From Syntrophorhabdaceae bacterium (GTDB lineage: Bacteria > Desulfobacterota > Syntrophorhabdia > Syntrophorhabdales > Syntrophorhabdaceae), in contig DASXUJ010000008.1 in the NCBI GenBank assembly GCA_036504895.1, positions 1 to 64,000 on the forward strand: a DNA stretch of 64,000 nucleotides, read 5' to 3'. The position numbers were made by a program, and so were the translations under genes. Of the stretch, positions 1 through 64,000 are shown piece after piece; within the stretch, counting starts at the first letter, position 1; each line of letters starts with the position of its first letter. The notes under the pieces were generated by a model. That model had not been told where the DNA came from. It was given only the letters and a program-made list of their open reading frames with translations, and ran no database searches.

Positions 1-24
1 TGTGGGGACATTTTTGCGCTCCGT

Positions 25-112
25 TATAGGGGCTCGCGTCGCCCCCTCCGATAGCAAAAGCTATCGGAGCCTCCCCTTCTCGCCTGCGGTGCGGGCTACA
101 TCACGCAGAGGG
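25..112. repeat. Dispersed variable-stem repeat, copy 1
   Basis: This copy has the constant left flank (a GGGGCTCGCGTCGCCCC-like block), a perfect 10-bp stem (CTCCGATAGC / GCTATCGGAG) with an AAAA loop, then the constant right flank (GAGCCTCCCCTTCTCGC), a smaller GC-rich stem and CTACATCACGC. The same plan recurs near 196-308, 20393-20535, 20660-20780, 20990, 30940-31027, 62027-62108 and 62244-62350. Positions 1-300 hold no gene I can support. Confidence 0.8.
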
Positions 113-189
113 GTTATTCGGGGACGTGTACGGGCTGGATCGACGCTTTTTCTATTCGTGGATGAGCGGACTTTTTGGCTTCTTGCCCA

Positions 190-308
190 GTACAGGCCTC
201 ACGTCGCCCCTCGCCCCTGTGGGAGCTAGGCTGACTCGGGAGGACTTGTTTCTTTTCCATTTTCCGCTTCAACGCATCACACGAACTACTAATAGGGGCT
301 TACGTCGC
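190..308. repeat. Dispersed variable-stem repeat, composite copy 2
   Basis: The segment contains the CTCACGTCGCCCC flank at about 196, a short CTC...GAG hairpin, CTAGGCTGAC, and then the AT-richer tail that also occurs (opposite orientation) at 20393-20480. A further flank fragment, GGGGCTTACGTCGC, at 294-308 supplies the stop codon of pcnB. A right-hand block present in other copies is missing here, so this copy looks internally deleted. Confidence 0.65.
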
Positions 309-1643
309 GTCTTCCCTGGGACCTCTCGGTTTTCGCCTTCTCCTTCTCCGCCTCTTCCTGGGGGCTTCCTCGGTGGCCTCATTCAGAAGCGCCATGGAAT
401 CGGGCTCCCGGAGAAAGGCATCCCACCATTCGACAAAAACGTGGAGGTCCTTTTTTGTTTCAGCTATGAGGCGGAGGTATGCCACGGCTTCCAGGAATTC
501 AGGCCGGCCGGCCAGAGAGGCCGCCCTCCGGGGCGGCATTCTGCACAGGAACGTCTGGAGTGCGAGGATTGCGCGCAGGCGACCGCCGACCCGTCCGGGA
601 ACGGTTATTGTCTTCGCCACCTCTCCCATAATAGCGGCGCACGTCTCATTGAGCGCCTGCCGGCGCGGGATGCCCTCACGATGGCGATCGAGAACCGTCC
701 CCTCCATTACTGGACCGAAGAGGGCCGCGAAAAAGAAGGCCGGCGATACGGGTGTGCCGCTCCTGCAGAGCCGGTCGATATAATCGAGGTTTTCATAGAG
801 CAGGGCAGGACGGCGGCTGTCTCCATAGAACCACCGGCTCAAGTCGGGAAAAAGCGCGAGTATAAGCCCGCTTTTCTCCATGAGCTGAAATGCCGGTCCG
901 GAAAATCCCGTCAGGAAAAGCTTCTGTATCTCTTCGTAGAGGCGCGCCGGAGAGACGCGGCAGATGGCGGAGGAGAGCTCGCAGAGGACCTCCCAGGCCA
1001 CGGGCTCGATCATAAATCCATGGGATGCGGCGAACCGGACCGCCCGGAGCATTCGCACGGGGTCCTCCGTAAAACGGACACGAGGATCGCCGATGGTACG
1101 GATAAGCCGCTCTTTGAGGTCCATAAGACCGCTGGTATAGTCTATGATCGAAAAATCGGCGATATTATACGCAAGAGCGTTGATGGTGAAGTCCCGGCGC
1201 ATCGCATCCTCCTCGGGCGTGCCGAAGAGGTTGTCCACGAGGACCATGCCTTCCTCGTTCGTAATATGGTGGCGGGCAAGGCGGCTATCGCGGTCGGTCT
1301 CTTCCGGGCTCTCCGCGTCCGAGGGGACGAAGGTCCGGCGAAAGGTGGAGACCTCTAACAGCTCTCCCTCGAACTGGATATGGGCCAGCCTGAAACGTCG
1401 CCCAATGAGGCGGCAGTTATGGAAGAGCTTTTTTATCTGGCCGGGCGTCGCATTGGTCCCTATGTCGAAATCTTTGGGGGTCCTCCCAAGGAGAAGGTCT
1501 CGTACGCACCCGCCCACAAGAAAAGCGATGAAGCCGCGCCTGTGGAGCCTGTAGAGCGTGCGCAGCGCATTCGGACTCACTTGCTTACGGGATATGCGGT
1601 GTTCCTTCCGTGGAATGATTCGTGGCGCCATCCCTTTCACCAT
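300..1643 (-). CDS. pcnB: Poly(A) polymerase / CCA-adding-type nucleotidyltransferase
   Basis: A 447-residue class II nucleotidyltransferase that adds A residues to RNA 3' ends; in this family the members with a basic tail are usually poly(A) polymerases and the others add CCA to tRNA. The head domain shows GG at residues 44-45 (FLVGGCVRDLLLGR) and the metal-binding D58/D60 of KDFDIGTNA. The RNA-binding neck follows (DPVRMLRAVRFAA). The C-terminus is an Arg/Lys-rich tail (residues 428-445), which favours PcnB over a CCA enzyme. The upstream sequence CCAAAGGT could act as ribosome binding site. The stop codon lies inside a dispersed repeat fragment, so the last residues may be repeat-derived. 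It is alone on its strand, 183 bp from the next gene upstream. Confidence 0.85.
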   Translation of the reverse strand: MVKGMAPRIIPRKEHRISRKQVSPNALRTLYRLHRRGFIAFLVGGCVRDLLLGRTPKDFDIGTNATPGQIKKLFHNCRLIGRRFRLAHIQFEGELLEVSTFRRTFVPSDAESPEETDRDSRLARHHITNEEGMVLVDNLFGTPEEDAMRRDFTINALAYNIADFSIIDYTSGLMDLKERLIRTIGDPRVRFTEDPVRMLRAVRFAASHGFMIEPVAWEVLCELSSAICRVSPARLYEEIQKLFLTGFSGPAFQLMEKSGLILALFPDLSRWFYGDSRRPALLYENLDYIDRLCRSGTPVSPAFFFAALFGPVMEGTVLDRHREGIPRRQALNETCAAIMGEVAKTITVPGRVGGRLRAILALQTFLCRMPPRRAASLAGRPEFLEAVAYLRLIAETKKDLHVFVEWWDAFLREPDSMALLNEATEEAPRKRRRRRRRKPRGPREDAT

Positions 1644-1826
1644 ACCATACCTTTGGGCGATTGAAAAAGTAAAAAGGCGCGGGAAGATGGTACTACGACG
1701 CTCACCAAAACCATGGATGCCGGCTTACCGCCCCGTTTAAGGGTGCCGGGACGTGGGGAAAGGGTGACGATTTTATCGATTTATGCGCCTTAAGGACATT
1801 CATACCAGCCACGGATGGGGGGTGCC

Positions 1827-2420
1827 TCAATTTCTTCGGGAGAGACGAGACACCCGCATGACGTAGGCCAGACGCTGGGCGGCCGAGAAGTTATTGAGCA
1901 CGGCGAGAACCCACAGGGCTGCGGTCGTTTTGCCGGAGAGGAGTCCCAGCGCCAGGAGGAGAATGCGCTCGAACCGGGTGAAGAGGCCCACGTCCCTGGC
2001 GTCGACACCCGCCATGGAGGCGCGGGAGCGTATAAGGCTACCGAAAACCGAGCCGAAGAATGCCACGAAAATCAGCACCACTTCCGAGCCCATTCTATTG
2101 TTCAGAGAGAGCCATAAAAGACCCAGGTAGACCGCGAAATCACCGCAGTGGTCGGCAACAGAGTCGAGAAAGCCGCCGAAAGAGGTTTCGCGGCCGGTCA
2201 ACCGCGCGAGTTCCCCGTCCGCGGCATCGAGGAGGCCTCCCGCGAGCAATAGGCAGGCTCCGGTCAGCAGGTATCCCCGGGATAGCATAAGCCCGGAGAT
2301 CACGATAACCACGAGTCCCGCCAGGGTCACCATATCGGGGCCCATGCCCAATCGAGTCAGAGGGAAGAGCAGCGGCTTAAGAAGCTTTCTCTCCCATGCT
2401 CGCAGCCATCTCGCCAGCAT
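1827..2420 (-). CDS. CDP-alcohol phosphatidyltransferase, probably inositol-phosphate type
   Basis: A roughly 197-residue integral membrane enzyme that transfers a phosphatidyl group from a CDP-lipid to an alcohol. The full family signature D-x2-DG-x2-AR-x8-G-x3-D-x3-D is present: D65, D68-G69, A72-R73, G82, D86 and D90. Several hydrophobic segments follow. I chose the ATG at 2420 because translation from there starts about 30 residues before the first hydrophobic helix; an in-frame ATG at 2519 would reach 143 bp into the preceding gene. It overlaps the end of the inositol-3-phosphate synthase gene by 44 bp, which argues for co-translation. By analogy with mycobacterial and archaeal pairs the acceptor is probably inositol-1-phosphate. 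That substrate is inferred from context and not visible in the sequence. Confidence 0.8.
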   Translation of the reverse strand: MLARWLRAWERKLLKPLLFPLTRLGMGPDMVTLAGLVVIVISGLMLSRGYLLTGACLLLAGGLLDAADGELARLTGRETSFGGFLDSVADHCGDFAVYLGLLWLSLNNRMGSEVVLIFVAFFGSVFGSLIRSRASMAGVDARDVGLFTRFERILLLALGLLSGKTTAALWVLAVLNNFSAAQRLAYVMRVSRLSRRN

Positions 2421-3495
2421 CGGTTCTCCCAGGGCGCCCCCCTGCCCATTTTTCGCGGATCGTCTCCAGGGCCTCGGGGTCCGCCGTATCAATCGGGGGT
2501 GATTTAAAATAGAATGCACAGGCTTCAGGGATTATACCACCGACGCCCCTGTCCAGTGCGCCCTTCCCCAGCCGGATAAGGTCGGCCACCGAGCCCGCGC
2601 AATTCGGCTTATCGTCATTTTCGAGACGGACTTCAATCCTCACGAGGGAGCCGCCGAAGACGGCCGCGTCAATTTCGATAAAGGCGGTTTTCACCGCGCC
2701 TCTGGTCGGATCATAGTGGTGGCCGATGTGGGACACCCCTTCTGTCACGTACCTCATCAGCGACTTGCGCTTTGAAAGGATCTTCGATTCGCTTCGAAAG
2801 ACGAAATTGGCGAAGTCCGTATTCCCCCCCACATTGATCTGGGAGGTCTTCGTAAGATTCGCTCCGCGCATCTCGAGGAGGCTGAGGAGGGCCCGGTGTA
2901 AAATGGTCGTGCCCATCTGGCTCTTGATATCGTCACCGAAAAGGGGAAGCCGCCGCGCGGCGTACTTCTCCTGGAAGCCTTCTCTCTGGGCAAAGGGTGT
3001 GGGGATACAGTTCACAAAAGCACACCCTGCTTCGAGCGCAGCCGACCCGTAGAATTCCGTGGCCGCCATGCTTCCCGTAGGCACCAAATTGACGAGTATC
3101 TCCGTCTTGTGCGCTGCGAGGACGGAAGGTACGTTCACTGCCGGGGAGGGTGATTCTCTCACGAACCTCGCCAGGTGGTCCGGGTTGCCGTCCAGCGTAG
3201 GTCCCCGGAACACAAGGGCAGGCGTGTCGACCCGGACGCCCTCTATGGGAATGAAATTATTCGGAGGCTGATAGATCGCCTTTGCCACGGGAAGCCCCAC
3301 TTTGGCGTCCGATATGTCGAAGGCCGCCACGATCTCGATATCATTTACTCCATAGCCGCAAAGAGAAGGGAATATAAGGCCCGTCGTAGCTTCGGGATGG
3401 TCTCTGTAATAATGGATACCCTCGATGAGCGCGGACGCGCAGTTCCCCACTCCGGCGATTGCGACGCGAATCTTCCCCGGTGTGCTGTCTCTCAT
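2377..3495 (-). CDS. ino1: Myo-inositol-3-phosphate synthase
   Basis: A 372-residue cytosolic enzyme that converts glucose-6-phosphate to inositol-3-phosphate using NAD. It matches the short actinobacterial/archaeal type: N-terminal Rossmann segment VAIAGVGNCASALIEGIHYY, AAFDISDAKVG, the conserved GGNTDFANF in the middle and KSLMRY plus HHYDPTRGAVKTAFIEID in the catalytic half. The start at 3495 has a GAGGGAAG ribosome binding site; a longer in-frame ATG at 3570 adds 25 residues that do not look like the family N-terminus. It is first in a two-gene unit with the overlapping phosphatidyltransferase, which points to inositol phospholipid or a related polar lipid as the product. Confidence 0.9.
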   Translation of the reverse strand: MRDSTPGKIRVAIAGVGNCASALIEGIHYYRDHPEATTGLIFPSLCGYGVNDIEIVAAFDISDAKVGLPVAKAIYQPPNNFIPIEGVRVDTPALVFRGPTLDGNPDHLARFVRESPSPAVNVPSVLAAHKTEILVNLVPTGSMAATEFYGSAALEAGCAFVNCIPTPFAQREGFQEKYAARRLPLFGDDIKSQMGTTILHRALLSLLEMRGANLTKTSQINVGGNTDFANFVFRSESKILSKRKSLMRYVTEGVSHIGHHYDPTRGAVKTAFIEIDAAVFGGSLVRIEVRLENDDKPNCAGSVADLIRLGKGALDRGVGGIIPEACAFYFKSPPIDTADPEALETIREKWAGGRPGRTDAGEMAASMGEKAS

Positions 3496-3677
3496 CAGAT
3501 GACTTCCCTCCGTGCAAATGCGAGCGTGTGCGCCTCCCTGTCGATATCGCCGCTCTTCCAGTGTAATCAATTACTCTTTTATAAGGTTGACGGGCCCTCT
3601 TGTCAACAGGCGTTGCCCTTTTGCGTGCGAGGCGGCGGGCAGACCCGGGCATCGCAGCCCGGCGCCACTTTAAATTC

Positions 3678-3705
3678 TTGACAATGGCACGGGATGCATT
3701 AAAAT
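3678..3705 (+). promoter_or_regulatory. Sigma70-type promoter for the lipoprotein gene
   Basis: TTGACA at 3678-3683 and TAAAAT at 3700-3705 with a 16-bp spacer, 35 bp upstream of the ATG at 3740. The intergenic space is shared with the divergent ino1 gene. Confidence 0.6.
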
Positions 3706-3739
3706 AGGGAAGGCGGGGGCCCCTCAAGGAGATGGGACT

Positions 3740-4327
3740 ATGAAACCATTCAAGATTTTGTCGGTCAATTTTTTTCTTACCCTCCTGCTCGTCTCGTGCG
3801 CTACCCCATATCTTCATTACAGGGACGATATGTTTGCGGGCAGGGGCCTCCTGGACGAGGGAAGCTACAAGGAAGCACGGGAGGTGTTTGTCAATGCCTC
3901 AAGGGAGCAGCGAAGGGCTGCGGCCTTTGCGTTCGCGGCGACCGCAAGCTATAAGATGGGCGACCTCCCCGCAGCCGAACAGTTCATAGCGGAGGCGGAG
4001 GCGGCCCCCTATGGGAATTATGTGTATGCCCGTATCCTGGGATATAAGGCCCTTACCCTTCTCGGGCAGGGCCGACAGGATGAAGGCCTGGCGGCACTCA
4101 AGGCCTATATAGATTATTACAAGCAGCTCTACCCCCTCATGTCCATAGAAAAGGTGGAGGATATGTACCAGAGACGTCAAGTGAACATGGCCAGGCTCGA
4201 GAGGCTCATCGATGACGAGGTAATAAATTACGAGCAGGAGATACAGCAGGCCGCGACCACGGGCACGGGCTACTACGCCACGAGACCTCCCATGGGCATA
4301 ATAAATGAAGGTTTTACGATCTATTAG
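3740..4327 (+). CDS. TPR-like lipoprotein
   Basis: A 195-residue predicted lipoprotein. A basic start and hydrophobic core lead to the lipobox LVSC with Cys20 as the acylation site. The body consists of amphipathic helix pairs with TPR-like spacing (EGSYKEAREVFVNAS, AATASYKMGDLPAAEQFI, ALTLLGQGRQDEGLAALKAYI), so it probably acts as a periplasmic protein-protein adaptor on the outer membrane. The C-terminus is Gly/Tyr/Pro rich. It has a good AAGGAGATG ribosome binding site and its own promoter. I cannot assign a more specific role, and the neighbours on both sides are on the opposite strand. Confidence 0.7.
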   Translation: MKPFKILSVNFFLTLLLVSCATPYLHYRDDMFAGRGLLDEGSYKEAREVFVNASREQRRAAAFAFAATASYKMGDLPAAEQFIAEAEAAPYGNYVYARILGYKALTLLGQGRQDEGLAALKAYIDYYKQLYPLMSIEKVEDMYQRRQVNMARLERLIDDEVINYEQEIQQAATTGTGYYATRPPMGIINEGFTIY

Positions 4328-4419
4328 CGGGGTGGAAGCTCGGACGCGGCGCCATTCCCCGGCCGCTCAAAGAGTTTCTTCAGGCGGCGGCTTCCTTTTT
4401 TCTCCATCCCCCTTCCCGG

Positions 4420-5592
4420 TTATCCTTCTTCCTCCGTGATATCGAGAAGCTCTTCCTCTCTCACCTCCCGGGGATAGATGCAAAAGGGCGCGAGCTCGGC
4501 AAAAAACCGGTCGCCGTCGAGGGCGATCTCAGGCGTGAGCACTCCTTTTTTTGCTATCCTCCCTTCCGCGAACTGGTGAAGCCCGATGGCGAGCGGAACG
4601 CCCGTCATCGTTGCCATGTCTCGCGGCATTGCCTTCAGGGTCGCGGCTATGGTCATCCTTTTCCCTTCCCTCTCCCCTTTGGCGAGGGCGAAAAGGAGGG
4701 GAAGGCGGGGACCCTCGAACAGGCTGTAAAGGGCGGCAATTCCCCGCTCGATCAGGGAATCCTCCTGCGACCACTCGATAAGCTTGTGTCCCGCCTCTTC
4801 GAGGGTGAGCGCCCCTCTGTCGATCTGCTCCGAAAGCTTTTGAAAATAATCGGCGGCGAGCCCCGGCATAACCATATAACAGGACGAATTGCGAATCTCC
4901 GGATAGGACCATGAAAAAGAGACAGGCTCGGGATGACCCACGGTCCATACCTTTCTTGTCCCCCGTCCGGGGTAATCGAGCATTACCTCTCTCAAAGGGC
5001 CCACCGGTGTGAGCTCGCCCGATCTCCTTTCGAGGATCCTTCCGGAACATTGCTTCATCCAGTGGACGATGGCCGCCGAATATTCGAGCTTGTTCGTTCC
5101 CTCCGCGGTTTTTTCCTCTATATTCCAGGCGGCATGGAGCTCTTCCGTCGAGGTGAGCATGCCGTGAATCTTCTGAGCGAGCATGTTGGTGATGCCCGGA
5201 GTCGCTCCGAGCCCGACCACCGCGGTAATGCCCGCCTTTTCCGCTTCTTTTCCCAGATCGAGCATATCCCTGGTGGGCTCCGGATCATCGCAGATATCGA
5301 AATAATGTACCCCTGCCTCTATGGCCGACGTGAGGACAGGCACGGCAAACCGGAAGAAGGGCCCCACGCAGTTGAGGACCCCATCGTGCTGCCTCATGAG
5401 GGCCACGAGCGCCGCCCGGTCCAACACGGAGATGGCGCACGAACCCGCCTTCGGTCCGCACTGGTCCGCCGCCGCCTTTGCCGCATCGCCATCGAGGTCC
5501 GCAATGGTCATGGCTGCAATTTCTTTAAAATCAACCGCTGTTTTCGCGGCCGCCCTCCCCATAGCCCCTGCCCCAAGACACAAAACTTTCAT
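4420..5592 (-). CDS. Saccharopine dehydrogenase-like NAD(P)-binding oxidoreductase
   Basis: A 390-residue cytosolic protein with an N-terminal Rossmann fold (MKVLCLGAGAMGRAAAKTA, residues 1-19), ADLDGDAAKAAADQ, and the family hallmark of a short-lived binding site (VLNCVGPFFRFAVPVL then HYFDICDDPEPTRDML). The C-terminal half is the mixed domain of the saccharopine dehydrogenase superfamily. Similar proteins act as lysine-pathway or carboxynorspermidine-type dehydrogenases; the substrate here cannot be told. Start chosen at 5592 because GGAGGT lies just before it; an upstream ATG at 5643 lacks this. The carboxylesterase gene ends 163 bp upstream on the same strand, separated by a tandem repeat. 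Confidence 0.8.
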   Translation of the reverse strand: MKVLCLGAGAMGRAAAKTAVDFKEIAAMTIADLDGDAAKAAADQCGPKAGSCAISVLDRAALVALMRQHDGVLNCVGPFFRFAVPVLTSAIEAGVHYFDICDDPEPTRDMLDLGKEAEKAGITAVVGLGATPGITNMLAQKIHGMLTSTEELHAAWNIEEKTAEGTNKLEYSAAIVHWMKQCSGRILERRSGELTPVGPLREVMLDYPGRGTRKVWTVGHPEPVSFSWSYPEIRNSSCYMVMPGLAADYFQKLSEQIDRGALTLEEAGHKLIEWSQEDSLIERGIAALYSLFEGPRLPLLFALAKGEREGKRMTIAATLKAMPRDMATMTGVPLAIGLHQFAEGRIAKKGVLTPEIALDGDRFFAELAPFCIYPREVREEELLDITEEEG

Positions 5593-5608
5593 GATACCTC
5601 CTGAAAAA

Positions 5609-5752
5609 CCGTGAATCGGATAAGGGAAATCGGAAATAGTCACGACCTGTTCCCTTTCTCAACCTCAACCTGTTCCCGTGAAGCCGGAAATCGTATAGCG
5701 GAATTCGGAAATAGTTACGACCCGTGCTTTTTCTCACCTCAACCTGTTCTTT
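5609..5752. repeat. Two imperfect tandem repeats of about 70 bp
   Basis: Two consecutive units each contain a GTGAA start, TCGGAAATAGT(C/T)ACGACC in the middle and a CTCAACCTGTTC-like end. They fill the gap between two minus-strand genes. A short frame through them would give a repeated TGRxYFR peptide, but no ribosome binding site or conservation supports coding. Confidence 0.6.
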
Positions 5753-5755
5753 CCT

Positions 5756-7357
5756 CTACCTGCCTTTATCCTTCCCTCCGTACCTCAGCTTCTCCACGAA
5801 GTCGCACTCTTTCTTGCTGAGTCCCGCTCTCGGGCCCACTATGGCGCCTAATTCCATGGATACATCTTTCTTCTCGTCATAGGCAGGCCAGCGGGGCAGT
5901 CTCCTCGCGTTGGGGTCGCCTGTGGCCGCGAAGGCAACCCAATATTCCATCATGGTCCGTGAGAGGGAGCGGTCATAGTCGGTGGGCAGGATGATGCCCA
6001 GGTTTCCGAACACATACTCGATCTCCTGCCCGTGAAAGGCGCCGTATTCCTTCAGGAGCCCCTTTTCCGGAACATGGGTAAAGGAATAGAGATAAGCCTT
6101 ACCCCCCTTCCGGGCCACGGCCCTCGCAAGGGAGCGGGCAGGCCCGAAAAACCAGAGGGCGCCGAGAAACCGGTTGGAGGGGGAATCTATCCCCTCCTTC
6201 TCATCGAGGGGGAAAAGGCGAAGGATCTCTTCGGCAGGGTTGCCGAAATTTTCCCGGAGCCAGCTCTGGTAGAGGGCCGGGGAAAGGCCGTCTGTAAAAA
6301 GAGATGCCTCGTCCCTGTTCGTACCCACTATGAGGGGTATATGAGGGATCTTACCTTCGGAAAGGAGCCTCTCCGGCTCCGCGGGCAGGAGCCGCCCATC
6401 GATTACGGGCGCGAAAAGAAGGCCTTCCTTCTTGAAGATAAATTCGAGAGAAGTCGCGGCTGCCGACATGATCTCTTCGGGCGTCTTTCTCCTCATGGCC
6501 CCTGCCACGTCTTTCTCTTTATCCGAGCCGAGGCGTGCGGCAAGTTCCTTGCCCATGGTAAGGGCCTCCCTCATGGAACCGTGTGCGGCAGGCATGACAT
6601 AGCGGTTGCCGGTGGGGGCCCCGCTTTGGAGGATCGCACGATGAAAAAGACCTTGCGCAGAAGGAGAGAGAAGAAGGGCGCTTATTGAAAGGGCTCCCGC
6701 GGATTCGCCGAAAAGGGTCACCCGTTCCGGGTCTCCCCCGAAGGAGGCGATATTCTTCTTCACCCATCGCAAGGCCTCCATTTGATCGAGGATCCCGTAA
6801 TTGCCCGAGGTGCCGGAAGGCGATTCAGCGGATAGGGCGGGATGGGCGAGGAAACCGAAGGGCCCGAGGCGGTAGTTGAGGGTCACGACCACCACGCCCT
6901 CCCGTGCGAGCCCTGCACCTGAATATCCCGCCAAAGAGCCCGCCCCTGTCATGAACGCCCCTCCGTGGATCCACACCATCACCGGGAGAAGGGGTTTGCC
7001 CGCTGCCTTCTCAGGGGCCCAGATATTGAGATAGAGACAATCTTCGGAGGTCCTGCCCACCTCGCCCCCGCCGTCCAGCTCCGATACCTGGGGCTGAATA
7101 CAGGCCGGCCGGAATTCTCTGCACGGGAGATCTTCCTTCCACTGCCTTACGGGCCGGGGTTCCTTCCAGCGGTTCTCTCCCATCGGGGGCTCCGCATAAG
7201 GAATGCCCCGGAAGATCTCCACATTCTTCTCCACTATGCCGATTACCGGGCCGCTCGGCGTGGGCCGCTTTACAGAGGGGTTCTTCATGCAGCCCGGGCA
7301 CGCGATGAAGGACAGGATAAAGACGATGAGGGCGGCGATTCGCGTTTTGTCGGCCAT
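5756..7357 (-). CDS. Type-B carboxylesterase, exported
   Basis: A 533-residue alpha/beta hydrolase of the carboxylesterase/lipase type-B family, which cleaves ester or carbamate bonds. A hydrophobic N-terminal segment (residues 6-20) ending near ACPGC suggests export and possibly lipid anchoring, although the lipobox is not ideal. Visible features: IFRGIPYAEPP, EDCLYLNIWAP, oxyanion region WIHGGAFMTG, nucleophile elbow GESAG with Ser219, Glu350 in GTNRDEASLF and His442 in FHGQEIEYVFG. All catalytic residues are therefore present. The start at 7357 was preferred over 7534 because the longer frame adds 59 Pro/Arg-rich residues before the signal. The natural substrate is unknown. Confidence 0.87.
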   Translation of the reverse strand: MADKTRIAALIVFILSFIACPGCMKNPSVKRPTPSGPVIGIVEKNVEIFRGIPYAEPPMGENRWKEPRPVRQWKEDLPCREFRPACIQPQVSELDGGGEVGRTSEDCLYLNIWAPEKAAGKPLLPVMVWIHGGAFMTGAGSLAGYSGAGLAREGVVVVTLNYRLGPFGFLAHPALSAESPSGTSGNYGILDQMEALRWVKKNIASFGGDPERVTLFGESAGALSISALLLSPSAQGLFHRAILQSGAPTGNRYVMPAAHGSMREALTMGKELAARLGSDKEKDVAGAMRRKTPEEIMSAAATSLEFIFKKEGLLFAPVIDGRLLPAEPERLLSEGKIPHIPLIVGTNRDEASLFTDGLSPALYQSWLRENFGNPAEEILRLFPLDEKEGIDSPSNRFLGALWFFGPARSLARAVARKGGKAYLYSFTHVPEKGLLKEYGAFHGQEIEYVFGNLGIILPTDYDRSLSRTMMEYWVAFAATGDPNARRLPRWPAYDEKKDVSMELGAIVGPRAGLSKKECDFVEKLRYGGKDKGR

Positions 7358-7580
7358 TTCGTTCACTTTACCGAAATACGGCAGATTCGTCAAGGCGCCG
7401 GGCGGCCGGGCCTTCGCCTTTACGGGGGAGCCTCCCCGGGATGGACGAGTGAAGATTTCCCGTGGATTTTCATAAAAAGGTTGTGGTAGCCTTTCGCCTG
7501 GAGATCTCAAAAGGCCTTTAGGGGGGACTTTCACGGTACTGTTCCTATAAGGCAGTCAATTCACTCACAGGAGAGTTGCC

Positions 7581-8450
7581 ATGAATATGTGCGGATCGAT
7601 CAGGAAATTTATCTTATGGCTGGTGGTGTTTCAATTATTCTTTCCCCTTCAGCTCCTCGCGGAAGGGGTGGGGAAGGTTATTGATGTGCGGGGGGAGGTC
7701 GCCCTCAAAAGGGCTTCGGGGACTGCAAAGCCTCAAGTCAACGATCCGGTGTTCGTGAAGGATACCTTGAGGGCAGGGGAGAAATCCCGGGCAAAACTCC
7801 TTCTCGTCAATAATACCCAGGTAAGCGTAGGGTCGGGATCCTCCCTCGAGATCACCGAATTCCTCGTAAAGGACGGCAAGGAATCAGGCGCCCTGTCCCT
7901 CACCTCCGGTGCGGTGCATACGAAAATCCTTAAGGCCCTGACTCCTGAGGCGCGGTTCGAGGTCCGCACCCCGAACGCGGTTGCCGGCGCCCGGGGCACG
8001 GAGTGGCTCTCGGTCGTGACAGCCGGGACAGGAGCAGTGCCCCCAAAATCGGATTTCTATACATTTGAAGAGAAAATATCGGTAGTCAACCCTGAATTCC
8101 CCGATAAGGGCGTGGTGGTCAAGGCGGGAGAGTATACCGAGGTAGTCAAAGGTTTCCCGCCCACGGCCCCGGTGGCCTTCAGCGTTGCGGCCATTCTGGG
8201 AGTTCTTGCGGAGTTGGGGGTCTCGGCGCCCGGTGCAGCTGGGGGCGCGAATTCGGCAGCGGGTCAGGCCGGTAGTACTGAGGGAGCGGGTGCGGCGGCA
8301 GGAATGGGAGCGGGCACCATGGTCGGCATTGCAGCCGGTGCGGCCCTCCTGATAGGCGGCGTCATCGCAGCCACCGGCAGTGGAGGAGGCGGTGCGGGCG
8401 TTGGCCTCACCACGACCCACAGGAACCCGAACCCTTATCCTGTAAGATAA
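7581..8450 (+). CDS. FecR-domain exported protein with Gly/Ala-rich C-terminus
   Basis: A 289-residue protein with an N-terminal signal peptide (core about residues 10-27), then a FecR-type beta domain: GEVALKR, FVKDTLRAGEKSRAKLLLVNNTQVSVGSGS, GALSLTSGAVHTKI, FEVRTPNAVAGARGTEW. The last third is Gly/Ala rich with a hydrophobic stretch (GIAAGAALLIGGVIAATGSG) that may be a membrane anchor. FecR domains act as periplasmic sensory or scaffold modules. The ribosome binding site AGGAGAG lies 7 bp before the ATG. Convergent with the CHASE2 cyclase gene, with which FecR proteins are often found in related bacteria (my recollection of such neighbourhoods). There is no TonB receptor or sigma factor nearby, so classical iron-siderophore signalling is unlikely. 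Confidence 0.8.
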   Translation: MNMCGSIRKFILWLVVFQLFFPLQLLAEGVGKVIDVRGEVALKRASGTAKPQVNDPVFVKDTLRAGEKSRAKLLLVNNTQVSVGSGSSLEITEFLVKDGKESGALSLTSGAVHTKILKALTPEARFEVRTPNAVAGARGTEWLSVVTAGTGAVPPKSDFYTFEEKISVVNPEFPDKGVVVKAGEYTEVVKGFPPTAPVAFSVAAILGVLAELGVSAPGAAGGANSAAGQAGSTEGAGAAAGMGAGTMVGIAAGAALLIGGVIAATGSGGGGAGVGLTTTHRNPNPYPVR

Positions 8451-8488
8451 TAATCGAGAGTGAACGCTTAAATAGCGGTTTTGCACCA

Positions 8489-8520
8489 GGGGAGGCCTCC
8501 CAAGGGCCTCCCTCATTTCC
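8489..8520 (+). terminator. Hairpin between convergent genes
   Basis: GGGAGGCC at 8490-8497 pairs perfectly with GGCCTCCC at 8505-8512 around a 7-nt loop. The following TCATTTCC is only weakly T-rich. It sits between the FecR gene and the convergent cyclase gene and could serve either one. Confidence 0.5.
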
Positions 8521-8538
8521 TGAAGGGCCTTCGGCCGT

Positions 8539-10497
8539 CTATTTTTCCGTATAGGAAACTATCTCTTTTGTCTCGCACTCGATGACGAGAGACCTTTCTC
8601 CTTCTTCACGCGCTTTAAGCTCGTAGATGCATACGGGCGTGGTCCTGCCCTTTACGATCACCTCTTCGAGGCCTCTCACCTCAAGGCTTTTCAGGCTTCC
8701 CTTATCGATCAGGGTACGTATGGCGTCGAGGGTGGGCTCGGTAATCATGATCGGGGCATCGTACTTCCTCGTAAGCCCCTCCACGCGGGAGCCCAGGTTC
8801 ACATTGTCGCCTATGACCGTATATTCCATCTTCTTGCCCTCGGCGCCAATGTTGCCCACCACCACCTCTCCGGTGTTGATGCCGATGCCCGCATCGAGTA
8901 CGGGCTTGCCCTCGATTCCCCATTTTTTTTGAAGCTCCCGAAGCCTTTTCCTCATATGAAGGGCGCATTGCACGGCAAGGGCCGCGTGGTTTTCCTGGGG
9001 CACGGGCGCCCCCCAGAAGGCAACGATCATATCGCCCACGAATTTATCGACTGTGCCGTCCCAGGCGAGGATGATGTGGGTCATCTCACCCAGGTACTCG
9101 TTGAGCATGGCCACCACCTCTTCCGCGGGATATTTTTCCGAGAAGCTCGTAAAATCCTTTACGTCGGAGAAGAGGACCGTGACCTCTCTCCTTTCCCCTC
9201 CGAGCCTCGCGAGGCTCGGGTTCTTTATCAGCTCGTTCACGATCTTTTCCGTGACGTAGCTCGAAAACATATTCCTGATCCTCTTCGCGTACCTCTCCTC
9301 GGTCGTATACCGGTAGGCGGTAACGGCGAGATAAATGACGAGGATATTGTTCGCCGGATAGCTGAGGCCGATCCAGAGTCCCCGCTGAAAAAAGAGGGAA
9401 TAGGTCGCGACAAAAAGGGCGGCAACCGCGCCGAGACAGAGAAGGGCACCCCAGAGGGCCTTTACCCGTAGGCTCAGGGCCAGGAAAAACATCCCTGAGA
9501 TGAGGACGATCGCGAGGTTGACGACATTATCCGCTTTTACCACAAAATGATTATGGAGGATCGAGGCGATGACGTGGGCATGCTTCTCCACGCCGGGCAT
9601 GGCCGGAGAGGCGGGGGTCACCCTGAGGTCGTAGATGCCCACCGCCGTCACCCCAAGTATCACGATCTTGTCTTTAACTTTCACCGTATTTTGTGTGCCG
9701 TCGAAAATATCGGAGGCGGACAGATAGGGAAAGGTCTTCTCGGGCCCGTAGTAATGGATAAGGGACCTTCCCCACTGGTCCGTGGGTATGAGCAGATCGC
9801 CGAGCTTCACCCCATGTGTGGCGAGAAGGACCATCTGCCCCGCGGGGAGACCGAGGAAGAGCCTGGCGGCCTGAATATCGATGGAGGGATAGATCTCGCC
9901 GTCATATTCAAGGGCCATGGCCTCCCACCGCAAGACCCCGTCTTTGTCGGGGAACATGTTGATGTGACCGAGGGCGGAGGCGCCCGCGGAGAGCCTTTCC
10001 AGGGGAAGGAGCACGCTCGCGGCAGAGACAGGCGGAAAGAGGCGGAGCCTCTCCGGGTTCTTTACCAAGGAAAAGGCGCTCCCCAGGAGGGCCTCGTCAT
10101 CGCTCTTCCTCTGCTCGCTCCCAAAAGAGAATACCATGGGGAGGATCACCCGGCCCGACCCCCTCACCGTCTCTTCGAGCCGCTCATCGCCCCGTGATGG
10201 TTCGCTCAAGATTATGTCCGAAACGATGACCTTTGCACCCATCTCCGAGAGTCTCTCGATGAGGGTCGCGATCCGCTCCCTCTCCCAGGGCCACCTCCCC
10301 AACCTCTCGATATCCCGGTCGTCGATCCCCACAATAGTGATTTCCCCGGGGGCATTGCTCTTCCCGTGGATCTGGTACCTCATGTCGTGGAGCAGGAGCT
10401 CGAGCCGTTCGAAAGGAAGGAATTTCGTGACGGAAAAAAACGAGAAGAGCAGGGTGCTCGCCACGCCGAAAAGGATGGGTATGAGGATTTTCTTCAT
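8539..10497 (-). CDS. CHASE2-domain class III adenylate/guanylate cyclase
   Basis: A 652-residue membrane protein that should make a cyclic nucleotide from an NTP in response to an extracytoplasmic signal. Order: TM1 (residues 4-24), CHASE2 sensor (about 30-320, with ITIVGIDDRDIERLGRWPW and PDKDGVLRWEA), three closely spaced TM helices (about 330-410), then the class III catalytic domain (about 430-620). Catalytic residues are present: metal-binding Asp in LFSDVKDFTSFSE and in DKFVGDMIVAFWGAP, the substrate Lys of DKFVGD, and the transition-state Asn/Arg pair of GDNVNLGSRVE. The Lys and the YTVIGD context favour ATP, but specificity cannot be proven by eye. It is divergent from the metallo-hydrolase and convergent with the FecR gene. 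Confidence 0.9.
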   Translation of the reverse strand: MKKILIPILFGVASTLLFSFFSVTKFLPFERLELLLHDMRYQIHGKSNAPGEITIVGIDDRDIERLGRWPWERERIATLIERLSEMGAKVIVSDIILSEPSRGDERLEETVRGSGRVILPMVFSFGSEQRKSDDEALLGSAFSLVKNPERLRLFPPVSAASVLLPLERLSAGASALGHINMFPDKDGVLRWEAMALEYDGEIYPSIDIQAARLFLGLPAGQMVLLATHGVKLGDLLIPTDQWGRSLIHYYGPEKTFPYLSASDIFDGTQNTVKVKDKIVILGVTAVGIYDLRVTPASPAMPGVEKHAHVIASILHNHFVVKADNVVNLAIVLISGMFFLALSLRVKALWGALLCLGAVAALFVATYSLFFQRGLWIGLSYPANNILVIYLAVTAYRYTTEERYAKRIRNMFSSYVTEKIVNELIKNPSLARLGGERREVTVLFSDVKDFTSFSEKYPAEEVVAMLNEYLGEMTHIILAWDGTVDKFVGDMIVAFWGAPVPQENHAALAVQCALHMRKRLRELQKKWGIEGKPVLDAGIGINTGEVVVGNIGAEGKKMEYTVIGDNVNLGSRVEGLTRKYDAPIMITEPTLDAIRTLIDKGSLKSLEVRGLEEVIVKGRTTPVCIYELKAREEGERSLVIECETKEIVSYTEK

Positions 10498-10740
10498 GCC
10501 GGCTGCGCCAACACGGGCGCCTCGGGAAGGAACTGCCCCTGCAGGGATGAGCGGCTACGCAAAAAAGATGGGTGCATGAAGAAGAGTATCACGGCTGAAA
10601 ACGGGAATACAACATATTTGCAGCCCTCTCGAGTCGTGGCGTCCAGCCTGTAGCATGTCCGACCCATGTGATATTTCACTTGTTTCTCCGGGACCTTCTT
10701 GTGTTACTATAGGGGGAAAATAGGGCCGGGGAGGTATTGC

Positions 10741-11706
10741 GTGAAAGTCCATTTCTGGGGTACTCGGGGGTCGCTGCCCGCGTCAATTACATCCGGCGCG
10801 GTGAGAAAAAAGATCGTCAAGGCCCTTTCCGCGGCGCGGGGCAGGGAGTTTATCAACGATGCAGAGATAGAGCAATTCCTCGACGAGCGCCATGCCGCAG
10901 GAGACCTTCCCTTCTCAACCGTGGGGACTTACGGGGTCAATACATCCTGTCTTCAGATCGCAGGCGGCAATGAGTACGTGCTCTGTGATGCGGGCACGGG
11001 CATACGCGATTTCGGCGACCACCTGCTGCGGCTTACGGACGCCGGGCCTTCGACATTCCATATCTTCATGTCCCACCTTCATTGGGACCACATCCAGGGA
11101 TTCCCTTTTTTCGGCCCTGCCTACAGGCCGGGAAACCGCATCACCATTTATGGTCTCCACAAAGAACTTGAAAAGGCATTCACCGGGCAGCAGGAATATC
11201 CCTATTTCCCCGTCCCCTTAAAGGCCATGGCCGCGGACATCCGGTTTGTGCCCTTAGAGCCCGACCGGGAATATGAGATTGCGGGCTTCGCCGTAACTGC
11301 CAAGACACAAGACCACCCCGGTGTCTCCTACGGCTACCGCTTTGAAAGAGAGGGAAAAGCCCTCGTCTACTCCACGGACTGCGAGCACAAAGGCGACGCC
11401 TTCGAGGGCTACGCCTTTCTCGACTTCTTCGCCGGCGCCGACCTCCTCGTCTTCGAAGCCCAGTACCCTCTCCTCGAAGCCATCTCCTCAAAAGAAAACT
11501 GGGGCCATTCGAGCAACATCATGGCCGTGGAGTTCAGCGTACGCGCAAAAGTGAAGCGCCTCTGCCTCTTCCACCACGATCCCGCCTTCGACGACGAGAG
11601 CCTCGATAAATTCCTCAATGATACAATGCGATATCTCAAGATCTACGCCGAATCGTCCCTCCTCCGGATAGACCTGGCATACGATGGGCTGGAAATAGAG
11701 CTGTAG
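10741..11706 (+). CDS. Metallo-beta-lactamase-fold hydrolase
   Basis: A 321-residue cytosolic metallo-hydrolase. It starts with the VHFWGTRGSLP segment common in this branch of MBL phosphodiesterase-like proteins; the metal motif HxHxDH is H112, H114, D116, H117 (HLHWDHIQGFPFF), followed by DHPGVSYGYR and STDCEH, which supply later ligands. I prefer the GTG start at 10741 with GGGGAGG just upstream. The 10699 ATG would add 14 residues ahead of the fold. It is divergent from the CHASE2 cyclase gene with a 243-bp gap. Class II cyclic-nucleotide phosphodiesterases share this fold, so a role in degrading the cyclase product is a reasonable but unproven idea. Its 3' end is only 18 bp from the convergent kinase gene. 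Confidence 0.75.
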   Translation: MKVHFWGTRGSLPASITSGAVRKKIVKALSAARGREFINDAEIEQFLDERHAAGDLPFSTVGTYGVNTSCLQIAGGNEYVLCDAGTGIRDFGDHLLRLTDAGPSTFHIFMSHLHWDHIQGFPFFGPAYRPGNRITIYGLHKELEKAFTGQQEYPYFPVPLKAMAADIRFVPLEPDREYEIAGFAVTAKTQDHPGVSYGYRFEREGKALVYSTDCEHKGDAFEGYAFLDFFAGADLLVFEAQYPLLEAISSKENWGHSSNIMAVEFSVRAKVKRLCLFHHDPAFDDESLDKFLNDTMRYLKIYAESSLLRIDLAYDGLEIEL

Positions 11707-11724
11707 GACCAGGATTTGGGGCCG

Positions 11725-14700
11725 TTATTCTTCCTTGCGTGCATCAAGTACTTTCTGCACCGCCTCAGCCAGTTCCTGTTTTGTAAGGGGTTTCATGAGG
11801 TATTCTCTGATCCCCGCCTCCCTTGCGATCTCCGGTGAAGCCGTCTCGCTGTGACCGGTGCAGAGGATGATGGGGATATCGGATCGTATCCTGAGAATCT
11901 CTTTGGAGAGCTGAACCCCGGTCATTCCGGACATGGTATGGTCGGTGATGATAAGGTCGAAGCGCGTGGGATCGGAAGAAAAGGCTTCAAGGGCCTCGGC
12001 GCTGTCGGTCATGGTCATTACCGTATAGCCGAGTTTTGAAAGGACCTGCTCAGCCCATAAGACGAGCATCTGTTCATCATCGACAAAGAGGATGCGCTCC
12101 CTGCCTTCAGACGACCCGACCGTGCGGGGCATCTCTTCAATTGCTTCGCTCTTTATCTTGGGAAGAAGAACCCGGAAGGTAGATCCTGCCCCGGGCTCGC
12201 TCTCTACGGTGATGGTGCCCTGGAGGTCCTTGACGATCCCGTAGACGACCGCAAGACCCATGCCGGTGCCTTGTCCCACTTCCCGGGTGGTAAAGAAAGG
12301 CTCGAAGACCCGCTTCATCACCCCGGGGCTCATGCCTGCCCCGGTATCCTTCACTGCGAGCTGCAGGTATTCTCCCGGCAGCGCATCCGGCTCCACTACG
12401 GGCGAGTCCGGCGCGAATTCGATATCGGTGAGGCTTATCTCCAATATTCCACCTTTCTCCTGCATGGCAAGGGAGGCGTTGGTGGCGAGGTTCATGAGAA
12501 TCTGCTGCACCTCGACCGCGGAGGCGAGGATCGTATCCGAGGATGCGGCGTGAGTAAGTTTGATCTCGATGGTGGCGGGTATGGAAGCCCTGAGGAGTTG
12601 AACGGTTTCTTTGATGAGAGGCGTGAGGGACAGGGGCGTTCTCTCGTAGTTGCTTTTTCTACTGAAGGCGAGGATCTGCTTCACCAGGTCTCTCGCCCTC
12701 ATTGCCGATTTGAGGACGTTCTGCAGGCTTCTTCCTACCTCCGGACGGTCTAAGGTGTCATCCACCGCCATCTCCGTGAACCCGAGGATCGCCGCAAGGA
12801 TGTTGTTGAAGTCATGGGCGATCCCTCCCGCGAGGGTACCGATGGCCTCCATCTTCTGAGATTGGCGGAGCCGTGATTCTACCTGCTCGCGCTCCTTCGT
12901 TTCCTCCTTCAGGCTTTCGTATGCTTTGCGCAGTTCCTCGGTGCGTTCTTCGACGCGCAGTTCAAGCTCATGGTGAGCTCTTTGAAGGGCCTCTTCAGCT
13001 TGTTTGCGTGCAGTGATGTCAATAAAAGCGCCAATGGCGCCATTGGGAGTTCCATAGGGATCTTTGAGCGGGGTGGCGTTGCCGATGAGGGAGCGCGTGG
13101 TCCCATCTGTAAAAACGAGGTCGAATTCGTAGTCTCTTATCTCACGACCCCGCGCTGCCTGTTGGACGGGAAGCTGATCGACCGGTATTTCTCGTCCATC
13201 CCTCATGACGCGGAAAGTCGTGGGCTGCTCTCCCTGAGGTGCTGATATGGAGACGTTAGCCAGCAGGGGCACGCCGACCAAATCGTGGGTGGCGCGGTTG
13301 CCCCTCATGTACCTGCTATCAGGATCGTGGGTAATAAACACAAAGGCGGGAACGGCCTGCATTACCGCCTCCAGTTCCATAGCCCGGTTGACCGCGATAG
13401 TCGTAGCATTTGCCAGTTCAATGTCAGCACGCTTCCGGTCGGTGATGTCAATGATTACGCCGAGCATGCGGTGGGCTTTGTCGTCCGAATCGTACAGGCA
13501 GACGCCTCTGGTCTCAACCCAATGCAGGCTGCCGTCGGGCCAGATGATCCGATACTGTAGCTCGAGCGGCTTACGCTCCTTTATACAGCGGAGTGACTCC
13601 CCTTCGACGAGCGGCAGGTCCTCCGGATGAACCCGGTCTGCCCATCTGCGATAGTCGTGTTCCGTAGTGGTATTGGTAGTGGTGGTCGCGGTAGTAGTAG
13701 GCAGGGCGTAGCCGAAGATGGCATCATGAGCCTGAGTCCAAAGCACTTTGCCCGTGGCGAGCGTCCAGTCGAACATGCCGATTCGGGTGACGCCGGCAGC
13801 CAGTGCGAGGCGCCCCTCACTCTCGCGTAGTGCCTCTTCCACCTGCTTGCGCTCGACCACTTCCCGTTCCAACTCGGCAGTCCGGTTTTGCACCAGGTCC
13901 TCCAGGTGGTCCTGATGCAGGATCAGGCGGGCCCGGGCCTTGTACATCGAATCGACAACGAAGCAGATCATCGTGCAGCTCAAAAAAAAGAAGAGCAGGT
14001 TCACCCGATCGGCCGGGTTCCCGATAGCGAAGCGGCCCGGGGGTCCGATCCAGAAATAATTGACAATAAGGGCCGAAAGAACGGTTGCGAGGAAGCCGGC
14101 ACGGCGGCCCCCGTAGAGGGCGGCCAGTACTACGGCAGGATAGAAAATAAGAAAAGAGGTCTGTGCTCCAAGAGTCGGTGACAGCGCAAATCGCACGGCT
14201 GCAGCCGCAAGCACAATCGCTACGGCCACCCCGTAGCGGTAGCGTTCCGGAAGCGGCTTTTCCACCGACGGTATAAGTGGCAGATCCGATTCGCGGAGTG
14301 CGGCGGAGGCGGCAATGAGCAGATAGACCCCGCCGAGCCACTGCGCTATGCGGCCCAGCCAATTCACTACACTGCCGAGGGACAACTGGATCATTACGCC
14401 GAATAGCCCGGTCGCCAGGAGAAGCAATGCGAGGGCGTACCAGGAGGCAAAGGGTGCGCGCTCGGTGCGCTGGTGGGTGAGGAGCAAACCGGCGGAAAGC
14501 ACGAACGTGGCGATGGCCGAGATGAGCACGCAGTAGCGTACCGGCGTGCCTCCCTGTCCTGAAATAAAAAAAACGGGCAACCAGTTTGCCAGCGCCGCCT
14601 GCGTTACCAGCCACAACGCGGCGAGGGCGAGGGCGCAGCTTACTCCCAGCCACAGAGGCTTGGCACGCAGCGGTCGATGCTTCCGCATCGAGAGGGTGGC

Positions 14701-15111
14701 GCCCGCCAGGTGGCACAGTCCCGCCAGCAAGATGGTGACATTGAAGATGGTGACATTGATATTCGCATCGCCGCGGGAGACGGCGTCCCCCACCGTGCCG
14801 GCCAGGCTCCAGAGGACCACCCCGCACTCCAGAAGCAGGAGCCCCGGCATACCTGACGCCAGGAAACTCCGGCCGATGAGAAAGAGGGTGCCCAGCGAGA
14901 CCAACGTGTAGAAGGTGAAACTCAGGATGAGCGTCAGAGTCTCGGACGTGTAGGATTCGCTCAGGCTCGCCGCCCTTCCCGCGATGATGGCCGCGGCCAA
15001 AAGCGGAATCGGCAGCAAGGCGAGGCGCGCTAGTCTTCGCGGCGCTGGCCCCTGTGCCGGTTCATACCCGATCCCGGAACCAGGACCACTGCCGGCGCTC
15101 TGACCGTTCAT
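11725..15111 (-). CDS. Hybrid sensor histidine kinase with multi-TM and DUF4118-like input
   Basis: An 1128-residue membrane kinase. About seven hydrophobic helices (residues 25-270) form an unidentified membrane input domain, followed by a KdpD-type four-helix DUF4118-like block (about 290-395: FYPAVVLAALYGGRRAGF...NYFWIGPPG). Then a coiled linker, a PAS domain (about 430-560) with a Thr-rich insertion, a second PAS (about 580-700), coiled coil, HisKA with His near 765 ([17 protein letters not shown]), HATPase ([30 protein letters not shown]) and a receiver domain with phospho-Asp near 1056 (LIITDHTMSG) and LMKPL. It is last in a three-gene unit after a solute-binding protein and a second hybrid kinase, 40 bp apart. 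No output regulator is adjacent, so the phosphorelay target is unknown. Confidence 0.88.
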   Translation of the reverse strand: MNGQSAGSGPGSGIGYEPAQGPAPRRLARLALLPIPLLAAAIIAGRAASLSESYTSETLTLILSFTFYTLVSLGTLFLIGRSFLASGMPGLLLLECGVVLWSLAGTVGDAVSRGDANINVTIFNVTILLAGLCHLAGATLSMRKHRPLRAKPLWLGVSCALALAALWLVTQAALANWLPVFFISGQGGTPVRYCVLISAIATFVLSAGLLLTHQRTERAPFASWYALALLLLATGLFGVMIQLSLGSVVNWLGRIAQWLGGVYLLIAASAALRESDLPLIPSVEKPLPERYRYGVAVAIVLAAAAVRFALSPTLGAQTSFLIFYPAVVLAALYGGRRAGFLATVLSALIVNYFWIGPPGRFAIGNPADRVNLLFFFLSCTMICFVVDSMYKARARLILHQDHLEDLVQNRTAELEREVVERKQVEEALRESEGRLALAAGVTRIGMFDWTLATGKVLWTQAHDAIFGYALPTTTATTTTNTTTEHDYRRWADRVHPEDLPLVEGESLRCIKERKPLELQYRIIWPDGSLHWVETRGVCLYDSDDKAHRMLGVIIDITDRKRADIELANATTIAVNRAMELEAVMQAVPAFVFITHDPDSRYMRGNRATHDLVGVPLLANVSISAPQGEQPTTFRVMRDGREIPVDQLPVQQAARGREIRDYEFDLVFTDGTTRSLIGNATPLKDPYGTPNGAIGAFIDITARKQAEEALQRAHHELELRVEERTEELRKAYESLKEETKEREQVESRLRQSQKMEAIGTLAGGIAHDFNNILAAILGFTEMAVDDTLDRPEVGRSLQNVLKSAMRARDLVKQILAFSRKSNYERTPLSLTPLIKETVQLLRASIPATIEIKLTHAASSDTILASAVEVQQILMNLATNASLAMQEKGGILEISLTDIEFAPDSPVVEPDALPGEYLQLAVKDTGAGMSPGVMKRVFEPFFTTREVGQGTGMGLAVVYGIVKDLQGTITVESEPGAGSTFRVLLPKIKSEAIEEMPRTVGSSEGRERILFVDDEQMLVLWAEQVLSKLGYTVMTMTDSAEALEAFSSDPTRFDLIITDHTMSGMTGVQLSKEILRIRSDIPIILCTGHSETASPEIAREAGIREYLMKPLTKQELAEAVQKVLDARKEE
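11743..12875. repeat. 1.13 kb direct repeat, copy A (kinase-receiver segment)
   Basis: By eye this stretch matches 15170-16302 almost base for base at a constant offset of 3427 bp. It covers the receiver, HATPase and HisKA coding regions of two adjacent kinase genes. Differences cluster in a short linker near 12380-12420. The sensor-coding parts on both sides are unrelated. Confidence 0.85.
13660..13705. repeat. Trinucleotide-rich tract encoding Thr repeat
   Basis: A run of GTA/GTG/GTT-type triplets on the plus strand encodes a Thr-dominated insertion (PTTTATTTTNTTTEHD) within the first PAS domain of the kinase. It looks like a slippage-prone microsatellite in a surface loop. Confidence 0.6.
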
Positions 15112-15151
15112 GGACGATCCTGCGCGCCGGGTAAGCTTTCAGACGAATCTT

Positions 15152-18100
15152 TCATTCCTCAACCTTCCCATCAAGTACTTTCCGCACCGCCTCAGCCAGT
15201 TCCTGTTTTGTAAGGGGTTTCATGAGGTATTCTCTGATCCCCGCCTCCCTTGCGATCTCCGGTGAAGCCGTCTCGCTGTGACCGGTGCAGAGGATGATGG
15301 GAACGCCGGGTCGTATCCTGAGAAGCTCTTTCGAGAGCTGAACCCCGGTCATTCCGGACATGGTATGGTCGGTGATGATAAGGTCGAAGCGCGTGGGATC
15401 GGAAGAAAAGGCTTCAAGGGCCTCGGCGCTGTCGGTCATGGTCGTTACCGTATAGCCGAGTTTTGAAAGGACCCCCTCGGCCCACAGGACGAGCATCTCT
15501 TCATCATCGACAAAGAGGATGCGCTCCCTGCCTTCATACGACCCGACCGCGCAGGGTATCTCTTTACTTGCTTCGCTCTTTATCTTGGGAAGAAGAACCC
15601 GGAAGGTAGAACCTGCCCCGGGCTCACTCTCTACGGCGATGGTGCCCTGGAGGTCCTTCACGATCCCGTAGACGACCGCAAGGCCCATGCCGGTGCCTTG
15701 TCCCACTTCCCGGGTGGTAAAGAAAGGCTCGAAGACCCGCTTCATCACGTCGGGGCTCATGCCGGCCCCTGTATCCTTCACTGCGAGCTGCAGGTATTCT
15801 CCCGGTCTCAGGTCCGGGGCAAATACGGACGAGTCCGGCGCGAATTCGATATCGGTGAGGCTTATCTCCAATATCCCTCCCTTCTCCTGCATGGAAAGGG
15901 AGGCGTTGGTGGCGAGGTTCATGAGAATCTGCTGCACCTCGACCGCGGAAGCGAGGATCGTATCCGAGGATGCGGCGTGAGTAAGTTTGATCTCGATGGT
16001 GGCGGGTATGGAAGCCCTGAGGAGTTGAACGGTTTCTTTGATGAGAGGCGTGAGGGACAGGGGCGTTCTCTCGTGATTGCTTTTTCTACTGAAGGCGAGG
16101 ATCTGCTTCACCAGGTCTCTTGCCCTCATTGCCGATTTGAGGACGTTCTGCAGGCTTCTTCCTACCTCCGGACGGTCTAAGGTGTCATCCACCGCCATCT
16201 CTGTGAACCCGAGGATCGCTGCAAGGATGTTATTGAAGTCATGGGCGATTCCTCCCGCGAGGGTGCCGATGGCCTCCATCTTCTGTGTCTGCCGGAGCCG
16301 TTCTTCGAGGCGTTCACGCTCGCCGGCCTCGCGCCGAAGGGCATCGTAGGCCTGACGCAGCTCAGCGGTTCGTTCCCGGACCCTCGTTTCGAGGGAATCA
16401 TGGGCCCTTTGGAGGGCCTCTTCGGCATGCTTACGTGCGGTAACGTCGTGGGCAACACCGACGACTCGCTCCGTCTTTCCTGCGGCATCGAAAAAGGCCT
16501 GGCCGGTTTCTCCCAACATTACGACGTTCCCGTCGGTGAGGAGGAGCCGAAAATCCGTGGTGTACGTGTCCCGGCCGGGCGTCAGGCTGCGGAGCAGCCC
16601 CTGAAGGCGTGCCCGGTCGTCCGGGTGAAGGCGTTCAGAAAAACGCTCGGACGTGGCGTCGCACATTTCGTCGCCGTCAACGCCAAAAATCTTCTTGCAG
16701 CTGTCGGAACGGTGTACCTGATCTGTGGCCGGATCCCAGTCGAAGGTAAAGGATCTGCTGATGCTCAGCGCCTGCTGAATCATTCTCTCTTTCTCCGCGA
16801 GCTTTTCTTCGGCACGCTTGCGCTCGGTGATATCAAAGGCATAGTGGATGTAGAGATCGTCCGCGACAGGCACCCAATGGGCTTCCATCACTTTCTCGCC
16901 CGCGTCGAGAACCACCTGTTGCTCTTTCCCGGTAGCCCATAAATCCTGAGCCAGACACCATGGGCACGGGTCGCCCTTCTGCCCCCATGTTTCAAAACAT
17001 TTTGAGCCTGCGACGGCTCCCATATTAATGCCGGCCCGGTTCGAGGCGACGACTTCCCGCGTGGTCGTCCTGAGAAGAAGCACGACGCCGGGGAAATGGT
17101 CCAACAATAATTGCTGCAAATAGTTCTGTCTCCCGATTTGTTCTTCGGCTTTCTTGCGTTCGGCGATGTCGCGGAAGACGAGCACCACACCCGTGGTCCC
17201 GCCATCGCCGTCACGTATGGGGGCGCCGCTGTCGTCGATGGGGACTTCTGTTCCGTCCTTGCATATCAGGATGGTATGGTTGGCGAGTCCGACAATCATC
17301 CCTTCCCTGAGCACCTTGACAACCGGGCTTTCAACCTCCCCGCGGGTATGCTCGTTGACGATCCGGAATACCTCGCCTATGTGCTTCTCCATAGCGTCAC
17401 GAAGCATCCAGCCCGTCAGGGATTCCGCAACGGCGTTCATAAATGTGATCCTTCCGGCCACATCGGTAGCGATCACCGCATCGCCGATGCTCGCCAGGGT
17501 GGTGGCCCAGCGCTGCTCGCTTTTCAGCAGGGCCTCTCCCGCCCGCCTGCGCTCGCCTACCTCGTTCTCAAGCTCATGGTACGAGACGCGCAGTTTCGCG
17601 GTCATCCCGTTAAATGCCTCCGAGAGCTCCGCGAACTCGTCATTGCCTTTGATGTCGATCCGATGATCAAGGCTGCCCCGCCCGATTATCGCGACCCCCT
17701 CATAAAGTCTCCGGACGCGATCGGCGATTGTCCGGCCTATGGTCCATGAATTAAAGAGTATGGTGCCGATTATTATGAAGAGCACGGATATGACGGCCGC
17801 GCCGGCCAGCCTGAGGGCGGAGGCACGGGCCTTCCGGCTCGAGTCCAGCAGGTTGCGCCCGTAGAGGACCGCTTCATACACCCGCATGTTCAACTGGCTG
17901 AGCAGCCTGCCCTCGACCTCACGGGAAAGGGCGGTCGGGCCTGAGGCCTCTCTCTTTTCCTTGTTTGCCACGATGGCGGAAAATATTTTTCCGATCGAAT
18001 TATGAACTTCAATTGATGCGTCGATGTGTGCCCTGTCTTCGGAGGCCCGAAAAGTTTCAGAGGCCGACTTCAGGAGGCCGCCGAGCTTCTCATGACTGGC

Positions 18101-18316
18101 AATCCACTGTTCTTTCGCCCTCGTGGAATTGTTCCGAACATAATCGCTTCTGAGCGTGAGCCTTTCAAGAAGGCCCACGTTTATTTCGCCGGCGATTATC
18201 CCCACATTATTTGCCTTGTCGAGACGGTACAGCGACAGGAGAAGGACCAGGCACACGATCAGCGCCATCGATATGGATACGGCAATATTGATTTGCAGCC
18301 GTTTTTTAATCCGCAT
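15152..18316 (-). CDS. Hybrid sensor histidine kinase with periplasmic helical domain and HAMP
   Basis: A 1054-residue inner-membrane kinase. TM1 at residues 9-29, a helical periplasmic sensor (about 30-168), TM2 (about 170-192), HAMP (about 192-245), three PAS domains (about 262-385, 395-500, 515-635), coiled coil, HisKA with His near 691, HATPase and a C-terminal receiver with Asp near 983. The second PAS carries a Cys-rich motif (KCFETWG...PCPWC). Kinase and receiver parts are nearly identical to those of the downstream kinase gene. The ATG at 18316 has GAGGCGA upstream and lies only 14 bp after the stop of the solute-binding protein gene. That spacing suggests the binding protein could be the ligand sensor for this kinase, which is inferred. 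Confidence 0.88.
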   Translation of the reverse strand: MRIKKRLQINIAVSISMALIVCLVLLLSLYRLDKANNVGIIAGEINVGLLERLTLRSDYVRNNSTRAKEQWIASHEKLGGLLKSASETFRASEDRAHIDASIEVHNSIGKIFSAIVANKEKREASGPTALSREVEGRLLSQLNMRVYEAVLYGRNLLDSSRKARASALRLAGAAVISVLFIIIGTILFNSWTIGRTIADRVRRLYEGVAIIGRGSLDHRIDIKGNDEFAELSEAFNGMTAKLRVSYHELENEVGERRRAGEALLKSEQRWATTLASIGDAVIATDVAGRITFMNAVAESLTGWMLRDAMEKHIGEVFRIVNEHTRGEVESPVVKVLREGMIVGLANHTILICKDGTEVPIDDSGAPIRDGDGGTTGVVLVFRDIAERKKAEEQIGRQNYLQQLLLDHFPGVVLLLRTTTREVVASNRAGINMGAVAGSKCFETWGQKGDPCPWCLAQDLWATGKEQQVVLDAGEKVMEAHWVPVADDLYIHYAFDITERKRAEEKLAEKERMIQQALSISRSFTFDWDPATDQVHRSDSCKKIFGVDGDEMCDATSERFSERLHPDDRARLQGLLRSLTPGRDTYTTDFRLLLTDGNVVMLGETGQAFFDAAGKTERVVGVAHDVTARKHAEEALQRAHDSLETRVRERTAELRQAYDALRREAGERERLEERLRQTQKMEAIGTLAGGIAHDFNNILAAILGFTEMAVDDTLDRPEVGRSLQNVLKSAMRARDLVKQILAFSRKSNHERTPLSLTPLIKETVQLLRASIPATIEIKLTHAASSDTILASAVEVQQILMNLATNASLSMQEKGGILEISLTDIEFAPDSSVFAPDLRPGEYLQLAVKDTGAGMSPDVMKRVFEPFFTTREVGQGTGMGLAVVYGIVKDLQGTIAVESEPGAGSTFRVLLPKIKSEASKEIPCAVGSYEGRERILFVDDEEMLVLWAEGVLSKLGYTVTTMTDSAEALEAFSSDPTRFDLIITDHTMSGMTGVQLSKELLRIRPGVPIILCTGHSETASPEIAREAGIREYLMKPLTKQELAEAVRKVLDGKVEE
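15170..16302. repeat. 1.13 kb direct repeat, copy B (kinase-receiver segment)
   Basis: Partner of 11743-12875 in direct orientation. The third hybrid kinase of the window (31118-34450) has the same module but clearly more diverged, so the close pair reflects recent duplication or gene conversion. Confidence 0.85.
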
Positions 18317-18330
18317 AGGTCGCCTCGCCC

Positions 18331-19317
18331 TTACCTCAAAATCCTCACCACTTCAGGCTTTATTGACTTGAGACCGTCAATGTGAATGAATTGGAGATAA
18401 TTAGGAACCATCCTTGCCCTGGTAAGCCGGTTGTCGATCGCCCATCTCGATTCATCTTCCATGGCGAGCAAGAGCGGCTGATCGAGCATTACGGCAAACC
18501 TGGTGTCGGCCCAGATATCGCGGACTACGGATAGCTCTACCCCGCAGAAATCCGCAACTATTTTTTGAGCTTCCGCCGGATTTGCCCGGACAAACCTCTC
18601 GGCTTTGACAAGGGCGCGGAGCATTTTCTTGACTTTTTCGGGGTTCTTACGGATAAATTCCTGTGTGGTAATAACATTGAAGGTCGACCTGTAGATGTCC
18701 TTGTCGCGGAAGGTGGTCACGTTCTTTCCCAGCTTCTTTTGCGTAAGCGCCACATAGGGGGCAAAGGTGGAGACAGCGTCGACCTTGCCCTGAGCCAGGG
18801 CGGCGGGCATTGCCTCCGCCTTCAGGTCGACGATCGTTACCTCTTTTCTGGAAATTCCATGGACGCCCAACAGGGCGTCAAGAAAAAAGTCCGAGGTGGT
18901 GCCCAGGGTCGCGGCTATTTTCTTCCCCTTAAGATCTCCGGGAGAGCGAACACCTTTGTCTTTCCTGGCCAGGACGGCATTCATCACTTCTGACGTCTGG
19001 ATGGTCGCGATTATGGAGATCTTCTCTCCCTTCATGATTGCAAACACGATCGGCGTTTCGGCGACGGTGGCAAAATCCGCCTTTCCCGCGAGCAGATCCT
19101 CGAGGGCAAGCTTGCCATAAGGATGCACCCGTGCAATCGCCTCCAATCCCTCTTCCCGGTAAAAACCCCGTGATTGGGCAACTTCGGCAAGGGCCGCGTC
19201 GGTCGTGGCCGAATAGGCGATGGTAATCTTTTCAGGCGGGCCGGCGGGCTTGTCCTCCGTCCGGGTGCATGCGAAGAGACAGGCGCCGGTCGCCAGCCCC
19301 AAAACGAGAAGCCCCAT
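18331..19317 (-). CDS. NMT1/SsuA-like solute-binding lipoprotein
   Basis: About 328 residues of a NitT/TauT-type periplasmic binding protein. A hydrophobic N-terminus ends in LFAC, a plausible lipobox. Recognisable family segments: [89 protein letters not shown]. These bind sulfonates, nitrate, pyrimidine precursors or aromatic acids in known members. No permease or ATPase gene follows; instead two hybrid kinases do, so a sensory role is as likely as transport. The start is uncertain: the ATG at 19317 lacks a clear ribosome binding site, and a start slightly upstream would add a basic n-region (RQIIFR). Confidence 0.78.
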   Translation of the reverse strand: MGLLVLGLATGACLFACTRTEDKPAGPPEKITIAYSATTDAALAEVAQSRGFYREEGLEAIARVHPYGKLALEDLLAGKADFATVAETPIVFAIMKGEKISIIATIQTSEVMNAVLARKDKGVRSPGDLKGKKIAATLGTTSDFFLDALLGVHGISRKEVTIVDLKAEAMPAALAQGKVDAVSTFAPYVALTQKKLGKNVTTFRDKDIYRSTFNVITTQEFIRKNPEKVKKMLRALVKAERFVRANPAEAQKIVADFCGVELSVVRDIWADTRFAVMLDQPLLLAMEDESRWAIDNRLTRARMVPNYLQFIHIDGLKSIKPEVVRILR

Positions 19318-19785
19318 TCGGAAGATGATCTGTCTTATGCAGGAAAACTCATGATGCTTAATCCGCCCGGGCGCGCCACCTGGCCCTACACATCTTTCGC
19401 CCTCCCCGAGTAAGGAAACCTGTCCGAAATTGGGGCGAAATTCAATTTTGTCGGGGGGATTTGCCGTTTGGGCTTCCCGTGGCGCTGCCATAGGGCCGGG
19501 GCATAGTGATACAGACATCTGGGCAATATACATATATACGCGTCGAGATGTCAAGGCAACTATGCACTGCCTATAGTTGCCTGATTTCAATGACTAGCGG
19601 CCCGGCTTTGCTATTCGCCGAAAACGGCTGATCTGCCCTTTCAGGAAGCCCTCTTTATCTGCCCCTGACCCGCGTTGCCCGGGGACAACCATACCACCCG
19701 TGACTTTATTACACCTCCCGCCTATATCTTTTCCCAGCTCCATAATATAAAAATAATGTATCGGTGCGGGGGGCGCTGAATCCGC
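19318..19785. other. Intergenic region with no gene seen
   Basis: About 470 bp between the minus-strand binding protein and the plus-strand effector-like gene. It is the likely promoter region of the three-gene kinase unit. Apart from a 10-bp dyad at 19554-19582 and a TATA-rich stretch at 19525-19540 I see no further structure. Confidence 0.5.
19554..19582. promoter_or_regulatory. Perfect 10-bp inverted repeat, candidate operator
   Basis: AGGCAACTAT at 19554-19563 and ATAGTTGCCT at 19573-19582 are perfect inverted arms with a 9-bp spacer. No T-run follows, so a terminator is unlikely. It lies 237 bp upstream of the binding-protein start, in the expected control region of the SBP-kinase unit. 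Confidence 0.5.
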
Positions 19786-19815
19786 TTGACACTTTTCTTC
19801 GTCTTTTCATATACT
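19786..19815 (+). promoter_or_regulatory. Strong sigma70 promoter of the Pycsar-like effector gene
   Basis: Perfect TTGACA at 19786-19791, an 18-bp spacer and TATACT at 19810-19815, 28 bp before the ATG at 19844. Confidence 0.7.
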
Positions 19816-19843
19816 TTCACCGTATGAAGGGGCGAGACGAGGG

Positions 19844-20374
19844 ATGAAGACGGTTGAGGGGATGCTCAAGGAGATTTACAAGCACTCTTTGGAGATGCTC
19901 AAGCACGGGGAGACGAAAAACGCGGCCCTCATCTCCTTTAACGGCGTCATCGTCATTCTGCTCATCAAGATGGCGGTCGATTTCAAGGACCACTGGTTCC
20001 TCTTCTACTACTTCCTCTTCACCATCGCGGTCTGCTGCATCTCCATCTTTCTCGGCTTGAGCTCCCTCGTTGCCCAGCTCAAAGATTACGGCGACGACCT
20101 GGACCTCCCTCCCGACGCCAACCTCCTCTTCTTCGGTAACGTGGCCCATTTCACCCCGGACGACCTCATAGACAGCATTAAAATCCGCTACGGCCTCGCA
20201 AGCAAGGACGACAACTATGAAAGAGACCTGGCCCGCTCCGTCGTGATCACCGCCCAGATCGCGAAGAGAAAGCACCGCACCTTCAACGCGGCCATCGCCT
20301 GGACCTTCTCCGGCATCGCCACGCCCCTAAGCGTCCTCGTCTACCACTACTTCTTCAATCCGAATAGGAAATAG
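19844..20374 (+). CDS. Pycsar-effector-like membrane protein (DUF5706-type)
   Basis: A 176-residue protein with TM helices at about 28-45, 51-78 and 149-170 and a soluble segment between. Its pattern fits the Pycsar effector/DUF5706 family as I know it: ETKNAALISFN before TM1, NLLFFGNVAHF (93-103), then YERDLARSVVITAQIAKRKHRTF leading into the last helix. In Pycsar phage defence, such proteins bind cCMP or cUMP and damage the membrane. No uridylate or cytidylate cyclase gene is adjacent; the only nucleotidyl cyclase in the window is the CHASE2 enzyme 9.3 kb away. It has a near-consensus promoter of its own. Copies of its 3' end follow downstream. Family assignment is by pattern memory, not by search. 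Confidence 0.65.
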   Translation: MKTVEGMLKEIYKHSLEMLKHGETKNAALISFNGVIVILLIKMAVDFKDHWFLFYYFLFTIAVCCISIFLGLSSLVAQLKDYGDDLDLPPDANLLFFGNVAHFTPDDLIDSIKIRYGLASKDDNYERDLARSVVITAQIAKRKHRTFNAAIAWTFSGIATPLSVLVYHYFFNPNRK

Positions 20375-20848
20375 ATTTTCCGGAGCGACACGTGTGTGAT
20401 GCGTGTAAAGCGTTTATGCGTTAAAGCGGGAAAAATGGAAAAGAAACAAGTCCTCCCGCGTCAGCCTAGCTCGCACAGCGAGCGAGAAGGGGAGGCTCCA
20501 CGGGATTGGCCCGTGGAGGGGGCGACGTGAGTCCCCTAAATTGCAAACACCGCACCTTCAACGAGCCATCGCCTGGACCTTCTCCGGCATCGCTACGCCC
20601 CTAAGCGTCCTCGTCTACCACTACTTCTTCAATCCCAACAGGAAATAGATTTTTCGGAGCGAACACGTGTGTGATGCGTGTAAAGCGTGTGATGCGTTTA
20701 TGCGTTAAAGCGGGAAAAAGGGAAAGGAACAAGTCCTCCCGCGTCAGCCTAGCTCGCACCGCGAGCGAGAAGGGGTGGCTTCTCGGGCATCGCCACCCCA
20801 TTGAGCGTGATTATCTACCATTATTTCTTCGATCCCAACAGGAAATAG
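20273..20848 (+). repeat. Array of three gene-tail copies
   Basis: The last about 100 bp of the effector-like gene (20273-20374) reappear at 20548-20648 and, more diverged, at 20781-20848. The period is 275 bp and then 200 bp, each copy ending in the same stop codon and joined by the dispersed repeat. The third copy translates to FSGIATPLSVIIYHYFFDPN before the RK-stop, with conservative changes (V/I, L/I, N/D). It therefore looks like the tail of a former paralog and not a simple tandem duplication. Confidence 0.8.
20393..20535. repeat. Dispersed variable-stem repeat, copy 3
   Basis: Opposite orientation to the first copy. It runs from CGTGTGTGATGCG through an A-rich middle, CAAGTCCTCCCGCGTCAGCCTAGCTCGC, GAGAAGGGGAGG, a perfect 9-bp stem (CTCCACGGG / CCCGTGGAG) and GGGGCGACGTGAGTCCCC. 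A partial copy at about 20660-20780 has the same order but stops before the variable stem. Confidence 0.8.
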
Positions 20849-20984
20849 CCAACGCAGGGCACCATAGGCAGTGTCTTTGGGCGAGGACGACAAGGATCTT
20901 ATGCAATCAGCGGGAGAAGTCCACTCATCCCGAGAAGAAAAAGCGTAATTCGAGACCGAACCGTTTCCCCATTACTCGTCCGCG

Positions 20985-21073
20985 TGATGTAGCTCGCACC
21001 GGAAGCGAGGGCGGCACCGGACGAGCTGTTTTTTCCGCTTCGACGCATAAACGCTTTACACGCATCACACGCA
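20985..21073. repeat. Dispersed variable-stem repeat, degenerate copy
   Basis: It holds GCGTGATGTAGCTCGCACC and the GCGTTTATGC / GTGTAAAGCG tail in reverse orientation, directly before the stop codon of the exported protein gene. The central variable stem is absent. 20849-20984 holds nothing else I can identify. Confidence 0.55.
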
Positions 21074-21772
21074 CTATTTCCCCCTACCGCTCTCCATGGT
21101 AAATTTAGCCATAAAATCGCAGGTCCCGTCTTTTTCGAGCCGGTTCACCTTCATCGATATTATGCACTTGATTCCCATCTTCTCGGCGATCCCTTCAAAG
21201 AAGGGGGAGAGGACGGGCCAGGTAAGATAGCTTTCTATAGCCAAGGCCTTTGCCGCCCGGTAGTAGCGGTCGGCCCCGAAGATCCTGACCACCGTCTCCT
21301 CAGGGGTATACTTTATGAACTCGAAGTTATACTCCGGGCTGCTCGTGAAGACCGCGGTGATGAAGACCAGGCCCGGGGCGCGGGAATCTTTGGGGAGGTC
21401 AATCCCCATCTCGAGGGCTTCCGCGGTCTTTGCCTGGCCGATCTGCCGGAAAATGGCCTTTGAGAGGGGGTCGATGTTTTTCCACCCCCACTGTTTCCCT
21501 GCCTGAAAGAGGCTCGTCCCGTAAAAGGCGGCGGTTACATTGGAAAATTTGAGGGCCATGGCCTCTACACCTTTCGGAAATACGGCACCCACAAGGGCGT
21601 GCTTTATCGATTCACCGGGGTAGACGTCTTTTGCACGGATATCTGCCAGTGCCTTGTAAGTATCGGGCAAGCCCTCCGGGGGCACGGAGGTCGCAAGGCT
21701 TGGGTTGATAGGGAAAGAAAGCGCAAAAATCAGCAGAAAAATGCCAAGCTGCATACACACCACCTTTTTCAT
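21074..21772 (-). CDS. Exported protein of unknown function
   Basis: A 232-residue protein with a clear signal peptide (core about residues 7-22, likely cleavage after SLATS or nearby). The mature part has an alpha/beta look with conserved-looking GWKNIDPLSKAIFRQIGQAKT, FTSSPEYNFEFIKYTPEETVVRIFGADRYYRAAKAL and WPVLSPFFEGIAEKMGIKC. I do not recognise the family with confidence; the W-P-x3-P-F-F-E-G-I-A pattern faintly recalls ATC-hydrolase-like small-molecule binding proteins. Start at 21772 has GGAGGGATC directly upstream. A 66-bp gap separates it from the GNAT gene on the same strand, so the two may be cotranscribed. Confidence 0.65.
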   Translation of the reverse strand: MKKVVCMQLGIFLLIFALSFPINPSLATSVPPEGLPDTYKALADIRAKDVYPGESIKHALVGAVFPKGVEAMALKFSNVTAAFYGTSLFQAGKQWGWKNIDPLSKAIFRQIGQAKTAEALEMGIDLPKDSRAPGLVFITAVFTSSPEYNFEFIKYTPEETVVRIFGADRYYRAAKALAIESYLTWPVLSPFFEGIAEKMGIKCIISMKVNRLEKDGTCDFMAKFTMESGRGK

Positions 21773-21838
21773 GATCCCTCCTTCAAAACTTCGCGTTGTC
21801 GTCCTCCCGAGGACCGGCCCTATGATCACTTCTCTTCT

Positions 21839-22828
21839 TTACCCCGGCCAATCGGCCCTCACGAGGCCCAGTATCTGTTCTCCCCTCGCGGAGGAGAGGT
21901 GAATCCCCTCCCAGTCGGGTCGGCGGCTCTTCTTCTGCATGAAAAATCCGTCTTCCCCGAACCATTGGGGGAGTATGCCGCCGAAGAAGTAGCCCTCGTC
22001 CTTGAGCATACGGGCCACCTTGCCGATCCAGGGCCATGAGAGCTTGAGACGCACGTGGATTGCCTCTGCGCCCTCGGTATTGACCGTCTTCTCCTCCGAC
22101 TGAAAGGTCCTATGAAAATCCCCCCCTGCCTCATGGACGGTCATGGTCGCCACCCGCCCGGCGGCGCATGTCCGGGTTTCAATCCTCGTCGGCTCCTTTT
22201 GAGGGAGGTCCTCCTCCGATTCGGCGAACGACCGCTTATCGTCGAGGCCCTCGTAGACATATTTGAGTCGTCCCGCATAGAGAGGGGGAATATAGACGGT
22301 GTGGGGCCTGGGCGTAAGGGTCATGAACATGAGAAGGGCCGAAGTCCTGTCCGATGCGCCCTTTTCACCCGGCGATATAAGGGAGGCAAGGGAATCGATC
22401 TCCAATCCCGTCTCCACCATGGGCAGGGCCGCCGCGGCCGCCTTTTGCATCGCGGTATCGTTGCAGGGAGCCCTCCCGCAAAATACCTCCATATCCTCCA
22501 TCTCCGGCATCACTTTTTTCAGATATTGGAAAATCATATCCATTAGGCCTGCCTTCCTGAATTCAGAGGAGACGGCGCTGTGCCCCATCTCATAGACCCC
22601 TTTGTAGGGGGCAGGCCGAAAGAGGGAGCTGTATCCGACAATCCGGTTGTCGGGCAGCCTCACCACAATGGGAATCTCATCGCCCGCCTGGGACCTGCGG
22701 ATCAGCTCGTCCGGGCGGTGGACCGCCGCTTCCGGATAGGCGTCTCCATACACTTCCTTAAAAAGTCTTGCCGTCCCTTCGCCGTCCTCCGGTTGGAATA
22801 ACCCGGCAATCAACCCCTCTTTCTCCAT
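21839..22828 (-). CDS. GNAT-family acetyltransferase-like protein
   Basis: A 329-residue protein whose N-terminal half has the GNAT fold layout: RLFKEVYGDAYPEA, IVVRLPDNRIVGYSSLFRPAP, then the acetyl-CoA-loop-like segment EMGHSAVSSEFRKAGLMDMIFQYL with R at the pyrophosphate turn. The second half (about residues 180-329) is a separate domain containing AEAIHVRLKLSWPWIGKVARMLKDEGYFFGGILPQW. That resembles the C-terminal half of two-domain acyltransferases of the beta-lysine acetyltransferase (AblB) kind, though without its partner gene ablA. Substrate unknown. ATG at 22828 follows GGAAAGGAGAG. Confidence 0.7.
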   Translation of the reverse strand: MEKEGLIAGLFQPEDGEGTARLFKEVYGDAYPEAAVHRPDELIRRSQAGDEIPIVVRLPDNRIVGYSSLFRPAPYKGVYEMGHSAVSSEFRKAGLMDMIFQYLKKVMPEMEDMEVFCGRAPCNDTAMQKAAAAALPMVETGLEIDSLASLISPGEKGASDRTSALLMFMTLTPRPHTVYIPPLYAGRLKYVYEGLDDKRSFAESEEDLPQKEPTRIETRTCAAGRVATMTVHEAGGDFHRTFQSEEKTVNTEGAEAIHVRLKLSWPWIGKVARMLKDEGYFFGGILPQWFGEDGFFMQKKSRRPDWEGIHLSSARGEQILGLVRADWPG

Positions 22829-22947
22829 TACTCTCCTTTCCCGCCCTTGATTTTCCCCTTCCCGGCGGTACCTTATTATTCTTTATACAAGATTTCGGAG
22901 GCATAAATCCAGAAGGGAAAAGCCTTGTGATACCGGCCGAAGAATGC

Positions 22948-23005
22948 AACATTACCAATCGGTAATATTGCGGTAAGGCGCCGGCCATGCCTTTTGGTGT
23001 ACAAT
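22948..23005 (+). promoter_or_regulatory. Operator and -10 of glycosyltransferase 1
   Basis: AACATTAC starts at 22948, followed by GGTAAT (22961-22966) and, 11 bp on, GGTAAG (22972-22977): two direct half-sites spaced as for OmpR-family regulators. ATTACC/GGTAAT also form a 16-bp palindrome. The -10 TACAAT is at 23000-23005. The same block with the same distance to the -10 precedes glycosyltransferase 2. Confidence 0.6.
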
Positions 23006-23038
23006 GGGGGCAGCAGGACATCATAATCAGGAGGCACC

Positions 23039-24691
23039 ATGCAGCGCCCGCAAAACCAGTCCATTCTTTATTTCGCCCTTCTTCTCATCATAGTGATCCC
23101 TCTCTTCTCCTTCGGCCTTGCGAACCATGGGCTATGGACGGCTGACGAGCCCAGGGTGGCGGAGGTCGGGAGAGAGATGGCATTGACCGGAAATTGGTCG
23201 GTGCCTTTCCTCAATGAGCGCCCCTTTCTCGAACATCCCCCTCTCTACTATGCATCTGTGGCCGCTGCCTTCAAGGTTTTCGGGGTGCACGACTGGGTCG
23301 CGAGGATCCCTTCGGCGCTCTTCGCCTTCGCGGGGGTGGTGGCGCTCTTCCTTCTCGCCGCCTTCCTCATGGGGCCGAGGGCAGGGTTCATCTCCGGCGT
23401 GGTCATGGCCACATGCGGGGAATACTTTCGGGTGGCCCACTGGGTGATCGTGGACAGCGCCCTCGCATTTTTCGTGATCCTCGCCCTCCTCTTTTTTATG
23501 GTCGCCTATTTTTCCGAGGGGAGGATGCGCAGGCTCCTCTTCTACGGGCTCTCCTACGTGGCCTGCACCCTTGCCTTTTTCACCAAGGGTTTTATCGGGA
23601 TCGTGCTGCCCGGCGCTGCCGTGGTCTGCTTTCTTGCCTTTGACAGAAACATTCGGGAGGTCCTGAGAATGCACCTGTGGCTCGCGGTCCTGATCTTTCT
23701 CGCCATGACCGCGCCCTGGTTTCTCTCGCTATGGAGCCAGGGGGGCAGCGAATACCTCGGGGTCTTTCTGGTCCACAACCACCTGGAGAGGTTCTCCGGA
23801 GGGTCGAGCGGCCACCACCAGCCTTTTTACTATTATTTCCTCCAATTCCCCGCTGCCTTTCTTCCCTGGAGCCTCCTCATGGTGCCCGTTATTCTCCGTT
23901 TCTTCCGCCGCTCCGACAGGACCACGGATAGGGCCGGGAAAGGGGCCCTTTTCATGGCGTGCTGGTTCGCCGCCGGCTTCGTGGTCCTCTCCGTTGCATC
24001 GACCAAGCGCGCCCTCTACCTTATGCCCCTCTTTGCCCCTGTCTCCCTCCTCGTGGCCGCCTATATCGAGTCTACCCTCAAGAAGTCTTTTTTCGGGAAG
24101 GTGGACAAGGTCTTCGTCTGCCTCTTCGGCCTCCTCCCGTGTATCGCCGCCATGGCCGCGATTCCCGGTCTTCTCATGGCCGCGAAAAAATATGGAATTG
24201 CCCTTCCCGCAAAGGAGCTTGCCTTTACGATCTTCTTTTCCCTCGCCTCCATGGGCCTCTCCGTGGCCTCCTTTTGGAGTCTGCGCGCCAGGATCGCCCG
24301 GTTCTGGGCCTTTTCCGCGGCCTCGATCCTCTCCCTCCTCCTTCTCGGCCTCATCGCGGCCATGCCCGTTCTCGACAACTTCAAGACCTTCGTTCCCTTC
24401 ACGGAAGCGATCAGGGCATCCGTGCCTTCCTCCTCCGATCTCTACGCCTATCAGCCGGATGAGACCCTCCGGGGCGCGGTCCCCTTCTATACGGGACGCT
24501 TTGTGAAGGAGATCGATACCTTGCCCCGGCTGAAGGAGGCCCTCGGGAAGGAGAAGACCCTTTACGTGGTGATACGGGACAGGCGGGGAGAAATGGAGAG
24601 AGAGCTTCTCGCCGCCGGGATGGCCGTGGTTTTCAGGCAGTCGAGGGACACGGGGCGCGCCCTCGTGATCCTCAAAGGCGGGCAGGGATGA
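23039..24691 (+). CDS. ArnT/PMT-family (GT39/GT83-like) lipid-linked glycosyltransferase 1
   Basis: A 550-residue polytopic membrane enzyme with about 11-12 TM helices. It belongs to the dolichol/undecaprenyl-phosphate sugar transferases related to ArnT and protein mannosyltransferases: LANHGLWTADEPRVAEVGREM contains the catalytic DEPR-type Asp-Glu pair, followed by RPFLEHPPLYY and WVARIPSALFA, and TAPWFLSLW later. The C-terminal about 110 residues form a soluble periplasmic domain. Such enzymes move a sugar from a lipid carrier onto lipid A or protein. A strong AGGAGG ribosome binding site lies 4 bp before the ATG. It is followed 62 bp later by a two-component system and then by a second paralog. 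Confidence 0.85.
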   Translation: MQRPQNQSILYFALLLIIVIPLFSFGLANHGLWTADEPRVAEVGREMALTGNWSVPFLNERPFLEHPPLYYASVAAAFKVFGVHDWVARIPSALFAFAGVVALFLLAAFLMGPRAGFISGVVMATCGEYFRVAHWVIVDSALAFFVILALLFFMVAYFSEGRMRRLLFYGLSYVACTLAFFTKGFIGIVLPGAAVVCFLAFDRNIREVLRMHLWLAVLIFLAMTAPWFLSLWSQGGSEYLGVFLVHNHLERFSGGSSGHHQPFYYYFLQFPAAFLPWSLLMVPVILRFFRRSDRTTDRAGKGALFMACWFAAGFVVLSVASTKRALYLMPLFAPVSLLVAAYIESTLKKSFFGKVDKVFVCLFGLLPCIAAMAAIPGLLMAAKKYGIALPAKELAFTIFFSLASMGLSVASFWSLRARIARFWAFSAASILSLLLLGLIAAMPVLDNFKTFVPFTEAIRASVPSSSDLYAYQPDETLRGAVPFYTGRFVKEIDTLPRLKEALGKEKTLYVVIRDRRGEMERELLAAGMAVVFRQSRDTGRALVILKGGQG

Positions 24692-24752
24692 TGAAGGCAC
24701 ACGGTTGTTGTGCTACAATAAGCGAGGCATTGTCCATCGAAAGGAACAGGTG

Positions 24753-25427
24753 ATGAGACTCCTTATTGTAGAAGACGACCCGGTCATCTCCGCCTTTGTG
24801 GCAAAGGGCATGAGAGAAGCAGGTTTTGCGGTCGACAGCGCCGCGGACGGGGAAGACGGGCTCCACCTCGCCCTCACCGAGCCCTATGACGCGGTCATCG
24901 TGGACCTCATGCTCCCCAAGCTCGACGGCCTTACCCTGATCGCGCGGCTGAGGGAGGGTTTCCCCCGTATCCCCATCCTGATCCTGAGCGCAAAGCGATC
25001 GGTCGACGACCGGGTGAAGGGGCTCCACACGGGAAGCGACGACTACCTCACCAAGCCCTTCGCCTTTTCAGAGCTTCTCGCCCGCGTCCATGCCCTTATC
25101 CGCAGGGCGAGCGGCGCGGCGAGCCCCACCCGCCTCGAGGTGGGGGGCCTTACGATGGACCTTTTGTCCAGGGAGGTGAGCCGCTCGGGAAGGGTGATCG
25201 AGCTTCAGCCGAGGGAATTCGGCCTTCTCGAATATCTCATGCGTAATGCGGGCAGGGTGGTCTCGAAGACCATGATCATGGAGCACGTGTGGGACCTCAA
25301 TTTCGACCCCCAGACCAATATCGTGGAAGCCCGCGTGAGCAGGCTCAGGGACAAGGTAGATAAAGATCATGAGAAAAAACTCATTCATACGATCCGGGGC
25401 GCCGGCTACGTTCTTAAGGAAGCTTAG
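24753..25427 (+). CDS. OmpR/PhoB-family response regulator
   Basis: A 224-residue DNA-binding response regulator. Receiver domain at residues 1-115 with acidic ED at 7-9, phospho-acceptor D51 (VIVDLMLPKLDG), S79 and K in YLTKPF; winged-helix DNA-binding domain at about 125-222 (LQPREFGLLEYLMRN, VVSKTMIMEHVWD, IHTIRGAGYVL). The ATG at 24753 was chosen over one 48 bp earlier because the fold begins immediately. The sensor kinase gene overlaps its 3' end by 59 bp. Both flanking glycosyltransferase promoters contain a motif that it may bind. Confidence 0.93.
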   Translation: MRLLIVEDDPVISAFVAKGMREAGFAVDSAADGEDGLHLALTEPYDAVIVDLMLPKLDGLTLIARLREGFPRIPILILSAKRSVDDRVKGLHTGSDDYLTKPFAFSELLARVHALIRRASGAASPTRLEVGGLTMDLLSREVSRSGRVIELQPREFGLLEYLMRNAGRVVSKTMIMEHVWDLNFDPQTNIVEARVSRLRDKVDKDHEKKLIHTIRGAGYVLKEA

Positions 25428-26499
25428 CGAGCAGCGCCGCTCCGTGGTCTTTCGCCTCACCCTCTGGTATGCGGGGGCTTTCACCCTGTGCCTCATGGCC
25501 ACGGTTCTTGTCTTTTATATCTCCGTCCTCTACGGAAGCCACGGCATCAGCAATCATGCCCTCTCGGAGCTGAGAGAGGACTTCAGGCATTATTTCGGCA
25601 TTCCCCTTATTTTGGTGATCCTCTTTTCGGGCGCCATAGGCTGGCTCATGGCCAGGCGGGCCCTGGCAGGCGTCGAGGAGGTGACCCGTGCCGCCGCGGA
25701 CATATCGAAAGGGGACTTCGACCGAAGGGTCCCCAAGACGGGCCGCAACGACGAGATAGACCGCCTCGCCGACTCCTTCAACACCATGGTGGCCCGCACC
25801 CAGGCCCTTATCGGGCAGATGAGGGAGATTACGGAAAACATCGCCCACGACCTCAGAAGCCCTATTACGCGGATGAGGGGCATGGCTGAAATGGCCCTTT
25901 CCAACCGGGGCGCGGACGAAGAAGAGCTGCACCTGGCGGGCCTCATTATCCAAGAGTGCGACCGCCTCCTCGACCTCATCAACACCACCCTCGATATCTC
26001 GGAGGCAGAGGCCGGGCTCGTGAAGCTCGATCGGGGACAGATCGATCTCACGGCCCTGGTAAGGGACCTGGCAGAACTTTTTCAGCCCTCGGCAGAGGAA
26101 AAGGGGATAGGGCTGCGCACGTTGGGCGTGGAAGCGCCCGTCACCATCCTGGCCGACCGCCGGAAGCTCCAGCGCGTCTTCGCCAACCTTCTCGACAATG
26201 CCCTCAAGTATACCCCCCAGGGAGGAGAGGTGACCATAGAGGTGACCGACAAGGGAGGGGATGCGCGCGTGGTGGTCGACGATACGGGCGCGGGAGTGCC
26301 GGATGAGGACCTGCCCTACATTTTCGACCGCTTCTTCCGTGGGGAGAAAAGCCGCTCCACCCCGGGAAACGGGCTCGGCCTGAGCCTGGCCCTTGTATTC
26401 ACCCGCGTCCACGGGGGGACCCTCGTTGCGGGGCGGCGCGCTCCCCACGGCGCGCGCTTCGTCGTAACCCTCCCGAAGAGCCTGCCTTCAGACGCCTGA
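25369..26499 (+). CDS. Sensor histidine kinase (HAMP type)
   Basis: A 376-residue membrane kinase paired with the preceding regulator. TM1 at 27-54 and TM2 at about 76-97 enclose only about 20 periplasmic residues, so sensing is probably in or near the membrane, as in PmrB-like kinases. HAMP at about 97-147, HisKA with His160 (NIAHDLRSPITRMRG), and HATPase from about 255 (NLLDNALKYTP, DDTGAGVPDEDLPYIFDRFFRG, GNGLGLSLALVFTRVHGG). Starting at 25369 gives an unusual 59-bp overlap with the regulator gene; an in-frame GTG at 25444 would remove it but lacks a well-placed ribosome binding site. Confidence 0.9.
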   Translation: MRKNSFIRSGAPATFLRKLSEQRRSVVFRLTLWYAGAFTLCLMATVLVFYISVLYGSHGISNHALSELREDFRHYFGIPLILVILFSGAIGWLMARRALAGVEEVTRAAADISKGDFDRRVPKTGRNDEIDRLADSFNTMVARTQALIGQMREITENIAHDLRSPITRMRGMAEMALSNRGADEEELHLAGLIIQECDRLLDLINTTLDISEAEAGLVKLDRGQIDLTALVRDLAELFQPSAEEKGIGLRTLGVEAPVTILADRRKLQRVFANLLDNALKYTPQGGEVTIEVTDKGGDARVVVDDTGAGVPDEDLPYIFDRFFRGEKSRSTPGNGLGLSLALVFTRVHGGTLVAGRRAPHGARFVVTLPKSLPSDA

Positions 26500-26507
26500 A
26501 TCTCCTC

Positions 26508-26565
26508 AACATTACAAAAAGATAATTTTCCGGTCATCACGGGATTAACCGGCCCCTGTTACACT
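26508..26565 (+). promoter_or_regulatory. Operator and -10 of glycosyltransferase 2
   Basis: AACATTAC begins at 26508, GATAAT at 26521 and CGGTCA at 26531; the -10 TACACT is at 26560-26565 followed by GGGG. From ATTAC to the -10 is 49 bp, exactly as upstream of glycosyltransferase 1, which also has GGGG after its -10. Confidence 0.6.
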
Positions 26566-26603
26566 GGGGAAGACGTAGAATCCCCTTTTAAAAGGAGTCA
26601 CCA

Positions 26604-28280
26604 ATGATACCGGAAGATCCGCGCAGAAGAAGGGCCTCGGCCCTCCTCGTCATCCTCGCCTGTTCCTGGCTTTTTCTTTTCTTCAACCTTGGAAGCTATT
26701 CCCTCAAGGAGCCCGACGAGGGGCGTTACGCGGAGATCCCCCGGGAGATGGTCGAAGAGGGCGACTATCTGGTTCCCCACCTCAATTATGTCCGCTATTT
26801 CGAAAAGCCCCCTCTCCTTTACTGGGCCGATGCCGCCTCATATAAAATATTCGGCGTGAGCCCGTGGTCCTTCAGGCTTCCCAATGCATTGGCCGCCCTC
26901 CTCACGGTGCTCATGACCTATTTCTTCGTATCCCGTGGTTTCGGCGGGAGGGTGGGCCTCCTCTCCTCCCTCATCCTCCTCACCTCTTTCGGCTTCTTCG
27001 CCATGGCCCATGTGGTCACCATAGATATGCTTTTTACCTTCCTCCTCTTCGCCGCCCTCCTCTTCTTTCACCGCTATTATTTCGAGGGAACGCCCTGCTT
27101 CCTCCTTCTCTTCTACGCCGCCCTCGCCCTCGCCGTGCTCGCCAAGGGGCCGGTGGCCCTCATCCTTATGGGCGCGACAGTGCTCGTATTCCTCTGGTCG
27201 GAAAAAAGGCTCTCCTTTGTCAGGGATATGGCCCGATGGAGAGGCCTTCTTCTCTTCTTCCTCATCGCCGCGCCCTAGTTCGTGCTCATCTGCCTTCGGG
27301 AAAAGGAGTTCTTCCACTTCTTCTTCGTGGACCAGCACCTCCTCAGGTTCCTTACCACGAAGCACAAGCGGTCCGGCCCCCTCTACTATTTTCTGCCCGT
27401 CCTCCTGGGCGGCCTCTTTCCCTGGTCCGTCTTCATCCCCCGGGCTGCCGTCCTTTTGTGGCGGGACAGGGAGGCCAGGCTCTTTCTCCTCTGGTCCGCG
27501 GTCGTCTTCCTCTTCTTCAGCCTCTCGGGTTCGAAGCTCCCTCCTTATATCCTCCCCGCCTTTCCCGCCCTCGCGGTCGTGACGGCGTGCCTTTTCGCAC
27601 GCAAATGGGAAGAGCGGATCCCGCCCAATCGCGAGCTTGTGATCTACGGGGCCCTCTTTTCGTGCCTCGCCCTCGCGGGGGTCGCGTACATGAGCGGGCT
27701 GACCGGCCTCTTTCCGGCTACCCTGCCTGACGGGGCAGCCCTTTCGAAGGCGCTTTGGCCTCTGGCCCTTGTCGTTTCAATCACTTCTTTTGGAGCCCTC
27801 GGGGTCATCTCAATTCGGAAACTGCGCACCTATCGATCGCTCTTCCCCGTCCTCGGGGTCATGAGCCTCGTGATCTTCACGGGTATTATGCTTTATTCCC
27901 ACGTGATCGACGGCTTCAATACCACGAAGACCCTTGCCCGGCACATCGGGGAGGCGGGAAGCCCACACGCCGTGGTCGTCAACTATGGCTCCTTTGACGA
28001 GACCCTCCCTTTCTACCTGAAGAAGGGTACCTTGATCGCCAATTACCGGGGCGAGCTGGAAATGGGCGCTGCCTACGGGGACGCAAAGGGGCGGTTTCTC
28101 GACGAGGAAGGCTTTACCCGTCTTTTCGGATCGGATTGCCCCGTCTTCGTGGTGGTGAAAGAAAAACGTCTCTCCCGGCTCAAGGCAGCGGGAATCGAGG
28201 GCGGGGCCGTGCTCGGCTGTTACGATAAGAGGTGGCTCATCGCCAACAAGGCCGCGGCCGGGGCAGGGTCATTCCACTGA
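26604..28280 (+). pseudogene. ArnT/PMT-like glycosyltransferase 2 interrupted by an amber codon
   Basis: Read through, this is a 558-codon homolog of glycosyltransferase 1: KEPDEGRYAEIPREMVEEGDY carries the catalytic acidic motif, followed by FEKPPLLYWADA and WSFRLPNALAALL. Codon 225 (27276-27278) is TAG. Both sides are in the same frame, and the interrupted motif is AAP-stop-FVLICLRE, where glycosyltransferase 1 has TAPWFLSLW. The lost residue is therefore the conserved Trp (TGG to TAG). A GTG at 27282 could restart the 3' part, but that piece alone would lack the catalytic motif. Possible causes are a genuine recent nonsense mutation, a suppressor tRNA or a sequencing error. The 3' end overlaps the convergent MFS gene by 12 bp. 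Confidence 0.8.
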
Positions 28281-29474
28281 AAGGCCTTTCCCCGGCTCCT
28301 CCCGGGCAAAACCGAAGACCACGAGCGCGGCGAGGGCCATGGCCGCACCGAAAAAGAAGGGCGCCCCGGGACCCATATATTTCCAGAGGAAGCCTGCGGC
28401 GAGCGACGCGGGCAACATGGCGAGGCCGGTCGCGGTCTGGTAGAGGCCGTAGGTCGTGGCCGTCTGGTCTGTTTTGGCATGAAGGGAGATATAGGCCTTT
28501 CCCACGCCCTCCGTAAGGGCCATATAGACGCCATAGAGGGGAAAGAGGACCCAGAGCAGGGCAGGGCTGCGCACAACACCGAAAAGAAAATAGACCACCG
28601 CGAAGAGGGCGAACCCCCAGAGGAGGACCTTTTTCTGCCCCACCCGGTCGGAGACGATGCCTGCGGGCAGGGAACAGACCGCATAGACCGCGTTGAACAG
28701 CGCATAGGCAAGAATGGTGGTGCCGATGGTAAGCCCGAGATTGTGGGCGCGCAGGATAATAAAGGCGTCGGAGCTGTTGCCGAGGGCAAAAAGGGTGCTC
28801 GCGAAGAGAAAGACTTTGAAATTCCGGCTGAGACGGAGGTTTTTGACCTTGAGGAGCGGACGTATCCCGCCTCCATTGTTTCGTACCTCATCCCTCACGA
28901 AAAGAATGAGGAGGAGAACGCCTGCGGCCGCGGGCATGAAGGCGAGATAAAATATGAGGCGGAGACGGCCCTCGAAGGCCCTGAGGAGGAGAAAGGCAAG
29001 GAACGGCCCTATGACCGCGCCCAGGGTGTCGAGGGCCCGGTGGAAGCCGAAGACCCTCCCCCTGTACCGGGGAGCAGACGCGCCCGCAAGAAGCGCGTCC
29101 CGGGCAGAGGTCCTCACGCCTTTGCCGAAGCGGTCGAGGAACCTTCCCCCCAGGACCGTCCCCCATCCCGGGGCGGCGGCGATAATAAGTTTTGAAAGGG
29201 CCGAGACGCCGTATCCCCCTGTCATGAAGGGTTTTCTCCGGCCGGATTTATCGGAAAAGTAACCGGAGAAGAGTCGCAGGAGATTGGCCGTCGATTCCGC
29301 GATGCCCTCGATGAGTCCCACCACGGTCACCGGCGCGGCCAGGACCGTGACGAGAAAGATAGGCACCACGGGATAGACCATCTCCGAGGAGATGTCGTTC
29401 AAAAAACTGACGAGGCTTATGGCAACGATGTTTTTATTGATGCCCCGGAAGAAAGGATGGTCGGACCGCTTCAT
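28269..29474 (-). CDS. Major facilitator superfamily transporter
   Basis: A 401-residue inner-membrane protein with about 12 hydrophobic helices. The MFS loop 2-3 motif appears as SGYFSDKSGRRKPFMTGGY and its C-terminal repeat as GIVSDRVGQKKVLLWGF, showing the two-fold pseudo-symmetry. RFGKGVRTSARDALLAG after the fourth helix is typical of a subgroup of putative drug or metabolite exporters. Substrate unknown. Convergent with, and overlapping by 12 bp, the interrupted glycosyltransferase gene. Confidence 0.85.
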   Translation of the reverse strand: MKRSDHPFFRGINKNIVAISLVSFLNDISSEMVYPVVPIFLVTVLAAPVTVVGLIEGIAESTANLLRLFSGYFSDKSGRRKPFMTGGYGVSALSKLIIAAAPGWGTVLGGRFLDRFGKGVRTSARDALLAGASAPRYRGRVFGFHRALDTLGAVIGPFLAFLLLRAFEGRLRLIFYLAFMPAAAGVLLLILFVRDEVRNNGGGIRPLLKVKNLRLSRNFKVFLFASTLFALGNSSDAFIILRAHNLGLTIGTTILAYALFNAVYAVCSLPAGIVSDRVGQKKVLLWGFALFAVVYFLFGVVRSPALLWVLFPLYGVYMALTEGVGKAYISLHAKTDQTATTYGLYQTATGLAMLPASLAAGFLWKYMGPGAPFFFGAAMALAALVVFGFAREEPGKGLSVE

Positions 29475-29523
29475 GGCTTACCGTACACCACAACGGCAGC
29501 CAAATCAACTGTCGGACCTGGAC

Positions 29524-30873
29524 CTACAGCGCCTTCTGCCTCAAATCCCTCACCGAGTTTTCCAATTCCATGGAAAGGGTTCTCAGCAGCGCCGCGGATC
29601 GGGTGACCCCCTTGGCCGAGCCTGATGTTTCATGGGTCATCAATGCCACCTCTCCGATATCCTTGGCAATTTCGTCCGTGGCGGAGTTCATCTCTTCGAT
29701 GGCCGCGGCAATCCGGTCGACCATGGATTGGAGGGCGGAGGAGCTTCCCGCGATCTCCCGGAGGGCCCCGCCTGCTTCGCCTGAGAGCTCGACCCCCGTC
29801 TTCACGCTTTGGGAGGCGAGCGCCAGGGACTCGACGGCGTTTCCCACGCCCTTTCGAATGGTATCCACCACGTCGCCGATCTCCCGGGTCGACCGGCTCG
29901 TCCCTTCCGCAAGCTTTTTGACTTCGCCCGCGACCACGGCAAATCCCCTGCCCGCCTGACCTGCCCTCGCCGCCTCGATCGCGGCATTAAGGGCGAGAAG
30001 GTTCGTCTGATCGGCGATCTCATTGATCACCCCGAGGATCTCCCCTAATTGCGCCGGGCAGCCCGGTTCTTTCGTTGTTTCGGAGGATTGACCGGCCCTT
30101 CCTGCGCCCTCTTTCTTTTTATCGGTCGATCGCACGGCGCCGCACTGTATCTTATCGACACCCACGGCATCATTCCGGCTTGCCACGATGCGAAGACCAG
30201 GGGTACCGCCTGCCGTGGGGCCCGCCGTCCCGACAGACCCGCGTGCGGGGGCGGTGACGCTCCGGCCGTTGACGACGCCTGCCAGAATTCCCAGCGAGGC
30301 AATGCCCACCACGATGAGGACGATCCTCATGGTCCTGTTACCGCCCAAGATATCCTCGTATTTCGCCTGGACGCCCTGTTCCTCGAATCGGACGATTCCT
30401 TCCGCGCGAGCGATCATTTTCGTGAACACAGGATCGATGGAGAGACTGAAGATCCTTAGAGCGCCGTCCCAGTCAGCCGCCTCCAGGGCGGAACCGAGTC
30501 GAAGGGCCTCTTCTCCCGCGGCCCCGACGGCGATTTTCATCTCCTTTATTTTTTCAAGACCCTCGCGGGAGGTTTCGATTCTCTCCAGCTTCTCCAGGGC
30601 GGCACGCACGAGCGCTCTCTCTTCCGCGAGTCTTGCCACGGGTTGTTTGGTCTTTGTGAGAACCGCCGTGGCCGTTTCCCTCACGATTGCCTGAAGGCTC
30701 ACCTCCACGGTGTGGGCGAGTCTCACTTTTTCGAAGTTGATGTGGGTGATCTGGCGTGCCCGGACATCCGAATCTTCCATATGTTTAAAGCTGATGACAC
30801 ATAGACAGATTATGATAAGAAAGAAAACCGCGTGGCCCGTGGCCTGTCTCTTTCCGATTATCCCATCCTTCAT
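29524..30873 (-). CDS. Methyl-accepting chemotaxis protein with shortened signalling bundle
   Basis: A 449-residue receptor: TM1 (about 12-30), a four-helix periplasmic domain (about 31-180), TM2 (about 182-202), a degenerate HAMP (from about 206: SVTAPARG...[12 protein letters not shown]) and the conserved hairpin tip ([21 protein letters not shown], near 285-305). Only about 30 residues separate HAMP from the tip region, whereas about 150 follow it, so the N-terminal bundle helix is much shorter than its C-terminal partner. The linker is rich in Gly/Pro/Cys ([14 protein letters not shown]), unlike a normal heptad helix. The reading frame is intact, so it may be a decaying or an unusual receptor. 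No che genes lie nearby. Confidence 0.75.
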
Positions 30874-30937
30874 TTAATCCTCCGTATCATTTCCCATTTG
30901 TGCTGTCTTTGATCGCAGGCGCCCTTTTGTGTATAGC

Positions 30938-31027
30938 GCGCACCGCGCGCGAGAGGGGGAGGCTCAGTCGGCTTTTGCCGGCTGACCAACAGTAGGCGCC
31001 TTAAGCGGGGGGCGACGCAAGCCCCAT
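30938..31027. repeat. Dispersed variable-stem repeat, copy 5
   Basis: TAGCGCGCACCGCGCGCGAG, GGGGGAGGCTC, an imperfect stem (AGTCGGC / GCCGGCTGA, TTTT loop), extra sequence, then GGGGGGCGACGCAAGCCCC. Same orientation as the 20393 copy. It lies between the chemotaxis receptor gene and the third hybrid kinase gene. Confidence 0.7.
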
Positions 31028-31117
31028 TAATGGAAGATGCGGAGGAGAAGGAGAGCGCTCATCGTTTCAGCGAAGTTCAATGTCGGACCTTCCATTCCAA
31101 TACGACCGAAGCACCGC

Positions 31118-34100
31118 TCATACTTTATCGGAGGAAAGGGGCGAAACTTTAGAATACATATATCCGCCCTTCTTGTCCAGCACCCTCCGGACCGCCTGGG
31201 CCAGCTCCTGCCTGGCGAGGGGTTTCATGAGGAATTCCCTGATGCCGGCCTCTCTTGCGATGTCGGGCGAGACCGTTTCGCTGTGACCGGTGCAGAGGAT
31301 AATCGGAAGGTCGCTTCTGATCCTGAGAAGCAGTTTGACGAGTTGAACCCCGGCCATCCCCGGCATGGCCTGGTCTGTGATGATGAGATCGAAGCGGAAG
31401 GGATCGGAAGAAAAGATCCTTAGGGCCTCCGCGCTGTCAGTCATGGCGGTTACCGTATAACCGAGTCTCTCGAGCATGGCCTGACCCCATTCGGCGAGCA
31501 TCTTTTCGTCGTCCACAAAGAGGATCCTCTCGCGGCCCCCGGCGGCCCGGGGCGCGGACAGATGCTCTTTTTTCACTTCGGCCGGTATCTTGGGGAGAAG
31601 CACCCGGAAGGTGGCGCCCTTACCCGGCGTGCTTTCTACGGTGATGGCGCCCCGGAGGTCCTTCACGATCCCGTAGACTACCGCAAGGCCCATCCCGGTG
31701 CCCTTTCCCACTTCCCGCGTGGTAAAGAAGGGCTCAAAGACCCGTTTCATCACGTGGGGGCTCATTCCGGTCCCGGTATCTTTCACGGTAAGCTGCAGAT
31801 ACTCTCCCGGCGGCATGTCGGTCTCTGCTGCGGACGAGTCCGGCGCGAGGTCGATATCGGTGAGGCCGATCTCCAGCGCTCCTCCCTTTTCCTGCATGGC
31901 TAGGGATGCATTGGCGGCGAGGTTCATGAGTATCTGCTGTATCTCCACCGGGGAGGCGAGGATTGTATCCGACCGTGCCGCGTTGGCAAGGGTGATCTCA
32001 ATCGTGGCAGGTATGGAAGCTCTCAGGAGCCGGACCGTTTCCTTCACGAGAGGAGTAAGGGAGAGGGGGGTTCTCTCATAACTGGTCTTCCGGCTGAACG
32101 CGAGTATCTGCTTCACGAGATCTCTCGCCCTCATCGCCGATTTCAGGACATTCTCGAGGTTTCTTTCTACCTCCGGACGGTCTGCAACATCGTCTAATGC
32201 CATCTCGGTGAAACCGAGGATGGCCGCGAGGATGTTATTGAAGTCATGGGCGATGCCCCCTGCGAGGGTTCCCACTGCCTCCATCTTCTGGGACTGGCGG
32301 AGCTGGTCCTCGGCTTTTGCCCGCTCGGTCATTTCCGTTTCAAGCTTTTCATAGGCCCGGCTCAGTTCGGCCGTCCTCTCCTGAACGCGCTTCTCCAGCT
32401 CGCTATGGGCCTCCTGAAGGGCCTCCTCCGCTTTCTTGCGCTCGGTGATGTCGTGCACCATTCCAGCCGAGCGGATAATCGTGCCGGCCCCATCCCTGAT
32501 ATGCTCGCATTTTTCATGGACAATACGGACTTCGCCATCTGCTTTTCTGATAATCCGGTGCTCGATTTCGTAGCGGTCTCTTCCCTCGCGCAGGGAGCCG
32601 GAATATGCGTCATCCACCGCTGCGCGGTCGTCAGGATGCACCGCATCGAGGAAGGCATCGTAGCTGGCAGCAAACTCCCGGGGCTGCAAACCGAAGATGC
32701 GGAATACCTGATCCGACCACGACAGGTGGTTGTGTACCACATCCAGCTCCCAGCCGCCGAGATTGGCAATCTCCTCCGCCCTGCTCATCCTTTTCTCGCT
32801 TTCCCGAAGCCTGTCCTCTGCCCGCTTGCGTTCGGTGATATCGTGCGCAAGATGGACCGCGCCGATCATTTGGCCCTGGTCGTCGTACAGAGGGGTGGTG
32901 CTGATCATGAAATCGCCTCCGAGGTGGTCGTCATGAACCTCTTCGGTATGTTGCAGGCCGTCCTTGACGGTCCGGGAATGAGGACAGTAATCGGGCGGCT
33001 CCGATAGCCCGTGGACCACCTCGTAACAGTCGAGCCCCACAACTTCTTCGGCCTTTACCCCGAGACGACGCGCCATCGCCTCATTTACACGCTCGATCCG
33101 ATGTTGATTATCGAGGATTGCGATCAGATCCGGTACGCCCGCGAATGTACGCTCCCATGCTTCTTTGGCCCGCAAAAGAGCCTCTTGAGCCGCCTTCCGG
33201 TGGGTGATGTCAAGGCCGGTTGCGATGACGTAGTCTACTTCGCCCGCTTCGCCGATGAGTGCGGTGTTCGACCATGCGATGAAACGCCGCGAGCCGTCTC
33301 TTGCCAGCCAGTGGTTCTCGTGACTATTCGGGAAATCCCCGGCTTTGAGCGCGTTCCACGTTTCGCTGACTCCCGGCAGCTCCTCCGACGGGACAAGGAA
33401 TTCCCAAAAGACCCTCCCCCGCACCTCCGCGGCAGGGTAGCCCGTGGTCTCCTCGCAGGCCCGGTTGAAGCGTGTGATATGTCCCTGTCTATCGAGGACG
33501 ACCACGAGTGCGCCCTCGGTGTCGAGTACCGCAGAGACAAAATCGCGCTCCTTGCGAAGGGCCTCATCGACCTCGCGTCGCCTGTCGTCAGTTTTATTGA
33601 GGGATCTGGCCGTCATCCATATGAGCCAGAGCAGGCAAAATGTATAGGTGACCACCACCAGTACTGCTCCGGCGTCTGCCTGAAAGGCCCCGATTCTTTC
33701 CCCATAAAGTCTCAGCCAGCCAATGAGAAGAGGTATCATCAGGAGACCGGGCAAAAGTCGCCGCGCCATGACGCCGCCCGCATCACCGCCGGTAAATATG
33801 CGCATGAGCCAGGTGTCGGGACGGACGCACAGAATCGCGACACTGAGGGCGCAGAAGGCTACGCCCGTATAGAGCGCTACGGGGACATCATACCATCCGT
33901 GCAGGTACTGGACGCCGAGGAGGTAGCTGACCGGGACCATATAGCTCAACATGGCCACCGGTATCATGAGAGCATGGGCGATATGGGCCGCACGCCGACG
34001 GCCGGTGGCGAGCAGCACCAGGGCGCCTCCGGTAATCAGGAAGAGGATCGCGGTCAAAAGGGCCATCCTGCCGTGGGAGTTCAGGAAAAGATTCAGGAAA

Positions 34101-34450
34101 GGGACATCCCCCAGGGAGGGCTCCTGCCCCGTAATCATTCTGATTGCATAAAGCACGATGGTGAGTAGACCCACCAGGCCTACCAGTATCCCCGGCGCTT
34201 GCCTGGCGAAGGACCCGCGAAGGCTCAATGGACGCCATTGCAGGAAAACCAGCTCCAGCGCGGAAAGGGCCAGACAGATCGCGGTCACGGCTCTGATCGG
34301 GATCCATTGAGATTTGATATTCGTGAACAGCGTGATGCCGAATATCCCGCCCACGAGGGATAATATACTGATCGCAAAAACGATCAGTATCGCCAGCCAT
34401 GCCAGCACCCCCGGGCCACGCGGCATGAACAAAGAGCGCCAGCCCTGCAT
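31118..34450 (-). CDS. Hybrid sensor histidine kinase, third paralog
   Basis: An 1110-residue membrane kinase. Roughly nine hydrophobic helices (residues 12-300) make up an unidentified membrane input region, unrelated at sight to the other two kinases. Three PAS domains follow (about 305-425, 435-550, 560-680); the second has the LDCYEVVHG...DYCPHS motif. Then coiled coil, HisKA with His near 736, HATPase, and receiver with Asp near 1027 ([11 protein letters not shown]). The kinase-receiver module is homologous to the 11.7-18.3 kb pair but more diverged. GAGGGGGAAGCA precedes the ATG. It stands alone on its strand, with a 402-bp gap to the divergent repair operon. Confidence 0.88.
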
Positions 34451-34852
34451 TGCTTCCCCCTCGATCGGAACATGATGAAAACCTTGTTATATCGTGTCTC
34501 ACAGAAACCGTTACGGACCCGGGAGCGTGATATGTGCTCTGAAAGTTCCGCCTCTCTCCCCGGTGCGTGGTCTGCGGATGGTTCGGCACACTGGCAGACC
34601 CGATCGCCCCCTGCCGGGCATCGAACCGCCGCTCGAGCACATAGTATAATCCAGGCCTTCTATCATATCAATAAATGATGTGGCGCATCGAACCAATCAT
34701 TCAGGTCAGGATCAGGCACTGCCGGTCGTGACGGTTACCATGTAGCCGACCAACCCGCAGGTTGTGTCACGGAGGGCACAAAAAAAGCTTGATCAAAGGA
34801 CTCAAGAAACGTTTAACTGTAGCATGAGAATAGAGATATCTTTTGGGGCCCC
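34451..34852. other. Divergent intergenic region, no gene seen
   Basis: About 400 bp between the third hybrid kinase and the mrfA-like gene. It must hold both promoters. A TTGATC at about 34791 followed by a TTAACT-like -10 near 34815 is a weak candidate for the repair genes. I saw no LexA-type inverted repeat. Confidence 0.35.
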
Positions 34853-37219
34853 ATGGCGCACCTGAGCCTGTCCGAATGGCTCGCCCGGGCGGAGAAGGAC
34901 AGGCGCTTCCGGGAGAATGCGACGTCCATCACCCATATCCCCTCATCGGAGGGGAGTTTCGCCGAATACCCTTCCTGGATACACCCCGTGCTTCGCGAGG
35001 TCCTTGTGGAGCGGGGCATCACGAGGCTTTACAGCCACCAGGCGCGCGCGATCGATCTCGTCCGCCGGGGCAGGGACGTGGTGCTCGTGACACCTACCGC
35101 GAGCGGAAAGACCCTCTGTTACAACATCCCCGTCCTGCAGAAGGTCATGGAGGAGCCCGAGACCCGGGCGATCTACCTTTTCCCCACCAAGGCCCTGGCC
35201 AACGACCAGATGACGGAGGTCCATTCCCTCATCGGGCAGCTAAGAGCGAACATCAAGACCTTCACCTATGACGGCGACACTCCCGACGATGCGAGGCAGG
35301 CGATCCGCAAGCAGGGCAACGTGGTGGTCACCAACCCGGATATGCTCCACGCCGGGATTCTCCCCCACCATACGAAATGGCAGAAGCTCTTTTCCAACCT
35401 GAAATATGTGGTGGTCGACGAGCTTCACGTCTACCGAGGGATCTTCGGCAGCAATGTGACCAATGTATTTCGCCGCCTGAGGAGGGTCTGCCGCTTCTAC
35501 GGGCAGGACCCCGTCTTTATCTGCTGCACCGCCACGGTGGCCAATCCGAAGGAGCACGCGGAAGACCTCCTGGAGAAAGAGGTGGTCCTGATCGACGAGA
35601 GCGGCGCCCCGCGCTCGGCCAAGACCTTTATCCTCTATAACCCCCCCATGGTAAACAGGGAGCTCGGGATACGCCAGTCGGCCCTTACCCCTGCGCGAAA
35701 GATGGCGAGCGACCTCATCAGCAACCAGATCCAGACCATTGCCTTCACCACGAGCAGGCTGAATGTGGAGGTCCTCACGAAGTACCTCAAGGACATATTC
35801 AGGGCGAGGATCCCCGGCAAGGACCACTATGTGACCGGATATCGCGGGGGATATCTGCCCAACCTCCGGCGGGAGATCGAAAAGGGCCTCAGGGAGCGCA
35901 CCGTCATGGGGGTGGTAAGCACCAACGCCCTCGAGCTTGGCATCGATATCGGCGACCTCGAGGCGTGCATCATGGTGGGATATCCGGGCTCCATCGCGAG
36001 CACCTGGCAGCAGGCGGGCAGGGCGGGCCGCAGGACCGGGCACAGCCTCGCGATCCTCATCGCGAAGAGCAACCCCATGGACCAGTTCATCGTGGAGAAC
36101 CCGGACTACTTCTTTACCCGGTCCCCGGAGACGTGCCGGGTAAACCCGGACAACCTCCTGATCCTGCTCCACCACATCAAGAGCGCGGCCTTCGAGCTGC
36201 CCTTCGAGGAAGGAGAGCGCTTCGGCAAGGAGGACCTCGTGGAGCTCCTCTCGTACCTCGAGGAAAAGGGCGTGCTCCACCGGGTGGACCAGCGCTGGCA
36301 CTGGGCAGCAGAGAATTATCCCGCCGACGAGGTGAGCCTGAGGACCATCAGCACCGACAACGTGGTGGTCGTCGATACCACGGAGACGGGAAACCACAGG
36401 GTGATCGCCGAGGTAGACTGGGACAGCGCCCACACCACGGTCCACGACGGGGCCATCTACATGGTGGAATCCCAGCAGTACCACGTGGACTCCCTGGACC
36501 TGGAGCGCAAGAAGGCATACGTGAGGAAGGTGGACGTCGATTACTATACGGATGCCATGAACTACACCAGTATCCGCGTCATCGAGGACTTCGATAAAAA
36601 GATGAAGGGCACGGTCATCATCGAGCACGGCGAGGTCCAGGTATCGACGAAAGTAGTGGGCTACAAGAAGATCAAGTTCTATACCTCGGAAAACGTGGGC
36701 TATGGAGACGTGGACCTGCCCGAGAGGCAGATGCATACCACGAGCTATTGGTTTACCATTCCCTGGGACCTGCTGAACGCGTTGCCCCTGACCCGCCTCG
36801 ATATCGTCGACGGCCTCGCGGGGCTTGCCTACTGCCTCCACCACATCTCGGCCATGCTCGTCATGTCCGATATCCGCGACGTCAACTGGTGCATCGGCGA
36901 CAAGAGCGGCGAATGGTTCGTGCGCCGCGGGAGCAACCGCAGGGTCATCACGGCAAGCCCGGGCGAGCCGGAAAACGTGATGGAAAACGCCTATGACCCC
37001 ACGGTCTTTATCTACGACGCCTATCCCGGGGGCATCGGCTTTTCGGAAAACCTCTTCGATCGGCACGACGAGCTTGTCCGCGCCGTCCGCTCCGTCATTA
37101 CCTCATGCCCCTGCGAATCAGGCTGCCCCATGTGCGTGGGCCCTTTGTTGGAAGTGGGGCCTGCGGCCAAGAGCGCGGCGGTCCAGATCCTCGATCTGGC
37201 GCTGATGGATAAAAGATGA
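34853..37219 (+). CDS. mrfA: MrfA-like DEAD/DEAH helicase with Zn-binding C-terminus
   Basis: A 788-residue superfamily 2 DNA helicase. N-terminal motor: YSHQARAIDLV (Q-like), TPTASGKTLCY (Walker A, about 81-91), VVVDELHVYRG (motif II), CCTATVANP (motif III), TNALELGIDIGDLE and QQAGRAGRRTGHSLAI (motif VI). The C-terminal DUF1998-type part ends with a four-Cys cluster CPCESGCPMCVGP (about 750-763), as in Bacillus MrfA/YprA and Hrq1 helicases, which act in repair of mitomycin-type DNA crosslinks. The downstream gene overlaps by 4 bp and encodes the matching nuclease, giving strong contextual support. Confidence 0.85.
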   Translation: MAHLSLSEWLARAEKDRRFRENATSITHIPSSEGSFAEYPSWIHPVLREVLVERGITRLYSHQARAIDLVRRGRDVVLVTPTASGKTLCYNIPVLQKVMEEPETRAIYLFPTKALANDQMTEVHSLIGQLRANIKTFTYDGDTPDDARQAIRKQGNVVVTNPDMLHAGILPHHTKWQKLFSNLKYVVVDELHVYRGIFGSNVTNVFRRLRRVCRFYGQDPVFICCTATVANPKEHAEDLLEKEVVLIDESGAPRSAKTFILYNPPMVNRELGIRQSALTPARKMASDLISNQIQTIAFTTSRLNVEVLTKYLKDIFRARIPGKDHYVTGYRGGYLPNLRREIEKGLRERTVMGVVSTNALELGIDIGDLEACIMVGYPGSIASTWQQAGRAGRRTGHSLAILIAKSNPMDQFIVENPDYFFTRSPETCRVNPDNLLILLHHIKSAAFELPFEEGERFGKEDLVELLSYLEEKGVLHRVDQRWHWAAENYPADEVSLRTISTDNVVVVDTTETGNHRVIAEVDWDSAHTTVHDGAIYMVESQQYHVDSLDLERKKAYVRKVDVDYYTDAMNYTSIRVIEDFDKKMKGTVIIEHGEVQVSTKVVGYKKIKFYTSENVGYGDVDLPERQMHTTSYWFTIPWDLLNALPLTRLDIVDGLAGLAYCLHHISAMLVMSDIRDVNWCIGDKSGEWFVRRGSNRRVITASPGEPENVMENAYDPTVFIYDAYPGGIGFSENLFDRHDELVRAVRSVITSCPCESGCPMCVGPLLEVGPAAKSAAVQILDLALMDKR

Positions 37220-38520
37220 GCCTCAAAGGTCGTCTGGGCCGCCTTATTGGCGAAAAAGATGGGCCTTCGAATGCCGGCACGGAACCTGAGCAGACACACG
37301 GATTCCGGGAAAAAATAGAGAGCGTCATGGCCCGGCGGGAGCGCATTGCCCCCACAGGGACCGCCGGGGCGGTCAGGCGTACAAAATCGCTGGATGCGGT
37401 TATTGCCGGGGAGGAAGCCGGGACCTCCGCAGGGACCTTTTTCCTGTCCCGCGCAGCCCTGACCGGTGATGATAGGCACGGCCATTGCCGCATCTGCGAC
37501 CTGGCCCATACCAGTATGGGCGCGGCAGCCTTCCTTTCCGGCCATAAGACGTTGAAAGACTGCTCCATTGAGGGCGGCCTCTTTCTCGATACGGAGACTA
37601 CCGGCCTCGCGGGGGGTACAGGCACCTTCCCCTTCCTCATCGGCCTCGGGTGGCTCGAACAAGGCTCTTTCATGACGTGCCAGCTTTTTGCACGGGATTT
37701 CTCCGAAGAAAAGGCCATGCTCACCTATCTCGGCGAGCTTGCATCGACGAAAGATTTCCTCGTGACCTTCAACGGCAAGACCTTTGACCTGAACCTCCTT
37801 TCCACGCGCTTCATTCTCAGCCGCTGCCAGGACACCCTGTCCGCCCTGCCCCATATCGACCTGCTCCACCCGAGCAGGAGGATGTTTTCCCATCGCCTTG
37901 AAAACGCCCGTCTCGCCACCATCGAAGCGGATCTGCTCGGAGTGAGGCGTAACGGAGACGTACCCGGATTCGAGATCCCCCAGCGCTATTTCGACTGGCT
38001 CCGCAGCCACGACGCAAGACCCCTGGAAGACGTCTTCACTCATAACAGGCTGGACGTGGTCTCCATGGCAACCCTTCTCAAGTATCTGACCGACCTGGTG
38101 GAAGGGTGCGAAGATATCGACCGCGGCCACCACGGCGACCTCCTCAAGCTCGCCGCATTGATTCACGAACGGGGAGACCTTGAAAAGGCGGGAAGAATTT
38201 TTGAAGCCCTGGTCCTTTCCCGCAATTCCGAAGTGGCGTCAGGTGCGCGGCGCTCCCTTTCCCTCGTGCACAAGAAGGCCCGTCGCCGGGAGGAAGCGGT
38301 CAAATTGTGGCAACACCTCCTTGCGGAAAATCCCCGCGATCCCTTCCCAGCCCTGGAGCTGGCAAAACATTACGAGCACCACACCCGCGAAATCGAGAAG
38401 GCCCTGGAGATCGTGCAGGATCTTTTGGGAAAGGCAGCGCGATTGAGCAATGCCGAGCGCGCGCTGCTCGAGCACCGTCTCCGTCGCCTGCGCCATAAGG
38501 TCTCCAGCGACTCCGATTAG
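37216..38520 (+). CDS. mrfB: MrfB-like DEDDh exonuclease with TPR tail
   Basis: A 434-residue protein. The RNase H-fold exonuclease core (about 110-300) shows GLFLDTETTGLAGG (first Asp-Glu near 123-125), FNGKTFDLNLL and HNRLDVVSMATLL (His and last Asp), consistent with a DEDDh nuclease. After it come helical repeats with TPR character (LAALIHERGDLEKAGRIFEAL, ALELAKHYEHHT). In Bacillus the homolog MrfB (YprB) works with MrfA in mitomycin C damage repair. The ATG overlaps the mrfA stop by 4 bp (ATGA), so the two are translationally coupled. The first about 110 residues are basic and less conserved. Confidence 0.82.
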   Translation: MSLKGRLGRLIGEKDGPSNAGTEPEQTHGFREKIESVMARRERIAPTGTAGAVRRTKSLDAVIAGEEAGTSAGTFFLSRAALTGDDRHGHCRICDLAHTSMGAAAFLSGHKTLKDCSIEGGLFLDTETTGLAGGTGTFPFLIGLGWLEQGSFMTCQLFARDFSEEKAMLTYLGELASTKDFLVTFNGKTFDLNLLSTRFILSRCQDTLSALPHIDLLHPSRRMFSHRLENARLATIEADLLGVRRNGDVPGFEIPQRYFDWLRSHDARPLEDVFTHNRLDVVSMATLLKYLTDLVEGCEDIDRGHHGDLLKLAALIHERGDLEKAGRIFEALVLSRNSEVASGARRSLSLVHKKARRREEAVKLWQHLLAENPRDPFPALELAKHYEHHTREIEKALEIVQDLLGKAARLSNAERALLEHRLRRLRHKVSSDSD

Positions 38521-38633
38521 GGCTCAGCACGGCGCACAACTGATCTCCCCATGGAATTAATTGCAATAAAGACGACATAAATGTAGTAATATAGGGCAGT
38601 CGTGGTAATGGTGAGGAGGGTGCAGCGCCGGGC

Positions 38634-40658
38634 ATGGACGTAATCTTTTCGCTCCGCAATAATCTATCGAAGATTTTTCTCTCCCGCGGGCTCGCTCCCG
38701 CGGTGTTTTTTGCTATTTTTCTCTACACCATCCTTTATAGAGTGGGGCTTTTCTATGCCCTCTATCAAAAATCCCAAAATCTGGGCCTCGTGGTCCTGGG
38801 GATCGGCACGGGCGGCATCATCATGTATTTCGGCACCCTCTTTAAAGACGCCATCGTCGCCGCGGCCCTGGGGTTCGTGGTCTGGGGCGTCCAGCGGGTC
38901 CTTGCCCCCCTGTCGCGGCGGCAGCCCCTGACCGCAAAATGGATCGTCCTGAGTGTGGGCTGGCTTGTGCTCCTCCTCCTCTCCACGACCTTTGCCCTTC
39001 ACTGGGAAATACTCTCCCAAATGGGGGCGGCGCCCACCGTTTCCCTGGTCTATTACGCGCTCCAGAACTCCACGGTCTTTGAATTCCTCTCCTACGGGTC
39101 TATGGTGGACGCCCTCCTGGTCCTGCTGATCATGCCGGCATTTTTACTCCAGGTCCTGCTCCCCGACACGCCAAGAGCGTTCCTCCGGAAATGGCTGATC
39201 TTCATTTTCGTCGCCTCCCTCCTCGCCTTCATCTTTTCCTATCTTCGGCCGTGGGAAGAGCCGGGAGATGGCACGCGGAACAAGTTCGTGCCGACCCAGA
39301 CAAAAAAAGTGCTTGCCGGGAGATTCGATCCCGCGGTCACGGCCAATCCCTTCGCCCACCTGCTCATGAGCCTCGTCTGGACGCCCCACAACTCCTTCCG
39401 GGCTTTGGAAAAATTGCCCTCCCCGGAGCAGCAACGTACCCCCGCCTATCTGGACCCCCTCTTTACCACCACGCGCCCGGCACCTGGCGGGCATGTTCCG
39501 GCTTTTGCACGAAAACCCTGGAACATCGTCCTCGTGCAGATGGAAGGCGTAAATCAGGAGTATGCCTTTGCCGTCGACCCCCTGAAAGGACCGGTCATGC
39601 CGTTTTTGACGAGTCTGGCAGGCAAATCCCTGGTATTGGGGCGCCATTTTTCCACTGCAGTGGACACCGAGGTAGCGGTCTTCTCGCTCTTTACGGGCCT
39701 CTTCCCCATGACCCAGCCCATTAAGCTGGTGCTCCGTCCCGACCTCAAGCTGCCCACGGTCTTTTCCCTTCTCTCCCCAACCCACTCCAGCTTCCTGGTG
39801 GCAGCCTCGAACCTCAGGATGTGGTACCCGGTCGGATTACTCAAAAACAGCGGATTGCAGGAGATATGGGATGTAGAGAATTCGCCGTCGGGAAAGTATT
39901 ATGTGGGGTTCATGAATTTCAAAGACGAGAAGGAAACGGCGGACCTTTTCATCGAGAAGGTAAAAAACTCCAAAAAACCGTTCATCGGGGTCTACTGCCC
40001 TTACGCGACCCATTTCCCCTATGTTTCCTCGGAGATGACCAAAGAAGAGGCGCAGCTTAAAAAGCGGGAGCGCTACATGATCACCCTCAGGCTCGTAGAT
40101 GCCCAGATCAAGCGCGTCTTCGACGCCCTGGAATCGCAGAATCTCCTCGACTCCACGATCTTCGTGGTAACCGCCGATCATGGCGAGGCATTCGGAGAGC
40201 ACGGCACATGGGCCCACGGGACCAGCCTTTTCAACACTGCCGTCAACGTGCCGATGCTATTCTACCAGCCGAAGCTGTTTCCCGGAGAGCGCCGTTTACA
40301 GATCACCAGTCACGCGGACCTCCTCCCCACTCTTCTTGACGTAATGGGTGTCGGCTATTCCGAAGGGCAGTTCGAGGGCGAATCAATTCTCCGGGAGCGA
40401 AGACGTAAATACACCTTCTTCTATACGCCGAGATCGGATCAACTAGGCTCCGTAAGCAATGAAGGCATCAAGCTATGGATCGATTACCGGACCAACAGGT
40501 GCACGGCCTTCGATCTCAGGTCGGATTTCGCAGAATCGAACCCTTCCGATTGCGCGTCCCATCGCGAGCAGCTCGAAGCGCTCTCCACATTCCGCCGCTA
40601 CCATACGAATATGCTCCTCGACTATTCCGGTGTGCGGCCTGTTCCTTCAACCCGTTGA
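38634..40658 (+). CDS. LtaS-like phosphoglycerol/phosphoethanolamine transferase
   Basis: A 674-residue membrane protein: about five TM helices (residues 18-200), then a periplasmic alkaline-phosphatase/sulfatase-fold domain (about 295-620). Visible catalytic elements: NIVLVQMEGVNQEY (metal-binding Glu), STAVDTEVAVFSLFTGLFP (nucleophile Thr), FIGVYCPYATHFPY and VVTADHGEAFGEHGTWAHG (metal Asp-His). This is the lipoteichoic-acid-synthase/OpgB-like layout. In a Gram-negative it would decorate periplasmic glucans or lipid headgroups; the acceptor is unknown. A 113-bp gap follows mrfB on the same strand. Confidence 0.82.
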   Translation: MDVIFSLRNNLSKIFLSRGLAPAVFFAIFLYTILYRVGLFYALYQKSQNLGLVVLGIGTGGIIMYFGTLFKDAIVAAALGFVVWGVQRVLAPLSRRQPLTAKWIVLSVGWLVLLLLSTTFALHWEILSQMGAAPTVSLVYYALQNSTVFEFLSYGSMVDALLVLLIMPAFLLQVLLPDTPRAFLRKWLIFIFVASLLAFIFSYLRPWEEPGDGTRNKFVPTQTKKVLAGRFDPAVTANPFAHLLMSLVWTPHNSFRALEKLPSPEQQRTPAYLDPLFTTTRPAPGGHVPAFARKPWNIVLVQMEGVNQEYAFAVDPLKGPVMPFLTSLAGKSLVLGRHFSTAVDTEVAVFSLFTGLFPMTQPIKLVLRPDLKLPTVFSLLSPTHSSFLVAASNLRMWYPVGLLKNSGLQEIWDVENSPSGKYYVGFMNFKDEKETADLFIEKVKNSKKPFIGVYCPYATHFPYVSSEMTKEEAQLKKRERYMITLRLVDAQIKRVFDALESQNLLDSTIFVVTADHGEAFGEHGTWAHGTSLFNTAVNVPMLFYQPKLFPGERRLQITSHADLLPTLLDVMGVGYSEGQFEGESILRERRRKYTFFYTPRSDQLGSVSNEGIKLWIDYRTNRCTAFDLRSDFAESNPSDCASHREQLEALSTFRRYHTNMLLDYSGVRPVPSTR

Positions 40659-40846
40659 CACTTCGAAAGCGTACTGATCCGCCGCTCCGAGCCTCCGTTT
40701 TCCATTAAATTATCGGCAAAATAATTGTTCTTATGCCCCAATAGTGACCGTATATGCTTATATGTTAACGAACTATCGATATACATATTCGGCAAAGAGA
40801 TCGGCAAATTGCACGATGGAATTCACCAAATCGACCTGCAGTTCCA

Positions 40847-40882
40847 ATTATTGTATTGGCGTTACTATAATACAGTAACTAT
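40847..40882. repeat. Direct repeat flanking AAA ATPase gene, left copy
   Basis: TTATTGTATTGGCGTTACT followed by ATAATACAGTAACTAT. It matches 42218-42253 at 31 of 35 positions in the same orientation and contains the dyad GTTACT-N7-AGTAAC. It lies beyond the 3' end of the ATPase gene. Confidence 0.8.
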
Positions 40883-41056
40883 GAGTTAGTATTTCAAATG
40901 AAGCTGAAGAATTACCTTTGGTCAGCCTCGTTTTTATTATATTTACCAATCTTACTTCTTATCCATCGTTCGAAATTAGTCGGGCTCTTGCCGGCTGAAC
41001 CCCCGCTTCCAATTGAACTGTCGAAGGACGTACCCGTCGTCCACGCACTAATTCTC
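40883..41056. other. AT-rich gap, no gene seen
   Basis: Sequence between the left direct repeat and the end of the ATPase gene. Together with 40659-40846 it is visibly AT-richer than the flanking genes. A plus-strand frame at 40898 runs antisense into the ATPase and has no recognisable product. Confidence 0.4.
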
Positions 41057-42205
41057 CTAATTCTCGATCTCCACGCTTCCCGCAAACTTAAGCCACAGCG
41101 CGAAAACCGGGTCGACCACGCGGAAGGTTCCCTCGTCTTTTTCGATGTAGTCCAGGGCGGTAAGCTTGGCCAGAGCGCCCTGAATGCCCCCGATGGAACC
41201 AAGATTATGCCGCCCCATGTATTCCATGGAGTAGGGACTAGCTGCCGGCTCTTTTGCAATGGCCGCAAGCAGCCTGATCTGGGCAGGAGCCAAAGCCTGG
41301 AGATATGATTCGTATACCGGTTTCTCATCCTCGTGGACCTGCTGCACCCCTTTGGCCAGATCATCCGGGCGTATCACGTCTTCTTCCGCAATTTCATATA
41401 TGGCATAAGGGATCTTCTGGATATAGTAGGGATAGCCGCCGACCAGATCGAAGACGCTGCCGGCTATCTCTTCGGGACAACTCTTGCCTGCAGCGAGGAA
41501 TCTCTCCACGATAAACTCCACTGCCGCCTTTTTCGGTAAGGGTGGAAGCTGGTAGTTGATGGCGCTCTTATAGAAGGCCCTTTTGCTCGTATTGAAGATA
41601 TCGACGAGAAGTCTTCTCCTGCTTCCGATGAAGAAATAGGAGACATTGGAATGGGACTGAATGTGAGAGCGCATCACCCCCTCGATCTTGAGCGAGTCCG
41701 GCAACTGGGTGATTTCCTGGAATTCATCGAAGGCGACATGAAACCCATTCTCATTCTTCGCCGTAAATTCGCCGAACTGGGTGAGTGTTTCATCGAGCAG
41801 GTCGATCCCCCGGGCCCGGGTGGCGGGCTCCGCCGTGATGACAAATCCCGATTCAGGGTCAGGCTTTACGGTAAACGAGGGCTTCCATGAGGAAAGGATG
41901 CGTGAGGCCTTTTGAAGGAGCGACATATCCTTCTTATAAATGGAATAGAGGGACATGGCCAGCCTCTGTGCCACCCCCTCCACGGAATCTATGCCGAAGA
42001 AGTCGATATAGGTGGTGACCACCTTCTCTCCCGCAAGCTTTGACTGTACCCTCTTCACCAGAGAGGTCTTCCCATATCTCCTGGGAGAGTAAAGGACGAC
42101 GTTGGCCCTGTTGAGGGCGTGGGAAGTAAGCTCCCCCATCTCCTTCTCCCGGTCGCAAAACGGCGCCGTAACCGGCAGTTCCGTAGAATAAAATGGGTTT
42201 CTCAT
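41057..42205 (-). CDS. AAA (archaeal-type) ATPase with winged-helix tail
   Basis: A 382-residue STAND/archaeal ATPase-like protein: N-terminal PFCDREKEMGEL, Walker A YSPRRYGKTSLV, Walker B FHVAFDEFQEI, sensor-like FFIGSRRRLL, a DLVGGYPYYIQKI segment and a C-terminal winged-helix region (SPYSMEYMGRHNLGSIGGIQGALAKL...GTFRVVDPVFALWLKFA). Members of this family are common, often lineage-specific genes without known substrate and behave as mobile or conflict-related genes. Two near-identical 35-bp direct repeats bracket the gene, the upstream one only 13 bp before the ATG, where it overlaps the promoter or leader. Confidence 0.8.
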   Translation of the reverse strand: MRNPFYSTELPVTAPFCDREKEMGELTSHALNRANVVLYSPRRYGKTSLVKRVQSKLAGEKVVTTYIDFFGIDSVEGVAQRLAMSLYSIYKKDMSLLQKASRILSSWKPSFTVKPDPESGFVITAEPATRARGIDLLDETLTQFGEFTAKNENGFHVAFDEFQEITQLPDSLKIEGVMRSHIQSHSNVSYFFIGSRRRLLVDIFNTSKRAFYKSAINYQLPPLPKKAAVEFIVERFLAAGKSCPEEIAGSVFDLVGGYPYYIQKIPYAIYEIAEEDVIRPDDLAKGVQQVHEDEKPVYESYLQALAPAQIRLLAAIAKEPAASPYSMEYMGRHNLGSIGGIQGALAKLTALDYIEKDEGTFRVVDPVFALWLKFAGSVEIEN

Positions 42206-42217
42206 GGCGGCTCCTTA

Positions 42218-42253
42218 GTTATTGTATTAGCGTTACTGTACTATAGTAACTAT
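42218..42253. repeat. Direct repeat flanking AAA ATPase gene, right copy
   Basis: TTATTGTATTAGCGTTACT then GTACTATAGTAACTAT, with the dyad GTTACT-N7-AGTAAC. It overlaps the likely promoter of the minus-strand ATPase and could also be an operator for autoregulation. Confidence 0.8.
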
Positions 42254-42758
42254 CATTAAATATGTCAAGTGGGGTCGCAACCCTCACCCCTTGGGAGGTC
42301 GGGATTTTGGATCTGCCGATATTGTGAGGCCACGTGCTTCGCTCTAGCCGGGAGTGGGGAATGGCTGGAGCCATGCATCAATTATTTCCACAAGTTATGG
42401 CTGGGATGCGCCACGATATCTCGTGTCAGTGGCTGACCCCTCTGCCTTGCCAGTCGGCCATGTCGCCGAACCGAGAGCTCCAAAGAGCGCCGCGCTCGGA
42501 GAGACATTGGACATTGGATAAAGGATGATAGCTGGCATTGCATGCACACCGGATACTGATAACGCTGAGGTGCGGATTCGCTTTACGGTGAGAAGAACCG
42601 CTGGTTAAAAGAGACGGAGACGACAGGAGGGGTGTGCCGTGAAGAAGGGGACCTTTGGCTGGAGGGTTGATATCGTTGGATATTCTCTTTACTACAATTT
42701 CGTGTTGACAGGGGGAATATAGGATGTCCCCATCTGCTTGTTACCCATCATCTCATAA
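42254..42758. other. Intergenic region, no gene seen
   Basis: About 500 bp of mixed composition between the ATPase and the secreted-protein gene. It includes a TTGACA at about 42705 and a GGATAAAGGATGA stretch but no frame with plausible coding features. Confidence 0.4.
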
Positions 42759-43850
42759 TTACTGGAGATTAAAGGCCGCTATCCCCCACGGACCGAGGCA
42801 TGTCTTAGAAAATGTATTGTTATGCGGAAGGATTATTTTATCTTCTTCAACAATTATTGATGAATGCCCAGGAACTTGAAATTTACCCAAAAAAAGGATG
42901 GCATTTTCGTTGAGATATCTCACATAGAACACTCGTCCTTTCTTATCGAAAACTTCAAATCCATGGCGATCATAATTTTTTAATTCAAAATAGTTGTTGG
43001 TATTAATCGAGAATTGATTATCTTTGATTTCAGCTACTTGTCTGCCGTCATCTCTTATAATTGTCGTGGATACAAAGAGTCCATCAGGACGCTTTTCAAA
43101 TTTAAGAAGGTCACGACCATGAATTAGAAGAACAGTGTGAACGCCCATTCCTGTATGCCAAGCGACTGAATTACCCAAAAATACTTTTAACGCGTCTGGA
43201 GGTATATTACAAGAGTGGGCGGGATCGGGGTCGTTTGCAGGCATCAAAATGCCCTTATATGAAATCGGCTCGGTTCGCTTATTTACGGTAATATTCTGAG
43301 CCGTAATTCCTCCCGTTTGATTTTGAGAGACAACGCTGATAGTGGTTTGAGTATTCGGTGGCTGAAAATTGCCTTCGTTTAAAGATGTGTCTCGTCCATT
43401 GATTTTTGATTCGGCTACGTGTTTTTTGGGCCGCGAGACTTTTGGGGACCTCTGTTGAGCGGATTTCTTGACTCTTGGCTCGCCGGTTGTGGACTCAATA
43501 TCCATCATCTCTTTGTACATCTCGACTTTTCTTTCGGCAGAAATGCTCTTATCATTAGCGATCATGCCGCAAAATAGATACAATGTTCGCAATTTAATCA
43601 AGCCTCGTTCGGTCACTGGAGCATCTTGCTGCAGATTTTGAATTTCTTTCTTTGCCCTCCCCTCCACGGCTCCGCCAGCTCTCACGACCTTGAAAAGCGT
43701 GTTGACAGAAGCTTTTATCTTTTCCTCCCGCTCTATTGATACCGAGGCGCGGGGATCAAGGCGAGAGCAATCCATTTGAGCCAACGATGGGGCCGTATAC
43801 ATCATGCTTCCAATTATTATAAACACAATGAATGTGAAATCCTTAAACAT
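42759..43850 (-). CDS. Secreted protein of unknown function, AT-rich
   Basis: A 363-residue protein with a signal peptide (MFKDFTFIVFIIIGSMMYT, cleavage likely after PSLAQ). A helical N-terminal part (about 40-130) is followed by a low-complexity basic linker (RVKKSAQQRSPKVSRPKKHV) and a C-terminal beta-rich domain (about 215-363: GNSVAWHTGMGVHTVLLIHGRDLLKFE, NYFELKNYDRHGFEVFDKKGRVFYVRYLN). I do not recognise the fold family. Codon use is markedly AT-rich compared with the neighbours, which suggests acquisition from elsewhere. The GGAGGTCTTT ribosome binding site fixes the start at 43850. Confidence 0.65.
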   Translation of the reverse strand: MFKDFTFIVFIIIGSMMYTAPSLAQMDCSRLDPRASVSIEREEKIKASVNTLFKVVRAGGAVEGRAKKEIQNLQQDAPVTERGLIKLRTLYLFCGMIANDKSISAERKVEMYKEMMDIESTTGEPRVKKSAQQRSPKVSRPKKHVAESKINGRDTSLNEGNFQPPNTQTTISVVSQNQTGGITAQNITVNKRTEPISYKGILMPANDPDPAHSCNIPPDALKVFLGNSVAWHTGMGVHTVLLIHGRDLLKFEKRPDGLFVSTTIIRDDGRQVAEIKDNQFSINTNNYFELKNYDRHGFEVFDKKGRVFYVRYLNENAILFLGKFQVPGHSSIIVEEDKIILPHNNTFSKTCLGPWGIAAFNLQ

Positions 43851-43916
43851 AAAGACCTCCGAAATTAATGAGTGTCGCAACAAGACATATCTATGGCAGC
43901 CTTTATACTGTCTCAT

Positions 43917-44510
43917 GATGTCGAATATCTGTCAACTTAAGACTCCCTAAGAAACGTAAACATTTATCGATTTCGCTGATCTTTTCATTAAACGTGTTGC
44001 AAGATTCGGGTCTGTATTTTGAAGAGATTGTGCTGGCATGAGACAAAGTTCCTTTCCCAATTCCGGTCGAGCTTAAATTACGAATAGGTGAACGCATAGG
44101 TCAAGTCGTTATATTCGTGACTAACGGTCCCGAAAATGGAAAGGACTCGTGCTCTAACCCCGCCACTCCCGATAATATTCATACCACCTATAGCGACCCC
44201 TTCATTTTAAGTCATCGCGTCAGTGCCGCCGGCTCCATATTATTCATAAATTAATTGATGCCGGCCTGCTGTGGACGCTGGATTTTTGGGGATGGTTCAG
44301 ATGTGCCGTCAGGCGAGGATTGCAGGCCGCAGCCGTATTCGATATACGGCGAAGGACACAACCGGAGCATGGCGGTGCATATGGGCCATCCCCAAAAATA
44401 CAGTGGCCGTCCGAGTGAGCAAAAAAAACAGCCCCTTCACCCTCCCAATAACCGTTTCCCGAGGTTTGGTATCTTGGTATCTTAAGGTTGGTTAGTTATT
44501 TGCGACTCGG
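43917..44510. other. Intergenic region, no gene seen
   Basis: About 600 bp, AT-rich at the left end and average at the right. The short plus-strand frames near 44255-44495 have no ribosome binding site or recognisable product. A GTTAGTTATTTGC stretch marks the end of the small conserved gene. Confidence 0.4.
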
Positions 44511-44744
44511 TTACGCCCTTTTGAACTTATCATTGAGCAGCCGCTTGAACCGCGACAAATAGATCAAGTCGAAGGTCTCTTCCTTTCCCGGGAAGAGCTT
44601 TATGGCGTGACGGCGGACTCCCTCTACCACGGAGATCGCTTCGTCGTGGGAGATCTCCTGGCTCCTGATGTACTGGAGGGCGAAATCGACTATGAATCTG
44701 AGTCTTCGGAGCTTTTTTTCTTCTTCCTCTATCTCGTCTGCCAT
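44511..44744 (-). CDS. Small conserved-looking helical protein
   Basis: A 77-residue, highly charged, mostly helical protein (MADEIEEEEKKLRRLRFIVD at the start; HDEAISVVEGVRRHAIKLFPG in the middle; FKRLLNDKFKR at the end) with no signal peptide or membrane helix. AGGTCCCCCC precedes the ATG. It begins 26 bp after the lspA stop and so is probably the third gene of ileS-lspA-orf77. Function unknown; the compact gene position supports it being real. Confidence 0.65.
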   Translation of the reverse strand: MADEIEEEEKKLRRLRFIVDFALQYIRSQEISHDEAISVVEGVRRHAIKLFPGKEETFDLIYLSRFKRLLNDKFKRA

Positions 44745-44770
44745 GGGGGGACCTCTTGTCTTGTCGGCAC

Positions 44771-45256
44771 TTACGCGCTCTTGGTGAGGGCCTTCTGTTT
44801 TCTCAGGATCAGGAACTCGGCGAAGAGCCAGAGGCCTATGCCGGTGGAGATGGAGATGTCGGCGACATTGAAGGCGGGCCATTGCCAGCCTTTATAGTAG
44901 AAGAGGAGGAAGTCGATCACGTAGCCGTAGGAGATCCGGTCATAGAGGTTTCCCAGGGCGCCTGCGAGGATGAGGACCAGGGAATAGAGCTTGAGCAGGG
45001 GGAACCGGTAGGCCACGAGGCCGTAGACCAGTGCGGCCGCCACGAGGAGGGGGAAGATGGTGAAGACGTACTTCCCCAGGGGATGCTGGGAGAGGAAGCC
45101 GAAGGCCCCGCCCAGGTTTCTCCAGTATACTAAGGAGAAAAAGGGCGTGAGGTGGATGCCCTCCATGTGGCTCAGCTGGTCGATGACCAGCCATTTCGTC
45201 CACCGGTCGAGGACGAAGATGAGCGGGACTAGAGTGAAGACAAGATATCTTCGCAT
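44771..45256 (-). CDS. lspA: Lipoprotein signal peptidase II
   Basis: A 161-residue inner-membrane aspartic protease that removes prolipoprotein signal peptides. Four hydrophobic helices are visible, with the family blocks DRWTKWLVI, YWRNLGGAFGFL, GALGNLYDRISYGYVIDFL and FNVADISISTG; the two catalytic Asp residues are in YVIDFL/LYDR and NVADI. It starts 28 bp inside the 3' end of ileS, a classic ileS-lspA arrangement. In this window its substrates include the lipoproteins at 3740 and 18331. Confidence 0.93.
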   Translation of the reverse strand: MRRYLVFTLVPLIFVLDRWTKWLVIDQLSHMEGIHLTPFFSLVYWRNLGGAFGFLSQHPLGKYVFTIFPLLVAAALVYGLVAYRFPLLKLYSLVLILAGALGNLYDRISYGYVIDFLLFYYKGWQWPAFNVADISISTGIGLWLFAEFLILRKQKALTKSA

Positions 45257-47985
45257 CTGGCACATACGTTGGGGAAGGGTCCCGTGCTTTTCATGCCTCG
45301 TGCATACTGCCAGCATCTTTCGCACTTCGCTCCTTCCGCCCTCGCCACCGTTATTTCGAGCTCGCCCCCTTCCTTTACCTCTATCTGGGAGACGATGAAG
45401 ACGCTCTTCAGATCGTCCTCGATATTCATGAGAAGCTTATACTCCTCGGCCGGTGCGGCGATGATCACCTTTGTGTCCAGGGAATGGCCGATCTCTTTCG
45501 CGGCCCGCTTCTCTTCTATTTTCTTGTTTACCTGCTCCCGGAGCTTCCAGACAGCCTCCCACTGTGCCTCGATCGCTTCGTCGATCCGCTCGGGCTTCGC
45601 CTCGGGGAACCTTCCGAGAAGCACGCTCTCTTCTTTTACCTGGCCCGCGAGATAAGACCACATCTCGTCGGCCGTGGAGGAAAGGACCGGCGCCATGAGC
45701 TTGAGGAGCGACACGATGGTCTCGAAGATCACGGTCTGGGAAGCCCTCCTCTTGAGGGCATCCTTCTTCTCCACGTAGATCCTGTCTTTCGTGATATCGA
45801 GGTAGAGAGACGAGAGGTCGACTGTGCAAAAGTTGTGGATACTGTGGTAAATCACATGGAAGGCATATGTTTCGTAGGCCTCCGTGACCCTCAGGATCAG
45901 CCTCTGGAGCCGCGAGAGGAGCCATTTGTCGAGGGAGGAGAGCTCTTCGTAGGGGACCGCGTCTTTTGCAGGATCGAAATCGGTCGCGATATTCGCGTGG
46001 AGGAAGCGCAGGGTGTTTCTTATCCGCCGGTAGGTCTCCACGAGGCGGTTGATGATGTCTTTCGAAATCTTTATATCGTCCCTGTAATCCTCATAGGTGG
46101 CCCAGAGCCTTAAAATCTCGGCGCCGTATTTTTCTATGATGTCCGACGGGGAGATGACGTTGCCCACGGATTTCGACATCTTCCGGCCCGAGCCGTCGAC
46201 CACGAAGCCGTGGGTCAGGACCGATTCGTAGGGGGCCTTGCCTTCGTTGCCTACCGAGGCGAGAAGGGAGCTGTGGAACCATCCCCTGTGCTGGTCGCTC
46301 CCCTCGAGGTAGAGGTCCGCGGGGAACTTGAGCTCCGGCCGCTTCTTGCATACCGCGGCAAAGCTCACGCCCGAGTCGAACCAGACGTCGAGGATATCTT
46401 CCTCTTTCACGAATTTCGTATGGCCGCAGCGGCCGCACTTCGCGTCCCCGGGCAGGAAATAGGCGGCCTCCTCCCTGAACCAGACGTCGGCGCTCTCCCG
46501 CCTTACCGCATCGGCCACGTTTTTGAAGCTCTCTTTGCTCCAGTAGGTCTCCCTGCATTTTTCGCAGTAGAACACCGTGATCGGCACACCCCAGGTCCTC
46601 TGCCGGGAGATGCACCAGTCGGGCCTCACCTGGAGCATGTTATAGATGCGGTCCCTGCCCCAGGCGGGGATCCAGCGCACCCTCTCCACCTCTTCGAGGG
46701 CCTTTTTTCTCAAATCCAGCTTGTCGAGGGAGATGAACCACTGCTCCGTGGCCCGGAAGATGACCGGTTTCTTGCAGCGCCAGCAATGGGGGTAGGAGTG
46801 CTCGATCTCCTCCTGGTGGAGGAGGAGGTTCAGCTCCTCGAGTTTCGCGATCACGTGCTTATTCGCCTCGAAGACCTTCATGCCTTTGAAAAATTCGACC
46901 TCGTCGAGGAACCGGCCCTGCTCGTTGACCGGGGAATAGACGTCGAGGCCGTATTCGAGGCCTGTCTCGTAATCCTCTTCGCCGTGGCCCGGGGCGATGT
47001 GGACCGCGCCCGCGCCCGTGTCTTTCGCCACGTAATCGGCGAAGACGATGACCGACTCCCTGTCGATGAAGGGGTGGCGGAATTTCAGCCCCCGGAATTT
47101 TTCCGCGGGTATCTCATCGATGATTTTATACTCTTTGATGCCGGCCCGGGTGAAGACGTCTTCCACGAGCTCCTTGAGGACGATTATGATCGAGTCGGCG
47201 GTCTCCACGGCCGCGTAGGTGAACTCCGGGTTCACCGCGATCGCGAGGTTCGCGGGCAGGGTCCAGGGCGTGGTGGTCCAGATAAGCATGTAGACGGGCT
47301 TGTCCGGATAGGAGGAGAAGGGCCCTTCTCCTTTCCGCCCGTAGGGGAACTTCACGTAGACCGACGTGGATGTCTTGTTGTCGTACTCAATCTCCGCCTC
47401 GGCCAGGGCGGTCAGGCAGTTCATGCACCAGAGGACCGGTTTCTTTTTTCGGTAGACCTCGTCCCTCTCGAAAAATTTCTCCAGCTCCCCGACGATGGTG
47501 GCCTCGTAGTCAAAGTCCATGGTGATGTAGGGGTGGTCCCAGTCGCCGATGCCGCCGAGCCTCTTGAACTCCTCTCTCTGGATATCGATGAATCCGGCCG
47601 CATATGCCCTGCAGCGCTCCCTCACCTGCAGCTTGGTGAGGTTTTCCTTCTTTGCCTTCGTCTCTTTCTCGATCTGGTGTTCTATGGGGAGCCCGTGGCA
47701 GTCCCAGCCGGGCACATAGTCTGCCCGGAAGCCGGCCATGAACTTCGATTTTATGATAATGTCCTTCAGTATCTTGTTAAGCGCCGTGCCCAGATGGATG
47801 TTTCCGTTCGCATAGGGAGGGCCGTCATGAAGAATGAAGGTGGGCAGGTCCTTCCCGGCGGCGATCAGTTTTGCGTAGAGGCCGATCCTTTCCCAGAAGG
47901 CGAGGAGCTCTTTCTCTTTTACCGGCAGATTGCCCCTCATGGGAAAAGGCGTCTTGGGAAGATTGAGTGTATCTTTATATTCCAT
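45229..47985 (-). CDS. ileS: Isoleucyl-tRNA synthetase
   Basis: A 918-residue class I synthetase charging tRNA-Ile. The HIGH motif region PPYANGNIHLG is near residues 55-66, the editing CP1 domain follows (TTTPWTLPANLAIAV), KMSKS is near 600-604, and the C-terminal zinc site has four Cys (C888, C891, C908, C911). Length is normal for bacterial IleS. It is first gene of ileS-lspA-orf77 and points away from dnaA. I saw no T-box leader in the 500 bp upstream. Confidence 0.96.
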   Translation of the reverse strand: MEYKDTLNLPKTPFPMRGNLPVKEKELLAFWERIGLYAKLIAAGKDLPTFILHDGPPYANGNIHLGTALNKILKDIIIKSKFMAGFRADYVPGWDCHGLPIEHQIEKETKAKKENLTKLQVRERCRAYAAGFIDIQREEFKRLGGIGDWDHPYITMDFDYEATIVGELEKFFERDEVYRKKKPVLWCMNCLTALAEAEIEYDNKTSTSVYVKFPYGRKGEGPFSSYPDKPVYMLIWTTTPWTLPANLAIAVNPEFTYAAVETADSIIIVLKELVEDVFTRAGIKEYKIIDEIPAEKFRGLKFRHPFIDRESVIVFADYVAKDTGAGAVHIAPGHGEEDYETGLEYGLDVYSPVNEQGRFLDEVEFFKGMKVFEANKHVIAKLEELNLLLHQEEIEHSYPHCWRCKKPVIFRATEQWFISLDKLDLRKKALEEVERVRWIPAWGRDRIYNMLQVRPDWCISRQRTWGVPITVFYCEKCRETYWSKESFKNVADAVRRESADVWFREEAAYFLPGDAKCGRCGHTKFVKEEDILDVWFDSGVSFAAVCKKRPELKFPADLYLEGSDQHRGWFHSSLLASVGNEGKAPYESVLTHGFVVDGSGRKMSKSVGNVISPSDIIEKYGAEILRLWATYEDYRDDIKISKDIINRLVETYRRIRNTLRFLHANIATDFDPAKDAVPYEELSSLDKWLLSRLQRLILRVTEAYETYAFHVIYHSIHNFCTVDLSSLYLDITKDRIYVEKKDALKRRASQTVIFETIVSLLKLMAPVLSSTADEMWSYLAGQVKEESVLLGRFPEAKPERIDEAIEAQWEAVWKLREQVNKKIEEKRAAKEIGHSLDTKVIIAAPAEEYKLLMNIEDDLKSVFIVSQIEVKEGGELEITVARAEGAKCERCWQYARGMKSTGPFPNVCARCEDILSSL

Positions 47986-48109
47986 TTTTGTAAGCTATCC
48001 TCAAATAAAGAGATTTCCTAAAAAGTAACATAAAAGGGCCCTTATTTCAAGGAGAATGAGGGCGCGAATGGCCGTGGGGAGGTAACCCCTCGGTCACAGC
48101 CAAAATCCT

Positions 48110-48300
48110 TTTTGCCGCAGATAAAGGCGGATAAAACCGGATGGAGACAGATCGAAAGAATGACTGTGATTTGCCCGGCCGACAGTGCCGGGCAAATACT
48201 CTCGGCCCTCCGGGCTGGAGAGTGTCCAACCGGCACTGTCGCCGGTTGGACGGAATATTGCTTTTGTCCGCCCTTATCCGGTTTTATCTGCGGCGAAAAA
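48110..48300. repeat. Long inverted repeat enclosing three hairpins
   Basis: Outer arms: GCCGCAGATAAA...AAAACCGGAT from about 48114 and its complement ATCCGGTTTTATCTGCGGC ending at 48294. Inside: hairpin 1, TTTGCCCGG (48170-48178) with CCGGGCAAA (48188-48196); hairpin 2, ACTCTC (48198-48203) with GAGAGT (48218-48223) and an inner GCCC/GGGC; hairpin 3, GTCCAACCGG (48224-48233) with CCGGTTGGAC (48242-48251). Loop 1 contains CGACAGTG and loop 3 is CACTGTCG, exact complements. Confidence 0.85.
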
Positions 48301-48419
48301 ACGTTTGCCCTGAACGGACTCTCTGCCGGGTCAGACCCTTCCGCCCCGCCCCCGGCGGGCTTTCCCTCTCCCTGCGCCTCTCTCGCAAGCCTTTGTCTTT
48401 ATTGAAAGGAAAGAAAAAG

Positions 48420-48536
48420 GGGAATCAAAAAAGAGTTGCATTATTTTCTTGTTTATATTAGTATTCCACTTAAGCCATTCGGAAACCTTTTAGTTATCCA
48501 CATATGTTGAAAATATGTTGAAAATGATGTACACTA
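48420..48536. other. Probable oriC segment upstream of dnaA
   Basis: An AT-rich stretch immediately before dnaA with a perfect DnaA box TTATCCACA at 48494-48502 and two adjacent copies of TATGTTGAAAA (48503-48524). Transcription diverges here: ileS leaves to the left and dnaA to the right. Confidence 0.65.
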
Positions 48537-49853
48537 ATGGATGATATTATCTCCCAGATAAAACCTAAGATTGCGGGCATAATCAGCGAGGATAGCTATA
48601 GAACGTGGATTGAGCCCATACAATTTTCGGATTACAGGGACGATAAATGTTATGTTTCGGTCCCCAACACCTTCTTCCGTGACTGGATCGTAGAGAATTT
48701 CGAGCCCATCCTCGTGAGCCTGATCAAAGATGTAACCAAAACGGACACGAAGATAGAATATGTCCTGAAGAAGGATACAAAGCCCGAAGAGGCGCGGGGC
48801 GTGGTGGTCAAAAAGCCACCCAAATATAATATCTTTAACCCCCGCTATACTTTCGAGAACTTTGTCGTGGGTGCGAGCAACCAGTTCGCGAACGCGGCCT
48901 GCCTCGCGGTGGCCACGAACCCGGGTAAGACTTACAATCCCCTCTTCATTTATGGGGGAGTGGGTCTCGGGAAAACCCACCTCCTGAACGCGATCGGAAA
49001 TTTCCTGCTCACCCACAGCAACATCGGGCCCGAGAGGATCTGTTATATTACGGCGGAGGTTTTTACCAACGAGCTTATTAATTCGCTCCGATATGAAAAG
49101 ATGGAAGATTTCAGAAACAGGTTCAGGAGAATGGATATCCTCCTCATAGACGACATACAGTTTATTGCGGGAAAAGAGCGGACCCAGGCGGAATTTTTCC
49201 ATACCTTCAACGCCCTCTATGACACGATGAAACAGATCGTGGTAACGAGCGATAAATTTCCCCGGGATATCGAGAATTTCGAGGAGAGGCTCCGGTCCCG
49301 GTTCGAGTGGGGTCTCATCGCGGACATCCAGTCCCTCGATCTGGAGACAAAGGTGGCAATCCTCAATAAAAAGGCGGAGTATGAAAATGTAGACCTTCCC
49401 CTCGACGTCTCCTTTTTCATCGCGTCGAATGTGGATGACAACGTGCGCTCCCTCGAAGGCTCCCTTACCCGCATCGTCGCCTTTTCTTCTCTCAAGGGGA
49501 CACCCATCACCATAGAGCTCGCAAAGGACGTGATGGGCCATCTCATAAAGGAAAAGAAAAAGGAGATTACCATCGACCTCATCATCGAGCAGGTGGCCTC
49601 TTATTTTTCCATCAAGGTATCGGAGCTGAAATCGGAGAGGCGCATCAGATCTCTCATGGTGCCGCGCCAGATCGCGGTTTATCTCTCGAGGAAGCTTACG
49701 GATTCATCCCTGGTAAGCATTGGTGAAAAGTTTGGAGGGAAGGATCACGCAACTGTCCTCCACTCCATAAGAAAAATAGAGGGGGAAATAAAAATTAAAA
49801 AGGAGTTGAAAAACACTGTGGAAAATCTGGAATCGAGGATTAAGCTCACATGA
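48537..49853 (+). CDS. dnaA: Chromosomal replication initiator DnaA
   Basis: A 438-residue AAA+ initiator. Domain I at about 1-80, linker, YTFENFVVGASNQFA opening domain III, Walker A IYGGVGLGKTHLLN (about 140-153), Walker B MDILLIDDIQFIAGK, and domain IV with the DNA-binding signature KFGGKDHATVLHSIRKIE. ATG at 48537 lies just after the DnaA box region; the ribosome binding site is weak, so a different start codon nearby cannot be excluded, but the N-terminal sequence fits the family. It is first gene of the rightward replication/housekeeping run. Confidence 0.95.
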   Translation: MDDIISQIKPKIAGIISEDSYRTWIEPIQFSDYRDDKCYVSVPNTFFRDWIVENFEPILVSLIKDVTKTDTKIEYVLKKDTKPEEARGVVVKKPPKYNIFNPRYTFENFVVGASNQFANAACLAVATNPGKTYNPLFIYGGVGLGKTHLLNAIGNFLLTHSNIGPERICYITAEVFTNELINSLRYEKMEDFRNRFRRMDILLIDDIQFIAGKERTQAEFFHTFNALYDTMKQIVVTSDKFPRDIENFEERLRSRFEWGLIADIQSLDLETKVAILNKKAEYENVDLPLDVSFFIASNVDDNVRSLEGSLTRIVAFSSLKGTPITIELAKDVMGHLIKEKKKEITIDLIIEQVASYFSIKVSELKSERRIRSLMVPRQIAVYLSRKLTDSSLVSIGEKFGGKDHATVLHSIRKIEGEIKIKKELKNTVENLESRIKLT

Positions 49854-49970
49854 GACTCCACGGCTTCCACATTCCTTCAGCCCTTTTTGCTTTTCCTATC
49901 GTTTTGAAATTACTGGCGGCCGGCAGCTTTTCCACAAGTTAACACTACTTATTATGATGACGAGGTATTT
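49854..49970. other. dnaA-dnaN spacer with DnaA-like box
   Basis: A 117-bp gap with TTTTCCACA at 49928-49936, one mismatch from a consensus DnaA box, followed by an AT-rich stretch up to dnaN. It may be a second part of a bipartite origin or an autoregulatory site for dnaN. Confidence 0.45.
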
Positions 49971-51059
49971 ATGAATATAAATATAGATAAAAGCCTTATT
50001 TCAGCTCCTATATCAAAGTTGGTAGGAATAACGGAAAAAAGGTCTCTCATGCCCATATTGTCAAATGTACTGATTGCCTTTGGCAGAGAAGGAACAATCA
50101 TATATTCGACAGACCTTGAATTGAGCGCCATAAGCCGGGTCGATTTCAAAACCGAGGAAGATCGTAAGATCGTGGTCCATGGCAGAAAGTTTCTCGATAT
50201 TCTCAAGGAGATGGAGAGCGGCGAGGTGAATCTCCAGATAAAGGAGAATACCCTCACCATAAAGCAGAAACAGACGGAGATCGTGCTGAGTCTTCAGGAC
50301 CCCGAGGAATTTCCGGAGGTAAAGGAGATAGAGGGATATGAAGAGTTCTTCATCAACGGTAGACTCCTCCAGGACATCACCGACCGGGTGAGCTTCGCCA
50401 TATCGAACGACGAGACCCGCTACGTGCTTACGGGCATGCACCTGAAGGGCATGGAGGGAAAGGTCGTCGTGGTGGGCACGGACGGGTTCAGGATGGCCCT
50501 CTACCAGAAAGAGATCGAGAACATCAAGGGTTTCAAGGGAATCACCATCCCCAAGAGGTCCGTGACGGAGATAGAGCGGATTATAGGGGACGACGAAAAA
50601 GTCAAGCTGAGCATCGACGAGAAGCACATACAGTTTTCCACGGAAAAGGTAACGGTGGTATCGAGGATCATTGAGGGAAACTTCCCTGATTATGACAACG
50701 TGATCCCCCAGCAGAGCGAAAATGTTGCCGGTCTCGACAAGGAGCATTTTCTGCGTGGTTTGCGGAGGGTATCGGCGATCATGGGAAGGTCCGAGCCGGT
50801 GAAGATCAACTTGTCCCCTGGACAGATGGAGATCGAGGCGGAATCGGATATAGGGCACGCGAAGGAAGCCTTGCAGATTTCATACGAGGGCGAGACTATA
50901 AGCATGAATTTCAACGTGAGGTTCCTGCTCGATATCGTATCTCATATCGACGGGGAGCGCATGGTAGTAAAAGTGCCTCCCACCTACGGCGCGGTCCTTT
51001 TTGAAGAAGAAGGAAGCACCGAGTACTACAAAAACATCGTAATGCCGATCAGAGTCTAA
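49971..51059 (+). CDS. dnaN: DNA polymerase III sliding clamp (beta subunit)
   Basis: A 362-residue ring-forming processivity factor with three similar domains; recognisable pieces are MPILSNVLIAF (domain I), RYVLTGMHLKGMEGKVVVVGTDGFRMA (domain II) and a C-terminus ending in YYKNIVMPIRV, the usual M-P-x-R terminus of clamps. Normal length. The gap to gyrB is 13 bp, so both are likely on one transcript. No recF-like gene lies between dnaN and gyrB, unlike many bacteria. Confidence 0.95.
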   Translation: MNINIDKSLISAPISKLVGITEKRSLMPILSNVLIAFGREGTIIYSTDLELSAISRVDFKTEEDRKIVVHGRKFLDILKEMESGEVNLQIKENTLTIKQKQTEIVLSLQDPEEFPEVKEIEGYEEFFINGRLLQDITDRVSFAISNDETRYVLTGMHLKGMEGKVVVVGTDGFRMALYQKEIENIKGFKGITIPKRSVTEIERIIGDDEKVKLSIDEKHIQFSTEKVTVVSRIIEGNFPDYDNVIPQQSENVAGLDKEHFLRGLRRVSAIMGRSEPVKINLSPGQMEIEAESDIGHAKEALQISYEGETISMNFNVRFLLDIVSHIDGERMVVKVPPTYGAVLFEEEGSTEYYKNIVMPIRV

Positions 51060-51072
51060 AAGGGATTAAGAA

Positions 51073-53439
51073 ATGAGAGAATACGGAGCAGAGAGTATTA
51101 AAATACTGGGGGGTCTTGACGCGGTCAGGAAAGTACCTTCCATGTATATTGGAAATACAGGCGTGGAAGGCCTTCACCACTTGGTCTACGAGCTCGTGGA
51201 CAATAGTGTGGACGAGGCCCTGGAAGGCTATTGCAACAAAATTCAGATCACCATTCATCGCGACAACAGCGTCACCTGCGAGGATAACGGGAGAGGCATC
51301 CCTGTTGCCATGCATGCGGAGGAGAAGATGCCCGCCCTCGAAGTGGTGCTTACCAAACTCCACGCGGGAGGAAAGTTCGATAAGGATACCTACCGGTATT
51401 CGGCCGGCCTCCACGGCGTAGGGCTCTCCGTGGTGAATGCCCTGTCCGAATATCTGGAAGTGGAAGTGCGCAGGGACGGCAAGGTCTATTTCCAGAGGTA
51501 CGAAGGCGGCGCCAAGATCACCGAGCTCAAGGTGATCGGAGATACGGAGAAAACAGGGACGAAGGTAAAATTCAAGGCCGACGGGACCCTTTTCGAGACC
51601 GAAGAGATCATGTATGACATTATCGCCCACAGGATGAGGGAGATATCCTTCCTCAATAACGGCATCCATATCATCGTGTCGGACGAGAGAAAAGGGAAGC
51701 GTCAGGAGTTCAGGCATGAAGGCGGCGTCAAGGCCTTTGTAAAGTTTCTCAATACGAATAAGACCGTGCTCTTCGAAGAGCCTGTCTATATCATCACCGA
51801 GCGCAGCCCCCTCGATTTCATCCAGGTGGCGATCCAGTATAACGACGGCTACAATGAGAACGTCTACAGCTTCGTCAATAATGTCCATACCCAGGAGGGA
51901 GGCACCCATGTCGCCGGCTTCAGGGGCGCCCTTACCCGGAGCATCAATAATTTCATCCAGACAAACCCTTCCATAAAAAATAAGGAGAATGTCTCGGGAG
52001 ACGATATTAAAGAAGGGATGACCACGGTCATCAGCTGTAAGGTGGCAAACCCCCAGTTCGAAGGGCAGACCAAGACGAAGCTCGGAAACAGCGAGATCAA
52101 AGGCGTCATGGAATCGGTCCTCAACGAGCAGTTGAGTGAATATTTCGAGCTCCACGAGGACATCGCCAAGATCATCATCAATAAGGCCATGGAGGCGAAA
52201 AAGGCAAGGGAAGCCGCAAAGAAGGCAAAAGAGCTCGTGAAGAGCAAGAGCCTCCTCGAGAGCGGAATACTTCCCGGCAAACTCGCCGACTGCCAGGAGA
52301 GCGAGCCTCACCTCTGCGAGATATACATCGTGGAGGGCGACTCGGCGGGTGGCTCGGCAAAACAGGGCAGGGACAGGAAGACCCAGGCCATCCTGCCTCT
52401 TCGGGGCAAGATCCTCAATGTGGAAAAATCGAGACAGGAGAAGGTGCTCAGCAACCTTGAGATAAAAGCCATCTACCTCGCCCTCGGCATCAATACGGAG
52501 ACCATCGAAAAGCTGAGATACCACAAAGTAATCATCATGACCGATGCGGACGTGGACGGCTCCCATATACGGACCCTGCTGCTCACCCTTTTCTACAGAA
52601 AGATGCCCGACCTTCTCATGAACGGCTACGTCTATATCGCCCAGCCGCCCCTTTATAAGCTGAAATACGGGTCGAAAGAGATCTATGCCAAGGACGAAGA
52701 CGATTTCGAGCGCCACGTCATGGCCCGGGGCATGGACAAGATAGACTGTTATCTGAACGGCACAAAAATAGAAGGGGAAGACCTCAGGAGCGCGATCGAG
52801 AAGATCAGGGTTGTGGAGCGCTTCGCGAGGGATATGACCATCATGGGCACGGCGAACAGGAAAATCATACTCGGTCTCCTTACCGCGGACATCTCCCGCA
52901 GGGAAGACCTGGAAGATTCTTATAAGCTCAATATCGTAAAAGAATATGTGGAGCAGCAGGGATACGGGGCCGCACTCTCGAAGGACCCGGAGAACAACCT
53001 CTGGTCCCTTATCGTGACGGACCCTTCGGCAAAAGTACCTACCGAGATAAAGATAGATTACGAGATGTGCTCCGAAGGAGATTATCTCGCCGCCTTCAAG
53101 GCGTACAAACAGGTCCTTTCTTTCTACGAAGGCGAGGTGCGGGTCGCAAACGGAAATAACGAGACCTTTTTTCATAACGGGGAAGGTTTCATCAACCATA
53201 TCAATGTGGTGGGAAAAGAAGGGATGAATATCCAGAGATATAAAGGTCTCGGAGAGATGAACCCCGAGCAGCTCTGGACGACCACCATGGACCCGGAAAA
53301 AAGGACCCTTCTCAGGGTCTCGATAGAAGACGCGGTCGAGGCCGATCAGATGTTCACGGTGCTCATGGGCAGCAACATAGAGACGAGAAGACTCTTTATC
53401 GAAGAGAATGCCCTGAATGTGAGAAACCTCGATATATGA
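51073..53439 (+). CDS. gyrB: DNA gyrase subunit B
   Basis: A 788-residue type IIA topoisomerase subunit. GHKL ATPase: VDNSVDEALEGYC, EDNGRGIPVAMH, YRYSAGLHGVGLSVVNALSE; transducer domain; TOPRIM with EGDSAGGSAKQGRD (about 420) and IMTDADVDGSHIRTLLLTLFYR (about 486-508); C-terminus with YKGLGEMNPEQLWTTTMDP. A roughly 165-residue insertion in the TOPRIM half (KYGSKEIYAKDEDDFERHVM onward) is as in Gram-negative GyrB. gyrA is not in the window. The stop overlaps the next start by 4 bp. Confidence 0.96.
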   Translation: MREYGAESIKILGGLDAVRKVPSMYIGNTGVEGLHHLVYELVDNSVDEALEGYCNKIQITIHRDNSVTCEDNGRGIPVAMHAEEKMPALEVVLTKLHAGGKFDKDTYRYSAGLHGVGLSVVNALSEYLEVEVRRDGKVYFQRYEGGAKITELKVIGDTEKTGTKVKFKADGTLFETEEIMYDIIAHRMREISFLNNGIHIIVSDERKGKRQEFRHEGGVKAFVKFLNTNKTVLFEEPVYIITERSPLDFIQVAIQYNDGYNENVYSFVNNVHTQEGGTHVAGFRGALTRSINNFIQTNPSIKNKENVSGDDIKEGMTTVISCKVANPQFEGQTKTKLGNSEIKGVMESVLNEQLSEYFELHEDIAKIIINKAMEAKKAREAAKKAKELVKSKSLLESGILPGKLADCQESEPHLCEIYIVEGDSAGGSAKQGRDRKTQAILPLRGKILNVEKSRQEKVLSNLEIKAIYLALGINTETIEKLRYHKVIIMTDADVDGSHIRTLLLTLFYRKMPDLLMNGYVYIAQPPLYKLKYGSKEIYAKDEDDFERHVMARGMDKIDCYLNGTKIEGEDLRSAIEKIRVVERFARDMTIMGTANRKIILGLLTADISRREDLEDSYKLNIVKEYVEQQGYGAALSKDPENNLWSLIVTDPSAKVPTEIKIDYEMCSEGDYLAAFKAYKQVLSFYEGEVRVANGNNETFFHNGEGFINHINVVGKEGMNIQRYKGLGEMNPEQLWTTTMDPEKRTLLRVSIEDAVEADQMFTVLMGSNIETRRLFIEENALNVRNLDI

Positions 53440-54056
53440 TCACCATAGGGGTGACGGGCATAATCGGGAGCGGAAAAACGACCGTCTCGACGATGCTTAA
53501 TAAGGCCGGCTATACCGTAGTTGATCTCGACAATCTTGCAAAAGAAGTCTCGGACAGCGCTCAGGTAATAGACGATATTATAAAGAATTTCGGAAAGCAG
53601 TATATAAAGGACGATATGACGGTTGACGCCGGGGCCTTGAGGGCCTTAGTTTTTAAAGATAAGGAACACCTCAAAATACTTGAGCAAATTGTGCATCCTC
53701 GGCTCGTGGCGGAGATGGAAAAACGGATCGCCCTCGAGAGGCAAAAGGGAGCGAAAGCCGTAATCATCGACGGCCCCCTGATTTTCGAAAAAGGTCTCAA
53801 CAAAGAACTCGACAAGACGATCGTCGTATCCGCACAGATGAATATCATAAAAGAAAGGCTTGTGAGAAGGGGAATGGAAAAAGAAGATGTGGAAAGACGG
53901 ATTGCCAATCAGATTCCCCTGGAAGAAAAAGAAAGGCTGGCAGATTACGTGGTGAGGAACAACGGAAGCGAAGAAGATCTTAGAAAAGAGCTGGAAATCC
54001 TCTTGGAAAAGATAAAAACATGGGAGGTAGAGGATACATGCATCTTAATGAATTAA
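53436..54056 (+). CDS. coaE: Dephospho-CoA kinase
   Basis: A 206-residue enzyme for the last step of CoA synthesis. P-loop GIIGSGKT at residues 8-15, [36 protein letters not shown] and the lid segment [24 protein letters not shown]; the [19 protein letters not shown] ending is typical. ATGA overlap with gyrB and a 19-bp overlap with rho indicate translational coupling in the run. Confidence 0.93.
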
Positions 54057-55291
54057 AGAAAAAAAGGATCGGGGAACTGACCCATATGGCGAAGGAGATG
54101 AATATAGATAACGCCGCCGGTTTGAGAAAACAGGAGCTTATCTTCGCCATACTCCAGGCCTTTGTGGATAAAAACGAATCCGTATATGGGGAAGGGGTCC
54201 TGGAGGTGCTTCAGGAAGGCTTCGGCTTCCTCAGGTCCACCGATTCGAATTACCTCCCCGGCCCTGACGACATCTATATCTCGCCTTCCCAGATAAAGAG
54301 ATTCGGCTTAAGGACGGGAGACACCACATCCGGGCAGATCCGCCCTCCCAAGGATAACGAAAAATATTTCGCCCTCCTCAAGGTGGAGACGATAAATTTC
54401 GACGACCCGAGCGTGGCGAAGGACAAGATCATATTCGACAACCTGACCCCCATCTATCCGAACGAGAGGCTGAAGCTGGAGACGGTCACCGACAACCTCT
54501 CCACAAGGGTAATGGACCTCTTCACCCCCATCGGCAAAGGACAGAGGGGACTCATCGTCGCCCCCCCCAGAACGGGCAAGACCATGCTCCTCCAGCACAT
54601 CGCGAACAGCATCACGAAGAACCATAAAGAGGTCCACCTTATCGTGCTGCTCATCGATGAAAGGCCCGAGGAAGTCACGGACATGATACGCTCGGTGAAC
54701 GGAGAGGTAATAAGCTCTACCTTCGACGAGCCTGCCACGAGACACGTCCAGGTCGCGGAGATCGTGATCGAGAAGGCGAAGAGGCTCGTGGAGCACAAGA
54801 GAGACGTGGTTATCCTCCTCGACAGCATCACGAGACTCGCGAGGGCGTACAATACGGTGGTCCCTTCCAGCGGAAAGATACTCTCCGGCGGCATCGACGC
54901 CTCGGCCATGCAGAAGCCGAGAAGGTTCTTCGGCGCAGCCAAGAACATCGAGGAGGGGGGCAGCCTCACCATCGTGGCCACGGCGCTCATCGACACGGGA
55001 AGCAGGATGGATGAGGTCATTTTTGAAGAGTTCAAGGGCACGGGCAACATGGAGATCTACCTCGACCGGAAGCTCGCGGAAAAGAGGGTCTTCCCGGCCA
55101 TCGATATAAACAAATCAGGGACCAGAAAAGAGGAGCTCCTCCTCGAAAACGGGGACCTGTCGAGAATTTGGCTTTTAAGAAAGGTGCTCCAGCCTATGAA
55201 TCAGGTGGAGGCTATGGAGTTCCTCCTCGAGAAGCTTACAGATGTCGATTCAAATAAAGATTTTCTCTATTCAATGAGCAAAGGAGGCTAA
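54038..55291 (+). CDS. rho: Transcription termination factor Rho
   Basis: A 417-residue hexameric RNA helicase. N-terminal helix bundle ([20 protein letters not shown]), cold-shock-like RNA-binding domain ([33 protein letters not shown]), Walker A APPRTGKT near 174-182, [13 protein letters not shown], and the Q/R loops [31 protein letters not shown] chose the ATG at 54038 with GGGAGGTAGAGG upstream over the one at 54020, because it matches the usual Rho N-terminus. No long N-terminal insertion is present. Confidence 0.95.
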
Positions 55292-55292
55292 C

Positions 55293-55502
55293 ATGAAAAA
55301 AGGAATACATCCGGAGCTGAAAACCGCGGCCGTGAAATGCGCGTGCGGGCACACGTTCGAGACCCTTTCGGTGAAAGAAAAGATCACGGTCGAAATCTGC
55401 GCCAAGTGCCACCCCATCTTCACGGGCAAGGAAAAGAGGATCGATTCAGCCGGGCAGGTAGAAAAATTCGAGAGAAGGTACGGTAAGAAAACAGAAAAGT
55501 AA
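55293..55502 (+). CDS. rpmE: Ribosomal protein bL31
   Basis: A 69-residue large-subunit protein of the zinc-containing form: Cys16, Cys18, Cys36 and Cys39 (KCACGH and CAKCHP). [10 protein letters not shown] at the start and [15 protein letters not shown]-type tail are typical. It begins one base after the rho stop and its TAA overlaps the prfA ATG (TAATG). Confidence 0.96.
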
Positions 55503-56566
55503 TGTTCGAAAGACTGGAAGAGACGGAGAAGCGGTACCGGGAGATCGAAGCGGAGATGTCCCTGCCCGAATCCATGGCCAACATGGAAGTATATAAAAAG
55601 CTGGCCAAGGAGCGGACGGAGATCAAAGAGGTCGTCGACCTCTTCAGGGAATGGAAGAAACGGAAGGAAGACGCCGAGAATTGCGCCGAGATGGTGAGCA
55701 CCGAGACTGACGAGGAGCTTAAACAGATGGCGCGAGACGAAGCGGCCCTCCTGGACAAGGAGAGGGAGACCTATGAAAACCTTCTCACCGAAAGGCTGCT
55801 CAGAAAGCACGAGTCTACCTCCAGGAGCATGTTCCTCGAAATCAGGGCGGGTACGGGCGGAGGAGAGGCAGCGCTCTTCGCGCGGGAGCTCCTCACCATG
55901 TACCTCAGGTATGCGGAAAAGATGCGCTGGAAGACCGAGCTTATGGAAGCGTCCATTTCGGACCTTGGGGGCCTCAAAGAGGCCATACTCCTGGTGGAGA
56001 ACAAGGACGCCTTCGGTATGCTCAAGTATGAGAGCGGCGTCCACAGGGTCCAGAGGGTGCCCCTGACCGAAGCACAGGGGCGGATCCACACGTCCACCGT
56101 GACCGTCGCGGTACTCCCGGAGCCCGAGGAGCTCGAGCTCGACATCAGCCCCGACGAAATGCGTATCGATGTCTTCCGGTCGAGCGGCCCCGGAGGTCAG
56201 CACGTGAATACCACCGACTCCGCCGTCAGAATTACCCATATCCCCACGGGCCTCGTGGTCACCTGCCAGGACGAAAAATCCCAGCATAAAAATAAGGCCA
56301 AGGCGATACGGGTGCTCCGGGCACGCCTGAAAGAGAAGATGGAGGGCGAGAAGGAGCAGGAGATCTCTGAAGAGCGGCGAAAACAGGTGGGCACCGGCGA
56401 CAGGAGCGAGCGCATACGTACCTACAATTTCCCCCAGGGAAGGGTAACCGATCACAGGATCGGCCTCACCCTTTATAAGCTCCAGGATGTATTGGACGGG
56501 AACCTCGACGCCATCATTACCCCCTTGTCCGCCCACTTTCGTTCCGAAACCATCAAAAACGGGTAG
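55502..56566 (+). CDS. prfA: Peptide chain release factor 1
   Basis: A 354-residue RF1, which ends translation at UAA and UAG. Domain 1 helices, then the [19 protein letters not shown] segment, the catalytic GGQ near residue 229 ([20 protein letters not shown]), [14 protein letters not shown], and [16 protein letters not shown] at the end. It is RF1, not RF2, by length and the absence of a programmed frameshift. RF1 reads UAG, which is relevant to the amber codon in glycosyltransferase 2: normal termination is expected there. Confidence 0.95.
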
Positions 56567-56573
56567 AGAACCC

Positions 56574-57404
56574 TTGCGGATCAGAGACCTCATGACAAAA
56601 GGTGGGGAATTGACCGGACTTGAGAAGGTAGCCATAATCTCCCGGGTCCTTTCCCTTCGCAGTGAAGCGGTGCTGGCCCATCCGGACAGAGAGATGGGCG
56701 AGTCCGCGGCCCGCCGCATCAAAGACCTCTTCGCCCAAAGGGAGACGGGGAAGCCCCTCGCCTACATTACGGGAGAAAAGGAATTCTTCTCCCATCCCTT
56801 TGCCGTTGACGGAAACGTCCTTATCCCGCGACCCGACACGGAGGTGCTCGTGGAAGAGGCCCTCTCAATTCTCGGGGGCCGCCCGCTGATGCGATCTGTC
56901 GTGGACATGGGCACCGGCTCGGGCATTATCGGGAATACGGTAGCAAGGAAATCGGGACGCTCTGTGCTCTGCGTCGATGTCTCTACGCCGGCGTTGTCGG
57001 TGGCGCAAAAAAACGGAAGAGACCCCGCGGTCTCGGGACGCCTGACCTTTCTGTGCTCCGACCTCTTCTACGCGGTCAAGAAAGGAGCGAGATTCGACAT
57101 GGTCCTTGCCAACCTTCCCTATGTGCCGGAGGGTGAATGGGAAGATCTCATGAAGGACGTAAAAGAGTTCGAGCCTGCCCTCGCGCTCCTCGGAGGGGCC
57201 GACGGTCTCGACGTCTACCGGAGTTTTGTTCGCGCCCTGCCCGATCACATGGAAGAAGGGGGATATGTGCTCTGTGAGATAGGGTCCGCAAGACAGGCGG
57301 ACATGCTGGGAGAGCTCCTCGCGTCCGTCGGGTGTATGGTGACGAAGAAGAAAGACCTTGCAGGCAAGGAAAGGGTGGTCATAGGAAAATGGATAAATTC
57401 GTAA
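56574..57404 (+). CDS. prmC: Release factor N5-glutamine methyltransferase
   Basis: A 276-residue SAM-dependent methyltransferase that modifies the Gln of the GGQ motif in release factors, encoded right after its substrate. N-terminal helical domain with REREG-like GKPLAYITGEKEFFSHPF, then DMGTGSGIIGN (SAM-binding motif I), CVDVSTPALSVA, and the substrate loop. The last reads ANLPYVPE, where the family usually has NPPY. The TTG at 56574 is chosen since its reading (LRIRDLMTKGG) matches the usual N-terminus; an ATG at 56592 is the alternative. It overlaps murA by 16 bp. Confidence 0.9.
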   Translation: MRIRDLMTKGGELTGLEKVAIISRVLSLRSEAVLAHPDREMGESAARRIKDLFAQRETGKPLAYITGEKEFFSHPFAVDGNVLIPRPDTEVLVEEALSILGGRPLMRSVVDMGTGSGIIGNTVARKSGRSVLCVDVSTPALSVAQKNGRDPAVSGRLTFLCSDLFYAVKKGARFDMVLANLPYVPEGEWEDLMKDVKEFEPALALLGGADGLDVYRSFVRALPDHMEEGGYVLCEIGSARQADMLGELLASVGCMVTKKKDLAGKERVVIGKWINS

Positions 57405-58663
57405 TAGAGGGCGGCGAGCGGCTCAACGGCACAGTCCGTATGAGCGGTTCCAAAAACGCAGTCCTGCCCGTGCTCGCGGCGACGATCCTCGCGAAAGGCG
57501 TCTATGCGATCGGAAATGTGCCCCGCCTCAAAGACGTGGAGACCATGGCGAGACTCATCGGTATTCTCGGGGCAAAAGCGGAGTGGAAAGAAGACCACAT
57601 ATTGCGCGTGGATACCAAAGGAACGGGCAACCATGTGGCGCCTTACGAGCTCGTGAAGGAGATGAGGGCCTCGGTCCTCGTCCTCGGAGCCCTCATAAGC
57701 GCGTTTAAAAAGGCCACGGTCTCCTATCCGGGAGGGTGCGCCATAGGGGAGCGGCCCATAGACCTCCACCTGAAGGGACTTACGGCGCTGGGCTGCGACG
57801 TCCATATGAAGGAAGGATATGTGGAGGTGACGGCAAAGCATATGAAGGGTGGGCGCATCACCTTCGAGACCACCACGGTCGGAGGGACGGAAAATATCCT
57901 TATGGCCGCGGTGCGGGCAAAAGGGGAGACGGTGATCGAGAACGCCGCCCGGGAGCCCGAGGTGGTCGACCTCGCGCGGATGCTCAGGAAAATGGGTGCA
58001 AAGATCGATGGGGAAGGTACCCAGGTCATTCGGATACGCGGGGTTGATTCACTCAAGGCCTGCAATTACGATGTGATCCCGGACCGGATCGAGACAGGCA
58101 CCTTTCTTGCCGCCTGCGCCATGACCAGGGGTAATATTACTATAGAGAATTGCGTGCCGGAGCATATAAAAGCGGTGATCGAGAAGCTCAGAGAAACGGG
58201 CATGGAGATTACGGAAGAGGGGAGTACCATCCGGGCCGCCATGACGCGGAAAAGGCCCATCGCGGTGGACATAAAGACCATACCTTATCCAGGGTTCCCC
58301 ACGGACATGCAGGCCCAGATGATGGCCCTTATGACCATCTCACGGGGAGTGAGCGCCGTAACGGAGACCATATTCGAGAACAGGATGATGCATGCGGCAG
58401 AGCTTCGCCGGATGGGAGGGGATATACGGGTCATCGGTAAGACCGCGATCGTGAAGGGCGGGAAAAGCCTCTCCGGCGCAAAGGTGATGGCCACCGACCT
58501 CCGGGCAAGCGCCTCCCTGATCATAGCCGGACTCGCGGCCTACGGCACTACCGAGATCTCGCGGATCTACCATATCGACAGGGGTTATGAAGCGATCGAA
58601 AAGAAGCTCTCCGGACTTGGAGCCAGGATAGAGAGGAAGAAAGATGAAGATATGGGATCTTGA
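57389..58663 (+). CDS. murA: UDP-N-acetylglucosamine 1-carboxyvinyltransferase
   Basis: A 424-residue enzyme for the first committed step of peptidoglycan synthesis. N-terminal GSKNAVLPVLAATIL carries the substrate-binding Lys-Asn, the catalytic Cys is about residue 117 in YPGGCAIGERPIDLHLKG (fosfomycin target, Cys form), and the C-terminus has GFPTDMQAQMMALM and ATDLRASASLIIAGLAA. The start is inside the 3' end of prmC. The 3' end overlaps hisD by 20 bp. Confidence 0.95.
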   Translation: MDKFVIEGGERLNGTVRMSGSKNAVLPVLAATILAKGVYAIGNVPRLKDVETMARLIGILGAKAEWKEDHILRVDTKGTGNHVAPYELVKEMRASVLVLGALISAFKKATVSYPGGCAIGERPIDLHLKGLTALGCDVHMKEGYVEVTAKHMKGGRITFETTTVGGTENILMAAVRAKGETVIENAAREPEVVDLARMLRKMGAKIDGEGTQVIRIRGVDSLKACNYDVIPDRIETGTFLAACAMTRGNITIENCVPEHIKAVIEKLRETGMEITEEGSTIRAAMTRKRPIAVDIKTIPYPGFPTDMQAQMMALMTISRGVSAVTETIFENRMMHAAELRRMGGDIRVIGKTAIVKGGKSLSGAKVMATDLRASASLIIAGLAAYGTTEISRIYHIDRGYEAIEKKLSGLGARIERKKDEDMGS

Positions 58664-59921
58664 AAGGGAATATGACCGCCTCATCCCCTTCATCTCCGAG
58701 GGGAGAGAAAGAAGAAAAGCGTCCATAGGTCCCGCGGTACAGAAGATAAAGAAGGAGCTCCTCGCCCACGGCGAGGCGGCACTCGTGGAATTCTCGAAGC
58801 GCTGGGACGGTTGGGAAAAGGAATATCCCCTCAAAGTCACGGAGGACGAAATCCGGGAGGCCGCGGAGGCCATACCCCATGGGGACCGGGCCATCATCCG
58901 CGGCATGATACAGAACGTGCGCGCCTTTCACCGCTTCCAGAAATCCAAATCACGCACCTACCGGAGCAGGGGCCTTCTCGTGAAAGAGGAGTTCGTGCCC
59001 GTTGAAAAGGCCATGGTCTATGTCCCCGGCGGCACCGCGCCATACCCGTCATCCGTGACCATGGGGGTGGTGCCCGCCCAACTCGCCGGCGTGAAAGAGA
59101 TATTTTTGGCCACACCGGCGAAAAAGGGCGCCATAAACCCCTATATCCTCGCCGCATGTTCCATGCTCGGCGTGACGGAGGTCTTCCGGATCGGCGGCGC
59201 CCAGGCCGTATTTGCCTTTTCCTTCGGCATCGGACCCATCCCAAAGGTCGATATTATCGTGGGTCCCGGAAACGCCTACGTTGAAGAGGCAAAGAGGGAC
59301 GTCTACGGGAGGGTGGGGATCGATATGCTCGCCGGCCCCTCGGAGCTCGTCGTTCTTGCCACTGAAGCATTTTCACCGCGCCTCCTCGCGTGGGACCTGA
59401 TGTCACAGGCAGAACATGATGAGATGGCAATGGTGGGTTTGATCTCTCCTTCCGAAGCACACCTCAGGGAGGTCGAACAAGAGATAGACAGCCTCATCGG
59501 ATCGAGCCCCAGGGCTGCCGTGACGAGAAAGGCCCTGGACGAAAATGGCTTTCTCGCCCGCTACAAAGACATAGATAAGGCAATCAGCCTGGTGAATGCC
59601 ATCGCACCCGAGCATATGGAGCTTATCGGCGATGAAGCCCTGGGTGAGAGGATCCTTTATCCGGGCATCCTTTACGTCGGGCCCTCGACCCCGGTTGCGC
59701 TGGGCGATTATTATATCGGTACCAATCATGTGCTGCCCACGAGCGGCGCGGGAAGGTTTACCGGGGGGCTCTCAGTCGACACCTTCCTGAGAAGAAAAAT
59801 GGTGGTGAAGGCGGAGAAGGAATTCATCACACGATACGGGGACAATGCCGAAAGGCTCGCCCGCATAGAAGGTCTCTTCGCCCACGGAGAGGCCATAAAG
59901 GCCAGAAAGGAGTCCAAATGA
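58644..59921 (+). CDS. hisD: Histidinol dehydrogenase
   Basis: A 425-residue NAD- and zinc-dependent enzyme for the last two steps of histidine synthesis. Visible: [64 protein letters not shown], the [10 protein letters not shown] segment with the zinc-binding Gln/His, APEHMELI, and [18 protein letters not shown]. Length is normal. It opens the his part of the run, with an ATGA overlap to hisG. Confidence 0.95.
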
Positions 59922-60787
59922 AACTGAAAATAGGTTTACCGAAGGGAAGCCTCCAGGAGACGACGTTCAAGCTTTTCAAGAACGCGGGGTACACGATAAA
60001 ACTGCCGGAGCGCTCCTATGTGCCGGTAATCGACGACCCTGAAATAGAAGGCCTCGTGATAAGGGCCCAGGAGATGGCCCGCTATGTGGAAGACGGCATC
60101 CTCGACATGGGGATCACCGGATACGACTGGGTAAAGGAACAGGACGCGAAGGTGGTGGAGCTGGTCCGCCTCAAGTACGGGAAGGTGGGGTTCAGGGGGG
60201 TAAAATGGGTAGTGGCCGTGCCCATGGATTCGCCCATAAAGACCGTCGAAGACCTGAAGGGAAAGAAGATCGCCACCGAGCTGGTAGGGTTTACGAAGAG
60301 GTTCCTCAAGAAGAGGGGCATCGAGGCGAGCGTTGAATTCTCATGGGGCGCGACCGAGGTGAAGCCGCCTCTTCTGGCGGATGCGATTATCGAAGTCACG
60401 GAAACCGGGGCCTCCCTGAAGGCCAACAATCTGAGGATCGTGGATACGATCCTCGAGTCGGAGACCGTGGTGATCGCCAATAAAGACGCATGGAAAGACA
60501 AGTGGAAAAAAAGAAAGATAGAGAATATAATGATCTTGTTGAAAGGCGCGCTCCTGGCGGAAGAGAAGGTGGGGCTCAAGATGAATGTGCCGAGGAAGGT
60601 GCTGAAAACAGTGACCGAAATCCTCCCCTCCCTCCATACGCCCACGGTGTCGAACCTTTCAGACGATAAATGGGTCGCCATAGAGGTGATCATCGACGAG
60701 AAGGTGGTGAGGGATATTATCCCCGACCTGAAACGGGCCGGAGCGGAAGGCATCGTTGAGTATCCTTTGAGCAAGGTAATACCCTAA
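59918..60787 (+). CDS. hisG: ATP phosphoribosyltransferase, long form
   Basis: A 289-residue catalytic subunit for the first step of histidine synthesis. It has the periplasmic-binding-like catalytic part ([66 protein letters not shown]) and the extra C-terminal regulatory domain of the long form ([45 protein letters not shown]). Long forms are feedback-inhibited by histidine and need no HisZ. Confidence 0.94.
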
Positions 60788-60797
60788 GGGGGAAAAT

Positions 60798-61388
60798 ATG
60801 GCAAAAGCAAGGCAGGCGAAGGTAGAGAGACAGACAAAGGAGACCGACATCAAAATAAAATTGACGGTCGATGGGGAGGGCATGGGCGACTCCTGCACTG
60901 CCATACCCTTCTTCGACCACATGCTCAATCTCTTCGCACGCCACGGCATGTTCGACCTGAGCGTGGAGGCCAAGGGGGACCTCGATGTGGATACCCATCA
61001 TACTGTCGAGGATGTGGGCATCGTCATGGGCAAGGCGCTGAAAGAGGCCATCGGCAGCGCGGAGGGCCTCAGGCGGTACGGCCATGCCATAGTGCCCATG
61101 GATGAATCTCTCGCCATGGTGGCCATAGATATGAGCGGAAGGCCCGCCTTTGTGTGGAACGGAGAGCTCCAGGGGAGGATCGCCATGTTCGATCTCGAGG
61201 TGGTGAAGGAGTTCTTCAAGGGTTTCGTGGGCGAGGCCAGGTGCGCGCTCCACGTGAACGTGCTGTACGGGGACAACCTCCATCACAAGGTGGAGGCCGT
61301 CTTCAAGGGATTCGGAAAGGCCCTCAAGGAAGCGGTCACGAGAGACGAACGGATCAAAGGGGTCCTGTCAACTAAAGGAATGTTATGA
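60798..61388 (+). CDS. hisB: Imidazoleglycerol-phosphate dehydratase
   Basis: A 196-residue monofunctional dehydratase (no HisN-type phosphatase domain). Metal-binding motifs are FFDHMLNLFARHGMFDL, DTHHTVEDVGIVMGKAL and LHVNVLYGDNLHHKVEAVFK. A 10-bp gap follows hisG and an ATGA overlap precedes hisH. The histidinol-phosphate phosphatase must therefore be encoded elsewhere. Confidence 0.94.
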   Translation: MAKARQAKVERQTKETDIKIKLTVDGEGMGDSCTAIPFFDHMLNLFARHGMFDLSVEAKGDLDVDTHHTVEDVGIVMGKALKEAIGSAEGLRRYGHAIVPMDESLAMVAIDMSGRPAFVWNGELQGRIAMFDLEVVKEFFKGFVGEARCALHVNVLYGDNLHHKVEAVFKGFGKALKEAVTRDERIKGVLSTKGML

Positions 61389-61987
61389 TCGCAATAGTCG
61401 ATTACGGTATGGGAAACCTGAAGAGCGTGACCAACGCCTTCCAGAAGCTTCATGCCGACGCAGTGATTACAAGGGACAAATCAATCATCGAGAAGGCGAA
61501 GGGCATTGTCCTTCCCGGTGTGGGCGCCTTCGGGAAGTGCATCGAAAATCTCGAGACCTTCGGGCTTCTCGATTTTATCAAAGAGTTGATCGAGAACGAC
61601 AAGCTCTACCTCGGCATATGTCTCGGTATGCAGATCCTTTTCGAGACGAGTGAAGAGGCGCCCGGAGTGCGGGGCATGGGGTTCGTGAAGGGGACCGTTC
61701 CCCGGTTCGACGGGAGCCTGAAGGTGCCGCACATGGGCTGGAACAGTATCGAGCGCGTTCATGGCGCCGAGATCCTGGACGGCATACGGGAAGGCGAGTT
61801 CTTCTACTTCGTCCACTCCTACTATTGTTCTCCTGAAGAGGACGTGACGGCCACGAAAACGACATACGGGATCGACTTCGCGTCGTCAATTCAGAAAAAA
61901 AGGGTATTCGCCTGCCAATTCCACCCGGAAAAAAGCCAGCGCGTGGGACTCGCCCTGCTTACGAATTTCATTAAGATGACGAAATAG
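61385..61987 (+). CDS. hisH: Imidazole glycerol phosphate synthase, glutaminase subunit
   Basis: A 200-residue class I glutamine amidotransferase that supplies ammonia to HisF. Nucleophile Cys79 in LGICLGMQILFE, His180 and Glu182 in QFHPEKSQ, and PHMGWNS in between. It is the last gene of the run. hisA, hisF and hisI, which often follow, are not here; an intergenic repeat region begins 40 bp after the stop. Confidence 0.94.
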   Translation: MIAIVDYGMGNLKSVTNAFQKLHADAVITRDKSIIEKAKGIVLPGVGAFGKCIENLETFGLLDFIKELIENDKLYLGICLGMQILFETSEEAPGVRGMGFVKGTVPRFDGSLKVPHMGWNSIERVHGAEILDGIREGEFFYFVHSYYCSPEEDVTATKTTYGIDFASSIQKKRVFACQFHPEKSQRVGLALLTNFIKMTK

Positions 61988-62026
61988 GCGCACAGCTGTT
62001 CATGGGGCCCGCGTCGCATGCCATTT

Positions 62027-62108
62027 AGGGGGCTCACGTCGCCCCCTCGGCGAACAAAGTCCGCCGAGCCTCCCCCCTCTCGCGCGCTGTGCGCGCTACA
62101 TCACGCCG
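62027..62108. repeat. Dispersed variable-stem repeat, copy 6
   Basis: GGGGGCTCACGTCGCCCC, variable stem CTCGGCG / CGCCGAG with a 9-nt loop, GAGCCTCCCCCCTCTCGCG, second stem GCGCGC / GCGCGC around TGT, then TACATCACGC. Same orientation as copy 1, just after hisH. Confidence 0.8.
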
Positions 62109-62243
62109 GGAAGATCCCTACCTGTGCCTTCGTCTTAATTTCCGCTTTGCGTTGTAAACGGTATGCTCACTTTTCGCGCTCCTTAGTCAACTGAGGTGCC
62201 GGGCCTTTCATCCACTCTTACCGGGTTTGCGCCGCACATTTGT

Positions 62244-62350
62244 AAGGGGCTTGCGTCGCCCCTCCGATAGCAAAGCTATCGGAGCCTCCCCCCTAAGGGC
62301 GCCTACTTTTGGCTACTCTTTGTGGCGCTCGCGGTTCGCGCTGTGACGCA
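62244..62350. repeat. Dispersed variable-stem repeat, copy 7
   Basis: AGGGGCTTGCGTCGCCCC followed by the same CTCCGATAGC / GCTATCGGAG stem as copy 1 (3-nt loop), GAGCCTCCCCCC, an extra about 30 bp and CTCGCGGTTCGCGCTGTGACGC. The shared stem with copy 1, 62 kb away, points to recent spread or exchange between the two. Confidence 0.75.
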
Positions 62351-62891
62351 GGAAATTTCTTGCAAGATTCATCAGGACATCGGATTATCGAACTGCTTCC
62401 ATTTAAATCTTATTCCGCCGCACCTTCAGGTGTAAGTCATATTGTTTCTTGGATCATATGGAACGATAAATGTGAGCGGCTGCCGACGGACTTTTTTGGG
62501 CGGGTGCTGTTCGGCCGACGGAGGTATTAACCGGACAGGGCAACTACGGTTTGGCGACGGGTGTCTATTTTTCAAATTGGACCAACTGCAGGGGGGAGGG
62601 GAGGGGGGCAAAAAATTGTCTTGACGGGCGCTAAAAACGATCTCGCAGAATTCGCGAGGCGGCACGAAAAGGCACCCATGAGGGTCATACTGACTTGAAG
62701 AGGGTGTAATGCAGTACAAGGGGTACAAGGGCCGCCAGAGAGATCGGCCGTTGCGGTCTTTTGTTGATGATGGGGTTTCGGGAGCACCAAATGACTGGAA
62801 GCACTCGTTCCCTTGATACGGTGAAAAAAACGTGCGAAAATTTATAAAAGTTCCTGATCCTCGAGGTTTGCGAAATTAACATATTCATCGT
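62351..62891. other. Intergenic region, no gene seen
   Basis: Mixed-composition sequence ahead of the PocR gene. Several short frames exist on both strands but none shows a ribosome binding site plus recognisable product. A purine-rich GGGGGGAGGGGAGGGGGGC-like tract lies at 62591-62610. Confidence 0.4.
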
Positions 62892-64000
62892 GTGGGGGCG
62901 CCGTCTATAATAGAAAGTTCGCAGAGATCGGCGCCAAGGGGGAGTGAGGGTATTCTTGTTGACGGCAAATGTGGCATAGAAGATTTGATCGACCTCGGAA
63001 GCCTGGGCAGGATTTTCAAGACCTTCGCGGAGATTACCGGATTCGGGATCGGTCTGGCGCAGCATCCTTCGGACAGGGTGCTTTTGACCTCCGGCTGGTC
63101 GGATCTGTGCGCCCGCTTTCATAGGGGCTCTCCTTCATCGCAACAGGTGTGCGAGAAGGGTCTTCATGACCTTTTCCGACAGGCGGGGGAGCCTGGCGTG
63201 CTGATAGTGAGGGAGTGCGGCCATGGTGCGGCAGATTGTGCCCTCCCGGTGTTTATCGAGGGGGCCCATGTGGCGAGCCTCTTCACGGGACAGGCATTCA
63301 TTGAAGCACCCGACCGCCTGACTCTCCGGAATCAGGTGGAACAATACGGCTATAATTCCGAGGAATATCTCAAAGCCGCATCGCGTCTACCGGTAGTCAT
63401 GAGAGAAGAGCTGGCGAACAAAGCCTCTTTCCTGACCGCAGTCGCCGTGATTATTGAGGAAATGGCGCTTCAGAATATGGAGACGAAGAAGAGAGCCGAA
63501 CTGGTCGAGAAGGAGATGAGGCGGCACGAGGATAGAGAGAGGACGCTCGCGGCAGGGGAGCGTCGATTTCGCACGGTCCTTAATTCCCTGAATGACGGAG
63601 TCCTCAGCTGTGATCCTGAAACGGGTCTCATTATGGACGTAGACGAACGCGTGTGTGAGATCTTCGGCTGGACCGGCGCAGAAGCGCAAGGACTGCCGGT
63701 AATGCAGGTATTCGGTGACGAGCCGCAGTTTTCCGGGGAAGAAGCGGTCGCCTTCCTTAGGAGGGCCGCAACAGAGGCCCTCAGCTCATCCGCCGGAGGG
63801 CGAAGCGGAAAGAGGGCAACTGGTTTTGGGCGGAGGTGGGGACGAGGCACGCGAATATCGATGGGAAAGAGCGGATCCTGGTAACCGTCCGGGACGTTTC
63901 GAAAGACCAAAAGGCCGAAGAAATGCTGCAACGGACGGAGAAAAAGTATCACGCCATCTTCGATAACGCCTATGGTCATCTTTCAGACGACGCCGGAGGG
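62892..64000 (+). CDS. PocR-domain/PAS sensory protein, frameshifted, incomplete at window end
   Basis: The N-terminal about 190 residues form a PocR-type ligand-binding domain (IEDLIDLGSLGRIFKTFAEI, CEKGLHDLFR, ADCALPVFIEGAHVASLFTGQAF, EYLKAASRLPVV), followed by a coiled coil and a PAS domain (AGERRFRTVLNSLNDGVLSC). Near 63760-63800 the frame stops making sense, while the next frame continues the PAS/PAC sequence perfectly (GNWFWAEVGTRHANIDGKER, then a second PAS start EKKYHAIFDNAYG). This is a one-base-type frameshift, either a true mutation or an assembly error. The output domain lies beyond the window; a histidine kinase is likely. The GTG at 62892 is a tentative start. Confidence 0.65.

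Follow-up and report, generated by a model that had tools for sequence, protein, structure and literature searches.

IS66-family insertion sequences have 8-bp repeats and ends that begin GTAAGCG (PMC11946415), and ISDge4, from the ISBst12 group of this family, has GTAACTGCTCAGCA/GTGACTACTCAGCA as its tips together with an 8-bp duplication (PMC12898284). Bacterial MITEs are short, gene-less elements with terminal inverted repeats, target duplications and many intergenic copies. The hairpin element described here, which lies upstream of dnaA in a Syntrophorhabdaceae genome, resembles both. With IS66-family insertion sequences, such as ISDge4 and an IS66/DruA element from a genome of the same family (G009), it shares the tip GTAAnnnCTCAG and an 8-bp target duplication, but it has no transposase gene, and the likeness is limited to the tip and terminal region, the interior being unrelated. 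It has all the MITE properties listed above, yet differs from MITEs by a conserved three-hairpin core and by arms with a 10-bp period, and it is more than an insertion sequence that has simply lost its interior. No parent element was found in its own genome.

Structure of the element upstream of dnaA

The window, a 64,000-nt stretch of contig DASXUJ010000008.1, does contain in its ileS–dnaA gap what a first-pass annotation had described: a pair of long inverted arms around three GC-rich hairpins that abut one another, two of whose loops are exact complements. That annotation placed the arms and hairpins correctly, but its limits of 48110–48300 were too narrow for the whole unit, which spans 48082–48323 and comprises the following features:

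48082–48323, + strand: whole dispersed element, a MITE-like copy, from alignment of 14–17 genomic copies
48082–48113, + strand: left terminal region, with tip GTAACCCCTCGGTC, then CAAAATCC-TTTTT; consensus GTAAGYCCTCAGTYTC from aligned copy tips
48109–48141, + strand: left arm, repeating with a 10-bp period as CAGATAA nnn CGGATAA nnn CGGATGG, from inverted-repeat search and alignment
48169–48197, + strand: hairpin 1 (H1), loop with a conserved GAC, from folding and pair counts
48198–48223, + strand: hairpin 2 (H2), ACTCTC-GGCCC...GGGC-GAGAGT, from folding and pair counts
48224–48251, + strand: hairpin 3 (H3), loop with a conserved GTC, from folding and pair counts
48267–48299, + strand: right arm, from inverted-repeat search
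48300–48323, + strand: right terminal region, degenerate in the window copy; consensus ...AACTGAAACTGAGGACTTAC

The two 33-nt arms are 82% complementary and enclose all three hairpins, which follow one another without a spacer. The loop strings CGACAGTG (48180–48187) and CACTGTCG (48234–48241) are exact complements over 8 bp. Folded as RNA, the feature reaches a minimum free energy of −120.6 kcal/mol, compared with −80.4 ± 4.5 for shuffled sequences (z = −8.96), and folding as DNA gives a similar departure from shuffles (z = −9.0). The distance from the hairpin feature to dnaA (48537) agrees with that first annotated; measured from the end of the whole element, the gap is 214 bp.

Genomic copies and the origin of replication

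A search of the own genome revealed about 17 copies (16 besides the window copy) with identities of 74–100% and lengths of ~240–258 bp (about 245 bp), the window copy being 84% identical to the consensus over 48082–48314. The parts are ordered as left terminal region, arm (CGGATAA every 10 bp), H1, H2, H3, arm and right terminal region. In full copies, GTAAG[C/T]CCTCAGT opens the element and its complement closes it. The two tips of the consensus form an inverted pair, reading GTAAG[C/T]CCTCAGT[C/T]TC at either end, and the terminal inverted repeats of the element are GTAAGYCCTCAGT...ACTGAGGRCTTAC, as in a MITE. All own-genome copies are apparently intergenic, with some predicted ORF starts falling within copies and no ORF seen to be clearly interrupted by one. 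The family is thus multi-copy, dispersed and short.

These copies bear directly on a structural role at the origin or in dnaA control, whether as a cruciform, a regulatory RNA or a pair of kissing loops. Such a role would fit the place of the element upstream of dnaA and its strong predicted fold, but the same element occurs at 16 other sites. In G001, of the same genus, ileS and dnaA are adjacent, the gap is shorter and the element is absent; it is likewise absent from the dnaA upstream regions, the only regions compared, of 13 named relatives (Syntrophorhabdaceae and neighbours), so that its position beside dnaA is not conserved among relatives. What is conserved in G001 is roughly 110 bp immediately preceding dnaA, outside the element, including a DnaA-box-like TTATCCACA at 48494–48502. 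No Rfam family matched, the best score inside the element being 20.5 bits against a gathering threshold of 58, and the loop complementarity is private to the window copy (see below). A structure serving the origin or dnaA is therefore highly improbable and largely refuted, so that one spurious candidate for an origin structure can be dropped. The dnaA leader conserved in relatives (window 48430–48537) carries TTATCCACA followed by two ATGTTGAAAAT repeats.

Target duplications and a probable IS66-type mobiliser

With element ends taken from the copy alignment, the flanks of 15 copies were compared. Four copies, three from the own genome and one from a sister genus, are bordered by flush 8-bp target duplications matching at 7/8 to 8/8 positions: L016 (CAAGTATC, 8/8), L005 and L011 (7/8 each), and L029 in G018, another genus (ACAATTCA, 8/8; tips GTATCCCTTCAGT and GTATTACCTCAGT). 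None of 210 control cross-pairs of flanks reached 7/8, and the signal appears at a width of 8 only. The element has moved by transposition, with the target-site duplication typical of MITEs, and the first-pass suggestion of a miniature mobile element is borne out by its dispersed copies, ends and 8-bp duplications. For the 11 of 15 copies in which no duplication was found, decay or imprecise ends must be invoked. In the window copy itself only 2/8 flank positions match, so that no duplication is detectable, and the right tip is degenerate; this copy is thus probably old.

A hairpin-rich, intergenic, multi-copy element might instead be of REP/REPIN type, moved by a RAYT (Y1 HUH) transposase acting on single-stranded DNA hairpins, and the own genome holds seven Y1_Tnp genes. 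Flush-ended 8-bp target duplications are not expected from Y1 enzymes and argue against this reading. The seven RAYT-like PF01797 loci (L021–L027) were rejected as a source, since in a consensus search at E<1 none of these own-genome RAYT genes has a copy of the element on its flanks. A length of ~245 bp with terminal repeats of ~70 bp is also not REP-like. REPINs, too, are miniature mobile elements, built of inverted halves that form hairpins (PMC3116915), but the window element differs from them in its target duplications, the absence of a RAYT gene beside its copies and its much greater length. We consider movement by RAYT improbable.

The ends point to an IS66-type mobiliser. The tip GTAATCCCTCAGTTTTC is borne by an IS66-family element of a sister genome, and G002, of the same genus, contains an IS66 element with the ends GTAACTATTCAGCA. 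In G009, a 2340-bp element (L226, G009:C149, 3049–5388) carries an IS66 transposase gene together with a DruA-domain ORF between inverted ends GTAATCCCTCAGTTTTCTTC that are identical at 20/20 positions. It has 12/14 tip bases in common with the window family; its ends were placed by GTAA and self-complementarity alone, and 8/10 of the following bases then match. The G009 element itself lacks a clear target duplication, and its transposase frame contains a stop. Its second gene is the DruA (Druantia) domain ORF, and a similar DruA–IS66 pair occurs at G029:C105. The window family combines a 5′-GTAA tip with an 8-bp duplication, the published signature of the IS66 family; given in addition the G009 tip match, a transposase of IS66 type is the most likely mobiliser of the MITE-like element.

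Neither an IS66 transposase (PF03050), TnpB (PF05717) nor DruA was found in the own 138-contig draft assembly. A search of the own genome with the tip pattern returned the known copies and chance-level matches (47/38 compared with 45/36 in the control). An autonomous partner with the same ends, which is usual for a MITE though not strictly defining, has its only candidate in G009. We infer mobilisation in trans by an IS66 element that was lost or left unassembled. An IS66-family DDE transposase would recognise the terminal inverted repeats, first the tip GTAAnnCCTCAGT and next, possibly, the arms and their repeats of 10-bp period, and would join the element to an 8-bp staggered cut, giving the 8-bp target duplications; the window copy would be a tolerated insertion in the ileS–dnaA gap. 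Copy number, ends, duplications, absence from the orthologous site and the tip match to IS66-family elements are direct observations; the transposase used and the reason for keeping the hairpin core are inferred. The feature is probably a decayed, non-autonomous MITE-like copy of ~245 bp, moved in trans by an IS66-family transposase with 8-bp duplications and tolerated between genes. The ends and target duplications thereby name a plausible mobiliser.

Loop complementarity in a near-palindromic core

The first-pass annotation had suggested a kissing interaction between loops 1 and 3 and had itself named covariation of the loops as the check; the interaction does not survive comparison across copies. 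The longest complement between the two loops reaches 10 nt in the window copy, stem bases included, and 3–5 nt in the 15 other copies. Averaged over all 16, window copy included, it is 3.8, compared with 3.4 for cross-pairs, and covariation does not maintain the complementarity. Nearly all copies do retain the GAC of loop 1 and the GTC of loop 3. In its inner part, H1 is similar to H3 read as the reverse complement (CCGG, GAC, CCGG), and for several copies the core covariance model finds a match on the opposite strand as well. The core is near-palindromic, with the arms, and H1 and H3, as rough mirror images about a self-complementary H2, and because of this the two loops resemble each other's complement. 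For the perfect match in the window copy, the simplest cause would be conversion between H1 and H3 or template switching.

The stems mostly stay paired. Across copies, 93% of cells are paired, a level reached by 0/500 shuffles. Double changes occur in 9 cells (4/500 shuffles) and in 4 pairs (134/500) among copies that are related to one another, so that the paired stems and the modest excess of double changes are suggestive only.

Gene-bearing relatives of the hairpin core

The core covariance model identified copies in G018 and G019. Under stricter filters, a phylum-wide search of 395 genomes placed the core in the own genome and G019 only; either the exact core is narrow in distribution, or the model is too specific for divergent relatives.

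In G016, G018, G019 and G036, arms and hairpins surround a PF13366 gene. The G019 locus L171/L207 (G019:C54, about 117.1–118.7 kb) has hairpin units in tandem with 10-bp-period arms, and one unit encloses a GxxExxY gene, which lies between H2 and H3; the encoded protein matches TIGR04256 (E = 1.6e-44) and the PD-(D/E)XK family PF13366 (E = 2.7e-43). Inverted matching flanks surround the GxxExxY gene at L191, L171/L207, L193, L196, L197 and L212, and were not found at about half of the GxxExxY loci tested. The folded loci L191, L171 and L193 share the order arm-H1-H2-gene-H3-arm even where arm sequences differ, and at L191 the inner H3, GGTAGTGTCACC, is identical to the consensus of the window family. 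The GxxExxY element L193 (G019:C54, about 85 kb) has quite different arms (CTCTGCG/CGCAGAG repeats), which suggests an exchange of arms around a retained hairpin frame.

These GxxExxY (TIGR04256/PF13366) elements of sister genera resemble the window element in their iterated arms, H1 with its GAC loop, H2, H3 with its GTC loop, and the order of these parts. They differ in that the window version has no gene and IS66-type GTAAnnnCTCAG ends were not found beside the gene-bearing copies checked. The window copy looks like an empty form of a structured element that has apparently not been described before. Our literature search returned no paper on these repeats, nor on GxxExxY within a mobile element; by the literature searched, the family is a new MITE-like one whose structured core is unusual and which is linked to GxxExxY genes. 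That link ties a small nuclease-like family without known role to a defined hairpin frame, giving a handle on what carries those genes.

From sequence comparison, the core may have begun as the functional unit of a separate, GxxExxY-carrying element family with its own mobility or homing, the IS66-type ends being a later addition that drives its spread in this lineage only. Arms and hairpins common to the PF13366-gene copies of four genomes, the lack of GTAAnnnCTCAG ends at those checked and the tandem units in G019 are in its favour, but the ends and the core stand together in copies from two genera (own genome and G018). This separate origin is possible, though we hold it only tentatively; it concerns where the core came from and is compatible with IS66 mobilisation of the window copy. 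More speculatively, the family could represent a structured mobile class whose full form carries the GxxExxY PD-(D/E)XK nuclease between H2 and H3, the structure being kept as the substrate of that nuclease or a partner, and the window copy would be an empty form hitch-hiking on IS66-type ends; we regard this as rather doubtful.

The own genome also contains a related hairpin element at L019 (G000:C53 10787–13916, positions 1380–2850), with a gene-less copy adjoining. There, a Phd/PIN toxin–antitoxin pair apparently lies between the hairpins and the right arm.
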